A DNA stretch of 64,000 nucleotides from Sipunculus nudus (Eukaryota; Annelida; Sipuncula; Golfingiida; Sipunculidae): assembly GCA_026874595.1 (NCBI GenBank), contig CM049319.1, positions 21,607,722 through 21,671,721 of the forward strand, given 5' to 3'. This document shows positions 1-64,000 of the stretch, piece by piece (position 1 is the stretch's first letter; each line of letters starts with the position of its first letter). The notes under the pieces are model-generated. The model was not told where the DNA came from, ran no database searches, and worked only from the letters and a program-made list of their open reading frames with translations. A program made the translations under genes and the position numbers.

Positions 1-835
1 ACAGGCCCAATTCTTTCATGGCTATTATGATTCCGTTATAGGTTATACATGTATCAAGACGATAATTTACCACGGTTACAATGGTTTGCATAGGTTGACG
101 GTCACTAAGTATTAAAGATAGTTATAAATCTTCTTAAGGTAAACGTATATTCATACAGCAACAGAGCAAATAAAGCGCACTCGGTATTGACACTTATAGC
201 CTAGTCTTGGAACTTGCTTTCTGCATGGCTATATTATCTGTGATATTTAAACACTGAAATATAACTAGCCACAAATATTCATACAGTTTGAACGCACTTG
301 CCGATGATTTTTGAATATTTCAAATAGTATAGCTTGCAGTTTAATATCACATGTATCAGTATGCGTCTTTTTAATGCCACTTTCCAAAATAACCAAGATG
401 CATTTTTTTCCCATCCGGATATCACGGTTTAATTTTCGGTAAACTGAGTCCAACAGGAAGATTCAACACTGACATCATGAGGTCTGACTTATATTAACTG
501 GGTTTATTAAAAATGTTGACGGGAAACATAAAGAGAGAAATGTTTTATATGAAAAATTGCTTTCCCGCTGGAAAATGGTTTTCATGAAAACCATAAAAAG
601 CTTTCCTGTTAAAATTGCGGAGGGTTTTTGTGAAAACAAAAATAGTAATATATAGGTACTATATTAAATGAATAAGGTTAAGTTTAAAAGTCAGAGATTT
701 TTCCGTGTTGACTGCTGGCAACCCTGTGTGTAAATCACAACTGATACATTGTAATAAGGATGGACAAGATGAAGTCTAATTTAACATGTGATCATTACAT
801 ACCTACATGATTTTGTTGATATGGTGATTAAAACA
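1..835. other. No gene recognised; AT-rich DNA
   Basis: Short open frames only (at most about 60 codons), with no family resemblance, splice-site context or repeat structure that I can support. Nothing further is claimed here. Confidence 0.5.
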
Positions 836-1212
836 AGGGACCCGTGGGTCATAGTGCACAGCTAAAGATGATACTGAAGGTAAAATTTAAAATAAAAGCT
901 AATGAAGATAAAGTCTGAAGGAATGGGTAGTATAAGCTAGATATAGGTTGATATGATTGATTTGAACTGATAAGTAAAAAAAAATAGGATTTTCCTTAAT
1001 TTCTCGAAAGACCGAAGTCGCATTTCCCAAATTTGGGGCTTGGTAGGAGAAGTAAGAAAACTTATCGATATCTAACTGTATGTTAAATTTTGGATTTGTC
1101 GGGCTAATGGTTTCAAAATGTGCCAGTTTAACAGACAGACGGACGAACGGATGACAAACAATGGAACATAACTTTAGCTCAAATGACTTAAAGTCCGCTG
1201 AACTAAAATTGT
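836..1212 (+). repeat. Pearl-like dispersed repeat, short copy
   Basis: The start (around 836, an 'acaagggacccgtgggtcat' type end) and the finish (around 1122-1212, tandem 'gacggacgaacgg' followed by 'tagctcaaatgactt' and 'gctgaactaaaa') match the ends of the larger repeat at 31012-32388 and the partial copy at 63626-64000. All three lie in the same orientation. This copy has little or no tandem core. Conserved ends around a variable tandem core resemble bivalve pearl-type/non-autonomous Helitron elements; that family placement is inference. Confidence 0.6.
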
Positions 1213-2793
1213 AATGTATGTCAACAGTTTTTTAGGTTTTCCGGAGATATTTAGATAATGTTGCCTTTTTCAGATAGTGTTGCTCATGATGTCCCTTTAA
1301 TTCACAGAATGTTGATTTTTTAAATATATACCATTGTGCCTTATAGTTTCTGAAATACACTTTATTTCAAAACTACTTGAACAAGAATAAGTATGATGAT
1401 AACCAAAAGATCATTCTTACAATAACGTTTGAACGCTGATGTATAGTGAAATAAAAGGTATTTTCTACCTTGTCAAATTTGATGACTTTCAATCTTTCCC
1501 CCTACACAATTGCTCAGGACTTTTTTTACATTTAAACAATGTTAAGGAATGGAATCAGGTGATTTTGCTTTTGTTCCAATTTGTGTAGACCACTTATTTC
1601 GAGTAAAATGCCTGTATTAAATCTGGACGGCGTATATATGGAAGAGCCGGTAGCACCAAGCACAAGTATCTCCAAGCTGTTATGGCGGAAGTGGGGCACA
1701 AGTACGTCTTGGTAAAAAAAGAGGCCTACTTTCGTCAAAATAGTGTTGATTTGGGGAACATTACAAGATAGAATGTCACAAGTGACCGTTGCATGAAGCA
1801 TATTGAAATTAAATGTCCTCTAAAATGTGCCATTGCTGTGCCAACTGACGACAGTGTGGAATGTCTGAATGTAAATAAAGATGAATCACGTTAAAAGAAA
1901 GAAAAATAAATTGTGCATGTGCATCATTGACGGAATGATCGATACTAGTAAATAAACGTGCAGGGAAAATGCAGAAGGACATTTTCTTGCTTTGTGAATG
2001 ACGATGGGCGAATCACAGGAAACCTGTGAAAATGCTTCATCTCCCGTCTTGATCTTAGAACAAAAGACAGATACAACGAACTTGATCAGTATGTCAGTAG
2101 GTGATATTAATATTAAAAGAAAGAACAGTATATATATATATATAATTGTTTATCAGATGCAATTTGGACAGGAATAAATTTTTGAGAAGTGTTTAGTATA
2201 TGTATGGTGCAGAACAAAATTCAGTTGTTTGGTGGCCAAAGAGACTTGTCTAGTTTTGTCAAATTTATGTCCTCCTCTGATCCAAGTGCCTCATTTTATT
2301 TTATAGGTTTTCCTTTTCAAAGGAATAAACGATTGATTGCCATTGCAGAAGAAATGGTGTACAACCGTCCTGCAAATATAGCTTTGGACCAAGTGAATGA
2401 ATTCGTGAATAATGAAGTAAAAGGTGTTTAACGGTTAGTTTTATCTGTCATATCTGCATATTTTATATGCATTTATGTTTAATACAGATTCAGAAGAAAT
2501 ATTTATGGAAACCTTAATCACTATCTGCATTCAGTTAAAGATGTTCATAAGTAAAGAGTAAAATGTTGTATTATTCAGAGGACGTTCGCTTATGTTCGAG
2601 AGGAAAATCAACCTAATTATTATCTGCAACACATTTCTAAAGTCGCCAGGTTATCTAAAAATTAAATAAATAAATATAAACGACCGCATCCTTACAACAT
2701 TCCGAGCTTGTTAATTTCATTGTCAGAGCTGGTCACGTTTACTGGGCTATTTTTTAATGACCTTTTCAGTGTACGTTGAATATAATGTGTTAC
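1213..2793. other. Mostly unassigned non-coding DNA
   Basis: Contains a short TA microsatellite near 2131-2144 and one 80-codon plus-strand frame (2189-2431) that has ordinary amino-acid composition but no recognised family, domain or convincing start context. I do not call it a gene. Confidence 0.4.
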
Positions 2794-3030
2794 CATTTAC
2801 AACCGTTAAGAATTTCAGGCAGTTCCACTGAATCTATCAATTCGTCATACATCTCTTGATACCCATGATAATATGGCCGTAAAACATTACTTGAAAGCTG
2901 CAGCCTTTTTCTATTTACAACAGTTTAAAATTTCAGGCAGTTTCACTGAATCTATTAATTCAACATACAATTCTTGATACACATGATAATAAGACTGAAA
3001 AAACATTACTTGATAGATGCAGCCTTTCCT
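2794..3030 (-). repeat. Tandemly duplicated exon-like block
   Basis: Two copies of about 116 bp (2794-2909 and 2912-3030) share 'atttcaggcagttccactga' type sequence. On the minus strand both read as similar peptides (YYHxYQE then ELIDSV, LPEILN). The right copy has a good acceptor (ttttttcag at about 2990) but ends in a stop (TGTAAATAG). The left copy lacks that AG but continues open to a possible donor (ATGgtaaca, about 2797). They sit downstream of the membrane-protein exon at 3084-3325, so they may be duplicated second exons of that gene, one or both broken. The function is unknown. Confidence 0.45.
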
Positions 3031-3083
3031 GACACATTTAGTAGCAGACATGTTAATACAGTGAATGTCATTCATACTTTACT

Positions 3084-3325
3084 TGATCTGAAAGGTCAGG
3101 AATAAAAGTTCCTGTAAAGTTGTGATTTACTGACACATCAAGTTGTTCTGGAGACGATATGAATATGCGGTCGCTCAAAGAAAGTGTTCGAATGTATAGG
3201 TTTCCTGTGGATGAGATATTTCTAAGCAATGTACTCACAGATAAAATACAAATATACCCCCCAATGGACAAAATAATAATAATGTTAATAATCACTTTCA
3301 ATCCTGTTTTATTCAGTTGTCTCAT
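3084..3325 (-). CDS. Putative first exon of a type II membrane protein
   Basis: From the ATG at 3325 the minus strand gives a short basic N-terminus (MRQLNKTGLK), one hydrophobic segment of about 20 residues (roughly residues 11-31, rich in Ile and Leu), then a polar, serine-rich stretch with possible N-glycosylation sites (NIS, NFT). The coding run stops soon after a strong splice donor (CAA|gtaaagt at about 3083), which explains its short length as an exon. A short cytosolic tail, signal anchor and stem is the start expected of a Golgi type II protein such as a glycosyltransferase or sulfotransferase, but no catalytic domain is visible. The exon-like block at 2794-3030 may hold the next exon; a phase-0 join is possible. 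Transmembrane topology is fairly clear, the gene identity is not. Confidence 0.4.
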
Positions 3326-3359
3326 TTGTCGGACCTCGACAACTCCGTATTCAACCGCA

Positions 3360-4300
3360 TAAAAGTGTATTTTACATTTTTTTTAGACTTAGGTAAGGGG
3401 TTCGACAAGGTTTTGTCTGATGTACTTCCTAGATATTCTTCAGCGGAAACCAAAGGATAACGGGCTTAAAAGTTATGCCTACTTCACGCACCTGTGAACC
3501 GTTTCCGGCGGCCAGAATTAATTTAATTGTTCAAATGTAAATGATGGTTTGCCAAAGTCTTGGTAATTTAATTTTTTTCCCAAATGGAAATCTGAAATTG
3601 ATGTGTAGAATCTGGAGCACCTGAATGGCATAGTTGACTAAGGTATTAAAGCTGTTCAGTTATAACCGCAGAATATCGGGTGAAAAATAGGATTTTCGTA
3701 TGACATACATGTTTTGAATTGGATTCTCTCTAATATGGACATAACCTTGGCTGAATTAAATTTTTCCAGGGAGATATTTCATCTGGGTGCTGTGGATGTT
3801 GGCGAATCAGCGTCCTTGACTCGTCAGCTCAGCATATAGGTCCTTAATCCTAAACAAGGCTGATTTTTAAAAGAAACTATTTTCAGTGAGATATATTTTT
3901 GTTTTTATGACGTGATAGGTTACCTGGTCAAGCATACGTTTTGGAGAAACAATATCCTAAATCCTATCCTTAATTTCCCTTTAACATTTTATATCTCCTA
4001 TAAACGATAAAAGGCATACATTATAACAATAAAATTGCTTTTCGGACTGAGGTCAACATCATATAAATATAATCGTTTTGATAATATGCCTGAGCAGCTG
4101 TGCGGACATGATTTCTGCCTAGAGTGAATAAAATGTATTGTAAAATGACGCAACTATCGAAGTCTTTCAGTCAAGGCAAGCTGTCGGAGGGTAGACGTAT
4201 CTAACCATTATTTCCGAGGGTGGGCCCCTTAGGGTGCCTTTCCATACATGCGTGTCCCTGCCGCGCGGGTCCCGCAAATCCAACAAGTGTGTTATCATTT
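3360..4300. other. Unassigned intergenic DNA
   Basis: No coding exon, RNA or repeat structure recognised between the membrane-protein exon and the B2 repeat of the DIRS-like element. Confidence 0.4.
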
Positions 4301-4380
4301 CAGCAAATCTACGCCACAACAAACAAGTAAACAGTTAATAATTTTTTGATAACATAAAAATAAATTATAATGTGCCTTAT
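4301..4380 (-). repeat. Split direct repeat B2 of the DIRS-like element
   Basis: Begins 'cagcaaatctacg' and carries 'acaagtaaacagt', an AT-rich block and 'gccttat'. It matches B1 at 4570-4644 with small gaps. It marks the 3' terminus of the minus-strand element. Confidence 0.75.
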
Positions 4381-4483
4381 CCATGCCCAGTGCTTCACCA
4401 TCACCGAACCGTCTTAGCCTAGGTACCCTGATCATTATTATATGATAAATATGATCAATATATTACTCATTAGTACCTAGCAT

Positions 4484-4560
4484 GAATAAATTACAGGTTG
4501 CTAACGAAGTGCGGCTTACCGACACAGGCGGCAGCACATGCAGTTTAATTGTTTGTGTGA
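4484..4560 (-). repeat. Split direct repeat A2 of the DIRS-like element
   Basis: Shares 'gaataaattac', 'cgaagtgc' and 'cacaggcggcagcacatgca' with A1 at 15463-15546, in the same orientation 11 kb away. A2 lacks 13 bases that form the left half of a palindrome in A1. Confidence 0.8.
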
Positions 4561-4569
4561 CAGCCTTTC

Positions 4570-4644
4570 CAGCAAATCTACGTTACAAAAACAAGTAAAC
4601 AGTAAATAATTTATTGACATAAAAATTAATTATAATATGCCTTA
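4570..4644 (-). repeat. Split direct repeat B1 of the DIRS-like element
   Basis: Matches B2 (4301-4380) and directly abuts A2, giving the B1-A2 junction typical of split-direct-repeat elements that replicate through a circular intermediate. Confidence 0.75.
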
Positions 4645-4807
4645 TTTCAGAGTATAACCATAAGACCAAAAGGAGAAACAAGTAAAAAACACGACCTGTA
4701 TGATATGCCCATCTGAAGATAAGGATACAGGAAATCAAAGCACAGGAATAAGCGAATAAAAACTATATTACTGTGACAACATGACAGATGTGTACTCCTT
4801 CGGTGCT

Positions 4808-5743
4808 CTATGCTTTACAGGATACATAATGTTCACAGAAAACAGGTCTAGAATTCCATCTTCCAATATGCATAGCTGTGTAAGGATCATATTGCTCAAC
4901 TGCCCTTGTGGCAGCTGAAGAACGGACACATTTAGCAGAAAAACCCTGTCCACCAAGTCCGGCAGCAGTAATACTGTCCTGTAAAATCTGACCTACAGTA
5001 GCAGCAGAAATAGCAGAACATGGCTCCCTAACAGTAAGGAAGACTGGGCCCTGTGGCGCTCTAATATGAGATGTTCGGACAATACGAGTATGTGTATAGG
5101 CAAAGTACAGGCTCGAACTGTTTATCAGCACAGTGGGGCACAGTAACTGAAAACCTGTTAACCTCTTATTGGTCCATGGAAAATAACATGCGCTTAGCAT
5201 CACCTGACTCTGGGTCAAACTGCACAGCCTTAGGAGCAAGATCAGAGGGTCTGAGCATGTAAGTCATAGCAAGGAGTTTGATTGCTTTCATGAGTAGTTG
5301 TTTTATTGACAGCTTTTCATTCTCTGGCCAAGCTTTGAGAAGATCAGTAAATGGTTCCACTGGGAGCAATTTTACGCGTCTACGAGGGACAGTAGTACCT
5401 GATTTGATCAAGGCATCCACCAGTTTTCTAATGTTTTCATCAACAGTTATATCAGGCAACTGATAGGCTACATCACAGTGGGACAAAACAGCAAGCATGG
5501 ATTGTAAATTGGACCTATGCCTATCAGACGCATTAAAAAGTACACATAAAAAAATCTGCTAAGTCTGCCGTTTCCGTTGGTGGGAACCCAACCTGGTTTT
5601 CCTTGCAAAAGTAAAATAATTTGTTTAAAAGTCTGTTCTAAAGCTGTAATGTGGACTGAGACAGATTGAAAGGGAGCTGCACTGCAGCACGCTGTGATCA
5701 ACTTATGGCAAGTAGTCGATCTTGTCAGAGATTCGCCAAACAT
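4808..5743 (-). pseudogene. DIRS-type tyrosine recombinase, frameshifted
   Basis: This would be the integrase of the DIRS-like element: a lambda-integrase-fold tyrosine recombinase that inserts a circular DNA copy without target duplication. The reading moves through at least three frames (5743-5468, 5498-5166, 5239-4808). Recognisable parts are the first catalytic Arg region (LLAMTYMLRPSDLAP, about 5260-5300), a 'QGPVFLTVREPCSAISAATV' block, the second Arg region (KCVRSSAATRAV) and the C-terminal 'IGRWNSRPVFCEHYV', whose Tyr is the expected nucleophile. The first position of the usual HxxR motif appears changed to Cys. The gene ends at 4808, about 160 bp before repeat B1. Family assignment is secure; activity is lost through frameshifts. 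Confidence 0.85.
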
Positions 5744-6719
5744 ACAGGCGCCACCCTGAGTTCTTTCTGGGCTGAAGTCCCAGTGGTATAACCCACCGTT
5801 TGCTTCTCGTTAGTCTGACAGGCCTGTCTATACATGAGCTGAGGAGCCTGTAGAACCAAGACTGACTGGGCTACCAGGGGGCGATCAGGGTAGCGTCTGC
5901 CTCCTGAGAAACGACTAGGGCCAGCAATTAGCCAAAACGAGCAGTTTACAAGTTGTCTCCCCCCTACCCCAGTTGCTTGGGCAAGGGCATCGACAGCCTC
6001 GGTCAGAGGATCCCTGTACAGGCTGTTGTTTCTGGGGTGCTGAGTTGTTATGAGGGATGCAAACCGGTCTATGTCGTGAGGATCCCACAGTCGGTCTGAC
6101 ATTTGAAACAAGCGAGGGCTCATGATCAAGTCGTAAGTAGTGAGCTTTCGAGGTAATAAGTCGGCATGAGTATTTTCTGCACCAGCCAAATGCTTCGCAG
6201 AGAGGTCTATCTGATTGTTTTATGCGGCAGCCCATATAACCTTTGCTACATGTGTCAGTTTTAAACATAGGCCGCTTAAGTGGTTGATGTAGGCAACACT
6301 GGAAATATTGTCTGTTAGAACCTGTACAACTTTTCCCTACAACTTTTCCCTTGAGAAGAGGCATAAAGTTAGTAAGGCTAAAAGTATGGCTAACAGCTCC
6401 CTGTAGTTTGACGACTGATTGGTTGTGAATACATCCCATAAGCCGCTTGCCTCCATGTTGTTGCATACAGCCCCCCATCTGTTACAAGTCGTGCCTGAAT
6501 AGACCTCTTCGTCACTGGGCTGCCATTCCAGGTGGTTAGGGCACACAGCCACCAACGAAGATCCCTGCAAGTGGCGGGATCTAGACATAGTCGGTATGTC
6601 CATGAGTTTCTTGTAGCAAGCAACCGATACAAATTGCGAAGAAGTAGTTTGGCAGGTAAAATACACAATGTCATACTAATACATTGGCCTGCTATACGTG
6701 CTAGTGCCCTAGCAGTTAG
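5744..6719 (-). pseudogene. DIRS RNase H plus MT-like region, frameshifted
   Basis: Starts immediately left of the hAT MITE with LLTARALARIAGQ, the direct continuation of the RT-side peptide (RALNQGLLTVR) at about 7582-7620. RNase H signs are SNYRELLAILLAL (about 6380-6420), VLTDNISSVAYI (about 6300-6330) and the closing KHLAGAENTHADLLPR (about 6150-6200). It is followed by the DIRS-typical WDPHDIDRFAS and DPLTEAVDALAQ segments (about 5990-6100), in the place where DIRS elements carry a methyltransferase-like domain. Frame changes occur near 6340 and 6210. RNase H would remove the RNA strand during reverse transcription. The RNase H call is firm; the methyltransferase-like label rests on position and memory of the family. 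Confidence 0.8.
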
Positions 6720-7451
6720 CAGGGCCTCCGAGAAGGGGGGTCAGCCGGTACATCCTACAGGGTCCCGTGGACCGAAAAGGGGCCTGGGCTGGCGAAAAAT
6801 TTCCAAGAATGCATAAAAAAGTTGGAAGTATGGAGGACTTATCTAAATTATTAATTTAAGTGACATATTGTTCTTAATCCGGATTCCGGAATGCAAGGAA
6901 AGGGCCCGGCCGACCAGGATTTTCACAGGACCCTATGCAATGCATGAACATTATATTTTTAACGTGTAGATATAAGTGGGACCAGTTGTTAAAGGGGACC
7001 CTATAGTGAATATATTGTCCAGTAAGAAGCCTTTCTTTTTTGCAATAACTTATACATGTTTTGAATCAGGGAGGTCTGTTTGGCCCGGGCCACCAAGGAG
7101 TTGTATTGCATGTGCCCGGGGAATATGTATATTCCATTTTGTTGTATGTTACATGGTTTCAATCAGGAGGATGTACGGTGGCCTTAGGAGGCCAAAGGAT
7201 TTTTCAGTCTAAAAATTACTTTAAATGACAAAATTTTTTTGGTTTGTGTGTATCTTTTTTTATGACTTTAATAATGCGGGACCGTTCAAAGGGGCTCGGG
7301 CCGGCCAAAGTTTTCTGGGGAAGTTGAAGCTAAATACATAAAATATGGAATATGTTTAATTTGTTTTTAAGGGCTTTACTGCTTTTAATCCAGACTGATC
7401 GCTGCGAGGTGGGGGGGGGGGGGGGTGTCAAAAGGGGCCCGGCCTGGTGAA

Positions 7452-7486
<35 letters not shown>

Positions 7487-7581
7487 TTATTATTATTATT
7501 ATTATAATTATAGTGCTAAGAGGGGGCAGGGGCCCGGCAACGTTTTTGTACCGCCTTAAAAGAATCCTCTCGGAGGCCCTG
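6720..7581. mobile_element. Non-autonomous hAT element (MITE) in the DIRS pol gene
   Basis: The element is 862 bp with a perfect 14-bp terminal inverted repeat (CAGGGCCTCCGAGA at 6720 and its complement ending at 7581). It is flanked by near-identical 8-bp sequences: gcagttag (6712-6719) and acagttag (7582-7589). Joining the flanks restores the DIRS peptide GLLTxRA. CAGGG ends plus an 8-bp target duplication fit the hAT superfamily. No transposase is encoded. Inside, 'ggggcccggcc'-type motifs recur about every 100-200 bp (near 6773, 6900, 7085, 7288, 7433, 7525), with a poly-G tract, a TA tract (7449-7482) and a TTA tract. The low-complexity frames within it are not genes. Confidence 0.85.
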
Positions 7582-8407
7582 ACAGTTAGCAAACCTTGAT
7601 TTAAGGCTCTATTTATATCCTTCCTAAATCTCCTCACCCTATCTTTGGGGATATTAATCTAAGTTTTGTTATCATTTGTAACGGTACATATTTTAGACCA
7701 AAGTAAATTAAACTCATGACTTGGAACCAGACTGGATTTTTCCCAGTTTATAAACAAGCCAAGATTCTGTAACACTGTTAGCAGTAAATCTTTGTGTGCA
7801 TCAATATTATGACTATCTACCATAAATATGAAGTCATCAACATAAGCAGCAACCCTCAAGTTGTTTTCCCTCAAATATTTCACAACAGGTTTAATACACT
7901 TTAGGAAATAAAATGGAGAAACACATAAACCAAAGGGTAAAACCTGCCATACATAGTATTTTCCCCTCCAGGAAAACCCTAAATACTGTTGGTGCTCCCT
8001 GGGTACAGGGATATGATACAAACCATTGCGTATATATCAAGTGTGATAAGTTTGTCATGAGGCTTGACAAGTGACTGTACAGTTCTAATATCCTCTTGTG
8101 TGAATGAAGGTACATCACAGCACCTGTTTACCTCTCGAAGATCTGTTATAAGTCTCAAATGGTTATTTCTCTTCGGCACCACTGAAATGGGAGACACGCA
8201 GGCAGGTTTAGAGTCAACTTGTCTTACAGCCCCTGATTGCAATAAGCATTCGAGTTCATTGTCAATAAACACAAAGTATTTAGATTCAACAACCCTATTT
8301 TGGAATTCAAAACAATGAGGTAATACCCTGAACAGAATGGCCACACTCTGTGTTACCCAGCTAATGACTTGTGAAGGTGCCCCAAACGTTTTCATAAGCT
8401 TTAGCAT
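7582..8407 (-). pseudogene. DIRS reverse transcriptase, frameshifted
   Basis: Reverse transcriptase of the DIRS-like element. The first frame (8407-7979) carries SPISVVPKRNNHLRLITDLR, and the second (8021-7659) carries HIPVPREHQQYLGFSW, VLPFGLCVSPFYF and the catalytic YVDD box (about 7830). A one-base shift separates them near 8030, and the frame changes again before RALNQGLLT, where the hAT MITE interrupts the gene. The N-terminus is missing: the ATG at 8407 directly abuts the satellite, so upstream coding sequence was replaced or pushed away. The FGL-Cys-SP and YVDD spacing fits DIRS/Ngaro RT. The RT call is certain; the start shown is only the last Met before the satellite. Confidence 0.88.
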
Positions 8408-11400
8408 TTAATGAATCTGCTGAAAACGGTATACACATGGTCCATGGGCATCAAAATTATTAATGAATCTGCTGAAAACGGTATACACATGGTCCATGGG
8501 CATCAAAATTATTAAGGAGTCTGCTGGAAACTGTATACACATAGTCCATGGGCATCAAAATTAATAATGAGTCTGCTGGAACCTGTATACCCATAGTCCA
8601 TGGCCATCAAAATTATTAAGGAGTCTGCTGGAACCTGTATACACATAGTCCATGGCCATCAAAATTATTAATGAGTCTGCTGGAACCTGTATACACATAG
8701 TCCATGGCCATCAAAATTATTAATGAGTCTGCTGGAACCTGTATACCCATAGTCCATGGCCATCAAAATTATTAATAAGTCTGCTGGAACCTGTATACAC
8801 ATAGTCCATGGGCATCAAAATTATTAACGGGTCTGCTGGAACCTGTATACACATAGTCCATGGGCATCAAAATTATTAACGAGTCTGCTGGAAACTGTAT
8901 ACACATAGTCCATGGCCATCAAAACTATTAACGAGTCTGCTGGAACCTGTATACACATAGTCCATGCCCATCAAAATTATTAATGAGTCTGCTGGAACCT
9001 GTATACACATAGTCCATGGCCATCAAAATTAATAATGAGTCTGCTGGAACCTGTATACACATAGTCCATGGCCATCAAAATTATTAATGAGTCTTCTGGA
9101 ACCTGTATACACATAGCCATGCCCATCAAAATTATAAATGAGTCTGCTGGAACCTGTATACACATAGTCCATGGCCATCAAAATTATTAATGAGTCTGCT
9201 GGAACCTGAATACACATAGTCCATGGCCATCAAAATTATTAACGAGTCTGCTGGAACCTGTATACACATAGTCCATGGCCATCAAAATTATTAACGAGTC
9301 TGCTGGAAACTGTATACACATAGTCCATGGCCATCAAAATTATTAATGAGTCTGCTGGAACCTGTATACACAGTCCATGGCCATCAAAATTATTAATGAG
9401 TCTGCTGGAACCTGTATACCCATAGTCCATGGCCATCAAAATTATTAATGAGTCTGCTGGAAACTGTATACCCATAGTCCATGGCCATCAAAATTATTAA
9501 TGAGTCTGCTGAAACCTGTATACCCATAGTCCATGGCCATCAAAATTATTAATGAGTCTGCTGGAACCTGTATACACATAGTCCATGGCCATCAAAATTA
9601 TAAAATTATTAACGAGTCTGCTGGAAACTGTATACACAGTCCATGGGCATCAAAATTATTAACCAGTCTGCTGGAAACTGTATACACATAGTCCATGGGC
9701 ATCAAATTTATTAACCAGTCTGCTGGAAACTGTATACACATAGTCCATGGGCATCAAAATTATTAATGAGTCTGCATGAAACTGTATACACATAGTCCAT
9801 GGCCATCAAAATTATTAACGAGTCTGCTGGAACCTGTATACACAGTCCATGGCCATCAAAATTATTAACGAGTCTGCTGGAACCTGTATACACATAGTCC
9901 ATGGCCATCAAAATTATTAATGAGTCTGCTGGAACCTGTATACACAGTCCATGGGCATCAAAATTATTAATGAGTCTGCTGGAACCTGTATACACATAGT
10001 CCATGGGCATCAAAATTATTAATGAGTCTGCTGGAACCTGTATACACATAGTCCATGGGCATCAAAATTATTAATGAGTCTGCTGGAAACTGTATACACA
10101 TAGTCCATGGCCATCAAAATTATTAACGAGTCTGCTGGAAACTGTATACACATAGTCCATGGCCATCAAAATTATTAACGAGTCTGCTGGAAACTGTATA
10201 CACATAGTCCATGGCCATCAAAATTATTAACGAGTCTGCTGGAAACTGTATACACATAGTCCATGGCCATCAAAATTATTAACGAGTCTGCTGGAACCTG
10301 TATACGCAGTCCATGGCCATCAAAATTATTAATGAGTCTGCTGGAACCTGTATACACATAGTCCATGGCCATCAAAATTATTAATGAGTCTGCTGGAACC
10401 TGTATACACATAGTCCATGGCCATCAAAATTATTAATGAGTCTGCTAGAACCTGTATACACATAGTCCATGGCCATCAAAATTATTAATGAGTCTGCTGG
10501 AACCTGTATACACATAGTCCATGGGCATCAAAATTATTAACGAGTCTGCTGGAAACTGTATACACATAGTCCATGGGCATCAAATTTATTAATGAGCCTG
10601 CTGGAAACTGTATATACATAGTCCATGGCCATCAAAATTATTAATGAGCCTGCTGGAACCTGTATGCACATAGTCCATGGCCATCAAAATTATTAATGAG
10701 TCTGCTGGAACCTGTATACACATAGTCCATGGGCATCAAAGTTATTAATGAGTCTGCTGGAACCTGTATACACATAGTCCATGGCCATCAAAATTATTAA
10801 TGAGTCTGCTGGAACCTGTATACCCATAGTCCATGGCCATCAAAATTATTAACGAGTCTGCTGGAAACTGTATACACATAGTCCATGGCCATCAAAATTA
10901 TTAACGAGTCTGCTGGAAACTGTATACACATAGTCCATGGCCATCAAAATTATTAACGAGTCTGCTGGAAACTGTATACACATAGTCCATGGCCATCAAA
11001 ATTATTAACGAGTCTGCTGGAAACTGTATACACATAGTCCATGGCCATCAAAATTATTAAGGAGTCTGCTGGAACCTGTATACACATAGTCCATGGCCAT
11101 CAAAATTATTAACGAGTCTGCTGGAACCTGTATACACATAGTCCATGGCCATCAAAATTATTAACGAGTCTGCTGGAACCTGTATACACATAGTCCATGG
11201 CCATCAAAATTATTAACGACTCTGCTGGAAACTGTATACACATAGTCCATGGCCATCAAAATTATTAACGAGTCTGCTGGAACCTGTATACACATAGTCC
11301 ATGGCCATCAAAATTATTATTGAGTCTGCTGGAACCTGTATACACATAGTCCATGGCCATCAAAATTATTAACGAGTCTGCTGGAAACTGTATACACATA

Positions 11401-12867
11401 GTCCATGGCCATCAAAATTATTAACGAGTCTGCTGGAAACTGTATACACATAGTCCATGGCCATCAAAATTATTAACGAGTCTGCTGGAAACAGTATACA
11501 CATAGTCCATGGCCATCAAAATTATTAACGAGTCTGCTGGAACCTGTATACGCAGTCCATGGCCATCAAAATTATTAATGAGTCTGCTGGAACCTGTATA
11601 CCCATAGTCCATGGCCATCAAAATTATTAATGAGTCTGCTGGAACCTGTATACACATAGTCCATGGCCATCAAAATTATTAATGAGTCTGCTAGAACCTG
11701 TATACACATAGTCCATGGCCATCAAAATTATTAACGAGTCTGCTGGAACCTGTATACACATAGTCCATGGCCATCAAAATTATTAACGAGTCTGCTGAAA
11801 ACTGTATACACAGTGCATGGGCATCAAAATTATTAACGAGTCTGCTGGAACCTGTATACACATAGTCCATGGGCATCAAAATTATTAACGAGTCTGCTGG
11901 AAACTGTATACACATAGTCCATGGCCATCAAATTTATTAATGAGCCTGCTGGAAACTGTATATACATAGTCCATGGCCATCAAAATTATTAACGAGTCTG
12001 CTGGAAACTGTATACACATAGTCCATGGGCATCAAAATTATTAACGAGTCTGCTGGAAACTGTATACACATAGTCCATGGGCATCAAAGTTATTAATGAG
12101 TCTGCTGGAACCTGTATACACATAGTCCATGGCCATCAAAATTATTAATGAGTCTGCTGGAACCTGTATACCCATAGTCCATGGGCATCAAAATTATTAA
12201 TGAGTCTGCTGGAACCTGTATACACATAGTCCATGGCCATCAAAAATATTAATGAGTCTGCTGGAACCTGTATACACATAGTCCATGGCCATCAAAATTA
12301 TTAATGAGTCTGCTGGAAACTTTATACACATAGTCCATGGCCATCAAAATTATTAAGGAGTCTGCTGGAACCTGTATACACATAGTCCATGGCCATCAAA
12401 ATTATTAACGAGTCTGCTGGAACCTGTATACACATAGTCCATGGCCATCAAAATTATTAACGAGTCTGCTGGAACCTGTATACACATAGTCCATGGCCAT
12501 CAAAATTATTAACGAGTCTGCTTGAAACTGTATACACATAGTCCATGGCCATCAAAATTATTAACGAGTCTGCTGGAACCTGTATACACATAGTCCATGG
12601 CCATCAAAATTATTATTGAGTCTGCTGGAACCTGTATACACATAGTCCATGGCCATCAAAATTATTAATGAGTCTGCTGGAACCTGTATACACATAGTCC
12701 ATGGCCATCAAAATTATTAATGAGTCTGCTGGAACCTGTATACACATAGTCCATGGCCATCAAAATTATTAATGAGTCTGCTGGAACCTGTATACACATA
12801 GTCCATGGCCATCAAAATTATTAATGAGTCTGCTGGAACCTGTATACACATAGTCCATGGCCATCAA
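8408..12867. repeat. 52-bp satellite, about 86 tandem copies
   Basis: The monomer is 52 bp and contains 'gagtctgctggaacctgtat', 'acacatagtccatggccatc' and 'aaaattatt'. Positions that vary between copies are aatg/aacg/aagg before 'ag', aacctg/aaactg, acac/accc, and ggcc/gggc. Some copies lost 2 bp (tatacacagtcc) and are 50 bp. The first two copies (8408-8512) are the most diverged. Shared rare variants show longer duplications inside the array, at offsets of about 1246, 1296 and 1348 bp (24-26 monomers). Each monomer holds CCATGG and ATGGCCAT palindromes. Because 52 is not a multiple of 3, reading shifts every copy and meets a stop, so the open frames here are not genes. The array lies exactly between the gag and RT parts of the DIRS-like element. 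Confidence 0.97.
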
Positions 12868-12928
12868 CAGTAGGCGGCAGTGTTGTGTAGCTAAAAATCT
12901 AAATGTTAACAGCACACAGTGTCACCAA
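12868..12928. other. Junction between satellite and DIRS gag 3' end
   Basis: The last monomer breaks off after 'ccatcaa' and continues into unique DIRS sequence ('cagtaggcggcag'), then the gag stop codon at 12929. No second copy of flanking bases is visible here to define an insertion. Confidence 0.5.
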
Positions 12929-13681
12929 TCAATTCTGATCATGGGCGTCCTGCAGGGATGGTCTTGAATATGGAACACCAGAATCTTGGAAGTTCCGGAA
13001 TGTGGAGGTATTGGCATTGTACTGTCTTGACTGATAACGACCAAGATACCCAGGCATGTAGCCAAAACCTCTGACGGCTGTATGACCTCTCTCTGTCATG
13101 TGCTGGGTTCGGCGGGATAATGCTGTTTGCTATTTGCAGATTTTTAATTGCCCTCGGTGGCAAGGCAGACGTATTTTTTGCAGGGTACGAAAATTTCTGG
13201 AGGCTTGTGGACATTGTGAGCGTACAATTGAGTCTGCATACTTCTCTTGCAAGGACTGCACATGCGCCATGTTTATCAGGCATATGTAGTTAAGTTCTTG
13301 TTCAAGGACCTTATCCTGTGGTAGTGTTGCCAAGAGTTTTAATTTTGTTTCAGCATAACGAGCCGACTTACGAACCACATTTAGCAGTGGTTGGTCATTG
13401 CTTGGCACTCCTTGTCTACAATCATGTACCTTATGGTCAGCAGTGAGCACAACATGAGCTAGAGAGTCACGTATTGACTTGAACAGAACCTTGCAATTCT
13501 TCTCGGGGTGATTCACTGTATCGTGACCAGGACTGAGGGGGCCCCTAAAGCAGTGACAGGGGCAAGAATTATCAGATGCGGCCTGGTCTGGCAAAGCATG
13601 TCGTATGGGGATAGAGAAAACTTGGGTTATATAGTTTTTTTTTATGGGGGTAAAGACATATGTATGTAGCGAGTATATCAT
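12929..13681 (-). pseudogene. DIRS gag-like gene, frameshifted
   Basis: This is the first gene of the DIRS-like element, expected to make the RNA-binding structural protein. The main frame (13681-13130) includes LNVVRKSARYAETKLKLLAT and ends in QASRNFRTLQK. A second frame continues NTSALPPRAIKNLQIANSI, and a third gives the Arg/Gln-rich tail GRYQSRQYNANTSTFRNFQD down to the TGA at 12929. The basic, aromatic tail suits a nucleic-acid-binding C-terminus. Placement upstream of RT on the same strand supports gag. The true N-terminus is unclear because the region above 13620 may already be foreign. Assignment by position and resemblance, not by a defining motif. Confidence 0.6.
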
Positions 13682-13796
13682 GCACTTATGTCTACTATCT
13701 ATACTGTCCTATTGTATGTGCAGCCGTCAAGGAATTATCTGTAATGAGAGAATGTCTTGAATGATTAGTATACGGTATATGGCATATGAACACATG

Positions 13797-13880
13797 AGCA
13801 TCCAACTGGACTCGAACCACCGACTGCATATACTGTGTAGGCGTCCTCGCTACCGATTGCGCTATCAAGCGCTTGTTGAG
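13797..13880 (-). repeat. tRNA-derived SINE head or tRNA pseudogene
   Basis: On the minus strand there is a good pol III A box (TAGCGCAATCGG, 13864-13853) and a perfect B box (GGTTCGAGTCC, 13818-13808) at the tRNA spacing. The acceptor and anticodon stems do not pair properly, so it is not a working tRNA gene. It lies in the 5' part of the DIRS-like element, upstream of gag. Confidence 0.7.
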
Positions 13881-14347
13881 GGACACAGAAATTTCTGGGT
13901 ATTTAAATATGAACATAATGTGTTGCCTCCTGTCAGTAGAAATGAAAATTATAGTTGCTTTTGGTGACGTCAGAGGTTTTGGGTAATGACATCTCTGGAA
14001 CGGTTATGGGTGGCGGCATGTCCAAATGCGTTATAACAATGCATAAACAGACAACATATGACATGAATGTAAAACTCATTAATATTGTAAATGATACGAG
14101 TAATTAATGTATTATATAATAGTATGACGTTAATGAAAGAATAAAAACAAGTGCTATTTTTGTTGTTTGTTGCAATAAAACTAGCTAGTAAAATGATCAC
14201 CCATTACTACATTGGAGTGCTCTCCTTTCTCACGTTACTTGTCAGCTTGGTTGCATGGAGGTTTTGTTAATTAGTTTGTGTGTCAACATTAAGGTGTAAT
14301 AGACCGACTTGGTCAGTTGTACACTTGAGGAGCTATATCTTTTTGCA

Positions 14348-15208
14348 ATGGCGAGCGGGCAACATGGTGAGAGCGAAAGTACCATTGATGACATACTTGA
14401 CACCATATGTACAGATAATGTGACTGTTCGTTAAAAAAAAGTAAGTAGAAGTTGTGAGTACGGAGGAGACATCACAAAGAATGACGTTTAAACGAACAAA
14501 CTGCTAGTACAAGTGAAAATCCTGGTCAGGGAAACAGTAAAGATGCTGAAGTATTATGTACATGCAGTAAAGGTAGTTACGGTAGATCTACTTTAATGAC
14601 AATGTTACAACCATAGAGACATTGAATAACACACAGCTAGTCAGAGAGGTACTGTTCAGCAAGGAATCTACGATTAACTGGCTGATTGAGAATGGGATGT
14701 TCCGTGGTAATCGTGTATGTCCGATATGTGGGGACAAAATGAAAATGTAACCAGTGTCAGAAGAGATTACTGGTGATCTATATAGGTGGAGATGCCAGAA
14801 ACAGAAACCTCGTGTGTACAATCAGAAACTTGCTATATAAGACATGGCAGTTGGTTTCATCATTCCAACTTAACTTTGGAAGAAATTATAGACATTTCAT
14901 ACTTTTGGAGACGGGGTCTGACACAAAGCCAGATTCAAATTGAAACAGGCTGCAGCAGTAACGCCCTAGTAGACTGGTGAAGGTTTTCTCGTGAAGTTTG
15001 TGAAGAAACTTTGTTGCGCAATTCAGAAAATGGAGCCAAAAAAGGAGGGGATAGTATAGTGGTGGAAATTGATGGATCGAAATTTTCCAAGAGGAAATAT
15101 CACAGAGGACATATAGTGAAGGGCTCGTGGGTATTTGACGGACGAGAACAGTTAGATAAAACAAAAGTTTTTATGTTTGTTGTGCCTGACAGGACCAAGG
15201 AACTCTAA
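14348..15208 (+). pseudogene. Merlin/ISXO2-like transposase remnant
   Basis: A possible short first exon starts at 14348 (MASGQHGESESTIDDILD). From about 14620 the sequence reads INWLIENGMFRGNRVCPICG, half of a zinc ribbon (CPIC, later WRC), then IRHGSWFHHSNLTLEEII and the ISXO2 catalytic start VVEIDGSKFSKRKYHRG (about 15060-15110) with GSWVFDG and VPDRTKE. The Asp in EIDGSKF is the expected first catalytic residue. The rest of the domain is missing after 15208. Breaks include an in-frame stop after KMKM, a 2-bp shift near 14838 and a TGA after ALVDW. Merlin is the eukaryotic relative of IS1016/ISXO2 elements. It lies inside the span of the DIRS-like element, on the opposite strand. Confidence 0.85.
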
Positions 15209-15462
15209 TCCCGCCGATACAAAAACACAATTTATATATAAAAAAATAGACAATTTTTATATGTTTATAGAAGTGTGCTGGACCTTTGCAGGTGAGATTT
15301 ACATGCAGGCCGAATTCTATAATCGCACCGCATTTAGTTTCGACTGTTCGACTTTAAAACACTGGAAGTCACTGCATTATTGACTTACTAACATCTCGAT
15401 TTTACAAGTTTTTCATTATCGCCCAACACGGCTGACCCAAGCGGTGAGTTAGCACCGAGAAT

Positions 15463-15546
15463 GAATAAATTACCGTAAGCGACCAGGTCGCTTACGAAGT
15501 GCTGCTAACAGCCACAGGCGGCAGCACATGCAGTTTGTATGTGTGA
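15463..15546 (-). repeat. Split direct repeat A1 of the DIRS-like element
   Basis: Matches A2 at 4484-4560 and forms the 5' end of the minus-strand element. It contains a perfect 9-bp inverted repeat around one base (TAAGCGACC, A, GGTCGCTTA; 15476-15494) that A2 lacks on one side. Confidence 0.8.
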
Positions 15547-16203
15547 CTACTATCATCCACTGCGCAAAGGTGTCATTTGACCGCGTTATTGAGACAATTT
15601 TTAAATTTTCCCACTATGACGTAATAGTGTATCAAAAAGTCATCACGTGACGGGTAGCTTTAGAGAAAGACCAGACCTTTCTTCATTTTGTTTTTAATTT
15701 ACTTAATGTCTTGCATTTCGCATGAAACGTTTCTTATAGTAATATACTTTAATTTATTACTTATATTCATCTAACACTCAAGAAGTAGACCAGCTCTCTG
15801 ACACAGAACATGGCGAACTCTGGATTTAAACAGCACAAAATAAAAAATCCGCTGACCACCAGACCTAATAGAAAACTTAGATTTGAATCGAGTAGTATCA
15901 TAAAATAAAGTGTGGTTCACATTCAAATCATTTCATTTGTGCTGCATCTATACTACATTGACTTGTTACATTTGTCTCAAGTTAAGAACGAATTTGCACC
16001 TAACTTGTATTGATGAAATAAACCAAGGTGTTATCGATGAAATTTTTATTTTGACAGCATTTTATGCTTGATTTCATTTTTTAACAGGTTACAAGGGCTG
16101 TGCAAACATGTAGCTGGCTGATTGTTCCGGTTAGAGTATGCCGTAGTTACAGACTTGACTGAACCTTCTTGTACATCAATCTCAAGAATGTTCCTGTGCT
16201 CGG
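15547..16203. other. Unassigned non-coding DNA
   Basis: AT-rich flank of the DIRS-like element. No exon, RNA or repeat recognised. Confidence 0.4.
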
Positions 16204-16440
16204 AAATAGCTGCAAACCTCTGACGGCAACAGACGTGATTTTGAAAAAAAATAAGGATTTTTCAGTCAAGTTTGTATTAAGCAGATCTATATGTAGTGAT
16301 GCTTTAATGTCAGCGCATAACTGGTTTAAAAATAGCTGCAAACCTCTGAAGGCAACAGATATGACTTGAAAAAGGGACCAGAATTTAAGTCAGTTTGTAA
16401 CAAACATGTCTATACGGAGTGATGCTTTAATGTCAATAAA
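16204..16440. repeat. Two-unit tandem duplication, about 127 bp each
   Basis: Both units begin 'aatagctgcaaacctctga' (16204 and 16331) and share 'agtgatgctttaatgtca' near their ends. The open frame spanning them is a by-product of the duplication. Confidence 0.8.
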
Positions 16441-16865
16441 TAACAATTTCAATTTTTATCCTACTTGTTTTCTTTTTCTATATATTTTTCTATATAAAGA
16501 TCGATTTTATTTTTTTTCAGTTACCAACTAATTAAATATGTAAATGGGAGTTTCAAATGATCATGGTCTGCCATGTAGACCTTGATTGTAATGTCTGTAA
16601 ATCAGTAGTTTAACCAAAGCTGAAATATGCCATTTACAATAGTTTGTTGTAATTTGGCTTTGTTGAGTTTGCTCAACTCTTGGCCGAACCTTTTATTATA
16701 CTTGCATGCATTTAAGAGTGAGGTAATCATGCTGAATCTGTGAGAAGTCTAGTACATGATTTCACACCAATGTCACCTTCTCAACAGACCTACAGCAGGT
16801 AGAAGCATGTTTTACGTACCGACTTAGCCAAGGCCTTCCGATCCGTTGCACAAGACTCCTGATTT

Positions 16866-17790
16866 ATGCGGCTCTGTAAAGTGCGTAGTTTTCCTGTTCC
16901 AGACAAATTGGTATGTCAAAAATATGTGCTTGATATTTCCAAAATACTCCCTGTTGGGTCATCATTACAACTTCTTGATGCAATGAAGAAACTTACAAGA
17001 TATTTAACCAATCAAACTATGTACCATGGAAAAATCATTATCAGTGAACTGGCTTGAGCAGCGAATAGGACGCATCACTCCAAGTATCATGCACCGAGTG
17101 TGCACACGAGCCTCGACTCCCATGACACATCCAAGTGCAGATACAACAAAACTGTTGGAAACCATCGTGGGTCATTCATCCACATTAAGATCACCAGCTG
17201 TAAAACAGGGGAAATCTATTGAACCACATGCTAAGACTGCCTACACAAACCTGTATAGAAATCCGATCGCAAGTTCCAAAACAGTGACTCTGGTCCAGTA
17301 GTGTGTAAAGATGAACCCTATCTTGCTGTGTCACCAGATCATCTTGTATCCTGTGACTGTCATAGCAAAGGATTGTGTGAGATTAAGTGTCCATACACCA
17401 TACGTGCTGTTACTCCGACCGTTCAAATCTACTTATCTTTTTGTGTAAGTGAAGCCGAAGGTGTCATCAAACTGTCTGCAACACTTGACCACTACTTCCA
17501 CATCACTGTGCAACTTGGTGTACTCGGCCTGTCATACTGTGAGTAGTTTGTATACACGAGTAATGGGCAACACCTAGATAGGGCCTTCTTTAATTCAACA
17601 TTATGGAACAACATGCTGACACATTTACATTGCCTCTTGACTAGCTATGTGGGTCCTCATCTCTTTTCTCTAAATGACAAGTCTGCTGAAAGAACACCAA
17701 TGTCCCCACAACCCAAGTATTATATAGCTGACATGGATGTAAATAAAGTAGTGTTACACTTTAAAATGTTAATTCACAAAGTTACAGAAG
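16866..17790 (+). pseudogene. YqaJ-type (PD-(D/E)xK) nuclease gene, frameshifted
   Basis: The protein resembles large YqaJ-domain proteins, often preceded by a SWIM zinc finger, that are numerous in cnidarian and mollusc genomes. Visible order: a linker (VCQKYVLDISKILPVGSSLQ, about 16910), NWLEQRIGRITPSIMHRVCT (about 17050), KSIEPHAKTAY (about 17215), DSGPVVCKDEPYLAVSPDHL, and CDCHSKGLCEIKCPYTIR (about 17350-17410). SPD and the E-x-K of CEIKCP are the metal-binding residues of the nuclease fold and are intact. A C-terminal part (STLWNNMLTHL) follows in another frame. At least one shift at about 17268 and another after 17546 break it; no N-terminal SWIM finger is seen. It may be a host gene relic or a mobile-element passenger. 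Family call good, role unknown. Confidence 0.75.
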
Positions 17791-20405
17791 TATGAAGCTA
17801 TGACAAATCTAAAATAGCACAACCGAGTTGGCGGGATGAAGAATGTTGCATAAAAAAAACAGTAAAGGTGACTGCTCTTACTAAGTATAGAAAAACAGGG
17901 GAACCAAATGATTTGACAGATTATAAAAGTGAAAAACAAACATTTAAAAGCTTGTGTAGTATAAAAAAGGAAAATCATAAAGATAACACATTCAAGAAAA
18001 CATTACAAAGTAAAAATATCAATGATATTTGGAAATATGTACGAAATTATAAAAGACCTAAGAAAATATCCAACATAGAACCAAATCAGTGGTATTGCTA
18101 TTTTGAAGATCTTCTTAACAATTGTAAAATGAGATTAATGATGATACAAGGGTTGTTGTTAAAAGATATATAGAAAGAAGTTATGATGGAAAATATGAGT
18201 TTGAGCGCCTAAATTCAAACATAACTGAAAAGGCAATAAAAGATGCCATTGATCAAATGCGAAAAGGAAAGTCACCTGGGCCAAATGGAATATCTATAGA
18301 CATAATCAAAGACAGTCTGTTTTACTTCATACCTTCATTGGTTACATTATTGAATAGTATTTTTCAGTAAGGAATATTTCTAGATGATCGTGGGAGAGCC
18401 ATAATATTACCGTTACACAAAAAAGGTACTGTCAATCAGCTGGAAAATTACAGGGGCATTTCCTTATTAAATGTTTTAGGTGAAATATACAACAGGTTAA
18501 TTGAATATGTTGAAAGACAAAATATGTTATCAGAGGCACAAGCAGGATACAGAAAAGAATACAGCACAATACATCATGCTTTTTGTATTACAAGCTCTGG
18601 TCCATAAATACTAACGCAAACGAAAGGGGAGATTCTATTGTATATTTGTGGATTTTAGCAAAGCTTTTGACTCTGTACAACACGATATATTATGGTATAC
18701 ACTACAAAACATAAATGGTAAAATACTTAAAATTATCAGATCAATGTACTCCAAAATGCAATCTTGTATCATTACAGACAAAGGGACTACAAGTTATTTC
18801 ATATGTTCAATTGGTACAAGACAGGGCTGTATGATGAGTCCTTTACTTTTTTTCTCTATTTATTGATGAATATTTTAATAATTTAAATACTTCTGATTGT
18901 AAAGGAATTTTTATTGATGAAGATCTATCTAATATTATGACCTTGATGTTTGCCGATGACATTGTTAACCTTGGCGATACAGTTGGCAGACTACAAAACC
19001 TTGGCGATACAGTTGGCAGACTACAAAAAGCAAATTTATCATCTGCAAGATTTTTGTAAAAAATTTGGAATGAAAATTAATATGGACAAAACAAAAATTA
19101 TGGTTTTCAGAAGAGGAGGTAAATAACGGGAAATTGAAAAATGGTACTTGTTCAACAGAAAATTAGATGTAGTCTCTCATTATAAATATCTCGGAATTAT
19201 TTTTACATCCAAATTTACATGAACAAGAGCACATCAACAGCTTACAATGCAGGCTAACAAAGCTGTGAGTGTTATCAAGAACTTTAATAAGAAGTATGGA
19301 AATTTAACAGTTTTACAACTTTTTAAATGATTTGATGGCATTGTTGCCCTAATCCTGATGTATGGGTGTGAGATTTGGGGACATTCTAAAATGAAACAGT
19401 TGAAAGAGTTCACCATAAATGTTGTATATGTTATATATAGGTGAACATTCTCCAAACGCATCCGTTTTAGGCGACTGTGGAAGACTGCCACTTTTTGTTA
19501 CATATTCAGTTCGTTGTGTTAAATATTGGTTGAAATTTGTTTCTTATGGATGATAATAGATATCCAAAGCACCTGTATCAGTTTTTATTGAAGTCAGATA
19601 ACAATGGAAAAATTATTGGGTCACTCACATCAGGACTTTACTATTTCAAGCCGGTTTTGGATATGTGTGGCTAGTACAATCTATATGAGACATAACCATT
19701 TTTATTACTCAATTTAAACAAAGAATAAAAGACATGCATGGCAATCCAAAATTGGCAAAATGACGTTCACTCTTGTAATAAATTATACTTCCATGGAATC
19801 TTTAAGTCATTGTTAACTGTTGAAAAATATTTATGTGTACAAAATAAAAAACATTTTAAGTCACTCGCTCAATTAAGATGTTGCAACCACAGACTAGCTA
19901 TAGAATCTGGGAGACACAAAGGATTAGACAGAGAGGAAAGAATATGTATATACTGTTATCGACATGGTTTCAATATTTCGGAAGACTAGTCATTCTTGTT
20001 AGAATGTCCTTTATATAATGACTTACGTCTGTCATATTTAAGAAGAGATCTGTGACAACCACATGGATATAACTTCAAAAGAATACTCAATTTGGAAAAT
20101 CCATCAGAAATTTCATATTTAGCAGCTTATGTTTATAAAGGTTTTGTTAAGAGACATAAAATGTTGGAAAATTAATATTTATAGCACCACTTTATGGCAT
20201 GTTACATTAGTTTTGCATTCATGTTTTATGTTCATCTAGAACTGAACAAATATGTATTGTTAATTTATTTCTTCTTTCTTATTTGTACTTCAAATGCATA
20301 AACATGGTTATGATTCAGTTTGTAGTGTAAAATGAAATATTGGTGTTTGTAATTGGAACTTTGGCCCTGAGGCCTTTATTCCTGAATAAACTATTTCTTT
20401 CTATC
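17783..20405 (+). pseudogene. Non-LTR retrotransposon (LINE), reverse transcriptase and C-terminus, decayed
   Basis: Begins just after the YqaJ relic with QPSWRDEECCIKK and ALTKYRKTGEPNDLTDYKSE. RT motifs follow: RKGKSPGPNGISIDIIK (about 18257), LENYRGISLLNVLGEIYNRL (about 18440), DFSKAFDSVQHDI (about 18648), GTRQGCMMSPLLF (about 18813) and the catalytic FADDI (about 18950). The C-terminal part has HYKYLGIIF and a Cys-rich RICIYCYRHG...ECPLYNDLR segment (about 19940-20030). The 3' end is 'gaataaactatttctttcta' near 20400. Several stops and shifts are present, so it is dead. The endonuclease is missing, as is usual for 5'-truncated LINEs. The exact clade is not settled by eye. Confidence 0.85.
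18969..19028 (+). repeat. 30-bp in-frame duplication beside the LINE FADD box
   Basis: The block 'ccttggcgatacagttggca' plus ten more bases occurs twice in a row just after FADDI, giving a repeated LGDTVGRLQN peptide. Being 30 bp it keeps the frame. The two copies are identical, so it looks recent. Confidence 0.85.
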
Positions 20406-21539
20406 TATCACAACCGAAGTAGAGTCCTCAGCCACATGAAGTAGTTCATGGCACCCAGGACAGCAAGACCAATAAGGGACCTTCAAAGACATTTTCAACT
20501 TATATTCATATGTTGTGTATCTAAGGAACTGTGTTGATGATACTGTAACAGAAGAATATCAAAGTACGGAATGTGTTCAATGTCACTTGTGGTACTGGTC
20601 TTTGGGCATCAGTACAGCCAATGGAGGATGTGGATTGATTTTGTGCTGCACGCCAGTACTGCAGATTTTTCATCCCGTGTGTTGTTATATTCAGGATATA
20701 TGTGGGGCTAATGTAAATCGTAAAACTTGTTTTATAATTCACACAGCCACATTATTCTAAATTACACAATTCTTTATGGGTCCAGGAAAAAACCATAGTG
20801 CATTAATTAAATCATAAAATGTATGTGGCAGCACAAGTACTCAATTTGACTTATCAGGGCTTAACATTAAATTTAATGGAACACTTTCGATGCAGCATGT
20901 ATAAATAAGATCTCAGTAGTCCCACAAAATATGTAACCCATGCATATTTGTGGGTCAATTAAATGAAATCCACATTGAACAGAGAGATAATATTTACATT
21001 TCTTCTCTTTCTGGTTTCCTGTTGTTATGTCGAAGCTAGGTTAACTTCAGTGTAGTTTTCGTTTGTTTGACTGTGAGGCCGGTGCTCATTTTCGCAGCTA
21101 TGATATGACAACAAGTCCAGATGGAAGGGAACTGGACAGCGTACTGGTCACCCAGATTGACCTCTATGATGAAGACTCCTATCTCCGGAACGTGCGTTAT
21201 ATTATTGTTGGCAAGAAGGAAAGTTCTGCCACATACCCTAAAGACATGCGAACTTCTTACAGTACACCAGATTACTTTTATGCCGTGTGAAAGTAATAAA
21301 TATTTGTCCATGCCAAAAGGCAACGATTTTCATTATGCAGAACGTCTACTGGGAATCATAACCCTCCCCCCCCCCCCAAAAAAAAAACAAAAAAAAAAAA
21401 AAAACAGCCAAGTTAAGTACACCCCTATCCCAAACATACACACAGCCAAGTTACGTATTAATAAATAAAAAAACTAATTATGTCTCCCCACTCCCCTATC
21501 CAGGAGGAGAGGTTTCAGTGCCGTCGTCATCTGTAGGAA
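20406..21539. other. Unassigned DNA with two weak open frames
   Basis: Plus-strand frames at 20515-20760 (81 codons, Cys-rich) and 21063-21290 (75 codons) have no recognised family. A C-run followed by an A-rich tract lies at 21364-21405. Nothing is called as a gene. Confidence 0.35.
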
Positions 21540-22530
21540 ATCTTGTGAACGCGATAACTTTTGAAGGGCTGCATATTTTTCTCAAAAATTTAAAACACTG
21601 AGGGTTCCTACCAAAATTTCGGATGAGTTCGAAACCAGATAACCTTGTCCTTCATCTTCAAGGTTATATTTGTGAAGCCCATAACTTTCGAAGTATATCA
21701 TATTTTGTCCTCAGATTTTGGACACCAAATGTCCCCACAACGTTCTCAAAGTAGTTTGAAAACCGGTGACCTTGACCTTCAATATCACGGTCAAATCTAC
21801 CGAAAAGTAAAATTTTGTTGTTATTTTGTGAACACGATAACTTTTGAAGGGCTGCATATTTTCCGCAAAAAATTCAAACATTAATGGCTCCTACTTAAAT
21901 CTTGGACAAGTTCGAGGTGACCTTGACCTTCATCTTCAAGGTCAAATCTGCCGAAATGTAATTTTTTTGTGAAGCCAATAATTTTTTTAAGTAATTTTAA
22001 TTTTGTCCTCAAATTTAGTATACCAATGGTCCCTACAACGTTCTCGAAGAAGTTGGAAAACCGGTGACCTTGACCTTGATCTTCAAGGTCAAATCTGCCG
22101 AAATTAAAAAAAAATTGTTTGGGTTATTTTTTTTTTTTCACACGATAACTTTTGAAGGGCTGCTTATTTTCGGCAAAATTTGACACTAATAATTCCTACT
22201 TAAATCTCGGACATGTTCAAAACCAGGTGACCTTGACCTTTATCTTTAAGGTTAAATCTGCCGAAATGTTAACTTTTTGTAATGCCCATAACTTCACATT
22301 TGTTGTCAAATTTGGTATACCGATTGTTCCAACAAAGTTCTCGAAGGAGTTCGAAAGCTGGTGACCTTGACCAATATTTTCAAGGTCAAATCAGCCAAAT
22401 TATAGTTATTGTCTTGTGAACGCGAAAACTTTTGAAGGGTTGTTTAATTTCCTCCCAAATTAGAAACACTTATTGTTTCTACCGAAATCTTGGATGAATT
22501 TGAAACCTTGTGATCTCCCACTGTTAGAAA
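21540..22530. repeat. About 290-bp tandem repeat, four diverged units
   Basis: Unit starts share 'gataacttttgaagggctgc' and occur at about 21546, 21827, 22138 and 22416. Each unit carries one or more TGACCTTGA/TCAAGGTCA motifs (for example 21767-21775, 21918-21926, 21936-21944, 22083-22091). Units differ by many substitutions, so the array is old. The frames across it (such as 21645-21884) are not gene-like. Confidence 0.85.
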
Positions 22531-23184
22531 TGTCACCGTGTGTTCATTGATATAACCCATATGCAAACGGTGAGGGGGTGGGGGGGGGGGGGGGGTGGAG
22601 GAGGAGGGTGAGGAGAAATCTGTTCTTGCAAGTGCAAAAAAAAAAAATTCTAGTTAGCTTCTTCATTTAGTTATCTTTTTTTTATGAGCGCTGTATCTGA
22701 AAAAAAATGTCAACAACAAATACCATATCGCGCTGCACGCCGTCGAGACATGTCACTTGGTTGATTTGTTATTTAATTCAAACAGTACCGTCAGTTGTTT
22801 AAAATTCTTTTCAGCTTGCATTTAAACAAAATGTTTTCTATTGTGACCATAAAGCCAAAACACTTTCATTTTCTTAAGAACACCCCGTTGCATGTGCTCT
22901 ATAATTAATAATTATAAATGAATTTTCAATTAATATTTATATATATATGTGTGTGTATGTGTGTGTATATATTTATATAGCTCAAGTACCGCCTGTCTAT
23001 AAAGACTTTACCCTTATAAACTTAATCAAAAGGGTTCACATGAACCTCTAATGAGACTCCTTGTAACTATGACCACCCATGGTCTTGTTACACAGGTAAT
23101 GTATATATAGAATTTTTCATATTTTTTTCAAATTCAGGAGGCCTGATATATTGGGATGTTAAAGTAAAATGACTGCTGCATGAA
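22531..23184. other. Low-complexity and unassigned DNA
   Basis: Holds a G-rich tract (about 22573-22610), A-runs, and a TA/TG microsatellite near 22938-22975. No exon recognised. Confidence 0.45.
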
Positions 23185-23502
23185 CTATTGGGGAATTTGA
23201 AAAGAATGATTCATTTTACCTTTATAAGTTTCAAGGATTTGATAAGCCTGATCTGTTATTTCTTGGTTCGCTAGAGTTCCTCCAAGACACCTATAGACAG
23301 CTTGGCCCGTTTTTCTCACTTTCTGTTTCAGGGAGTCCTGATTTCTTATGACCTGGTCATATTTTCTCCTCATGGCTTCTTCATCCAGGCTATACGGACG
23401 ATCAGTTTGAATGTACAGGTGGCTTGTTGTTGGAATAGCAAGAGTTTCCTCTATTTGTGGCCTCTGTGACTTTGCACTTGCAAGTTGTTTGAAGTCAAAT
23501 TT
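23185..23502 (-). CDS. Orphan terminal exon, possibly of a THAP-type or other transposon-derived gene
   Basis: The minus strand is open from a likely acceptor (ttacagtag at about 23503) through 105 codons to a TAG at 23185. The peptide runs KFDFKQLASAKSQRPQIEET, then DRPYSLDEEAMRRKYDQVIR and NQDSLKQKVRKTGQAVYRCL, ending NHSFQIPQ. It is rich in Lys, Gln and Glu and looks helical, perhaps coiled-coil. A short aromatic 'xPYSL' followed by a charged helix resembles the linker that follows a THAP finger, but no finger is present nearby, so that is only a guess. Normal codon composition and a clean frame suggest a real or recently lost exon. No neighbouring exon could be joined. Confidence 0.4.
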   Translation of the reverse strand, partial: KFDFKQLASAKSQRPQIEETLAIPTTSHLYIQTDRPYSLDEEAMRRKYDQVIRNQDSLKQKVRKTGQAVYRCLGGTLANQEITDQAYQILETYKGKMNHSFQIPQ

Positions 23503-24049
23503 CTACTGTAATGCAATAAACCAGCGGTCATAAACATAATTGTGCCTCTTAAAATCTTACTTAAGCAACAGACAAACATTGGGACAGGTATACTCTTTAT
23601 CTCTCGGTCATATTAAATTGTTCTTGACTGGGAAAAAATACACATATCTGAGTTAGATTCAGGGCTGTAAGGTTCCATGGTACTTCAAACGCACTGAAAT
23701 GTACAACTGTATGCATGGTTTCTACGTTTCAGTGTCACAGCTGGTCTTGTTTACCTGAACATGGCTTGTATGTTTCAGTGTCACATGTGGCTTATACATT
23801 GCAGTGTCACAGCTGGCCATCACACGGTTTACCTGAACGTGCTTTGTGGACTTTCATGTACATTTCCACTCTCCCTCAAAGCTCTCGAAAAAAATATTTG
23901 AATTAAAGATTTAGTATCCATTACACGAAATAAAATAATTGAATTTATTTGCTCCATCACAGCTAATCGGTAGGCAGTAGTAACTTTAGGAAAGGTATAT
24001 ACGATAAATGGCCAATTAAATGATAGGAAGATGCACCCTTAAGTGTAAT
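23503..24049. other. Unassigned DNA with short imperfect repeats
   Basis: Between about 23720 and 23845 the phrases 'tttcagtgtcac', 'agctgg' and 'gtttacctgaac' recur two or three times. No gene is supported. Confidence 0.4.
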
Positions 24050-24200
24050 CCATGATTTGTAGAAAGCATTTGACACTATAAACCATGCATGAAACACTAC
24101 TTGAAATCTTTATATGGTATTAATTATACTGAAGCTGTTGGAAAAAGAAAGCTTTATTAAGAAGTCTGATTGTGTCGAATACCTTGGACAGTCCGCAAAG
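24050..24200 (+). pseudogene. Very short LINE reverse-transcriptase relic
   Basis: With a few stops, the plus strand reads like the KAFDTINH segment of a CR1/Jockey-type RT (about 24070-24100) followed by a short degenerate stretch. A second possible scrap (YINEMVAF...LVVMYNDG) lies at 24740-24825. Both are weak. Confidence 0.35.
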
Positions 24201-24827
24201 TGGATGACAAATTAGTATATATTAATCTTCAAGGACACAGGGGTATACATGTATATACCTGAACCTTTTTTTAAGCTATGAAAAACATGAACATCACATA
24301 AAACCACTATTTAATAATGAAAAATAATAATAATTGAGAAGAAGATATCAATATGAATAATTAAACTAAGAAAGATTCAAATTATATAATCTTAATAACA
24401 AATATATTCTATGAGGTTCTATGTTTCGTACCCCTCCAGTCCAGTTTATATCCCTCACAAGAATCAAAGAAACGGACTTGTATCATGCCTAAGGGGGAGA
24501 TCTATTTGATTAGCAGTATTTAAAACATACCTTATCGTATATAAATTATAATCGTATAATTTATTTAATTTTCTATCGACATGCATTATTAACTATCAGA
24601 TTAATAGGTTAAGAGCTATTCAAAAAATGTAACATTCTTCCATTTGTATTTCCATGATATCTGGGAAATGTGTGAAACTAATGTATATTTAATTCAGACA
24701 CTGTCACCACTAGGGCTGCCACGTTTACTCTGTCGGCTTTACATTAATGAGATGGTAGCATTTGCAGAATTAGGTCAGTCAGCCTGTTTTGACCTGGACT
24801 CTCTCGTTGTCATGTACAATGATGGGT

Positions 24828-25268
24828 GTTACGACCCATAATGTAATAACTGGCCCATAATGTAATAACGGCCCATATTGTAATAAAAACGACCCATAAT
24901 GTAATAATAGCCCATAATGTAATAAAAAAGGGCCCATATTGTAATAACTATACCCTGCCCATATTGTAATAAAATCGCAAGTGGGTAAAACGGCCCATAT
25001 TGTTATAAAATTGAAGGTGGATAAAACGGACAATAATATTATAAATATCAAAGTTCATGCAAATTAACTTAGACAATTCAAATATTGACTTCTCGTGACA
25101 CGAATGTGTAAGTCATACAAGTATGAAAAACCACTGGATTACATAATGACTATTTGCTTAAAACGGTGACCAAGCTAATATGAACGAAATATGGCCATGA
25201 TTCATGATTATCCTTTTGTTGAACCAGTTTTTAAATAGGATGATAAAGTATTTAAACAAGATAATATA

Positions 25269-25329
<61 letters not shown>

Positions 25330-26442
25330 GTATATCGCCAAAATGTAAATATTTTGTCAATTTTAACAGATAAATTATACAAAACTCTCATTATCGATAC
25401 ATTTTAATGTATTTTAATTCTTTTTAAAATATAAATGAAAGTTTAAATTTCAGTGCGTTTTGCTCAATGTATCATAGAGAATATTTTATATGATCTCTCT
25501 AAACCTCCCGAGATTTGGAAATTATAAATGGAGGTACTGCTGCAATTTTTTGGTGCCTATATATGTATTGGTTAAGATGTCTTAGGTTAACATGTATAAC
25601 ACGTCGCATAGATTAAGAGCTTTCAACGCACGTATTTGAAGTTAAAACCTGGATGCGTCATTCGTGCGATTCAAGAGTTTACAATTTAATTTTTAAAAAT
25701 AATTAGCCCAAACAACAAAACAACAATCTGAAAATGCCGGTTTCTGTGTTCTAGAGGTAGAGCATAGGGCGCAGAGCGGGGAGATTCAGGGGCGTAACCA
25801 GGTTTGAGGGAGGGCAGGGGGCCATGATTAGTGACGGATCTAGAAATTCGAAAGTTGTAGGGGGGGGGGGGGGGGCGCTAATATGCATACATGGGTACTA
25901 TGAAAACTGTTATATATACGTGTATATGTATGTATATATATTATTATTATTAATGAAATAATGATAATTATTATTATATTATTATTATTATTATACGTTA
26001 TATTTTAGTGTATGAAAATATGATCTTTTTATTCAATTGTGAACCATGGTTTCATTAAGGTTAGTAACAGGTTCATGGAGAGGGTATGCTAGGGAGCAGG
26101 ATATTATGTAAATGACACTAAGCGTGTGCCCTGTCATTCTTGAGCTTAAACATATGTTATTACAATATAAATATGTTATTACAATATGGGTCGTTTTTCC
26201 CCACTTCCCGTTGTATTACAATATGGGTAGGGTATGATTATTACAATATGGGTCGTTTTTATTACAATATGGGCCGTTATTACAATATGGGCCGTTTTTT
26301 ATTACATTATGGGCCGTTATTACAGTATGGGCCAGTTTTATTACAATATGGGCAGGGTATGATTATTACATTATGGGTCGTTATTATTACAATATGGGCC
26401 GTTATTACATTATGGGCCGGTTATTACATTATGGGTTGTAAC
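24828..26442. mobile_element. Foldback element, copy A
   Basis: The left arm (24828 to about 25060) is a run of short units such as 'cccataatgtaataacggcc'. The right arm (about 26155-26442) is the same kind of run in reverse orientation ('ttattacattatgggccgtt'). The terminal motif is gttacgaccc / gggttgtaac. Further in, inverted or shared landmarks include 'accctgcccatattg' and 'gggtagggtatg'. The middle holds a TA microsatellite (25264-25332), a G-run (25860-25876) and no transposase. Two related copies (53274-56500 and 56498-57151) share the arms, and the first of them also the start of the middle ('atggccatgattcatg'). Long inverted ends built of short direct repeats resemble Drosophila FB and sea urchin TU foldback elements; the comparison is structural only. 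Confidence 0.85.
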
Positions 26443-28950
26443 AATGGGCACAGTCATGCTCTTGACCGCTGTGCACCGTCTGTTACTAGAATGGTGAGAG
26501 ATAGACCTTCGGCCCCGTGGTTGTCTGATGACATCAGAGTTGCCCGCCGTAAACGGAGGCAAACGGGAAGGCGCTAGCGAAGTTCAGGTCTATCTGTCCA
26601 TCGTGAAATCTTCGTCAGAGAAAGGGCTGTAGTGAAAGCAGCCATTTATGAGGCCTTATCTACATCGATAAGATTGACTCCAGTTCGTCATCAAAACAGC
26701 TGTTTTCTGCGTCTGGTGAGCTTAGGGCAAGTCCTGGATAATATCTCTGCCAACTGATATACCTCGCTGTGACCTTCCGAAACGTTTCTGTGACTTTTTT
26801 TTTTTTTGCCAAGATTGAACGTATCCGTCAGGAACTTGGCTCTTGTGTATGTTAACCTCCTAACTTTGATGTTTATGACGGTCCCACTTTGTCCTGGTTT
26901 ACACCAGCGACTGATAAGGAGATACATGAACTCATAATATCATCACCAACAAAAAGCTGTATACTTAATCTCTTCCCAACTCCCCTTCTTGAGCAATGCA
27001 TAGATTACCTTAATCCATTGATTACATTCATTATTAATGTCTCTCTATCAACAGGTATAGTCCCTTCGCAGTTTAAAGTGGCTTTCGTGACCAACCTTTT
27101 GAAGAAGCCGGGTTTAGATCCAAATGACCTTAAACATTTTAGGCAAGTTTCAAACCTACCCTTCGTTTCTAAAATCCTTGAGAAGATTGTTTTAAAGATG
27201 TGACAATGTCATCTTTATGAAAATAGCTTAATGGAAATCAATCAGTCCGCGTGTAGAAGGCACCATAGCACAGAGACCGCCGTACTGAGTGTCATGGATG
27301 GTCTGCTGATGGCGGCAGACGAGAGACGCGTTTCTCTCCTAGCATTGATGGACCTCAGTGCAGCGTTTGACACGCTTGATCATTCCATTTTGCTTAAAAG
27401 ACTGGAACTTACCTTTGGTATACACGGCACCGCGCTTTCATGGTTTACTTCATACCTCGCTAATCGTATCCAAGCTGTTATGATCGACGATAGAAAATCA
27501 GACACATATACTTTGTTGTACGGGCTTCCCCAGGGATCCGTGTTAGGACCTATATTGTTCACTTTATATTCACAACCCCTATCTCGCATAATATTTGCAC
27601 ATGATTGTTCTTTTCATAAGTATGCTGATGACACTGAACTGTCAAAAAGTAGTAAACCAGGTGAGTTCAGCTCTGTCCAGTTCAGCATACAAGCTTGTAT
27701 TGAGGATATACTATCATGGATGACCAGCAACAAACTTAAATTGAATACTGACAAGACTGAAATTATGCCTGTCGGATCTAAACCCCTTCTAAGGATGACT
27801 GACAGTGAGTCTATTTGCATTGGGGGCTGCACTGTTCCTTTTCAAAATTCAGTGAAGTATCTAGGTGTTAAGATTGATCGTAATCTTTTGATGCATGATT
27901 ATTTTAGTAGTTTTTGTCGTGCGGCCTTTCTCGAGCTCCGCCGTATAGCTTCAATCCGGCGTTTCCACTCTATTAATGCGTGCTGTCGGCTCATTGGGGC
28001 CACAGTAATATCTCGCCTGGATTACTGTAATTCAGTTCTTGCTGGGTTACCTGCAAGTCTCGCGGCTACAGATTGTCCAGAATAATGCGGCGCGTCTCAT
28101 TCTTAAGAAGCGTATATGACCGACCACGTCACCCCGCTGCTCAAAAAGCTCCATTGGCTTCCCGTCAAGTACCGCATACAATACAAAATTGCTGTTTTTG
28201 TTTACCGCCGTTTTGATGACTCACTTCCATCATATTTGACTGAAAAAAATAATAACCTATCGGCCTTTGCGTACGCTGCGCTCGGCTAGCGGAAATCTTC
28301 TGTGTTTCCATGTATCCGCAAAAATCGTATCCACAAAAGACGTACATACGTTCCATAGTTCGCAGTTCGCAGTTCGCAGAAACTGTTTCCATAAGTGCGC
28401 ACGTTCTTCTTGCTGATACCCTTTCACGTGCCTCTTTTGAAACTGCAAGGACGACAGGCAGGAAGAAGGTCAATATGTCATCACACCTGGCGCCGGGGCA
28501 CTGTTGGGAAATGTAGGCATTTTTGCCATCCGCAAAACGGATGAATCGCTCACCGATCCGTTTCGATGCTGTCCGTTTTTGCGGATACGCATGCGGAGCA
28601 CGTTAAAACGTACATATGGAAACAGGTCATCTTAAAAGAGGGATCTGAGTACCAAAGTGTAATATGAAAATCGGTGAACGTTCCTTCGGTTTCATTGCCC
28701 TAGAAGTTTGGAATTCACTTCCAATTACACTTAGAAAATCTCCAACTTTTGTACCATTTAAAACTTATTTAAAAACGTATCTCTTTCGGCAAGCTTTCTG
28801 GTAATTAATATATGCATCATTTTTTTTTCTGGGTCAGGCACAGGGAGTAGATTTCCATAAAATTGTATGTGGGTATGTGTGTGTATGTGTGTGAATTGCG
28901 CTTTGAGTCCGGCCATCGGAGAATTGGCGCTATATAAATACTATATATTA
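26443..28950 (+). pseudogene. CR1/L2-like LINE, reverse transcriptase to 3' end, interrupted by a MITE
   Basis: Directly after the foldback element comes the linker between endonuclease and RT (LDRCAPSVTRMV, RPSAPWLSDDIRVARRKRR). RT is nearly intact in 27231-28085: ACRRHHSTETAVL, LLALMDLSAAFDTLDHSILL, LPQGSVLGPILFTLY, HKYADDTELS (catalytic ADD), KLKLNTDKTEIM and VKYLGVKID. Downstream, DHVTPLLKKLHWLPVKYRI and WNSLPITLRKSPTFVPFKTY finish the protein around 28800. The 3' tail 'gcgctttgagtc...ggcgctatataaata' (about 28900-28945) is the hairpin-type end usual for L2/CR1-like elements. Frameshifts lie upstream of 27231 and near 28080. A MITE (28297-28628) splits the C-terminal part. It is inactive. 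Confidence 0.88.
28297..28628. mobile_element. Small inverted-repeat element (MITE) inside the LINE
   Basis: The left end 'ctgtgtttccatgtatccgc' and the complement of the right end 'cctgtttccatatgta' form a terminal inverted repeat, with inner 'gcaaaaatcgtatcc' / 'ggatacgcatgcgg' type motifs. LINE coding resumes on the far side. The ends resemble those of the elements at 29620-29900 and 51689-52272. The target duplication is uncertain (perhaps 'atctt'). Confidence 0.65.
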
Positions 28951-29619
28951 TTAAGTGTTCTTTTGTCCATAAGGTGTAGGATGTACATCGATCAGCACGC
29001 CGCCGGTATTGAATTTGACATCGCCCTTGTGAATATTTTCTCATTAAAAACCGCCGTTGTTAAAAAAATGGCTGGCCAAAAAATGAATGAACGAGTAATT
29101 TTGCCGTTATGCCGCCAAATGTGCAATGACCCTTGATTGAAATGACCATCAAAAATTCACATAATCGTTCGTTCTACCTCCTACCAGCGCACGAGTGCTG
29201 GTTCAGGTGACAGAACAAATACAAGTACATATATGTACCCGAATAGGTAACCACGGTTACAGTATGATGGCTATTCATGTGATTGGTTCATTTCTACTCA
29301 TTTGCATAGCCCCAGACGGCACTTCTTCCGAAAATTGCCGGCCATAACTACCGTGCATACAAGCGGGCCGTTAATGAGGCCTTACGGATAATGCAGTTTT
29401 CGGTGCGTGCATGGTGGCAATTTCGAACGATCTCAAATCAGTTCTTAAAAGGGTAATGGCTGTGGACATTCTGGACGGAGGGAACGTTCATAGCCAGGAA
29501 AGAGCTACTTATTTATAGGAATATTTATTGAAGGCTGTATATAACAAAGTAAGAATATAATACAGACTAACTGTATGTTTTTATATATATCCTGTGGAGA
29601 AATTACAGAATTTGAATGC
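28951..29619. other. Unassigned DNA
   Basis: No exon or repeat recognised. Short open frames here lack family resemblance. Confidence 0.4.
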
Positions 29620-29900
29620 TTGGATTTAAGTCGCGTGTCCTCTTGTACGGATGCGGTGCGGAAATACGTGTGCGAATATTTTGTGTGTGTGTGTGTGCGC
29701 GAGTCCATTAGATACGTTTGTCAGTGCGTTTTTAGGTCTTTCATTCTCTTTCTTTCCCCAATACAAAATGGCACGTTTCCGCATGCGTTTCCGTATCCGC
29801 GGCTAGAAGGTCTTTTGGCAAGAAAAAAAGAAAAAAAGTATCTGTATCCGCTCCGCATCCATTTCCGTAACGCGTAAGTGGACACGCAGCTTTAGCCGCC
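29620..29900. mobile_element. Probable MITE of the 'gcatccg' family
   Basis: The left end reads 'cgcgtgtcctcttgtacgga' and 'tgcggtgcggaaat'. The right end, complemented, reads 'gctgcgtgtccacttacgcg' followed by 'ggaaatggatgcgg'. These pair as imperfect terminal inverted repeats about 280 bp apart. Between them lie a GT run (29684-29698) and more 'tttccg/atccg' motifs. No coding sequence. Confidence 0.5.
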
Positions 29901-30645
29901 CTTTTCCGGCGTGTTGTTTTATTTCTTATTTTCTGGAATAATTCTGAACTTTAAAACTGACTTTGTTATTTTTGACGCTGTGTGTTTACGGCTGTGTACA
30001 TGCGGGTAGTGGATGATATGATCTTCAGTACATATTTTAATTAAATATGAAAATACCAGTCTTAAGTTCCAATTTGTTTTTGAACAGTTTATTCATATGA
30101 ATTTAATAACCTGCCTGGATAAAACATTAGTATCACATCAGAATGTCTCCATAAATGATGGAGCCCACAACATATCTATATACCATAATTATTTTAATAC
30201 AATCTGAATAAAGACTTTAGGCTGACGAGCATATCCAAATGTATCAACACTTGAGCAATTTGTGTTTGGACTATCGAGAGGAAAGCGCATTCTGAAACGT
30301 GGCACCATCTGTCGCTGATATCGGGAACTACTTTGTGGACAACGTTTATTAAGGATGAGGATGATTCAGGGTGAATTTTTATCAACCACCATAGGTGGCG
30401 CAACTTTCCCTTTATGTGTAAGTCCCCGTGTGCGGGTAGTCAATTTCATCAAAACCAATTCAACATCACTTGGCAGCGGAGTTTTTCCCAGTGCCAATGA
30501 GACAGGTCTCGTAGATATGTCGGGTTTATTAACTCCTTGAGCAAGAGGAGATAGATCTTGAAGAGGAGCAGCTAAAGGTCACTGCCTTGCTGCTGAAACA
30601 GAGGATGTAGAGAAGATGGAGGTGGCAAAGATTCTGGTTCCATTC

Positions 30646-30695
<50 letters not shown>

Positions 30696-31011
30696 GGATT
30701 CAGCAAAGGACATACCACAAATCTAGTTCATGAAAGGACAGGGAAATAGATCCAGGGAAATTTTATGAATATTTTCGGATGTCCCTAGGCAACTTCCAGG
30801 ATATGTTTGGCTTTGTTGAACTACTTATCCAAAATACCAAAAGAAATCAATAAGCATGCAGAGATGCTCTTGGTAAAATAAACTAAAAGTCATCTACAAG
30901 TCATCTTATACGACAAGCATGGCAGAGTCCTCAGTCGCATACGCCTATAACGGCTGCAGTGTGAATGGAGTGAATAAAATGAAAACAGGATTAAAGCAGA
31001 ATGGATGCATA
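29901..31011. other. Unassigned DNA with a TA microsatellite
   Basis: A perfect TA run lies at about 30650-30692. A 61-codon frame at 30355-30540 is not recognised. Nothing else supported. Confidence 0.4.
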
Positions 31012-31579
31012 AAACAAGTGGCCCATGGGCCATGACGCTCAGCTAATTTTGATTTGGTGCTCATTTTTTTAATGTTATATATTATCTGTGAGAATAGCCT
31101 ATGGCTAAAATTACTGTGTTGAAAAATGGACAGAAAATAAAAATTCCAGGATAGGAGCATAGGAGACATGCCCAGGACCCCCTCGATTTCACAATAGAAG
31201 GTTCCAAGGAAAATGGATACAATTTGTACCCTGTCTTTCTGGGTGCTGAAAATCATGTTTCTGGTCCATAGCTAGCAGAATATAGATCTTCATGATCCAT
31301 TTTCAGGTTTCCAAGGGGAATTGCCATGAATTTCCCTGAATGCCATGTTAGAAGAGTCTAGGGCTAATGGATAAATTTTTTGCCATGACTGCTCGAAATC
31401 ATACTTTTGGCCAGTAGTGTGCAGAATATAGGTGACCATGACCCAGTTTCAGGTTTCCAATGAGATTTGCCTAGAACCTCCAAGGATATTGCATAAGAAA
31501 TTTGGCCTAATGGACGCGATTTCTGCCTTGTCTTTCTGGGAGCTAAAAACCATTTTTCAGCCAATAGGTCACACAATAT

Positions 31580-31594
31580 AGGTCACAATGACCT
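31580..31594. promoter_or_regulatory. Consensus estrogen-response-element palindrome (site 1)
   Basis: AGGTCACAATGACCT matches AGGTCAnnnTGACCT exactly. It sits in a core unit of the pearl-like repeat. Sequence match only; no evidence of function. Confidence 0.35.
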
Positions 31595-32051
31595 AATTTC
31601 AGGTTTTTAAGGATACTTGACCAGGAACTTCCTGTATTTTATGTTAAAAAGATTCTAGGCCTTACAGATACGATTTGTCGCCATCTGACATTCAGGGTGT
31701 TCATACGACATCTTTTTCCTATAGGTCGCAGAATATAGGGCACAGTGACCTAATTTCAGGTTTCCAAGGAAATTTGCCTAGGACCTCCTTAAATGTTAAG
31801 TTGGTGGATTCTAGGCCGAATGGATACAATATGTGCCCCATCTGACTGTCTTGGTGCTCAAAAATCATGTTTTGGCCATAGGTCACAAAATATAAGTCAC
31901 CATGACCTATTTTCGGATTTCGAAGGAGATTTGTCCAGGACCTGCCTAAATGTGACGTTGGAGGATTCTAGGCCTGATCGATACAATTGGTGCCCCGTCT
32001 GACTGTCTGGATGCTCAAAATCATGTTTTTGGCCGGTAGGTCATAAAATAT

Positions 32052-32066
32052 AGGTCAACATGACCT
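32052..32066. promoter_or_regulatory. Consensus estrogen-response-element palindrome (site 2)
   Basis: AGGTCAACATGACCT, an exact match in a later core unit at the same place within the unit. Confidence 0.35.
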
Positions 32067-32209
32067 CATTTCACTTTTCCAAGGAGATTTGCCTAGAAAA
32101 TCCGAAGATATTGTGTGAGAAGTTTCTAGGCCTCACAGATTCGATTTGTGCCCCGTCGGATTGTCTGGGTGCTCAAAATCATGTTTTCGGCCCGTAGGTC
32201 ACAAAATAT

Positions 32210-32224
32210 AGGTCAGCATGACCT
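32210..32224. promoter_or_regulatory. Consensus estrogen-response-element palindrome (site 3)
   Basis: AGGTCAGCATGACCT, an exact match. Neighbouring units have one or more mismatches at the same place (for example near 31735 and 31893). Confidence 0.35.
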
Positions 32225-32599
32225 AATTTTAAATTTCCAAGGAGCTTTACAAAGGATTTCTCGGGATGTGCAGTTAGAAGTTTCTAGGTCTAACGGTTAC
32301 GATGTGTGCCCTGTTAACGGACGGACGGACGCTGGACAACGGGTGATCGCTATAGCTCAGATGACTTACAGTCAGCTGAGCTAAAAACAGGATGAAAGAA
32401 AAAGTGTATGATAAACAGTATTTTTATTTTTTGTTGGGGGGGGGGGGGGTGTTAAAAAGTTATGCGCACTATCAGCATCAGTCACGTACCGTACGGGTGT
32501 TTATTCCAGCTTCTGACGTGTCTGCTAAGACGCTCTCTTCCGGTCCCTCCCTCTTGGTGTCGCTACTGTATCCCCTCTATCACTTCACCTGCCCCTGAG

Positions 32600-32835
32600 T
32601 GTCCCTTTACCAACACCCCTCCTCGCTTCACTTGGTTTCTGTACAGTTTGTCCCTCCCATCACATCCCCTTCCCCTACTTCTCTCTCTGCCGGTCCCTCC
32701 CTCTGCCACCAGGTGGCGCTGTTGCCTGCTCTCTGCCACCAGGTAGCGCTGTTGCCTGCTCCTGATGGTCCCTCGAGTCTACCAGCACCCCTCCTCGCTT
32801 CGCTTGGTATCTGTGCTACAGGTTCCCTCACATCA
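32600..32835. repeat. Tandem duplications in C/T-rich DNA
   Basis: A longer unit ('cacccctcctcgcttc' at about 32614 and 32788, then 'cttggt') is repeated at about 174 bp. Inside it a 30-bp block starting 'ctctgccaccaggt' occurs twice in a row (32701-32730 and 32731-32760). Confidence 0.75.
32705..32750 (+). promoter_or_regulatory. Paired CTCF-like motifs
   Basis: GCCACCAGGTGGCGCT (32705-32720) and GCCACCAGGTAGCGCT (32735-32750) closely follow the CTCF core pattern and lie in the 30-bp duplication. Motif match only. Confidence 0.35.
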
Positions 32836-32971
32836 TATACATTTCTTGAACAATACGCCCGACCAAACATACACAGATGGCCATTCGTACAGGATATAGC
32901 CTCATCCACGTACATATCTCATTTGTAGTGTCCAAGCTTGTTGCGCCGAAAGTCGAAAATTAATAATTATA

Positions 32972-34715
32972 GTGGAATGCCCCGGGAACCAGTCATTTCA
33001 AAATCATGCAAAAGTTTACTTTTTGATATCAAATTAAAGCTTAGATTTTACATGACAACATTAATCCAAGTGGACTAAGATCAGCCCAATAGGGGGCGCT
33101 TGTGGTCTTGATGAATTTGACCCTCCCTGGTTCAAATCGTTTGAATTATTAACACGGTTTGAATATGTTTGGTCATACATGCATGCTTTCTAATAATAGG
33201 CCGGGTGGACAGGGGTTAGCCCACGGCCACTAGGGGGCGCTTGGACATTTAGTAGAGCAGAAAAATATAAAGAAAATGACCTATTCGTTCAAATATTGGT
33301 ATAAGTATCAAAAGTTGTACGTGTTATATCTTAAATCTTCCTATTCAATATAGACAGAAATATTACCCGCCAGATTTGCGGCCGTTTTTCTTTTAATGAT
33401 TTTAGAACGGCGCCTTTAATTTTTTAGTAATTATTAAGAATTTTAAAAAATCGATGATGTTGGTAACATGTATCGTGTTACATGCTTTCAAGTGTGCTTA
33501 AGCTCATTTTATACCGTTTCATGCATTCTTTTCTATAAAGAGAAATATTTTTTATAAAGGAAAATAAATAAAATAATTGCTACATTACTAAGGCCATTTT
33601 CATATGAGAACTCGGAAAGATATATATCGCGGTGAGACTATTAAATAATAAATCATGGAGTCAAACTATTATTAGACTATAAATTCAAATTGGGTCAATT
33701 TAACGGAAATACTTGTTCCTCCCATTATATTATAATGACCTTGTTAAAATGGACATATATTTATTCCCTGAGCAAATTGAAAATGCATGAGCGTTTAAAT
33801 GCATGAGCATATATGTACATGAGCATAAGCATATACTTGAAAACATGTAAAACGAAATAGGTCACAAAAATCTTTGTTATAATAATAAACATTTCTTTCA
33901 ATATTTAAAAAAAATAATTTAAAATAATTAAAAGCATAAAGTGAACATCTTTATAAATTTTCACAGTTTTGGAATTTTAGATTGGTAGCAGAATAATTTT
34001 GAATTGTGAGGTTTAAAGAAATATTCACCACGAGATTGGATGCTTGTACCATCATTCGGAAGATAAGGCCATTTATTATTATATTTTCCCACACTGTCCA
34101 AGGTGCCAGCGCCCCCTACTTGCCGTGGGCATACCACTAAATGGCTCTGCGTGTTGGTAAAGACAGTCTATACGTGTGTATGTTTACCATAACAAGGCCA
34201 CGTGACCAGAGGTCCCAATACGAACCTAAACACGTGATGTTGAAGCGGGAACATGTATTACATTTTTTGGCCAAGTCAGTCGAGGCATCTCCAGATTGAC
34301 ACGAGTTATAGCTCCGCGATGCACATGGCTCCACGCGCTGTGTTTATGTATACATCTGTGATCGCGCCCGACACACTCTTTTTTACACTCGTTTACAGGT
34401 GTAATCAAACAGTTTGAAGGCAATATTTTGGCAGGAACAGATTTATTTTAAAGGGAAGAAGCATTTTTTTTCGTTTTAATTCAACATGCTTTATAGGTAA
34501 TTCGGCCCCTTTATTCTTTTTATTTTAGTCATCAGAGAAAGTGCCAGTTCATCAAGACCGCAAGCGCCCCCCCCCCCCTATTGGGCTGATCGCTGTCCAC
34601 TCGGACTAAAGTTGTCAAGTAGAATCTAAGCTTTAATATGATACCAAGAAATAAACTTTTGCATCAGTCTGAAATGAAAATATTTATTTTATCATTTACG
34701 GCACCCCCACTTTTA
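32972..34715. mobile_element. Large inverted-repeat element with CTCF-like motifs in its arms
   Basis: The arms at 33006-33114 and 34548-34664 are imperfect inverted repeats sharing 'atgcaaaagttta', 'attaaagcttagatt', 'agtgga', 'atcagcccaataggggg' and 'tcttgatgaa'. Similarity seems to continue to gtggaatgcc (32972) and ggcacccccac (about 34715). A second inner pair, 33195-33250 and 34095-34140, shares 'gcccacggc' and 'tagggggcgct'. Both left motifs point right and both right motifs point left. No transposase is visible in the AT-rich middle. Type of element unknown; foldback or MITE-like by structure. Confidence 0.7.
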
Positions 34716-35640
34716 AGATTTATACCATAAACATCTAGAAATCTGCATTCTATGGAGTGCAAGAACCTCCGCCATGTGTGTGTGGGACGCTAAAAAAAAC
34801 GTGTTTGCATCCACTTATTGTCCCATATTCCCTGGTGCATACGCGACTGTACATTTGTGAATATTCGTTGACTGATGACGTACCTGAATCCGGATCATTC
34901 GCCGGATCCACATCAGAATGTAACCAATTCGTCATTTGCCTATTCCCGAAATGCCCTGAATATTTCATAAGGTTTCGTTCATGATTGTGTAAGTTTTGTT
35001 GTGAACACAGGGGCGCAATTGCCATTTCGGGACTGTGTAGGTTACTGTATGGTGAAATCGCCAAAATCAAACCCATACGAAACACTGAAAAGTAAAATTC
35101 GCGAAAGGTAACTTCACCAACATGAATGTTATACCCCTCACGTGCTGAAGATAGTTCCTCAAGTAAACTGAAGGATCTTGGTCAGATCTAGCGAGTACTC
35201 AGCATGCATACCAATCACCCTGTCAGTTCCAGTTTTCGACACATTTTTCCCAAGTTAAAGGACATGTCATATGAGCAAATTTTATTTCTGATTTTCATAT
35301 CTGATTTTACGCTCTATGGAACCAGGCAAGGTGGCATTTCAATTGTTTTTCGTTTTTATTTTTTATTGTTTACAGAAATATGTTTGAAGTGTAAACCGTA
35401 ACTATATTTTCATATAAAAATAAATTGACCGTTTTTGAAGTTATTTATTTTTTATTTATTTATTCATTCATTATTTTATTATCATTATTATATTTATATT
35501 TTCCAATTGCTTTTTATTTATTATAATTATTAATATTTTTATTATTATATTTCTTTTACCAATTGCTATTAAATTTATTATTATTATTATATTATTTATA
35601 TTACCATTGCTATTTTTATTCATGTTTTTTTCTGTTTCTT

Positions 35641-35681
<41 letters not shown>

Positions 35682-36137
35682 TATATATATTCAATATTAT
35701 TATTACATGTACTATAATTTATAATATTATCATATATAGCCCTTTGCTTGCTTTATTAAAATAATACAAGTCTGTGTTTTGATAACAGAGTACAGACTAC
35801 AGGCCCTATCAGTGCAATGACCTCTGTTCTTGTTTTTACGGATACAGATAATGTCAATTCCAAGCTGTCCTTGAGCGCTGGTTGCTGGTGTGTGCGGTAC
35901 TTGTACATTTCAATAATGCAACTTGTCAATTTCGGGCGATGCATATGTGTAATTCTCCAAATAGGGGTCAATTTGGGGTTCCCGAACAGAGAGAAAAAAG
36001 TTGTTTCGAAATTCCTTTTTTCTCTTTTCTTTTTCAAGCAGGATATATGAAAGGTAAAAAACTACCATCAGCAGCGCACTTTTCTCCATCCTTGCTATTT
36101 TTCCACAACAGAAGAATAACACTCTTGAGTCAGCAAG
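34716..36137. other. Unassigned DNA with ATT-rich low complexity
   Basis: From about 35440 to 35740 the sequence is nearly pure A/T with a (TTA)n run at 35645-35682. The opposite open frames at 34750-35085 are unrecognised. The segment near 35885-35955 ('cttgtacatttca', 'aatttcgggcgatgcat') recurs in diverged form near 46318-46380, suggesting an old dispersed repeat. Confidence 0.4.
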
Positions 36138-39100
36138 TCAACTCCGTTACAACAGTTTATTTTTTAAAATAAACAAAATAATATGGTAAAAAAGAAGAAT
36201 AATTGTGGCGCATATGTAGATTTTACAAAAGTATGGCACACAATCATCATAAACACCAGAGTTTGATATGGAAATTATTCCTGACATTTTTATTAATGCT
36301 CTATGATAAGGTCACATTGAACACAAATATTGGACTTATAACGTACAGTGAAGAAAACTTGCTAAAAGAGACAGGTACGGTCTATATTACTGATCTCCTA
36401 CAAATTGTCCATCATTTGACAATACTTTGTAACGTTAACTGCTGTAAACTCTGAATGAAAACTTTCCAAAATAGATTTGGGCCAAAGTTTTGCGCTTACT
36501 GGAATGTAACGGAGTTGATAACGCACTAAATTATAAAATATTCTTACCTGAACTTTTAACACATTTGAATAAAAAGTAAACAGATTACTATCATGTTGTA
36601 TCATGCTAACCTGGATCGATACAAGTTACCCTCAAAGGTAAACAAAAGTTTACCACATAACGTTTATGTTAAACACATAGAGTCAGTTAATGTAAACTTA
36701 CTGCTACATTGAACAATACAGCTCGAGATCATTGCGAGAAAGAACTTGCAAAATGCCTACCTACTTAGTATTTAACAACTTCAATATAAATTAAATAAAA
36801 GCATACTTCTCCTGTAATGGCAAAACATACTTGTGAAAGTAAACAAATAGCGCAATATCTTAATTTAGGAAAATATTGTAACAATTAAGAGTTGTAACGG
36901 AGTTGATCCATTTTCAACAAAAATGATAGTCTTGATACCTTATAAAATTAAGAGCTGTGCTTTATATGCAACTGGCATTAAACGCTAGTATCATCTTATC
37001 TATGAAAATATTACCATTAATTTCACATATATTTTTAAACACTAACGCAAATATTAAAGTAAACTGATACCAATAGCTGGATTGAAATGTGGATGCTAAG
37101 TAAAAAGGGCCTGCTCGGCACTTAATAAAACTTGTACACAGTAATATATTCCAAAACTTTCTTCTAATATGACAGCAAAAGAATATGTTTTATTAAGATG
37201 CCGTATTGTCTTTGGATGGTCAAAGCAATACTAAAACGTGATTGAATAATCAACTTTTGTTACACTAAAAGCTGTCAGGTGTAGAACAGTCCATTCTACA
37301 CAACACGCATATTTGAAACTTTCTCCTTTTATGAGTATGTTATGGAGACATTATACCAAATATAAATGCCCAAAAACATGATGAGATGAATCAAACAGAA
37401 GAATAAAATAATAATATCGCAAAAGAAAATGATTCACATTTCAGCAGTTTGTAATACCAACCACTGAAGTATGGAATCGTACAGCTTAAGTAAAGTAGCT
37501 TTCAAACTTCCACTGTCAATGCTCAACAACCTCCGTGATTGTTGCACTGGTGGAGGGATGATGGCTACTAATTTATCGTATTCATACCAGAGAGTCATGT
37601 CTTCGTTGTCTGGCATAACGAACTTGTTATTTCCTACTTTACGGAGCTCCCGCACTTCAACAGATTCACTATCCTGGGAAATAACCTTGCCAACATGAGG
37701 CTTCGATTCGTATTCAACGACAAGCCATGCATTTCTGAGATCCTGGTCTTTTGACAACTGTATATTTACAGTTGCGGCTGCAGGGAAAGCGCTGGTGTTT
37801 GCTACTTCGATGTGATCTGGTTCTCCTAGCAGGATTTTCTTGTCATGGTAGCAACTGCAAGGTGTAGGCCATGAACAAAAGCAGCTGAGACTCTTGGTGA
37901 GGATCTCTTTTTCTGATTGCGTCCAGACCTGTTTAACTTTCATGATTCCAGACACAGATTTTATTTTTATAGGAACCTTCTCCTCCAAGTTCTCAATGGA
38001 CGACCCGTGAATGTAGAAAAACTTTATTGCACTTTCATGCTCACACAGTGCATGGTACAACATTTTAGGATCTGGTAGGTCTTTTCCTCTTGCGACCATA
38101 TCATCTGCTGTTCTTTTAACAGCTCCACCAATAGCATCGGCGGCCCCTTTACCGTGGCCTGCTTCAAAATAGTTCCAAGTACCACCTTTGAAATCCTGCT
38201 CATACAATATCGTTGAAAAGAGATAGAGGTTGGTACGATTTCTATACTGAGTGGTGGGCCCGTCGGAAAAGAAATGTACTAATGTGGTCCCATCGTTTCG
38301 TAACTTGGTCAGCACAAATGCCAGATGAGCCCATATGGCCACAGGATCATGGCGTCGTGAGTCAGATATTGTGCAGAGTGAAAACAGTTCTTGACTCATG
38401 TAGCAGACACCAGTATGGAGTGTAGCTTGTTTATTTGAGTCACCGAAGTGCGCGCTTTGAATTTGTGTGGCATACTTGCACTGCCAGTTCTCTGAAAAGT
38501 CAATGTGCAATACTGCCTCATCCTCACCTAGATTTTGCTTCAATTCGCGATAGAATCTGTATTGGTGCCTTATGTTGAACACGTGCGGACAAAGCGTGCC
38601 TTTGAGTTCTTCTACAAATGATGTCTTTAATTGAAGGACAGTTCCTTGTACCTTCTCTTTCACGGTTTTTTGAGCGGTCTTCTCGACGTTTTCTTTGGTG
38701 GTATAGGTTTCATGTTTAGTTTGCCATTCCCACCACCAAATTGGTGTACAGTCTGGAAGAACATCGGTGAATGTAAGGTTGTTGGGACAACTACATTCTC
38801 CATACATGTCTTTTTGTGTCACATACAACAAACTTCATATTCTCTTCGACACGTTTTGCTTGTAACAAGCGCAGTTCATGCAGCTTATCAGCTTGTAACT
38901 GCAAATTGTCATGCTTTTTGCACAAGCATGTGTCCCTGTCTGAAACTTTGGGGCGGAAAATCCAAAACGGCTTGCGCTTACAGAACTGAGAATAACTTAT
39001 TTTGGCCCTTGGATTCTCAGCTTTGAACTTAAGGTACAGATTTCTGGTCGAATCGAGAAGGTACCGCTTTGTCTTCTTTTCACCTTTCACAGTCTTAGTG

Positions 39101-40644
39101 TCTTTCACACGAGTGCTTATGCGTGTGTTGTCATCTCTTTAAAAAAAATTGATAACAGCTTCCGTTGTCTCTCCAGGTATGGCATTTGAGTTTCTCTTTC
39201 GTTCGTATTTTCCTATCACTTCTTTTCGAAGCAGATTTGAATCTATTCTCTTTCTTGATATAGCACGACACGTGCTTTTTGCAAAATTTGTCAATCGATA
39301 CTTTTTCAATATTTTACCTCCAAGTACTTTTGAAACCGTTTGCTTTTCTTTTTCTGATCCTGTGGACATGGATGTATTGATTTCGGACACAAGAGCATGG
39401 TGGAAAATTAAAGTCTTTTAATACTTGAGTTGTCATTAGAAGACAACAACCGCTGTGTGGCTCGTCTTGGTGTGTTAGGCTGTAGTTTGTCTAATGTTGC
39501 TTTTGCCCGCTCTGCTCGCTTCCTATACTTTTCGGATGTCTTTACCAAATTGTCAATTTTCACCGTCAGTTTCAGATTATCCCGATAAACTTTTGCACGA
39601 TCCTTGCGTAAACGTTTTCGTCCTCGTGTGTTATTTCCGATGGCTTCCATCTTGTTCGTTTCATCTTGGCTATCCGCTGAAGGGACAGGAGACGTCGGTG
39701 GGGTAGTTTCTAATAACTGAGTTTGGGCCTTCTTCCTTTTCCGATATTCTTCAGAAGATTTTTTCCATCTTTTGCGTATTGCTTTTTGTTTGCTCTCTGG
39801 TAGTTCAATAATCGGTTTCTTTCTTTCATGCCATCGTTTTCTATCTTTTTCTCGAACTTCTTCTAGTTTCACAGCATCTTTTCTCAAGCGTTCTCTATAT
39901 ACCCTCATTCGTTCTTTTGCAGTCTTAGCCATGGTGATTAGCCTGTAAACCCAATGAATTTCAGTTATAAGCTCATAAACAAACTCTCAAATATTTCTGA
40001 GGTATAAATTTTAATGTTTCTACGGCTGTCATTTTTTCAAGACTAGAGCATTTGTTAATTACCAAAATTTGCTTGTTTTCAAAGAGCAACAGTATTTTCC
40101 AGACCAAGATAAACGCATTAAAAGGGATAATACGCTATCATGTGGTCAAATAAATTGTTTCCTGTCTCTCCAGTGTGCTTATTTATTTGTCCTTTCATTA
40201 AGAAATAATTTATTACTGGTTGAAAATTTCATAGAAAAAATGTTTTGTGATTCGTCAACTCCGTTACAATAAAATCGTAACGGAGCTGATGGTAACGGAG
40301 CTGATGATTTTTTTAAATTTCACCTAATGGGCGGCCATATTGGACATGATAGACTACAAACAAATATATGATTTTTAATAGATTTACAATGCCTTTCTCT
40401 GTTCATGAATGTTTATAGGTTTCCGTGGTTACTTTTTAGGCAAATGGCGTAACAGAGTTGATGAGTGAATTAAGCTACTTACCTTTTTATCAACTTTTTC
40501 ACTGAAAAAAAATAAAACTGTGGGCGGAAGCCATGATTCTTCACTTTGAATGTCCTATGTTGTAACGAAGGATCTGATTGGTTACTCGATTTGTTCCACT
40601 GGATGGCTGTAGATGGCATTATTGTGCAGTTGTAACGGAGTTGA
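36138..40644 (-). mobile_element. 4.5-kb DNA transposon with repeated terminal motif
   Basis: The ends are a perfect 16-bp inverted repeat: TCAACTCCGTTACAAC (36138-36153) and GTTGTAACGGAGTTGA (40629-40644). The same core, GTAACGGAGTTGAT with at most one change, recurs in both subterminal regions: 36505-36519, 36891-36907, 40255-40269 (reverse), 40277-40290, 40292-40305 and 40449-40462, but not within the gene. A single minus-strand gene (39932-37434) fills the centre. This is how transposase-binding sites are arranged in CACTA and several other cut-and-paste families. No target duplication was found at the proposed ends, so the true boundaries may differ by some bases. Confidence 0.8.
37434..39932 (-). 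pseudogene. Transposase-like protein of an unnamed family, lightly broken
   Basis: The pieces read in order: a very basic N-terminus (MAKTAKERMRVYRERLRKDA, 39932-39408), KQTVSKVLGGKILKKYRL (39390-39139), YLLDSTRNLYLKFKAENPR and KPFWIFRP with a DRDTCLCKKH cysteine motif (39108-38791), then a 465-codon frame (38831-37434). The last has FNIRHQYRFYREL, LHIDFSENWQCKYATQIQSA, HFSDGPTTQYRNR-like FFSDGPTTQYRNRT, WNYFEAGHGKGAADAIGGAV and CFCSWPTPCSC. The Asp in HIDFSE, the Asp in SDGPTTQ and an acidic residue in FEAGHGKGAAD are candidate catalytic residues of an RNase H-fold nuclease. Similar uncharacterised proteins are common in cnidarian, mollusc and fish genomes. Breaks: one-base shifts near 39405 and 38810 and a TAA at a T-run near 39140. 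Function as transposase is inferred from context. Confidence 0.7.
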
Positions 40645-42120
40645 TGAAAATTTAGGACCTAGTTTCCTAAGTCCACTGAGTAAAAAATACTGAAGAGCAG
40701 CTCATAGAACTTTTGTAGGAAGCACATTAGATCTTGTTTATTGTGAACAAAACCAAAAATAACCCAATTATTATTGATGGATACAAAATTTATTTATTAT
40801 TTCATTGGAAACCATGATTCAGGACATCTGTTTTTCATTTAGGCCTCATATTGGGTCTTACAAATTGGGCCTAAAATTATATCTGGACCTACTCTTGCAA
40901 TATTAGCCTCACACGGGGAATCGAAATAAATCATCAAATGCATTCTGCTAGAATTATAACCATGATTATGTGTTAATAATACCCTATGAAGCAGTCGGAC
41001 ACTATTTTGACCCCTTTTTGAAGAATTGCACATATTTCAGGTCATGTGTCAAAACAGCAAAGATTTATTTTTATCCTTTTTGAAACAAGTTGTTGTCGGA
41101 GACAGCATTGTGCAATGATATGTATGTACACTGCTGTCATGGATCAGTAACCCTATCCCAGGCCACCTTCAGAATAAAACCAAGTAAAGTCGTATGCCAC
41201 AATGAATAGTATCCTTTGAGTTAAAAAAAAATATGGTACAAAAGATTACCACCAAAATTTAATGGAGTGAAAAGGCAATAAATAGGCAATATATTCAGCT
41301 CGGCCTATTGAATCCCCGGTCGGTTTCGAACTCGCTTCATGGAAAAACCGTCGTCCCGGACGAAGTCGGCCGGACCTGTTCTAACGCTTGTGCTTTCAAT
41401 AATAAAGGGTTGTAATAACTTGTAAAAATACGTGAATCGGTCCATGCATCAACACTATCATAAAAATATCAGATATGCGGATTATATGACAGATCAATCA
41501 AAGTGACGATTGTTTTGTTGGAAAAAAAAAATTACCGGAGAAGAATCTGCCGAAATCCTTGACATTTTTATAGACTTTTGTACCCACTATTTTTTTCCGG
41601 CCGGACCTTATTAACTGGGGCAGTAGCACCCCCAATTTATATACTGATTTTTCTGTCTGTCAAAGAGTAGCCAGAAAAGTCGGTCCTGAAACAGTCAACG
41701 AGAAAAAAAAATATTTGTACCGGTCATTTATCATTTCAATAAAGAAAACTGCAGGTAAGTTAGCCTGTTCCTTTGATGTGACGAAATCACGGTTATATGC
41801 ACATATATACACATCCTTGTAGCATCTGAAAAAAAGGTGTTTAAATAATGTCATAGTATCATAGATAAGCCTTATTCAGAGGAAACAGGTACTTCATTTT
41901 AATTTAATGTTCACATTAATCTCTTCATAAATGCTTTGGTCTGATTCTGGTTCATGGTATGCTTGTACACATAAACATATATAACTAGGTCAGTATTTGG
42001 TGGCACTACAAAGTATCAGTTTGTAACAGAAGGTCACACAGTGCAACAGACGGTCAGGTCACCCGGTACATGATATTCGACAACGCATCGTTGTCATGAC
42101 TCCGACATTCACGTAACTCG
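40645..42120. other. Unassigned DNA upstream of the secreted-protein gene
   Basis: No exon or clear repeat. A GC-richer patch at 41300-41385 ('cccggtcggtttcgaa', 'gacgaagtcggccggac') is not a tRNA: it lacks a B box and pairing stems. Confidence 0.4.
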
Positions 42121-42126
42121 CACGCT

Positions 42127-42257
42127 GATTGGCTGACAGTGACAAGTTAAAAAATATCATAGACATATGTCTATGAAAAATATAGAGAGAAATATGACCG
42201 GAAGTGATATCAAATACAACGTGGTTGTCATATATTTCGAATGTTTTGGGTATATAA
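42127..42257 (+). promoter_or_regulatory. Core promoter of the secreted-protein gene
   Basis: An inverted CCAAT box (GATTGGCTG, ATTGG at 42128-42132), an 18-bp perfect palindrome (CATAGACATATGTCTATG, 42158-42175) and a TATA box (TATATAAA, 42251-42258) precede the gene. Transcription would start about 25-35 bp after the TATA box, around 42280-42290. Confidence 0.6.
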
Positions 42258-42284
42258 ACCCGGTTACTAACGATTCACGTCATA

Positions 42285-42342
42285 TGCACGAGTATTATCT
42301 AACAGTCAACATCACACGGAACGACAGACGACCTTCACAACG
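42285..42342 (+). other. Non-coding first exon of the secreted-protein gene (start approximate)
   Basis: Lies just downstream of the TATA box and ends at a textbook donor (acaacg|gtaagt, exon end 42342). It has no ATG in a coding frame joined to the later exons. The next exon begins with the ATG, so this is 5' UTR. Confidence 0.55.
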
Positions 42343-43110
42343 GTAAGTTCCGGTTTTCCGTCTGACTTTGTTTTCTTTAAATTTTAAAAATGTTTATAAT
42401 ATTAATATAGTTAAATTATACTTTATAGTTATAAGTTATATACAGTTATTTAATTTTGTATAGACCGGATTTTGGGATAGCATAGTTATCCATTAATGAT
42501 AATTTATACCTAATTATAATGTTAAAACAGCACGTATAGTAGGATTGATTATATAATTATAGGAATAACCCATGGGCCAAGAAAACATTTCCAGCGCTGA
42601 AAAAAGTGTATGTGGGTGTGGAAGGGTTGGGGTTTCTTCCCTCCTGGTACTGCTGCATAAAAGCATTAAACTCAGTAGAAAGTAAACAGTTTTCACAACT
42701 TTAATAATCAGTGCAACAAATTACAGAACACCACGTCGGGAAACATTTCCCAAGTGGAAATCGAACCCCCCCCCCACCTTTAACAGCTTATTTTATCACT
42801 ATAACGATATTATATATGTATATATATCGAACATCAAGGTCAATTCATTATTGATATTTCATTTGCGTTCTCTATATCTGGCTACATAAATTCAAATGAA
42901 TAACGGGCAGATAAAGCGTGGTGCATGAAGGTTACACTGTATTTCAGGTATTAGATATTTATTCAAAAATTTCTGACTGATTGATGGAGTAATTACGCGG
43001 AATTTACTAAAAATGACATCAAGTGAACCTAACATTAAACAACAAAATAACTATTAGATATGTTGTTGTATCTTATGGAATTTTTATATTTTTTTTTATC
43101 GTCGTTACAG

Positions 43111-44151
43111 ATGGCAAAACTGGCAGGTTTCTTCACCGGAGTCGTCATTTGGCTAGCGAAAATCACACGTAAGTACATTAAATGAACCATTTATATTTTT
43201 ATTTTTAGCTGTAAATGTACAGAAGGATTTATATCATGATCATCTGACAGAGGGTTGAATCCTACAATCTAAATCATTAATGGAGTATTACCATTTCATA
43301 TCTAAACTCGCGAACAAATATCCAATTTGGAACAGTCCTCTCTTTTTTTACATCTTTTTCAAAAGCAAATTTACAAGGATTTCGCACTCCCTGAAACACA
43401 TGAATCTGAACACATTTCCATGTTCCTGAGATATAACACAAATGTTGACTAATTATAACATATATCGCTTTAATACCTTTATCATTATACTCACTTTATC
43501 ATCACTAAAATATTATTTGATGATAAAATAAGCCATTCCCCTTTATTTTACAGATCTTAGGTATTAAAATATTGTTATAAAAATGCAAAATGTAATCATA
43601 AATTCTCTTTATGCATTATTATTGTATACTTGTTTATTTTACTTTCAGTATTATCAGCACAAAAACTCAACTCAGACAAGAAACCTACAGCAAAAATGCA
43701 CAAATGCACAAAGAATGGAGACAAGACAACAAAACAGAAACAGCACGAGAAAAACCAAAAGAAACAACTCAAGAAAACACAAAATAATCAAGACAAGAAA
43801 CAAGACAAAATCACAAACAAGAAGATAACAGATCAACTACTCATAACAAGAAAACCAGAAGACACACTCAGCTTATTATCAACTAACACAAGCATTTGGA
43901 CAATCAAAACAGACACTAACATAGACACATTCAGCAAATTTTCCAGTAATTTTAGTTTTAATTCTTTTAATAGTGACTTAATAAGTTATAACACAGTTAA
44001 CATTAGCACACTTTCTTTAGATTCTTTATCAAACAGTTCATACTCAGATGACACCAGTAACATACTTGACACACCCTCACATAACAAATACCAAATCATA
44101 CATTCAAACATACACGACTGCATCTTTTGTTTTTTCGACATGGAATTATAA
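43111..44151 (+). CDS. Secreted Lys/Gln/Asn-rich, Ser/Thr/Asn-rich protein (two coding exons: 43111-43168 and 43649-44151)
   Basis: Exon 2 starts at the ATG immediately after an acceptor (gtcgttacag) and ends at cacac|gtaagt. Exon 3 starts after a pyrimidine-rich acceptor (ttttactttcag). The join is in phase (ACA C|TA) and gives 186 residues. Residues 1-23 form a clear signal peptide: MAK, then a hydrophobic run (LAGFFTGVVIWLAKITLLSA), with cleavage likely before Gln24. The mature protein begins with about 55 residues dominated by Lys, Gln, Asn and Thr with no acidic cluster, then a Ser/Asn/Thr/Asp-rich half with several N-glycosylation sites (NTS, NFS, NIS, NSS). Cysteines sit at about 39, 177 and 180 only, the last two as CIFC near the C-terminus. 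No known domain. A variant poly(A) signal follows at 44279. A shell-matrix, mucus or defence role is possible but unproven. Gene structure is well supported; function unknown. Confidence 0.75.
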
Positions 44152-44278
44152 GTCAATTTGCTTTATTGTTCAATCATGTTTTAAAATCAAATGTTAAATA
44201 TCAAATCTATTTTGGAATAGAAATTGAATAATAATTATAACCTTTGTATTCTATGTCTAAATATATTTGTTTAAAATC

Positions 44279-44284
44279 ATTAAA
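44279..44284 (+). terminator. Probable poly(A) signal of the secreted-protein gene
   Basis: ATTAAA, the common variant hexamer, about 130 bp after the stop codon. No AATAAA occurs closer. Confidence 0.4.
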
Positions 44285-44299
44285 ATGTTGTATAACTTA

Positions 44300-46935
44300 A
44301 ATGCCTTTTGTCAGGTTTGAATCGGCACACCGTACTTAATATCTTAGTTACTGGTATATATTGTATAGTATTTACTGATGAAGTATCAACTTGGGCCCTT
44401 TTTTGGGGGGTGGGGGGGGGCGTACTATGTATGATGTGTGTGTGTTATACCCCTGTTATACACTACAACTTAAGATCTTATATGAAGGGGAGGTGGGGGG
44501 TTGAATTCCGCGTCCCCCAATATTGGACGAAAATGGAAATTTCGTCCCTGATGATGCAGATTTTTTTTTTGCCAGTTTCAGTCCTGTTATGCTTCATCAC
44601 CAATTGTCCTTTCACTGTGAAAAAATGATATCCCTTTATACATGGAGCAATAACAACAGAACAAGGGACTGGATTTTTTTTTATTATTTGCTTTTGAACG
44701 TTATCATGTACAGTAAGCCAGAATCTGCTCATACTGGAAAATAGGGGCCCAAGGACCCTATAAGTTTCCCTGTGATCACATATTTCTAATTTAGGAATAC
44801 TGGAAGAAGGGAGAAATATTATGTTTCATTCATTGGCTAAACGAGGACAGATTTTGAATGGGAAATAAGCATAGTCCCCTGTATTATCAACAGCTTTCAA
44901 TATTTGCACGGCGGCCATGTCAAAATAAGACCTAAACATGATATGTGTGCAGTACAGTTTTGAAGATATAACTGGACTAACATTTCTGAATAAAATCTTG
45001 CCTGATCCTATAACGAACAAATCACGTCCACATCTTAGATGGTAGTCCCTGCATGAATTACGATATATGAACAAAATAACCATGTAAACTAATAGTTTTT
45101 ATAAGTGTGCAAATATAAACTAAACCTTAAAAAAACTAACTTATATTTGACAATACGTCTTAGGACTGTCTCGGCCAGTATTGATGTATCGATACATCGA
45201 TCATTGCAAGATGACCGACCGCATACATGATAAATAATTGCTTGGAAGAAAAATAAAGTAATTTACTGATGGTTTTGTCAGTTTTTTTTTGTCAATTGTT
45301 CTAAAGAACCGATACAAATATAAATATAACCTTTATGATGAGATGATAAAGCACTCAAGACGCAAATTTAACTCTTTTAAGTCGTCTATGAAGATCAGGT
45401 CCTTTTTAATAATATTCCCTGAAAGATTTCTTAAAATAATGGAAAATGGACTAAATTTAGTAATGAGCATATAAACACCATTACAAGAACTGAAGCAAAT
45501 TTTTATTATTTTCTATGAAAGCTAGCAGCATTCCACGTATTTTCAGTTCATTTCAATTCATTTTAATATTGCCACAAGAATATATACATTATACATGATA
45601 TTCATATACATGTAATTGTACCTGTAACAAAGAGGACTAGCTCATGTCCTATCAGTATTAACATTAAATGTAGTAGGTTATATGATGCAAACACAGTGCT
45701 ATGAAAAACTAAAATGACACTTTTCAAAATATAAAGAAAAAATAATAAACACATGATTATAAAAATGAATTTAACTAGAATTAGTATTATTCATAAGTGG
45801 AGGACAAATATTCCTCCAGACGACGCTTACATTTTTATATTGCACAACAAGGATCAATAAAATAATTAAATTTTCTTTAATAATATTGTTCCGAATTTCA
45901 ACCCCTTTAAATTGTAATGTTTTAATGAAGGCTGCAGCTTTACATACTGGCACATGGTAAAAAAAAATCCTTCTTCTTGTTCTGTAATGATGTACATCTA
46001 AGTTTTTGCAAAATAATTAAGATACAATTTTAGGTAACATTTCATAATTAACCCTAGTCCTAATACATAAATAAACAAACACTATAATTGTCGAAATTTT
46101 CCAGTGTTGAAAACCTGAGGGAAATAAACAGATCAGGTGTATTTGAATAACTGAATTATAAAGAGATGAGATGTTACTTCTCTAACGTTAAAATGGATAA
46201 AAAAATCCAACCTCGCATTATATTTATGGTTCCAATAGTCTGTAAAGCAATGATTTATTTTGTGTGTGTAGCCTGAGTATGTTTTCACGGGCGCTGCTTT
46301 GTATTTTGTCAGTTTTGGGCCTTGTACATTTCATAAGAGCAACATGTTTAATTTGTCGATTTCAGACGATGTACATTTCAAGCCAGGTGTCAAAACAAGA
46401 GCTGGGGTTTCAGGCTCGTTTGTTCAGAAACTGACGGTGCAGGAGCCGGAGGGCTGATATATCATATTATGTTAACCTTTTTATTATAAAGTTTCGATAA
46501 AAATCGAAATTTTCTCGAAATAAACTAATTTAAATATCTTGAAAATAAAACATACGCGCTTTTGGAGCTCAAAATTGTTAGATCTTTACTAAAAACAAAA
46601 TGTTAATTTTTAAACCGGAAGGGGGGGGGGGGGGGGCAAAGTTAACGTTAGCGGTGCCTGAGAAACCCACCTTATTTTGGCCTTATCTTTTCTTTTACAT
46701 AAGTCATTAATCCAAAGTAAATTACAATGCTTAGATTGGCAGTTCTGTAGTGACCACAGCCAAGGTGTCTCTCTAACTGGACCTATAAGCTATATATAGT
46801 TTGTTGTATTTGAAAATTAAATTTTATAGACTCCCTGCAGACGCTGATAATTTTAACTAGCCGGACGTATTTATCGCTATATTCAACATAACTTCTTAAT
46901 TTGTTCAAAGTTATAACAAATATTGTTCTATTTAT
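44300..46935. other. Unassigned DNA, 2.6 kb
   Basis: Contains G-runs at 44404-44420 and 46620-46637 and many short frames without family resemblance. The stretch 46318-46380 is a diverged partner of 35885-35955. I see no exon, RNA gene or transposon end that I can defend. Confidence 0.4.
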
Positions 46936-46993
46936 TTATAGGCCATAAGGCCCATGAAGGACTTCTGATGTTGAGCCCAACATAACAATAAAC

Positions 46994-47320
46994 ATGGCCG
47001 TTATTACCAGACGGACCAACTTAGTAAATGTCCAGCTTTGGCCGGTCAACTCTAACCTGAAACGCAATGCTGACACAATACAGGCTGTATGTGAGTTATA
47101 CACACTGGGGCAGGAGGAAAGCTACAACTTTCGTTACAAAAGTAAACTGTGCTCTATGGGCAATCAAACCAGTGTACGGGACAATATAGAACCGGTGCAC
47201 AAAGACCCTGTACAAACCAATCCGGACTGTGCAGTGCGAATCTTATACTATGGACATTACTGTACAGAAGGGGAACATGTATTCAATGACAACAAACATG
47301 CATTATTTGTATTTGTTTAG
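46994..47320 (+). CDS. 108-residue hypothetical protein in the duplicated segment
   Basis: ATG at 46994 follows 'aataaac'; the frame runs 108 codons (MAVITRRTNLVNVQLWPVNS at the start, HALFVFV at the end) with five cysteines in the second half and no signal peptide or known domain. In the right copy (from about 47838) the same region is broken by stops and indels, so either this copy is under some constraint or it simply decayed less. A second open piece (about 47479-47677, KYKYVINMDVTHGISGT) follows an acceptor-like ctctctgcag made from the CT microsatellite, so a two-exon gene is possible. No family recognised. Could be a transposon passenger. Confidence 0.3.
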   Translation: MAVITRRTNLVNVQLWPVNSNLKRNADTIQAVCELYTLGQEESYNFRYKSKLCSMGNQTSVRDNIEPVHKDPVQTNPDCAVRILYYGHYCTEGEHVFNDNKHALFVFV

Positions 47321-47425
47321 TTTTATATGTATGAAAATTTCCTTACATGGCACAAATTAAAAGCATAAAAATATATGCCTCATATTCATGCTATGATTTA
47401 CCACTATGATTTAACACCTAACCCA

Positions 47426-47430
<5 letters not shown>

Positions 47431-47478
<48 letters not shown>
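47431..47478 (+). repeat. (CT)n microsatellite ending in a splice-acceptor-like CAG
   Basis: Twenty-odd CT units run directly into 'gcag' followed by an open frame. The right copy of the duplication has a shorter CT run without the CAG. Confidence 0.9.
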
Positions 47479-47481
<3 letters not shown>

Positions 47482-47790
47482 GCTTAAGTTGACCTCCAAG
47501 TATAAATATGTTATTAACATGGATGTTACGCATGGAATTTCTGGTACTATCTTAACTGAACAATTTATTTGTGGAAACTTGGGACCCGTGAGCAAGGAAC
47601 CTACCGGGATCCATGTCAGGGATTTAGATAGTTTTGTTATCTGCAAGATGTTACCCAACAGGGTTGTTGGGATTTAGGGAGAATACTTTAATGTTTGTTA
47701 GGGATAGGGAGAGAGGTTTAAAGGTTTGGTATTATTCGGGGGGTGGTAATATTATATGTGTAATAGCTTTGATCTCATATGAGTTACATT

Positions 47791-48260
47791 GAGCCATACC
47801 ATGAAGGACTCTGATGTTCAGCCCAACACGTGCCAATAAACATGGCCGTTATTACCAGACGGACCGACTTAGTAAACGTTAAGCTTTGGCCGGTCAACTC
47901 CAACCCGAAACGCAATGCTGACACAATAAAGGCTCTATATGCGAGTTAAACACACTGGGGCAGGAATAAAAAAAAAACAACTGTGGTCTACGGGCAATCA
48001 CACCAGTGTATGGGACAATAGAACCGGTGCACTAAGATCATGTCCAAACCAATGTGCAGTGCGAATCTTACTATGGATACTATAATGTACAGAAGGGGAA
48101 CATTCATTCAATGACCAACAGACGTGCATTATTTGTATTTGTTTAGTTTTATGTGTTTAACATTTCCTTACATGCACTGATTAAAAACATAAAAATATAT
48201 GCCCCATGTGCATTGAATGATTTACCATCATGGTTTAAACGCCCCTCCCCTCCAAACCCA

Positions 48261-48298
<38 letters not shown>

Positions 48299-48461
48299 CT
48301 TTAGGTTAACCTTCAGTTATATATTTGTTATTAGCATGGATGTTTTGCATGGAATTCTTGCACTCTCTTAACTGAACCATTTATTTGTGGAAGCTTGGGA
48401 CCCTTTTGCGGGGAACCTACGGGGAATCATGTCAGGGATTTAGGGAGAATACTTTAATGTT

Positions 48462-48503
<42 letters not shown>

Positions 48504-48535
48504 TTAAAGGTTAAATATTATTCGGGGATGGAACT
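47791..48535 (+). repeat. Tandem segmental duplication, right copy (degenerate)
   Basis: Diverged from the left copy by many substitutions and indels. Its CT run is at 48263-48295, and it has gained a GA run (48470-48501) where the left copy has only 'gagagagg' (about 47711). Confidence 0.85.
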
Positions 48536-48884
48536 TATAGGAGTTATATCAAGCCACACTATATATACAGGGATATTAGGATTATGTTATACATTATGTT
48601 GTTGACATATATTTTATGTTAGAACTGAAGCCTTCAGGGATACTTATTTGACTATATATATGGGCGTACTTAAGAAAGTAAGCGTAGTCATTGTCTCTTT
48701 GAACCGATCAACTCTAGCAACCACAACAGGTATTTCTCATGTTAATGAATTAAATGTTTGAATTATTTATAAGGAGTTGTCTTTCTAGTAATTTCAGGTT
48801 GACGCACCTGTATGACATGTGAGTGAGAGTTAACCACGACCCTCCCCCCCCCCCCCGGCCCTCAAACACACACACACACACAAC
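48536..48884. other. Unassigned DNA with a C-run and CA run
   Basis: AT-rich, then a C-run (48843-48856) and a short (CA)n (48866-48880) that lead into the minisatellite. No gene seen. Confidence 0.5.
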
Positions 48885-50540
48885 AAGTAGTCCGCTGGCT
48901 CACACAGGTTTTCCGCTGGCTCACACAAATGGTACACTGCTTAAGACACAGGTCACTGGACCACACAAAAGTGGTCCTCTGGCTCACACAGGTGGTACAC
49001 TGGTTCATACTGGTCCCTGGCTCACACACAAGTGGTCCACTGGCTTACACAGGTGCTACACAGGTACAAGTGGTCCTGTGGCTAACACAGGGGGTCCACT
49101 GGCTCACCCACAGGTGGTCCATTAGCTCACATAGGTGGTCCACAGGCTCACCCACAGGTGGTCCATAGGCTCACACAGGTGGTCCACTAATTAACCGTCA
49201 GCTGGACCACTGTCTCAACAACAGATGGTACACTGGCTCCAACACAGGTGGTCCACTCGCTTACACAGGTGGTTCACTGGCTCACACAAGTGGCTAAACC
49301 ACAGGTGACCCACTGGCCAACATGGTGACAGACACATGATCCCCGACTGGTAGTCCATTGGCTTACCAACAAGTTTTCAACTAGTTCGCCCAAGGGGATC
49401 TACTGGCTCAAACAGGTGGTCCAATGCCTCACCAATAGGTGGTCCAAAGGCTTACCCACAGGTGTTCCAATGAAAGTTTATTATATGTTAAATCCAACAA
49501 GCAGATAGTCCTCTGGCTCACACACAGGTTGTCTCATGGTGACATACACATGATCCCCGACAGGTGGTCTACTGGCTCACACACAGGTGGTCCACTTGCT
49601 CACCCACAGGTCGTCCACTGCTTCACACACAGGTGGTCCACTGAAAGTTTATTTAACATGTAATATCAGGTTATGAATGCAGTTTCACTAATATTAGTTC
49701 AACAAAAAGGGGGTTCATTAGCTCACACACAGGTTGTACCATTGTGCGATACAAAAAAAAACCCGACAGGGGGCACTGGCTCCCTCACAGGTGGTTCAAT
49801 GGCTCACACACAGGTGGTCAGCTGGCGCACACACAGGTAGTCCACTGGCTCATCCTCAGTTGGTCCACTAAACTTTTATATTTTATTTAGTAAAAAAAAA
49901 CAGGTGGTTCAATGGCTCCTGGACAAGTTGTTCCATGGTGACATACACATGATCCCTGATTAGGGGTCCACTGGCTCACCCACAAATAGTCCACCGGCTC
50001 ATCCATAGGTGGTCCACTGGCTAACCAACTAGTGCCTACTGGCTCACCCACAGGTGATTCACTGCCTCACCTACAGGTGGTCTACTGTCCCACCCACAGG
50101 TGGTTCACTGCCTCTCCCACAGGTGGTCAACTGGCTCACCCGCAGGTGGTTCACTGCCTCACCTACAGGTGGCCTACTGTCTCACCCACAGGTGGTTCAC
50201 TGCCTCACCTACAGGTGGTCAACTGGCTCACCCACAGGTGATTCACTGCCTCACCTACAGGTGGTCTACTGTCTCACCCACAGGTGGTTCACTGCCTCAC
50301 CTACAGGTGGTCTACTGTCTCACCCACAGGTGGTTCACTGTCTCACCTACAGGTGGTCTACTGTCTCACCCACAGGTGGTTCACTGCCTCACCTACAGGT
50401 GGACCACTGGCTCACCCACACGTTATTTATTGGCTCACCAATAGGTTTTTCACTTGCTCACCCATAAGTCGTCCACTGGCGCAGACACAGGAGGTCACCT
50501 AGCTCAGACACAGGTGGTCCACTGGCCCACATGCTAAGTA
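48885..50540. repeat. 23-bp minisatellite, about 60-70 units
   Basis: The unit is close to 'caggtggtccactggctcac' plus 'cca'. In the left part units vary in length and are interrupted by unrelated stretches (for example 49470-49500, 49655-49700). From about 50035 to 50410 units are regular and alternate between 'ctactgtctcaccca' and 'ttcactgcctcaccta' endings, giving a 46-bp higher-order period. Frames of up to 137 codons here (periodic HCLTYRW, SPTGG) result from the repeat and are not genes. Confidence 0.93.
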
Positions 50541-51121
50541 CATATTTGGTCTTTGGTTTACATAAAAGGCGTCTCGCATGAAGCTGTCATTGTTTTATAA
50601 AAGAGAACAAAGAGGGTTTAAATACCTGAACGTGAGTTCAACGGAACTAGGTATCACGGCATATTCATCATCATGTTTACAAAATCATAATATTGCTCAT
50701 ATATAGACTGAGTTTGTTTATAATATCCATGTGTGTTCCAGGCCTATAGGCCCATGCTTTATTTATAAAGATCCAGAATTGGCAGAAAACTATATCATAC
50801 CATGTCGACTTGAAGCTAATATGTAGTTCACAGCGCCACCACCAGATGACGCTAACGTACGTTAAAAGGGTATGAAAATATCGATTCCCTTTTTTTCCAA
50901 CGAATGATCAGACCTGGTTCCCAAATGAAATAAACCACAGACACATTGGTTTTCGTGTTTATTTCCCAGTCGATGTCCAACTGTGATTTACTGTACATAT
51001 TGCAGTAGCTGAGCCCACCTCCTGTGAGATGAATATATATATATGTGTACTTATTTTACAGACACTCACAAACACAAAAGAGGTTGCACACTTGGTTCAG
51101 GGTTTTTTTTTTTTAGGATTA
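50541..51121. other. Unassigned DNA
   Basis: Holds one short phrase ('ggcctataggcccatg', 50739) resembling the 'ggccataaggcccatg' at 46940, possibly a shared repeat edge, and a TA tract at 51030-51045. No gene seen. Confidence 0.4.
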
Positions 51122-51129
51122 CCAGGAAA

Positions 51130-51533
51130 TAGGGCTGAAAGTTCTCGAGTACTCGAGTCCGGGTAATACTTACCGAGTACTCGAGTCCAAAATGTGGACT
51201 CGAGTACTCTTGTATCTTGTATGTACATGCATATATGTATATTAGTGCAAATTTTAGGACAGTCTGTGGGATTATTTATCTATTGTTGTAGCCTGGCGTA
51301 GGGCTCTAAACATATGCTTGTCAAATTACCAGAGGTCTTGTTATGACATATATCTATTCCTTCGTTGCGATAAAGTTAAGCCGTCACTAAGTCAAATTTA
51401 TGCATATTTTCAATTAGTAAACAGATGTTCGTTTTATCTTCACAGCGTTGCCATGGTAACGAGTACTCGAGTCCGAGTCGGGTAATGCCTATCGGGTACT
51501 CGAGTCCAAAATTTTGTACCCGTTTCAGCCCTA
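51130..51533. mobile_element. hAT-type MITE with perfect 8-bp target duplication
   Basis: TIR TAGGGCTGAAA at 51130 and its complement ending at 51533. The flanking 8 bp are identical: ccaggaaa at 51122-51129 and 51534-51541. Subterminal regions carry repeated GAGTACTCGAGTCC-type palindromes on both sides. No coding capacity. The perfect duplication suggests a fairly young insertion. Confidence 0.93.
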
Positions 51534-51688
51534 CCAGGAAAGAATAAAAACAAACAACATGTGCTGCTAGATTTTATTTATTAACAAAGAAAGTTCGTGA
51601 CGTCACACTTGCACCATCAAAACACTTCAAGGACCAGTTTCTGTCCTTGGCTCCATCCTCCCGTCACAAGATGCTGGCACCTGTAACA

Positions 51689-52272
51689 TAAGGGTGGTTT
51701 TTCCATAAGTGCGTAGTCCGTATGCGTAGTCCGTACTCCGTATTGATAGGTGCTCGATAGCTGAACTTTTTCATTTTTGCAAGCCATTTCACTATAATTA
51801 TTGCACATTTGCCAATATTAGCATCAAAAATTAAACAATAAAATTAAAATAATAAAAATTTTAAAAGATCATAATTAGTAATATTTTATGCGCGACAGTG
51901 ATGTTTACGCTTCGATCATCTAAAACATTTTGTCTGTGATAAGAAAGGAAAACAAAATTCAGCCAAATGCCAATATGATTGGTTTCTGGAAAACTGATGT
52001 CAGAAATGACATTCATACCAGTTGAAAATAGATACTGGCATACAGCTTGGCCTGAATGGGTAAACTCTTTGCTAAACCTGAAATCGAACGATGATTGGTA
52101 TGCGCAAAAATCTCTCCCAGCAGCGTGCGGATACGGACTATGCATACGTACTACGCATGCGGATGAATGGAAACGGCCCAGTTAAAAAGTCTACAAAGCG
52201 ATTTTTGCGGACTACGCATACGGACTACGGATACGGACTACGCACTTAAATCATGGAAAACCACCTTTATGG
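51689..52272. mobile_element. MITE with long 'gtagtccgtatgcg' inverted ends
   Basis: The left end 'agggtggtttttccataagt' followed by 'gcgtagtccgtatgcgtag' is matched by the complement of the right end 'aggtggttttccatgattta' with 'agtgcgtagtccgtatccg'. The TIR is about 45 bp with a small gap. It cuts the RAG1-like fragment off on its left. It shares 'tttccat' ends and 'ggatacg/gcgtacg' repeats with the elements at 28297 and 29620. Target duplication perhaps TA. Confidence 0.8.
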
Positions 52273-52279
52273 AAATGCA

Positions 52280-52924
52280 CCTTAATGAGCTTTAAAAAAA
52301 AATGGCAAGATTAATGTCAGCATGTGTACTGTCAAGCATTTTCTCACAGGGATCACCACTTAGAATTGGGACATTTTTTATTCCAACAGCAATTTTGTTC
52401 AGAGCTTTCGCACTCAATTTTTCAGGGTTCATTTTTACATATATAGTTAGCAATGTAATTTGTGTCTTTTTGACTCCGCTCTATATAGTGAGTACCTTTC
52501 TTTTCCTTAGCATCTTCTGTTGTTGCATAACAAAGGGTACACAGATGTTTGCTTCCTGCACCTTGGAGCCCACTCCCAACCCTTTCATACTTCTCATCCT
52601 GCATTGGAGGAAAAAATGTCACCTTATGATACCTGTAAACATTCTCAATCTTAAGAAATTTGTCTTTCAGGGCTTGTTTTTCATTCTCAATTGATACTAA
52701 ATTTACAGTAAATGTTGACTTACAGCTTTCATCAGCAATGCTGACTAAAAGTGGTCGATTAGTTCTTACAGAATTTGGATTCTCTTCAGTAAACAAAACA
52801 ACATCACCAGAAGGTGTAGCTGTTGTACACTGCAAGATCCAAAAGGAGAACCTCAGAACATTATCAGGCATGACTCGGTCTCCTTTTTTCTTTGAACCGA
52901 GGAACATTACCCACTCCATCCCCC
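52280..52924 (-). pseudogene. RAG1L: RAG1-like (RAG1L) transposase core fragment
   Basis: The minus strand from 52924 reads GDRVMPDNVLRFSFWILQ, then EENPNSVRTNRPLLVSIADE, then MQDEKYERVGSGLQGAGSKH directly followed by LCTLCYATTEDAK. These match in order the RAG1 core: the xRFSF strand, the xPNS/KPL segment, the ADES box with the second catalytic Asp, the DEK segment, and the CxxC zinc-binding pair followed by AT. A single-base shift near 52430 leads to NPEKLSAKALNKI and DSTHADINLAIFF, which continue the same alignment. The start is a likely acceptor (ttttctcaacag|G at 52925), so this looks like an internal exon. The first catalytic Asp, the catalytic Glu and the RING part are absent. The left side is cut by a MITE. 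RAG-like transposons are known from deuterostomes and some protostomes; here it is a fossil. Confidence 0.88.
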
Positions 52925-52949
52925 TGTTGAGAAAACTTTGTTGTTTCAT

Positions 52950-53273
52950 AAATAATTATTTAAATATATTTGCAGCTGGGTACCTTAACAGCTTGAGCGA
53001 GGATGAGTTATTTCTTATCTTATTTGGTAAAGCTGTCTCTCTGATAGAGGACACTGAGCACCTTTTATTTATGTATAAATCATCACTGTTTCTAAAAGAT
53101 GTATTGCCAGTAATATGTGAACTATGGCCTCTGAACTGAAGTTTCTGAGCTTAAGTTGAGAACATCCTTCAGGACACTCAGCTTACTGTAAACAAGATGG
53201 TAAATGATGTATGTTGGAGGCGGTCTAGTCGCCACTAGATCGATCTAAAACCCCGAAATATGCCTATAGTCTG
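52950..53273. other. Open but unassigned stretch upstream of the RAG1-like exon
   Basis: Both strands are open across about 52975-53139. On the plus strand an acceptor-like 'atttgcag' (about 52976) is followed by YLNSLSEDELFLILFGKAVS and ends at a TGA after ELWPLN. On the minus strand QFRGHSSHITGNTSFRNSDD is also open. Neither matches RAG1, RAG2 or another family known to me. Confidence 0.3.
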
Positions 53274-53316
53274 TATTACGACCCATAATGTAATTACCGG
53301 CCCTTAATGTAATAAT

Positions 53317-55650
53317 CAGGGTTGGGGTCAAGTACTCTGAAATGTACTTGAGTACAAGTACAAGTACTTTGCTTTTACCTGTGTACAAGTACAAGTACGA
53401 GTACTTAAATTTTGAATGTACTCAAGTACAAGTACAAGTACATTAAAATGTACTCGAGTACAAGTACAAGTACAGTTTTCATTCTTAAAGGCAATATTGA
53501 CAAACTATAAAATATAAAAAGTCTCTTTTGCCCACGTTGTAAAGGTGCAGATGTCATTTAAAAAACTAAAACTGGTTTTAAGACATGAAATTAACATGTG
53601 AAATATGTGGGATACACAGTTCATGGAGAAAAACTGTCACTGTCAGGCTTAGATCCCATTACTACGAATGAACATCAACTGTCACTCAACTGGCACCGTT
53701 CTTGCCGAAAATCTTTCCCCCAATGCAGTCTCTCCACTGGTGCAGAAGATGCAGGTACACAGAGAAACCTACAGGCGAGCTGAGCCAGACGTGTTAGATT
53801 ACCCTGCTGTCCCTTCCAGTACTGGAGAGGGTCACTGTGTCTATCTGTACAAGGCTGGGAGAGGTATTCTGTAGCCTCTCTGACTGCAGGAGACTTTGCA
53901 GGGGAGAGAGTGGATGCAGCTTCACCCATAAAATCAAACAGGTCATCAGATGGTTCCAAACGACGACGCTTTGCTGCTGGAGAAGTGACATCCTCAGCAG
54001 TCTCAGTGGACTGCATGCTGATGGAGTTGGCATGGGTAATTAACTTCTCTTTGATGGCAGTAGCTCCTTGTCACCATTTGTCCATTTAAGCTTAAATCTG
54101 GGATCAAGCACTGCAGCCAGAATATATTGTTCAGTCTCCTCAAATGGGGAGAGTCTCTTCTCTACAGAATCTTGTAGGGCTAGAACCAGTTTGCTATTGA
54201 ATTTTGAGGAAATCTTATTAATTTTGTGTTTCAGTCCACGTACACAGGGCACAACAAAGCTTGATGAAACTGTTTTCCTGCTGCACACAGATTGTTGCAT
54301 CTTCGAATGGCTTAAGGACCTCACACAGGTCTCTGAGACAGTTCCGCTCATAGTGTGTCAGGTGTACTGTATCTAACGAGTCCAGTTTGTCAGAGGGAAC
54401 ACTTAGGATCGACCTTATCATTTGTAACTGGCTGTTCCATCGCGTTGCATTAGCAGCTTGGAACCTCTTCTCTCCCTCAAGGATATCTGTGGCATGGGTT
54501 GATCTCCTGGCAAAGGACACAATTTTGGCTGCCTTTGCAATTACTTTGCTTAGCTGAGCTCCAGTTTGTTTCAGTCCGTCATGAACAGTCAGCTGCACAG
54601 TGTGGGCAAAACACGAGATCCGTTGTGTAGGGAGGTGTTCATACACATTAGCATCCATGTCCTGCACAGTGTCCTCACTATCACTATCACTGCCTGTGTC
54701 CTCATTACTGCAACCATCACTCTCCTGACCAGAGGTGTCAATACATCCGAATCCTGGTAGCCTCACAAATGCCTTGATCATATTACTGGCATTGTCAGTA
54801 ACAACGGTCAGAATCTTTGAGGATATTTCAAAGGTGCTGACTGTCTCATGATATTGTTCATAGATGGATACAGCAGTGTGCTTCCCTTTGAATCTCTTAC
54901 AGGCAAGCATAACTGACTGCATTGTCCAGTTCATTATGAAATGCCCAGTAATGCCCATAAAGGACTTCATTTGGCGATTACTCCACAAGTCGATGGTCAG
55001 GCACACAGCATGGGCTTGTTTGAGTTTTGACTTGACCTCAGAGTCAATGGACGAACCCTTATCCAGTAACAGTTTGGAGGTTAGATGTTTCCTGCTGGGA
55101 ACAGTGTATCGAGGGTCAGTCCTGGCCATCAGCTCATGGAACCTTGGGCTATCCACCAGTGAGAGTGGCAACAGGTCACCAGCAATTATCATTACTACAG
55201 CATCTGTGATGTGTTGTTGACGAGTATCTTGATGACGATACTTGGTGGCAGGCTGAACGAAGCTACTGATGGTCGGCTGTGCAGAACTCTCAGCATTGAC
55301 AGGTTTCTTTGGCATGATATCAGCATGGACCGCTGGATGACGTCTCTGTAAATATATGCAAGAAAAATATTAAGTTTCATGAGCATCAAAGTATTATTTA
55401 AACCCAGTAGAAATACCTCTGAGACCCTATACCAGAACAGTTAGAATTTGGAACCTACTCTATGCACATGTATAATTATTAAATTCTGACTCCCTCCATT
55501 TATCATAAACTGGCTGGTTTGGAGCACTTATTGGGTAAACAGTATGCTCTTTATGATATGTTAAACTGCTCTAAACAGTATGTTATCTATATATGTGTAA
55601 ACCCTCTAGGCTGACAATGGACTCCCTCTGTATAATTCTATAGCCTCTAT
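53317..55650 (-). mobile_element. hAT transposon inserted in foldback copy B
   Basis: The 3' end is CAGGGTTGGGGTC at 53317, followed by subterminal repeats of 'gtacaagtacaagtac' to about 53476. The transposase runs toward it on the minus strand. At the other end no matching inverted repeat is found; sequence returns to the foldback arm near 55650 with 'ctaataat' against 'gtaataat' on the left, a possible 8-bp target duplication with one change. The 5' end is therefore probably deleted. Confidence 0.75.
53649..55345 (-). pseudogene. hAT transposase (ZBED-like), frameshifted, BED finger missing
   Basis: An exon begins after an acceptor (atttacag|AGACG at 55346) with RRHPAVHA, the tail of a BED zinc finger whose first half should be on a missing upstream exon. 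Then QPTISSFVQPATKYRHQDTR, DPRYTVPSRKHLTSKLLLDK, LTIDLWSNRQMKSFMGITGH (first catalytic Asp of the hAT RNase H fold), VVTDNASNMIKAFV (second Asp), ISCFAHTVQLTVHDGL, ANATRWNSQLQMI, AAVLDPRFKLKW and the dimerisation end DPLQYWKG, SSAPVERLHW, FRQERCQLSDS. An acidic Ser/Asp/Glu loop lies mid-protein. Frameshifts near 54255 and 54045 and a small deletion near 53675 before LMFIRSNGI and the stop at 53649 disable it. About 560 codons, near normal length for the family minus the BED exon. Confidence 0.92.
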
Positions 55651-56399
55651 TACTAATAATGGCCGATATTGTTATAACCATACCCTGCCCATATTGTAAT
55701 AAAATCGCAAGTGGGTAAAACAGCCCATATTGTAATAAATTCGCAGGTGGGTAAAACGGCCAATAATTTTATAATTCAAATTTCATGCAAATTAACTTAG
55801 GCAATTCAAATATTGACTTCTAGTGACACGAAGGTGTAAGTTAACATACATGTTTGAAAAACCACTGGATTTACATAATGACTGTTTAAAACCGTGACAA
55901 AGCTAATATGAACGAAATATGGCCATGATTCATGTTTATCCTTTTGTTGAATCAGTCTTTAAATGGGATGAAAAAGTATTAAACAGGATAATTCTTAAAA
56001 TGACTAAATATATATATATAATATATATATATATATATTATTTTATTATATATAGTAATTATTACAACAATTTGAACAATCTATGTAAAACCAGATGTTT
56101 GCAATCCCGAGCCCCACCCCTCACGGTCTAACGCCCCCCCCCCCCCCCGGTTACCCGTAAATGATCGGTAATAGTAAATTCGTGCGAAAGGGATGGAGTA
56201 AAGTTTGCTCCTCAGTTACTTTGTCAGTTGTATGCTATATTGCTAATTACTATTTTTGCTAATTACTATTCATAACATTTTGTAAATGCCGTGGCCTAGA
56301 AGGAATGAAGATATGTCGCCATTTATGAAATGAATCTGAACAATATGCCTCACCCCCATCCCATTGGCCTGTTCCTAGGGGTTTTCCTTGGTTAGTATT

Positions 56400-56401
<2 letters not shown>

Positions 56402-56457
<56 letters not shown>
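56402..56457. repeat. (TA)n microsatellite
   Basis: Perfect TA run inside foldback copy B. The IYIYIY-type frames across it are not genes. Confidence 0.95.
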
Positions 56458-56460
<3 letters not shown>

Positions 56461-56497
56461 CTGTAATAACAATATGGGACGGTTATTAACATGGGTC

Positions 56498-57151
56498 GTT
56501 ATTACGACTCATATTGCAATAATCGTCCCATATTGTAACAATGGTCATAATTGTAATTGACAGTTGTTGTTGTAAAAAAAAGCCAAAATTATAATAATGG
56601 CCAATACCGTAATAACAAATGATTAACATATGTAATAACTTTACCTCACCTTTACTGTAATCAGCATGGTTGAGGCTAAAAGGGGCAAAAAGGCTTATAT
56701 TGTAAACAATGAAGTTTAGAAGATTATGATTAAATTCATGTCAAATTTACGTAGACAACATAATTGTTGACTGTTTCACTGGATTTCCATTATGACTTCA
56801 TCTCTTATACTAATAAGGAACCAAAATGGCTGTCATTTTAGAAGGTATTCTCAAACGACATACCGCCTGTTAGAATTTGATTCATTCTTGAGCTTAAACA
56901 TGTGTTATTACAATATGGGCCGTTTTTCCCACTTCCCATTTTTATTACAATGTGGGTAGGGTATAATTATTACATTATGGGTCGTTGTTATCACAATATG
57001 GGCCGTCATTACAATATGGGCCATTTTTTATTCATTATGGGCCATTATTACAGTATGGGCCAGTTTTATCACAATATGGGCAGGGTATGTTTATTATATT
57101 ATGGGTCATTTTTATTACGATATGGGCCGTTATTACATTATGGGTCGTAAT
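56498..57151. mobile_element. Foldback element, copy C
   Basis: The left arm is diverged (from 'gttattacgactcatattgc' at 56498, degenerating to about 56860). The right arm (about 56895-57151) is a well-preserved run of 'ttattacaatatgggccgtt' units ending 'gggtcgtaa'. It shares a junction with copy B near 56500. Only about 650 bp, so the middle is short. Confidence 0.75.
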
Positions 57152-57598
57152 AAGGGGTATGGATAATAGATAATTGAGAGGCCATGTCTGGAATGTTTCA
57201 TGGTCGATCCACTTTGACCATGACCGTGGCATTGCAGTGACGCATGCAGTTCTGGACACTAGCCAGCTGTCTTTATATGGAAACACCAGAAATTAGTATC
57301 GTGACAACAGGTGCTAAAAAATAGGTATGGAGAATGACTCAGCAGTCTTTATAGTCACGTGACTGCGATTCGTACGTTAAAAATGGTGTTGATAAGTAGG
57401 GCGTTTCAAAGTCTGATAAATGACTCAATGGCTCGTGCATTAAGTACGTATACTATTGCGGCTGCACGTGGTTCATATGTGAGCCTAGTACACAATTAAG
57501 CCTGTTTGCAACTGACTCGCTTATATCAGAGTGATTCCAGCATAATAATATAGTGTTTTATTCAACCCGTGTATGTGATTTATATGCGATTGTTGGAT

Positions 57599-57669
<71 letters not shown>

Positions 57670-57909
57670 TTTTGTTGAATGCAGTGTTTCCTTTATCCAT
57701 GATCGTTTGTGTGTTTTATATACTTTTTTAATACTGTGTTTCCTCTATCCATTATTTTAATGTGTTTTATATACGTTTGTCGAATACACTGTTTTTTTAT
57801 CCATTATTGTGATTCACAATTACGCACGGATACATATCAGGGGATTCTGAGTGCATTTCCTATCTGCTTTGTAACCTCAAACGTCTCATATTACGTCTCA
57901 TTTAAATAA

Positions 57910-57961
<52 letters not shown>

Positions 57962-59340
57962 TATCCACAGAGAAAAAAAATCGCGGTTTCAATGAATCCT
58001 TTATAATTAAGATAAAAGAACCACTTCATCTATAGTCTGTTCCACGGTGGGGTGCCAATTGAAAATTGACAATATTCTCATAAACTGACAGATTAATTCC
58101 AAATTATCTATAATGAGATAAATACCATACTTATATTAATATTTATTAATGCAATAAAATCAGTATCTGAAAATACAATCTTTTTTTACAATATCTCAAT
58201 CCCATTCATGAAGGTCATGGTCACTGGTCAGATGCTCAAATTAACAACAACACCAAAAGCTCCTGATTTGTTGTGTAGGGTCATAAATATTCTAATAAAA
58301 GTGCAATTGTCTCAGTGACGGACGCCATGTCAGTTGTCTACAAGATCCAGAAGAACCCGACAGTTGCAAAATATATAATTTTTTTTTAGTTTTCCATTCC
58401 AAATTATAATCCTTTAACCCTTAATCAGCTTTAGGGTCAAATGTTATGTGAGTTTCAGAGAATAATCTCCAAATATCAATGGACACCCACTGGTAGAACA
58501 GACTATATATTGTGAACCAGTTCAAGAGAGATTAATTTCATGAATCAATTAAGATAAACGCCAAAAAAAGGGAAATTTAAATAATTCTAAATGTTTGTTT
58601 GTCGTTCGGAATAAGCCATTAAATCGTTTACATACTGTACAACACTGTAGATGTGTAACATTTAATTGTTCATATTTAGGTATTTAGTAAACGTTTCTAC
58701 ACGGGCTTTGCCAGCATGTCTTGGTAACAATATATATCACGTGTTAATTGGTGCTCATAGGATAATGAAAATGCAGGACGCTGAATCGATTGTAATCATA
58801 ATCAATTACTCTCCCAATGTAATCATGATAATTATATATGTTACATTGATTAGTTTTTTTTCCAATTTTAAACAGCTCCAGTTAATGTTTCCTTAAACAC
58901 TCCTTCATTTCAACACTGATAAAAAAAATCATCATTAAAGATTGAAGTATGCAGAATTTTGAATTTAGTATCTATCATATTTAATATGGTCATCACAACT
59001 TTATTAAAGACCGTGGTGAAGTGCTCACCTTTATAGTTCTTAGCTATACTCACTTGTGTAATTGGTTCTGCAAAAATGAGCAGGTATAGTAAGCCAGATT
59101 ATGTTCACATGCCAGTTACTTTCTGGGCAAATCACCTCATTAGTATATAAGCAAAGACTTTAAACCAAGTTATGATCAATTGTAAACACATAACTATGCA
59201 TAAACAGATACCTTTGTACAACATCTTCACCCCACAACTAATATATGTTGAGTAGCTTACATGCTTAAATGCATATAACAACACATTATACCTTAAACGG
59301 TTAGATTTAACATTTAAATGGGGAAAATAAACAGACGCGG

Positions 59341-59392
<52 letters not shown>

Positions 59393-59470
59393 TGAACACA
59401 CTATACAACTCGCATCTTATATTGTATAAAGATATGGTCAGTGGTCAGGTTAATCCTGATAAGGAATACT
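57152..59470. other. Non-coding DNA with microsatellites and a small tandem repeat
   Basis: A (TA)n lies at 57606-57668, then three ~55-bp units sharing 'gtgtttcctctatccatt' and 'tgtgttttatatac' (about 57680-57805), a (GA)n at 57913-57958 and a (TA)n at 59346-59390. Other frames, such as 58666-58896, are unrecognised. Confidence 0.6.
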
Positions 59471-59513
59471 AAGCTAATTAGCTGAAAGGGAGGGGGGAGG
59501 GTAGGGTGCTTCC

Positions 59514-59819
59514 ATGGAGTTAGAATTAGATTCTCCATGGAATTACAGAGGGAGTCCACCTATTATCCACGAGGAGTACTCAGATAAATATCAAAAGAGC
59601 ACGGCTTCTTTGTTTTATGCAGTGTTTGCCCGTACAGTGCTGTACACCAGACATGAGGAGAACGCCTCAGGCTTTGTTGGTTATGTAAAGCTTTATTCAA
59701 GCCTATTCAGTACTGAACAGTCTAACATACAACACCATGACCAGGTACATTTGTACAACATCATGTCCAGTGCATGGGGACTGCAAACACGAATATGTAA
59801 AAAAAAATTAGAGAATTAA
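59514..59819 (+). other. 101-codon open frame, unassigned
   Basis: ATG at 59514 lies in a short hairpin (CCATGGAG at 59512-59519 against CTCCATGG at 59533-59540). The peptide (MELELDSPWNYRGSPPIIHE, later SSLFSTEQSNIQHHDQVHLY) has ordinary composition but no known family, no signal peptide and no flanking splice sites I can argue for. It ends in a Lys-rich run through an A-tract. Could be a transposon relic or chance. Confidence 0.2.
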
Positions 59820-59891
59820 GATTTCTAGAGCTAAACACATTTACATACAGAAGACTTTCTCCAGAAAAAGGAATAATCGAAGGAACATGAA

Positions 59892-60419
59892 CAGACATGG
59901 GCATTATATTCTGGTAAAGATGATCACTGTTGCTACAACAATATCTTGGCTCGCCTAAACCCATATTTTAATGATGTAGCCCGCACATGCCCCACATATG
60001 CCAGTTTTTAGCTTGGACCACGCCCCCATCCCGCAGTTGAAATTTCTTTGACCCAACCTGCGAAATCATGAAATCTATAATCAAGTTTATAAGTGCAACA
60101 AGCATTTGAAATTATATAAATCATTTCAAGTTATTCTTCTGTCTAATATCTTGATAAGATTAACTGCTGGATCTGTTAACTCTTACGTTTTCTTTTCTTT
60201 GATGCATTTGTCAGGTCAGAGTATACAATTCTTGCCTTACCTTTTGACAATATTAAGGTTTGTAATCGTGGCTGTAATCATAATTACTTTTTAAGTAAAC
60301 TTAAAGTTATCGTAATCGACTAAATGAACTTAATTTGATAATCGTTATTGTAACCATAATCGTTTACTTTCAAAGTAATCGTAATTGATTACATATATCA
60401 AGTAATCACCCCATGTCTG
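59892..60419. mobile_element. Possible hAT-like remnant
   Basis: CAGACATGGG (59892) and the complement CCCATGTCTG (ending 60419) form 10-bp inverted ends. The right part is built of repeated 'gtaatcgtaattgattac'-type sequence (60240-60410), typical of subterminal repeats of some hAT elements. The flanking 8-mers do not match, so the left end may be coincidental. Confidence 0.4.

Positions 60420-60423
<4 letters not shown>

Positions 60424-60480
<57 letters not shown>
60424..60480. repeat. (TA)n microsatellite
   Basis: TA run starting just past the hAT-like end. Confidence 0.95.
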
Positions 60481-60483
<3 letters not shown>

Positions 60484-63400
60484 GGAGAGCGCAGTGTTTT
60501 ATTAAGGTATGAATTTGTATATACAGTTATTTGTATTTAGTCCCTGCTTCGTGTTTTGGTGCCATATATTATTTGGTCGAGTGACCTGAGCCGAGCATGA
60601 ATAACTCCCAAACCCATGCAGCAAACATTGAGGCATCACACCCTTGTGACGAGATAAAAGAAATAATATTTACCGATATGTCGTTTTAGAAAGCTCGTGC
60701 AGTATGTTATGTTACCCTTGGGCAGTCCTCGTGCACATGTAAATGTAAAATATGTTCCTCAAAAAGAAGCTTGTATGATTAACCGTTGAGCAAGCACACC
60801 TCAATACATAAGAGAAGGCTGGGATAAGGCTTGTAAAAAATGCAAATCCTCACTATGTGACATGCCTGGAGGACATTCGTAACATGAATCAGAGAGCAAG
60901 CAAACGTGCACTGTGTATAGCGGATTATACGTGGTATAGCTGTAATAGTTAAGTCAATATCATATATGTCTATTTGGCAACCTGTATTATAAGCGAATTA
61001 GGCTTATCACGAAAACGTTCAGCAGACGTCACGCTTGAATGAACCAAGCGGTGATTAATCGCCGGCAGACGATATATATTTTACCCGCCATGTGTCCTTC
61101 AAAGGGACCAGTCCGTGAAATTACTGCCGAGGTGTGCATGAGTGTAAATTATTTGGTCTTGAAGGTAAGAGGGATTTTGCATACCGTTTCTTTCTGATGT
61201 CGCAGCTCGTATAAAAGACGCATAGGTTTGTGAATGAACAATTATTTAAACACGTGCAAAGTGTGAAGGTTTGTTTTATATTCGTAAATCAATATAATAC
61301 ATATCTTTATATTTCCTCATCTCTGCCATATCAAATGGTAAATATAATAATAATTATAATAATAATAATAATAATAATAAACAAAAATAATCTATCTAAT
61401 CGGATTTGATGTATAAAAAATGATTCGATATTTTTCTTTATGTCATAATTCCAACAAGACACCGAATCTGTTTCCTGTTTGAGCTTTATAAAATACATGG
61501 ATCATATCGTGTTAAACTATTTCTGACGCAAATGCAGAATCTCCTACTCAAATGGATACAAACGCATTCCTGTGCAAAGTATTGGTTAAATAATTGCTAA
61601 TTGGTTTAATATGTATATGGTATTATTATGTATCCCTATATAGTGTAAATAAGATGGTGATAGCCGAAATAAATAAAAAGATAAAATTTTATTAAACTTT
61701 GTCGCAAACTATAATGTAAACCCCTCGTGAAAACACTGTATGCCGTTTAAACAAATATTGATATCACAGTTCATGCAGGCTTAATTGTAACGGAAATCTT
61801 ATATTCAGTCATTACCTCTGCTAAATCAAGGGACGCATGAGCTTGGGTGATCAGCCTGCATCGTTTGTTTGCACGTGTGTATCGGGCCATATCTTTGATG
61901 AGATTTTGCGGAAGGTTTGTTCCTAAGCGAAAGAAAAAAAGCTATAATTTTAGGACAGATTAGAGAAATTAATATATGTATCTGGATCAAGATCCATTCA
62001 TTTTCGCTTTTTTGTCTACTGTTAGTTTGATTTTGATACAACATCTGAAAAACAAAGCATTTGCCCTAAAATTCGCGTCTCCCATGCTCCATAAAATCAA
62101 ATAAGAACGTTTAAGAAATTCTCACATTTGACATTGGCATCACGAAAGTTGTGTGCAATTACAATGACGACATATAGTAACTTCCCGCGGCCCTAACCAG
62201 CTGGGGGATGCTGGCGGTGACGACCTTGGATCGTCGAGTAGAGGGGGCTTTTATGATGAGGCGCAGAACACTCCCCCCCCCCCCCCCCCCCCCACCAAAG
62301 AAACATCACAGGCAGCACACGTAATTAATTATCGTCTATCAGTGAAAGGATGCACTAAACGACAGATACCATATACCTATTATATTAGTTTATAACAACA
62401 AAATTCTCCAAACATTATTTATGTTTTTTTCATTATGGGAGGACAGAAATTATGTTAATTATCGATACCACATATATTTTTCAATTAATTTATGCGAATT
62501 AATGTGGAACGTCGGCATATGGGCTGAGGCGGGCCTGTATGTGGATATATATAGGTGTGGGTGAGGTAAACGTTCTATGGGTGTTTTCTAGTACAGTGTC
62601 TTATTGAGTGTACCAGCCACGCGTTATCAGACCATGACGCCTCAGTGCTATAAATCTCTTTACAATTCCCAAGTAATGATAAAATGAGCATATCGTTAAC
62701 TTATAACCTTTTCATACTTCACACATATACATAAATCTTTATAATATGTGACAGAGTTTTATTTCTATTGGACCCGAGATAGACTAGAAAGATATTGTAG
62801 ATAGCAATGGGACTTCACATTTTTGTTGCCCGTAGTTGTAACAGGACCATGGACTAGTTTGATTTGTATAATCAGTGTCATGATGACCATAAGTAATCAG
62901 GTGACACCTAAAAAGCGTACTATTCGGCATCGACAGTCTTTTTATTAAGATCACGTCCGAGAATAATTATAGCGGTCACAATGTTAAATTTAGAAAGACC
63001 ATTCTAATTGAGCATGTAGAAGGTATAGATTCGTAGGCCTCAGGCCAAAAAAAAGGTATGAATCACAGTCACTTTTTATCAGAAATCAGTGCGTGCGGGC
63101 GATTTATTTTATTTTTAATTCTGTTTTTACCTTCTTTTTGTATGTTTCGATGAAAATGTCATATGATCAGGGGAAAGCATGATAATAACAGATTTGTTTG
63201 CTAAACAGTTAAACCCACTACAAAAGAAAATTTTATCAAAATTGTATTATTTCATCTTCTTGAAAGATGAAAATCAAATTAAAAATATTTGATGCGGGGG
63301 GGGGGGGGGGGAGGGGTTAATTATACCCTTTTTACACACAAAACGTTTTCAAACCGATGATGGATCGGTTTGAATCCGTGCTGTGCGTTCACACGGGCAT

Positions 63401-63625
63401 ATGACACCAATGCATGAGGTATACATTTCAAATGTAGACCAATGTAACAACATGCTGAAACAAGCTTTCGCGCTTGCGCTGTTAGCAAGTTGCTGCTTGA
63501 AAACTAGGCCAAAACCGTTTTAGAGCGTTCACAACGACAAATAAGCAAAGCCGGTGAAACGAGTTGCATTCAACAGGCGCTGATCCAGGAATTTTTGCAG
63601 GGAGGGGTCAACGGGTGTCATGCAT
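60481..63625. other. Unassigned DNA, 3.1 kb
   Basis: Contains an (AAT)n run at 61345-61380, a C-run at 62273-62293 and a G-run at 63296-63311. The motif 'gcgttcacac/gcgttcacaac' occurs at 63386 and 63527 and may mark another small element. No gene recognised. Confidence 0.4.
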
Positions 63626-64000
63626 AAACAAGTGACCCAGAGATCATGACGCTCAGCTGATTAGGAAAACATTCACAAAAGAAATTTTATCAATGCCAAA
63701 TTTTGTATGTGGTATCCCAATTCAACTTAAGTATAGCTCAAAGGATATAGGTAACAGAGACCTAATATCAGAGTTCCCAGCAGATTTTTCATTGACCTCC
63801 TTGGATGTCAAGTTATAAGATTCTAGGTGCAATGGTTACAATTTGTGCCCTGTTAACAGACAACCACATCATTGAAAGTCTCAAAAATTTGAAAAAATCG
63901 AGGTGGTGCCACCAGTCTGCAGGAACTGAAAAAACACTCCATGATGAATGTGCACGCACAGAATCATGGTGATGAATTCATTAGTTGTTCAGACATTGGA
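63626..64000 (+). repeat. Pearl-like dispersed repeat, third copy, cut by the window end
   Basis: Starts 'acaagtgacccagagatcat' with 'gacgctcagctga' as in the copy at 31012, and has one core-like unit ('ataggtaacagagacctaat', 'gattctaggtgcaatggtta', 'gtgccctgttaacaga'). After about 63865 it departs from the other copies. Confidence 0.7.

Follow-up and report, generated by a model that had tools for sequence, protein, structure and literature searches.

A 64,000-base stretch of the Sipunculus nudus genome (hereafter the window, C14:21,607,722-21,671,721) carries at 52,271-52,923 of its minus strand some 217 codons from the core of a RAG1-like (RAG1L) transposase, and we have very little doubt that this is a dead copy of a RAG1L transposase gene, cut at both ends and most likely derived from a RAGL transposon. 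In vertebrates the rearrangement of antibody genes is carried out by RAG1, and vertebrate adaptive immunity was enabled by RAG1 and RAG2 after the taming of a RAGL transposon. Taken alone, the window copy is one more fossil, and the wider genome result weighs more, the 26 RAG1L places and two complete, little-diverged families found in one genome being concrete invertebrate loci for testing present-day RAG transposition, the element ends and the RAG2L partner.

The window copy and its sister

The fragment was delimited by tblastn, with P0017, a full-length RAG1L protein of 956 aa, as the main query, and its pieces lie in three frames that are collinear on the minus strand. The first-pass annotation of this DNA had described RAG1 core motifs in a definite order on the minus strand between 52,280 and 52,924; the motifs and their order were recovered by tblastn, Pfam and PDB searches, and the interval proved right to within about 10 bases. 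The features of the locus are the following:

52885-52923, minus strand: brief stretch of RAG1L in frame -2, GDGVGNVPRFKEK, that includes the position of the first catalytic Asp (tblastn)
52440-52892, minus strand: main RAG1L piece in frame -3, P0017 residues 532-685 (tblastn, PDB, Pfam)
52271-52441, minus strand: RAG1L piece in frame -1, P0017 residues 684-741, with TAA at 52292-52294 (tblastn)
52924, no strand: end of the similarity to the sister copy, at a run of C (comparison of the window with L023)
51706-52248, no strand: inverted-repeat element with 30-base arms at 51706-51735 and 52219-52248, 97% complementary
51130-51531, no strand: 402-base insertion with a 10-base direct repeat, TACCAGGAAA, at 51120-51129 and 51532-51541

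The pieces in frames -3 and -1 are jointly matched by P0017 at E 1e-47, the runner-up match elsewhere in the window has E 0.67, and the reversed window, taken as a control, gave a best E of 4.6 with the same query; a control of 20 shuffles was set aside, as large blocks had been moved in which the fragment pieces survived (best E 2e-18). The frame -2 piece (52,923-52,885) is collinear with the others and identical to P0017 at 8 of 13 positions (residues 522-534), a match that is not significant by itself (E 34). The main piece covers the RNase H part with the RFSF, NPNS, DEK and CTLC motifs, the last of these holding zinc ligands.

The window copy is dead: its frame shifts at least twice, near 52,890 and 52,440, and meets a TAA stop at 52,292-52,294, so that the single frameshift of the first-pass annotation falls short of the actual damage. 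Its reading frame is not intact, it is truncated at both ends, and no protein should now be made from it. On the 3′ side it is adjoined by the inverted-repeat element, whose true ends lie somewhat further out and whose pattern gave 0 matches against viral contigs, and on the 5′ side the RAG1L homology ends at 52,923.

A sister of the window copy (L023), read over 3.7 kb, is found on the same chromosome at a distance of about 100 kb. BLAST identity between the two is 88.9% over 52,128-52,924, 82.5% over 51,532-52,229 and 81.3% over 50,667-51,129, and in both the 3′ part is cut off, the inverted-repeat element is present and the first motif falls outside the main frame. The sister has neither the second frameshift nor the TAA nor the 402-base insertion at 51,130-51,531, and it is broken too, further upstream.

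This sister copy bears directly on whether the fragment could be an exon of a RAG1L host gene, living or domesticated, with several exons. The homology stops at an AG (52,924-52,925, minus strand) that directly precedes it and follows a pyrimidine-rich stretch, and multi-exon RAG1L genes are described in sea urchins (PMC9885083). The intron-like acceptor claimed earlier is no exon border, however, as RAG1L in the sister (residues 347-520) extends upstream past the point matching window 52,924 without an intron, and therefore the supposed splice acceptor is the place where the two copies part. An intron border at 52,924 is ruled out by this reading across. Furthermore, the frame is broken by the first catalytic Asp motif, by one frameshift and by the stop, and at E<=0.5 three RAG1L queries found nothing more of RAG1L in the window. 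The K2P distance between the window copy and its sister amounts to 0.052 over 641 sites of the gene, as against 0.057 over 437 sites and 0.063 over 149 sites of two flanks; gene and flanks are equally diverged, and therefore no selection is seen and the pair appears neutral. We regard a host exon as very improbable.

The same slight probability is given to the idea that the lesions are errors of assembly or sequencing and that the piece is less broken than it appears. Since the first frameshift and the TAA are located within or next to homopolymer runs, a sequencing error could mimic either of them, but the sister copy likewise has its first motif out of frame, the second frameshift corresponds to 4 bases by which the two copies differ in a short TA repeat, and both ends are truncated whatever the reads may say.

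Relationship to RAG1, RAG1L and Transib

The Pfam family RAG1 (PF12940) matches the fragment at E 4.3e-18 with 65.2 bits, well above the cut-off of 25. Among solved structures, the best match of the main piece is amphioxus RAG1L (6b40, residues 243-391, E 2.2e-33), followed by vertebrate RAG1 structures at E 2.9e-17 to 1.7e-14, and the frame -1 piece alone continues 6b40 at residues 388-436 (E 1.1e-4). The distinct PDB sequences found with the fragment at E<=1 number 16, and every one is RAG1 or RAG1L. A profile built from the fragment, RAG1L and RAG1 listed the same 16 sequences at E<=10, its high RAG1 scores following by construction from the RAG1 sequences that it contains. The window fragment is RAG1L by sequence comparison and, as judged by database ranking, appears nearer to RAG1 and RAG1L than to Transib.

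Alignment with a RAG1 chain of 1,040 residues (9jpu) places D600 in DGMGD, D708 in YDEK and E962 in NESGNK (alignment numbering), which we take to be the active-site residues. Their counterparts in the window are, for D600, the D of GDGVGN, which does not lie in the main frame, and, for D708, the D of QDEK. Because of this alignment, GDGVGN and QDEK are the two catalytic Asp positions and ADES is not, although ADES had been named as the second catalytic Asp before; that residue sits in DEK. The catalytic triad of the fragment is incomplete: the two Asp positions are kept, one of them out of frame, and the Glu part lies beyond the truncation.

The least probable of the alternatives, a relic of a Transib transposon instead of a RAGL element, could appeal to the common ancestor of Transib and RAG1 and to the lack of a RAG2L that Transib has in common with the window copy, but we give it hardly any weight: the PDB ranking, with RAG1 and RAG1L only, rules out a Transib identity, no Transib was matched among PDB sequences at E<=1 or by the profile at E<=10 though 6pqn is present in the searched structure library, and the fragment is 47% identical to P0017, a protein with a RING, the RAG1 core and a C-terminal zinc tail. 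Full-length P0017 does match Transib 6pqn (E 1.5e-4), through residues 829-928, which are outside the region of the fragment.

Complete RAGL elements in the same genome

It had been supposed that this lineage once carried a RAG-like transposon and that better copies may exist elsewhere, and a genome search with P0017, extended to RAG1L/RAG2L pairs and their ends, found both: two families of complete RAG1L-RAG2L elements, alpha and beta, with CAC ends and 5-bp duplications. Given these complete transposons, the lineage still carries such elements.

Ends of the alpha family were read in three copies (C10, C7 and C3), further alpha copies being two on C13, one on C3 at 75.2 Mb and one on C5. The 5′ edge is sharp, common to the three copies and begins CACATACAGATGTG. 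The 3′ end, in reverse complement CACTTACAAATGTTTGC, was located on C3 by seeking GTG followed by the flanking five bases of that copy, and the same end was then seen on C7 and C10. All three have CAC ends and target duplications, ACACA (C10), GGATG (C7) and GGGTT (C3), two of the three being independent since the C3 duplication served to find its end. Computed from their coordinates, the elements are 12,220 (C10), 12,699 (C7) and 11,053 (C3) bases long. Compared with the published protostome consensus, the 3′ end agrees at 16 of 17 positions, no more than a hint that the host is a protostome, and the 5′ end at 11 of 17.

In each of these three alpha copies RAG1L and RAG2L are convergent, and RAG2L has kelch and PHD matches, Kelch_3 lying over its Pfam cut-off (25.4 vs 22) and RAG2 (20.3 vs 21) and PHD (21.3 vs 24) just under theirs. 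The best copy examined is that on C10. Its RAG1L is a single frame open over 958 codons, in which all three catalytic positions and those for zinc are matched, and the best solved match is amphioxus ProtoRAG 6b40 (9e-151). Its RAG2L is a convergent open frame of 470 codons (E 7.9e-20 to amphioxus RAG2L), the first codons of which may lie elsewhere because there is no Met near the frame start. RAG1L has an internal TAA on C7 and is frameshifted on C3. The K2P distance in the alpha 5′ half is 0.0156 between C10 and C7 and 0.0125 between C10 and C3, and identity between C10 and C7 is 99.1% in the 3′ part.

At C13:53578848-53583487 (L007, L013, L024) a pair of alpha RAG1L copies point in opposite directions, with a few hundred bases between them. 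Tandem repeats of about 150 bases lie downstream of alpha RAG1L (L001 1-900; parts of L002, L008, L013 and L024) and give rise to many overlapping matches.

Copies of the beta family on C11, C17 and C14 (33.1 Mb) are 95-98% identical, and their ends begin CACGTT. Ends with duplications were found on C11 and C17, the two copies read at the 3′ end, as TATAC/TATAC on C17 and TCCCC/CCCCC (4 of 5) on C11. The two ends fit the protostome consensus at 9 and 12 of 17 positions. C17 has a RAG2L frame of 474 codons and a RAG1L with stops; on C11, RAG1L has an 838-codon frame (query residues 177-955) with its N-terminal part in another frame, and RAG2L is split over two frames. No beta copy among those examined has both genes whole.

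The little divergence within alpha and beta, together with the clean duplications, suggests rather recent movement, and present-day mobility of RAGL elements in this genome is likewise suggested by the sequences. We hold it possible, though we lean against it, that the genome is a living RAG transposon collection, with several RAG1L lineages (the dead one of the window included), at least two complete families, matching ends, clean duplications and open RAG1L and RAG2L frames in the best copy, in which transposition may continue.

RAG1L copies across the genome and beyond

The assembly comprises 1.43 Gb in 153 contigs (C1, 110.9 Mb; C17, 61.1 Mb; C18-C20, each below 0.1 Mb), and the chromosome number is probably 17, as judged from part of the sizes. 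A mollusc had been thought the probable host in the first-pass annotation; the molluscan haemocyanin domain PF14830 gave no match here, nor did it in any of 14 control genomes. P0017 matches at least 65 stretches at E<=0.001, a lower bound from 48 scored out of 89 candidates, and grouping by position and strand yields 26 RAG1L places, window included. A comparison of residues 519-745 covered 20 of these places and gave six groups (alpha with C3b; beta; C2/C7b; C3c/C7c; C12/C14c; window/C14a) plus a lone C9 copy. The window copy and its sister pair with 100% support as a separate lineage, and several of the deep nodes among the groups are weak (40-65% support). The window fragment is 45-49% identical to 16 of the 18 other copies, 39% to a short C5 copy and 32% to a decayed C9 copy. 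The window copy belongs to a separate, old RAG1L lineage, and the complete elements belong to other RAGL families.

Outside this genome, a protein profile search retained 16 of 1,709 candidates at E<=0.001, several of which look like vertebrate RAG1; the fragment alone as protein query found none among 22 candidates, and a protein search over wider lengths found one in 241, the 956-residue P0017 itself. Among the 16 is P0004, a V(D)J recombination-activating protein 1-like of Mercenaria mercenaria, a genus which presumably lies outside Pteriomorphia. In section 5 of PMC7204232, molluscan RAG1L-RAG2L pairs are named only in Pteriomorphia. In viral contigs 111 stretches matched a search pattern, and none was confirmed as a relative. 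At the position aligned with R848, selection of which is given as a step in RAG1 evolution in PMC9435367, the C10 copy has Leu, and the RAG1L loci listed (including L001, L004, L005 and L006) have Met or Leu, never Arg.

Origin of the window copy

Within the minus strand at 47.0-57.0 kb, the only RAG1L piece found by Pfam is the known one. No RAG2L was found by Pfam near the fragment (plus strand, 42.3-52.3 kb) or by tblastn in the whole window with two RAG2L frames as queries. The published RAGL end pattern occurs in the window 7 times against 6.4 expected, which is chance level, and no alpha or beta end was found there with 3 or fewer mismatches in 16. Since the window has neither a RAG2L nor a RAGL end, it is kinship alone that points to a paired RAGL transposon as the source.

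The source element would have been cut at its 5′-CAC ends by the DDE transposase RAG1L together with its RAG2-like kelch partner, and re-inserted with a 5-bp target duplication. This mechanism is read from the complete elements of the same genome and not from the window copy; according to PMC7204232, it is established for ProtoRAG. The fragment with its lesions, the sister copy and the complete elements are observed directly, and from them we infer the following order: the first frameshift would have come early, and the 3′ part would have been lost where the inverted-repeat element now stands; the locus would then have been duplicated to two places about 100 kb apart on one chromosome; and the window copy would have decayed further.

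Other features of the window

Remains of a hAT transposase (Dimer_Tnp_hAT, E 1.7e-8) lie just upstream of the RAG1L fragment at 53678-55369 on the minus strand. Retroelement remains are seen as RVT_1 frames at 7662-8036 (minus, E 9.8e-15) and 27204-28082 (plus, E 1.2e-24), and two frames at 17008-17543 (plus) have weak YqaJ-like recombinase matches, scoring 22.4 and 19.8 bits where the cut-off is 22. Three adjacent long frames of 466, 115 and 192 aa at 37437-39986 (minus) are possibly an unnamed transposon, the 466- and 115-aa frames having no Pfam match at E<=0.1. A satellite array of about 86 copies of a 52-base unit (95% matches) occupies 8408-12867, and a tandem array of about 12 copies of a 46-base unit occupies 49965-50524. 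tRNA and Rfam scans of the window found nothing.

Comparison with known systems

The kind of element is already known, because PMC7204232 reports RAGL transposons in protostomes and PMC9435367 lists, as of 2022, 786 RAG1L homologues from 173 species. Transib (6pqn) is likewise a DDE enzyme with CAC ends and 5-bp duplications (PMC7204232), but it has no RAG2L and does not match the fragment at E<=10. Vertebrate RAG1 has the same core, with 35% identity to the fragment over the aligned part, and as far as looked there is no link to antigen-receptor genes. Amphioxus ProtoRAG (6b40) provides the best solved match of the fragment and of both RAG1L and RAG2L of the C10 copy. It differs in that its RAG2L is described in PMC7204232 as lacking the PHD, which is present in RAG2L of this genome, and in that the window copy is a dead fragment. 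The closest likeness of alpha and beta is to the protostome RAGL elements of oysters, pearl oyster and the nemertean Notospermus, from which the window copy differs in having neither ends nor RAG2L. These protostome elements (PMC7204232) agree with alpha and beta in the convergent RAG1L and RAG2L, the kelch and PHD of RAG2L, the C-terminal zinc tail of RAG1L, the CAC ends and the 5-bp duplications.
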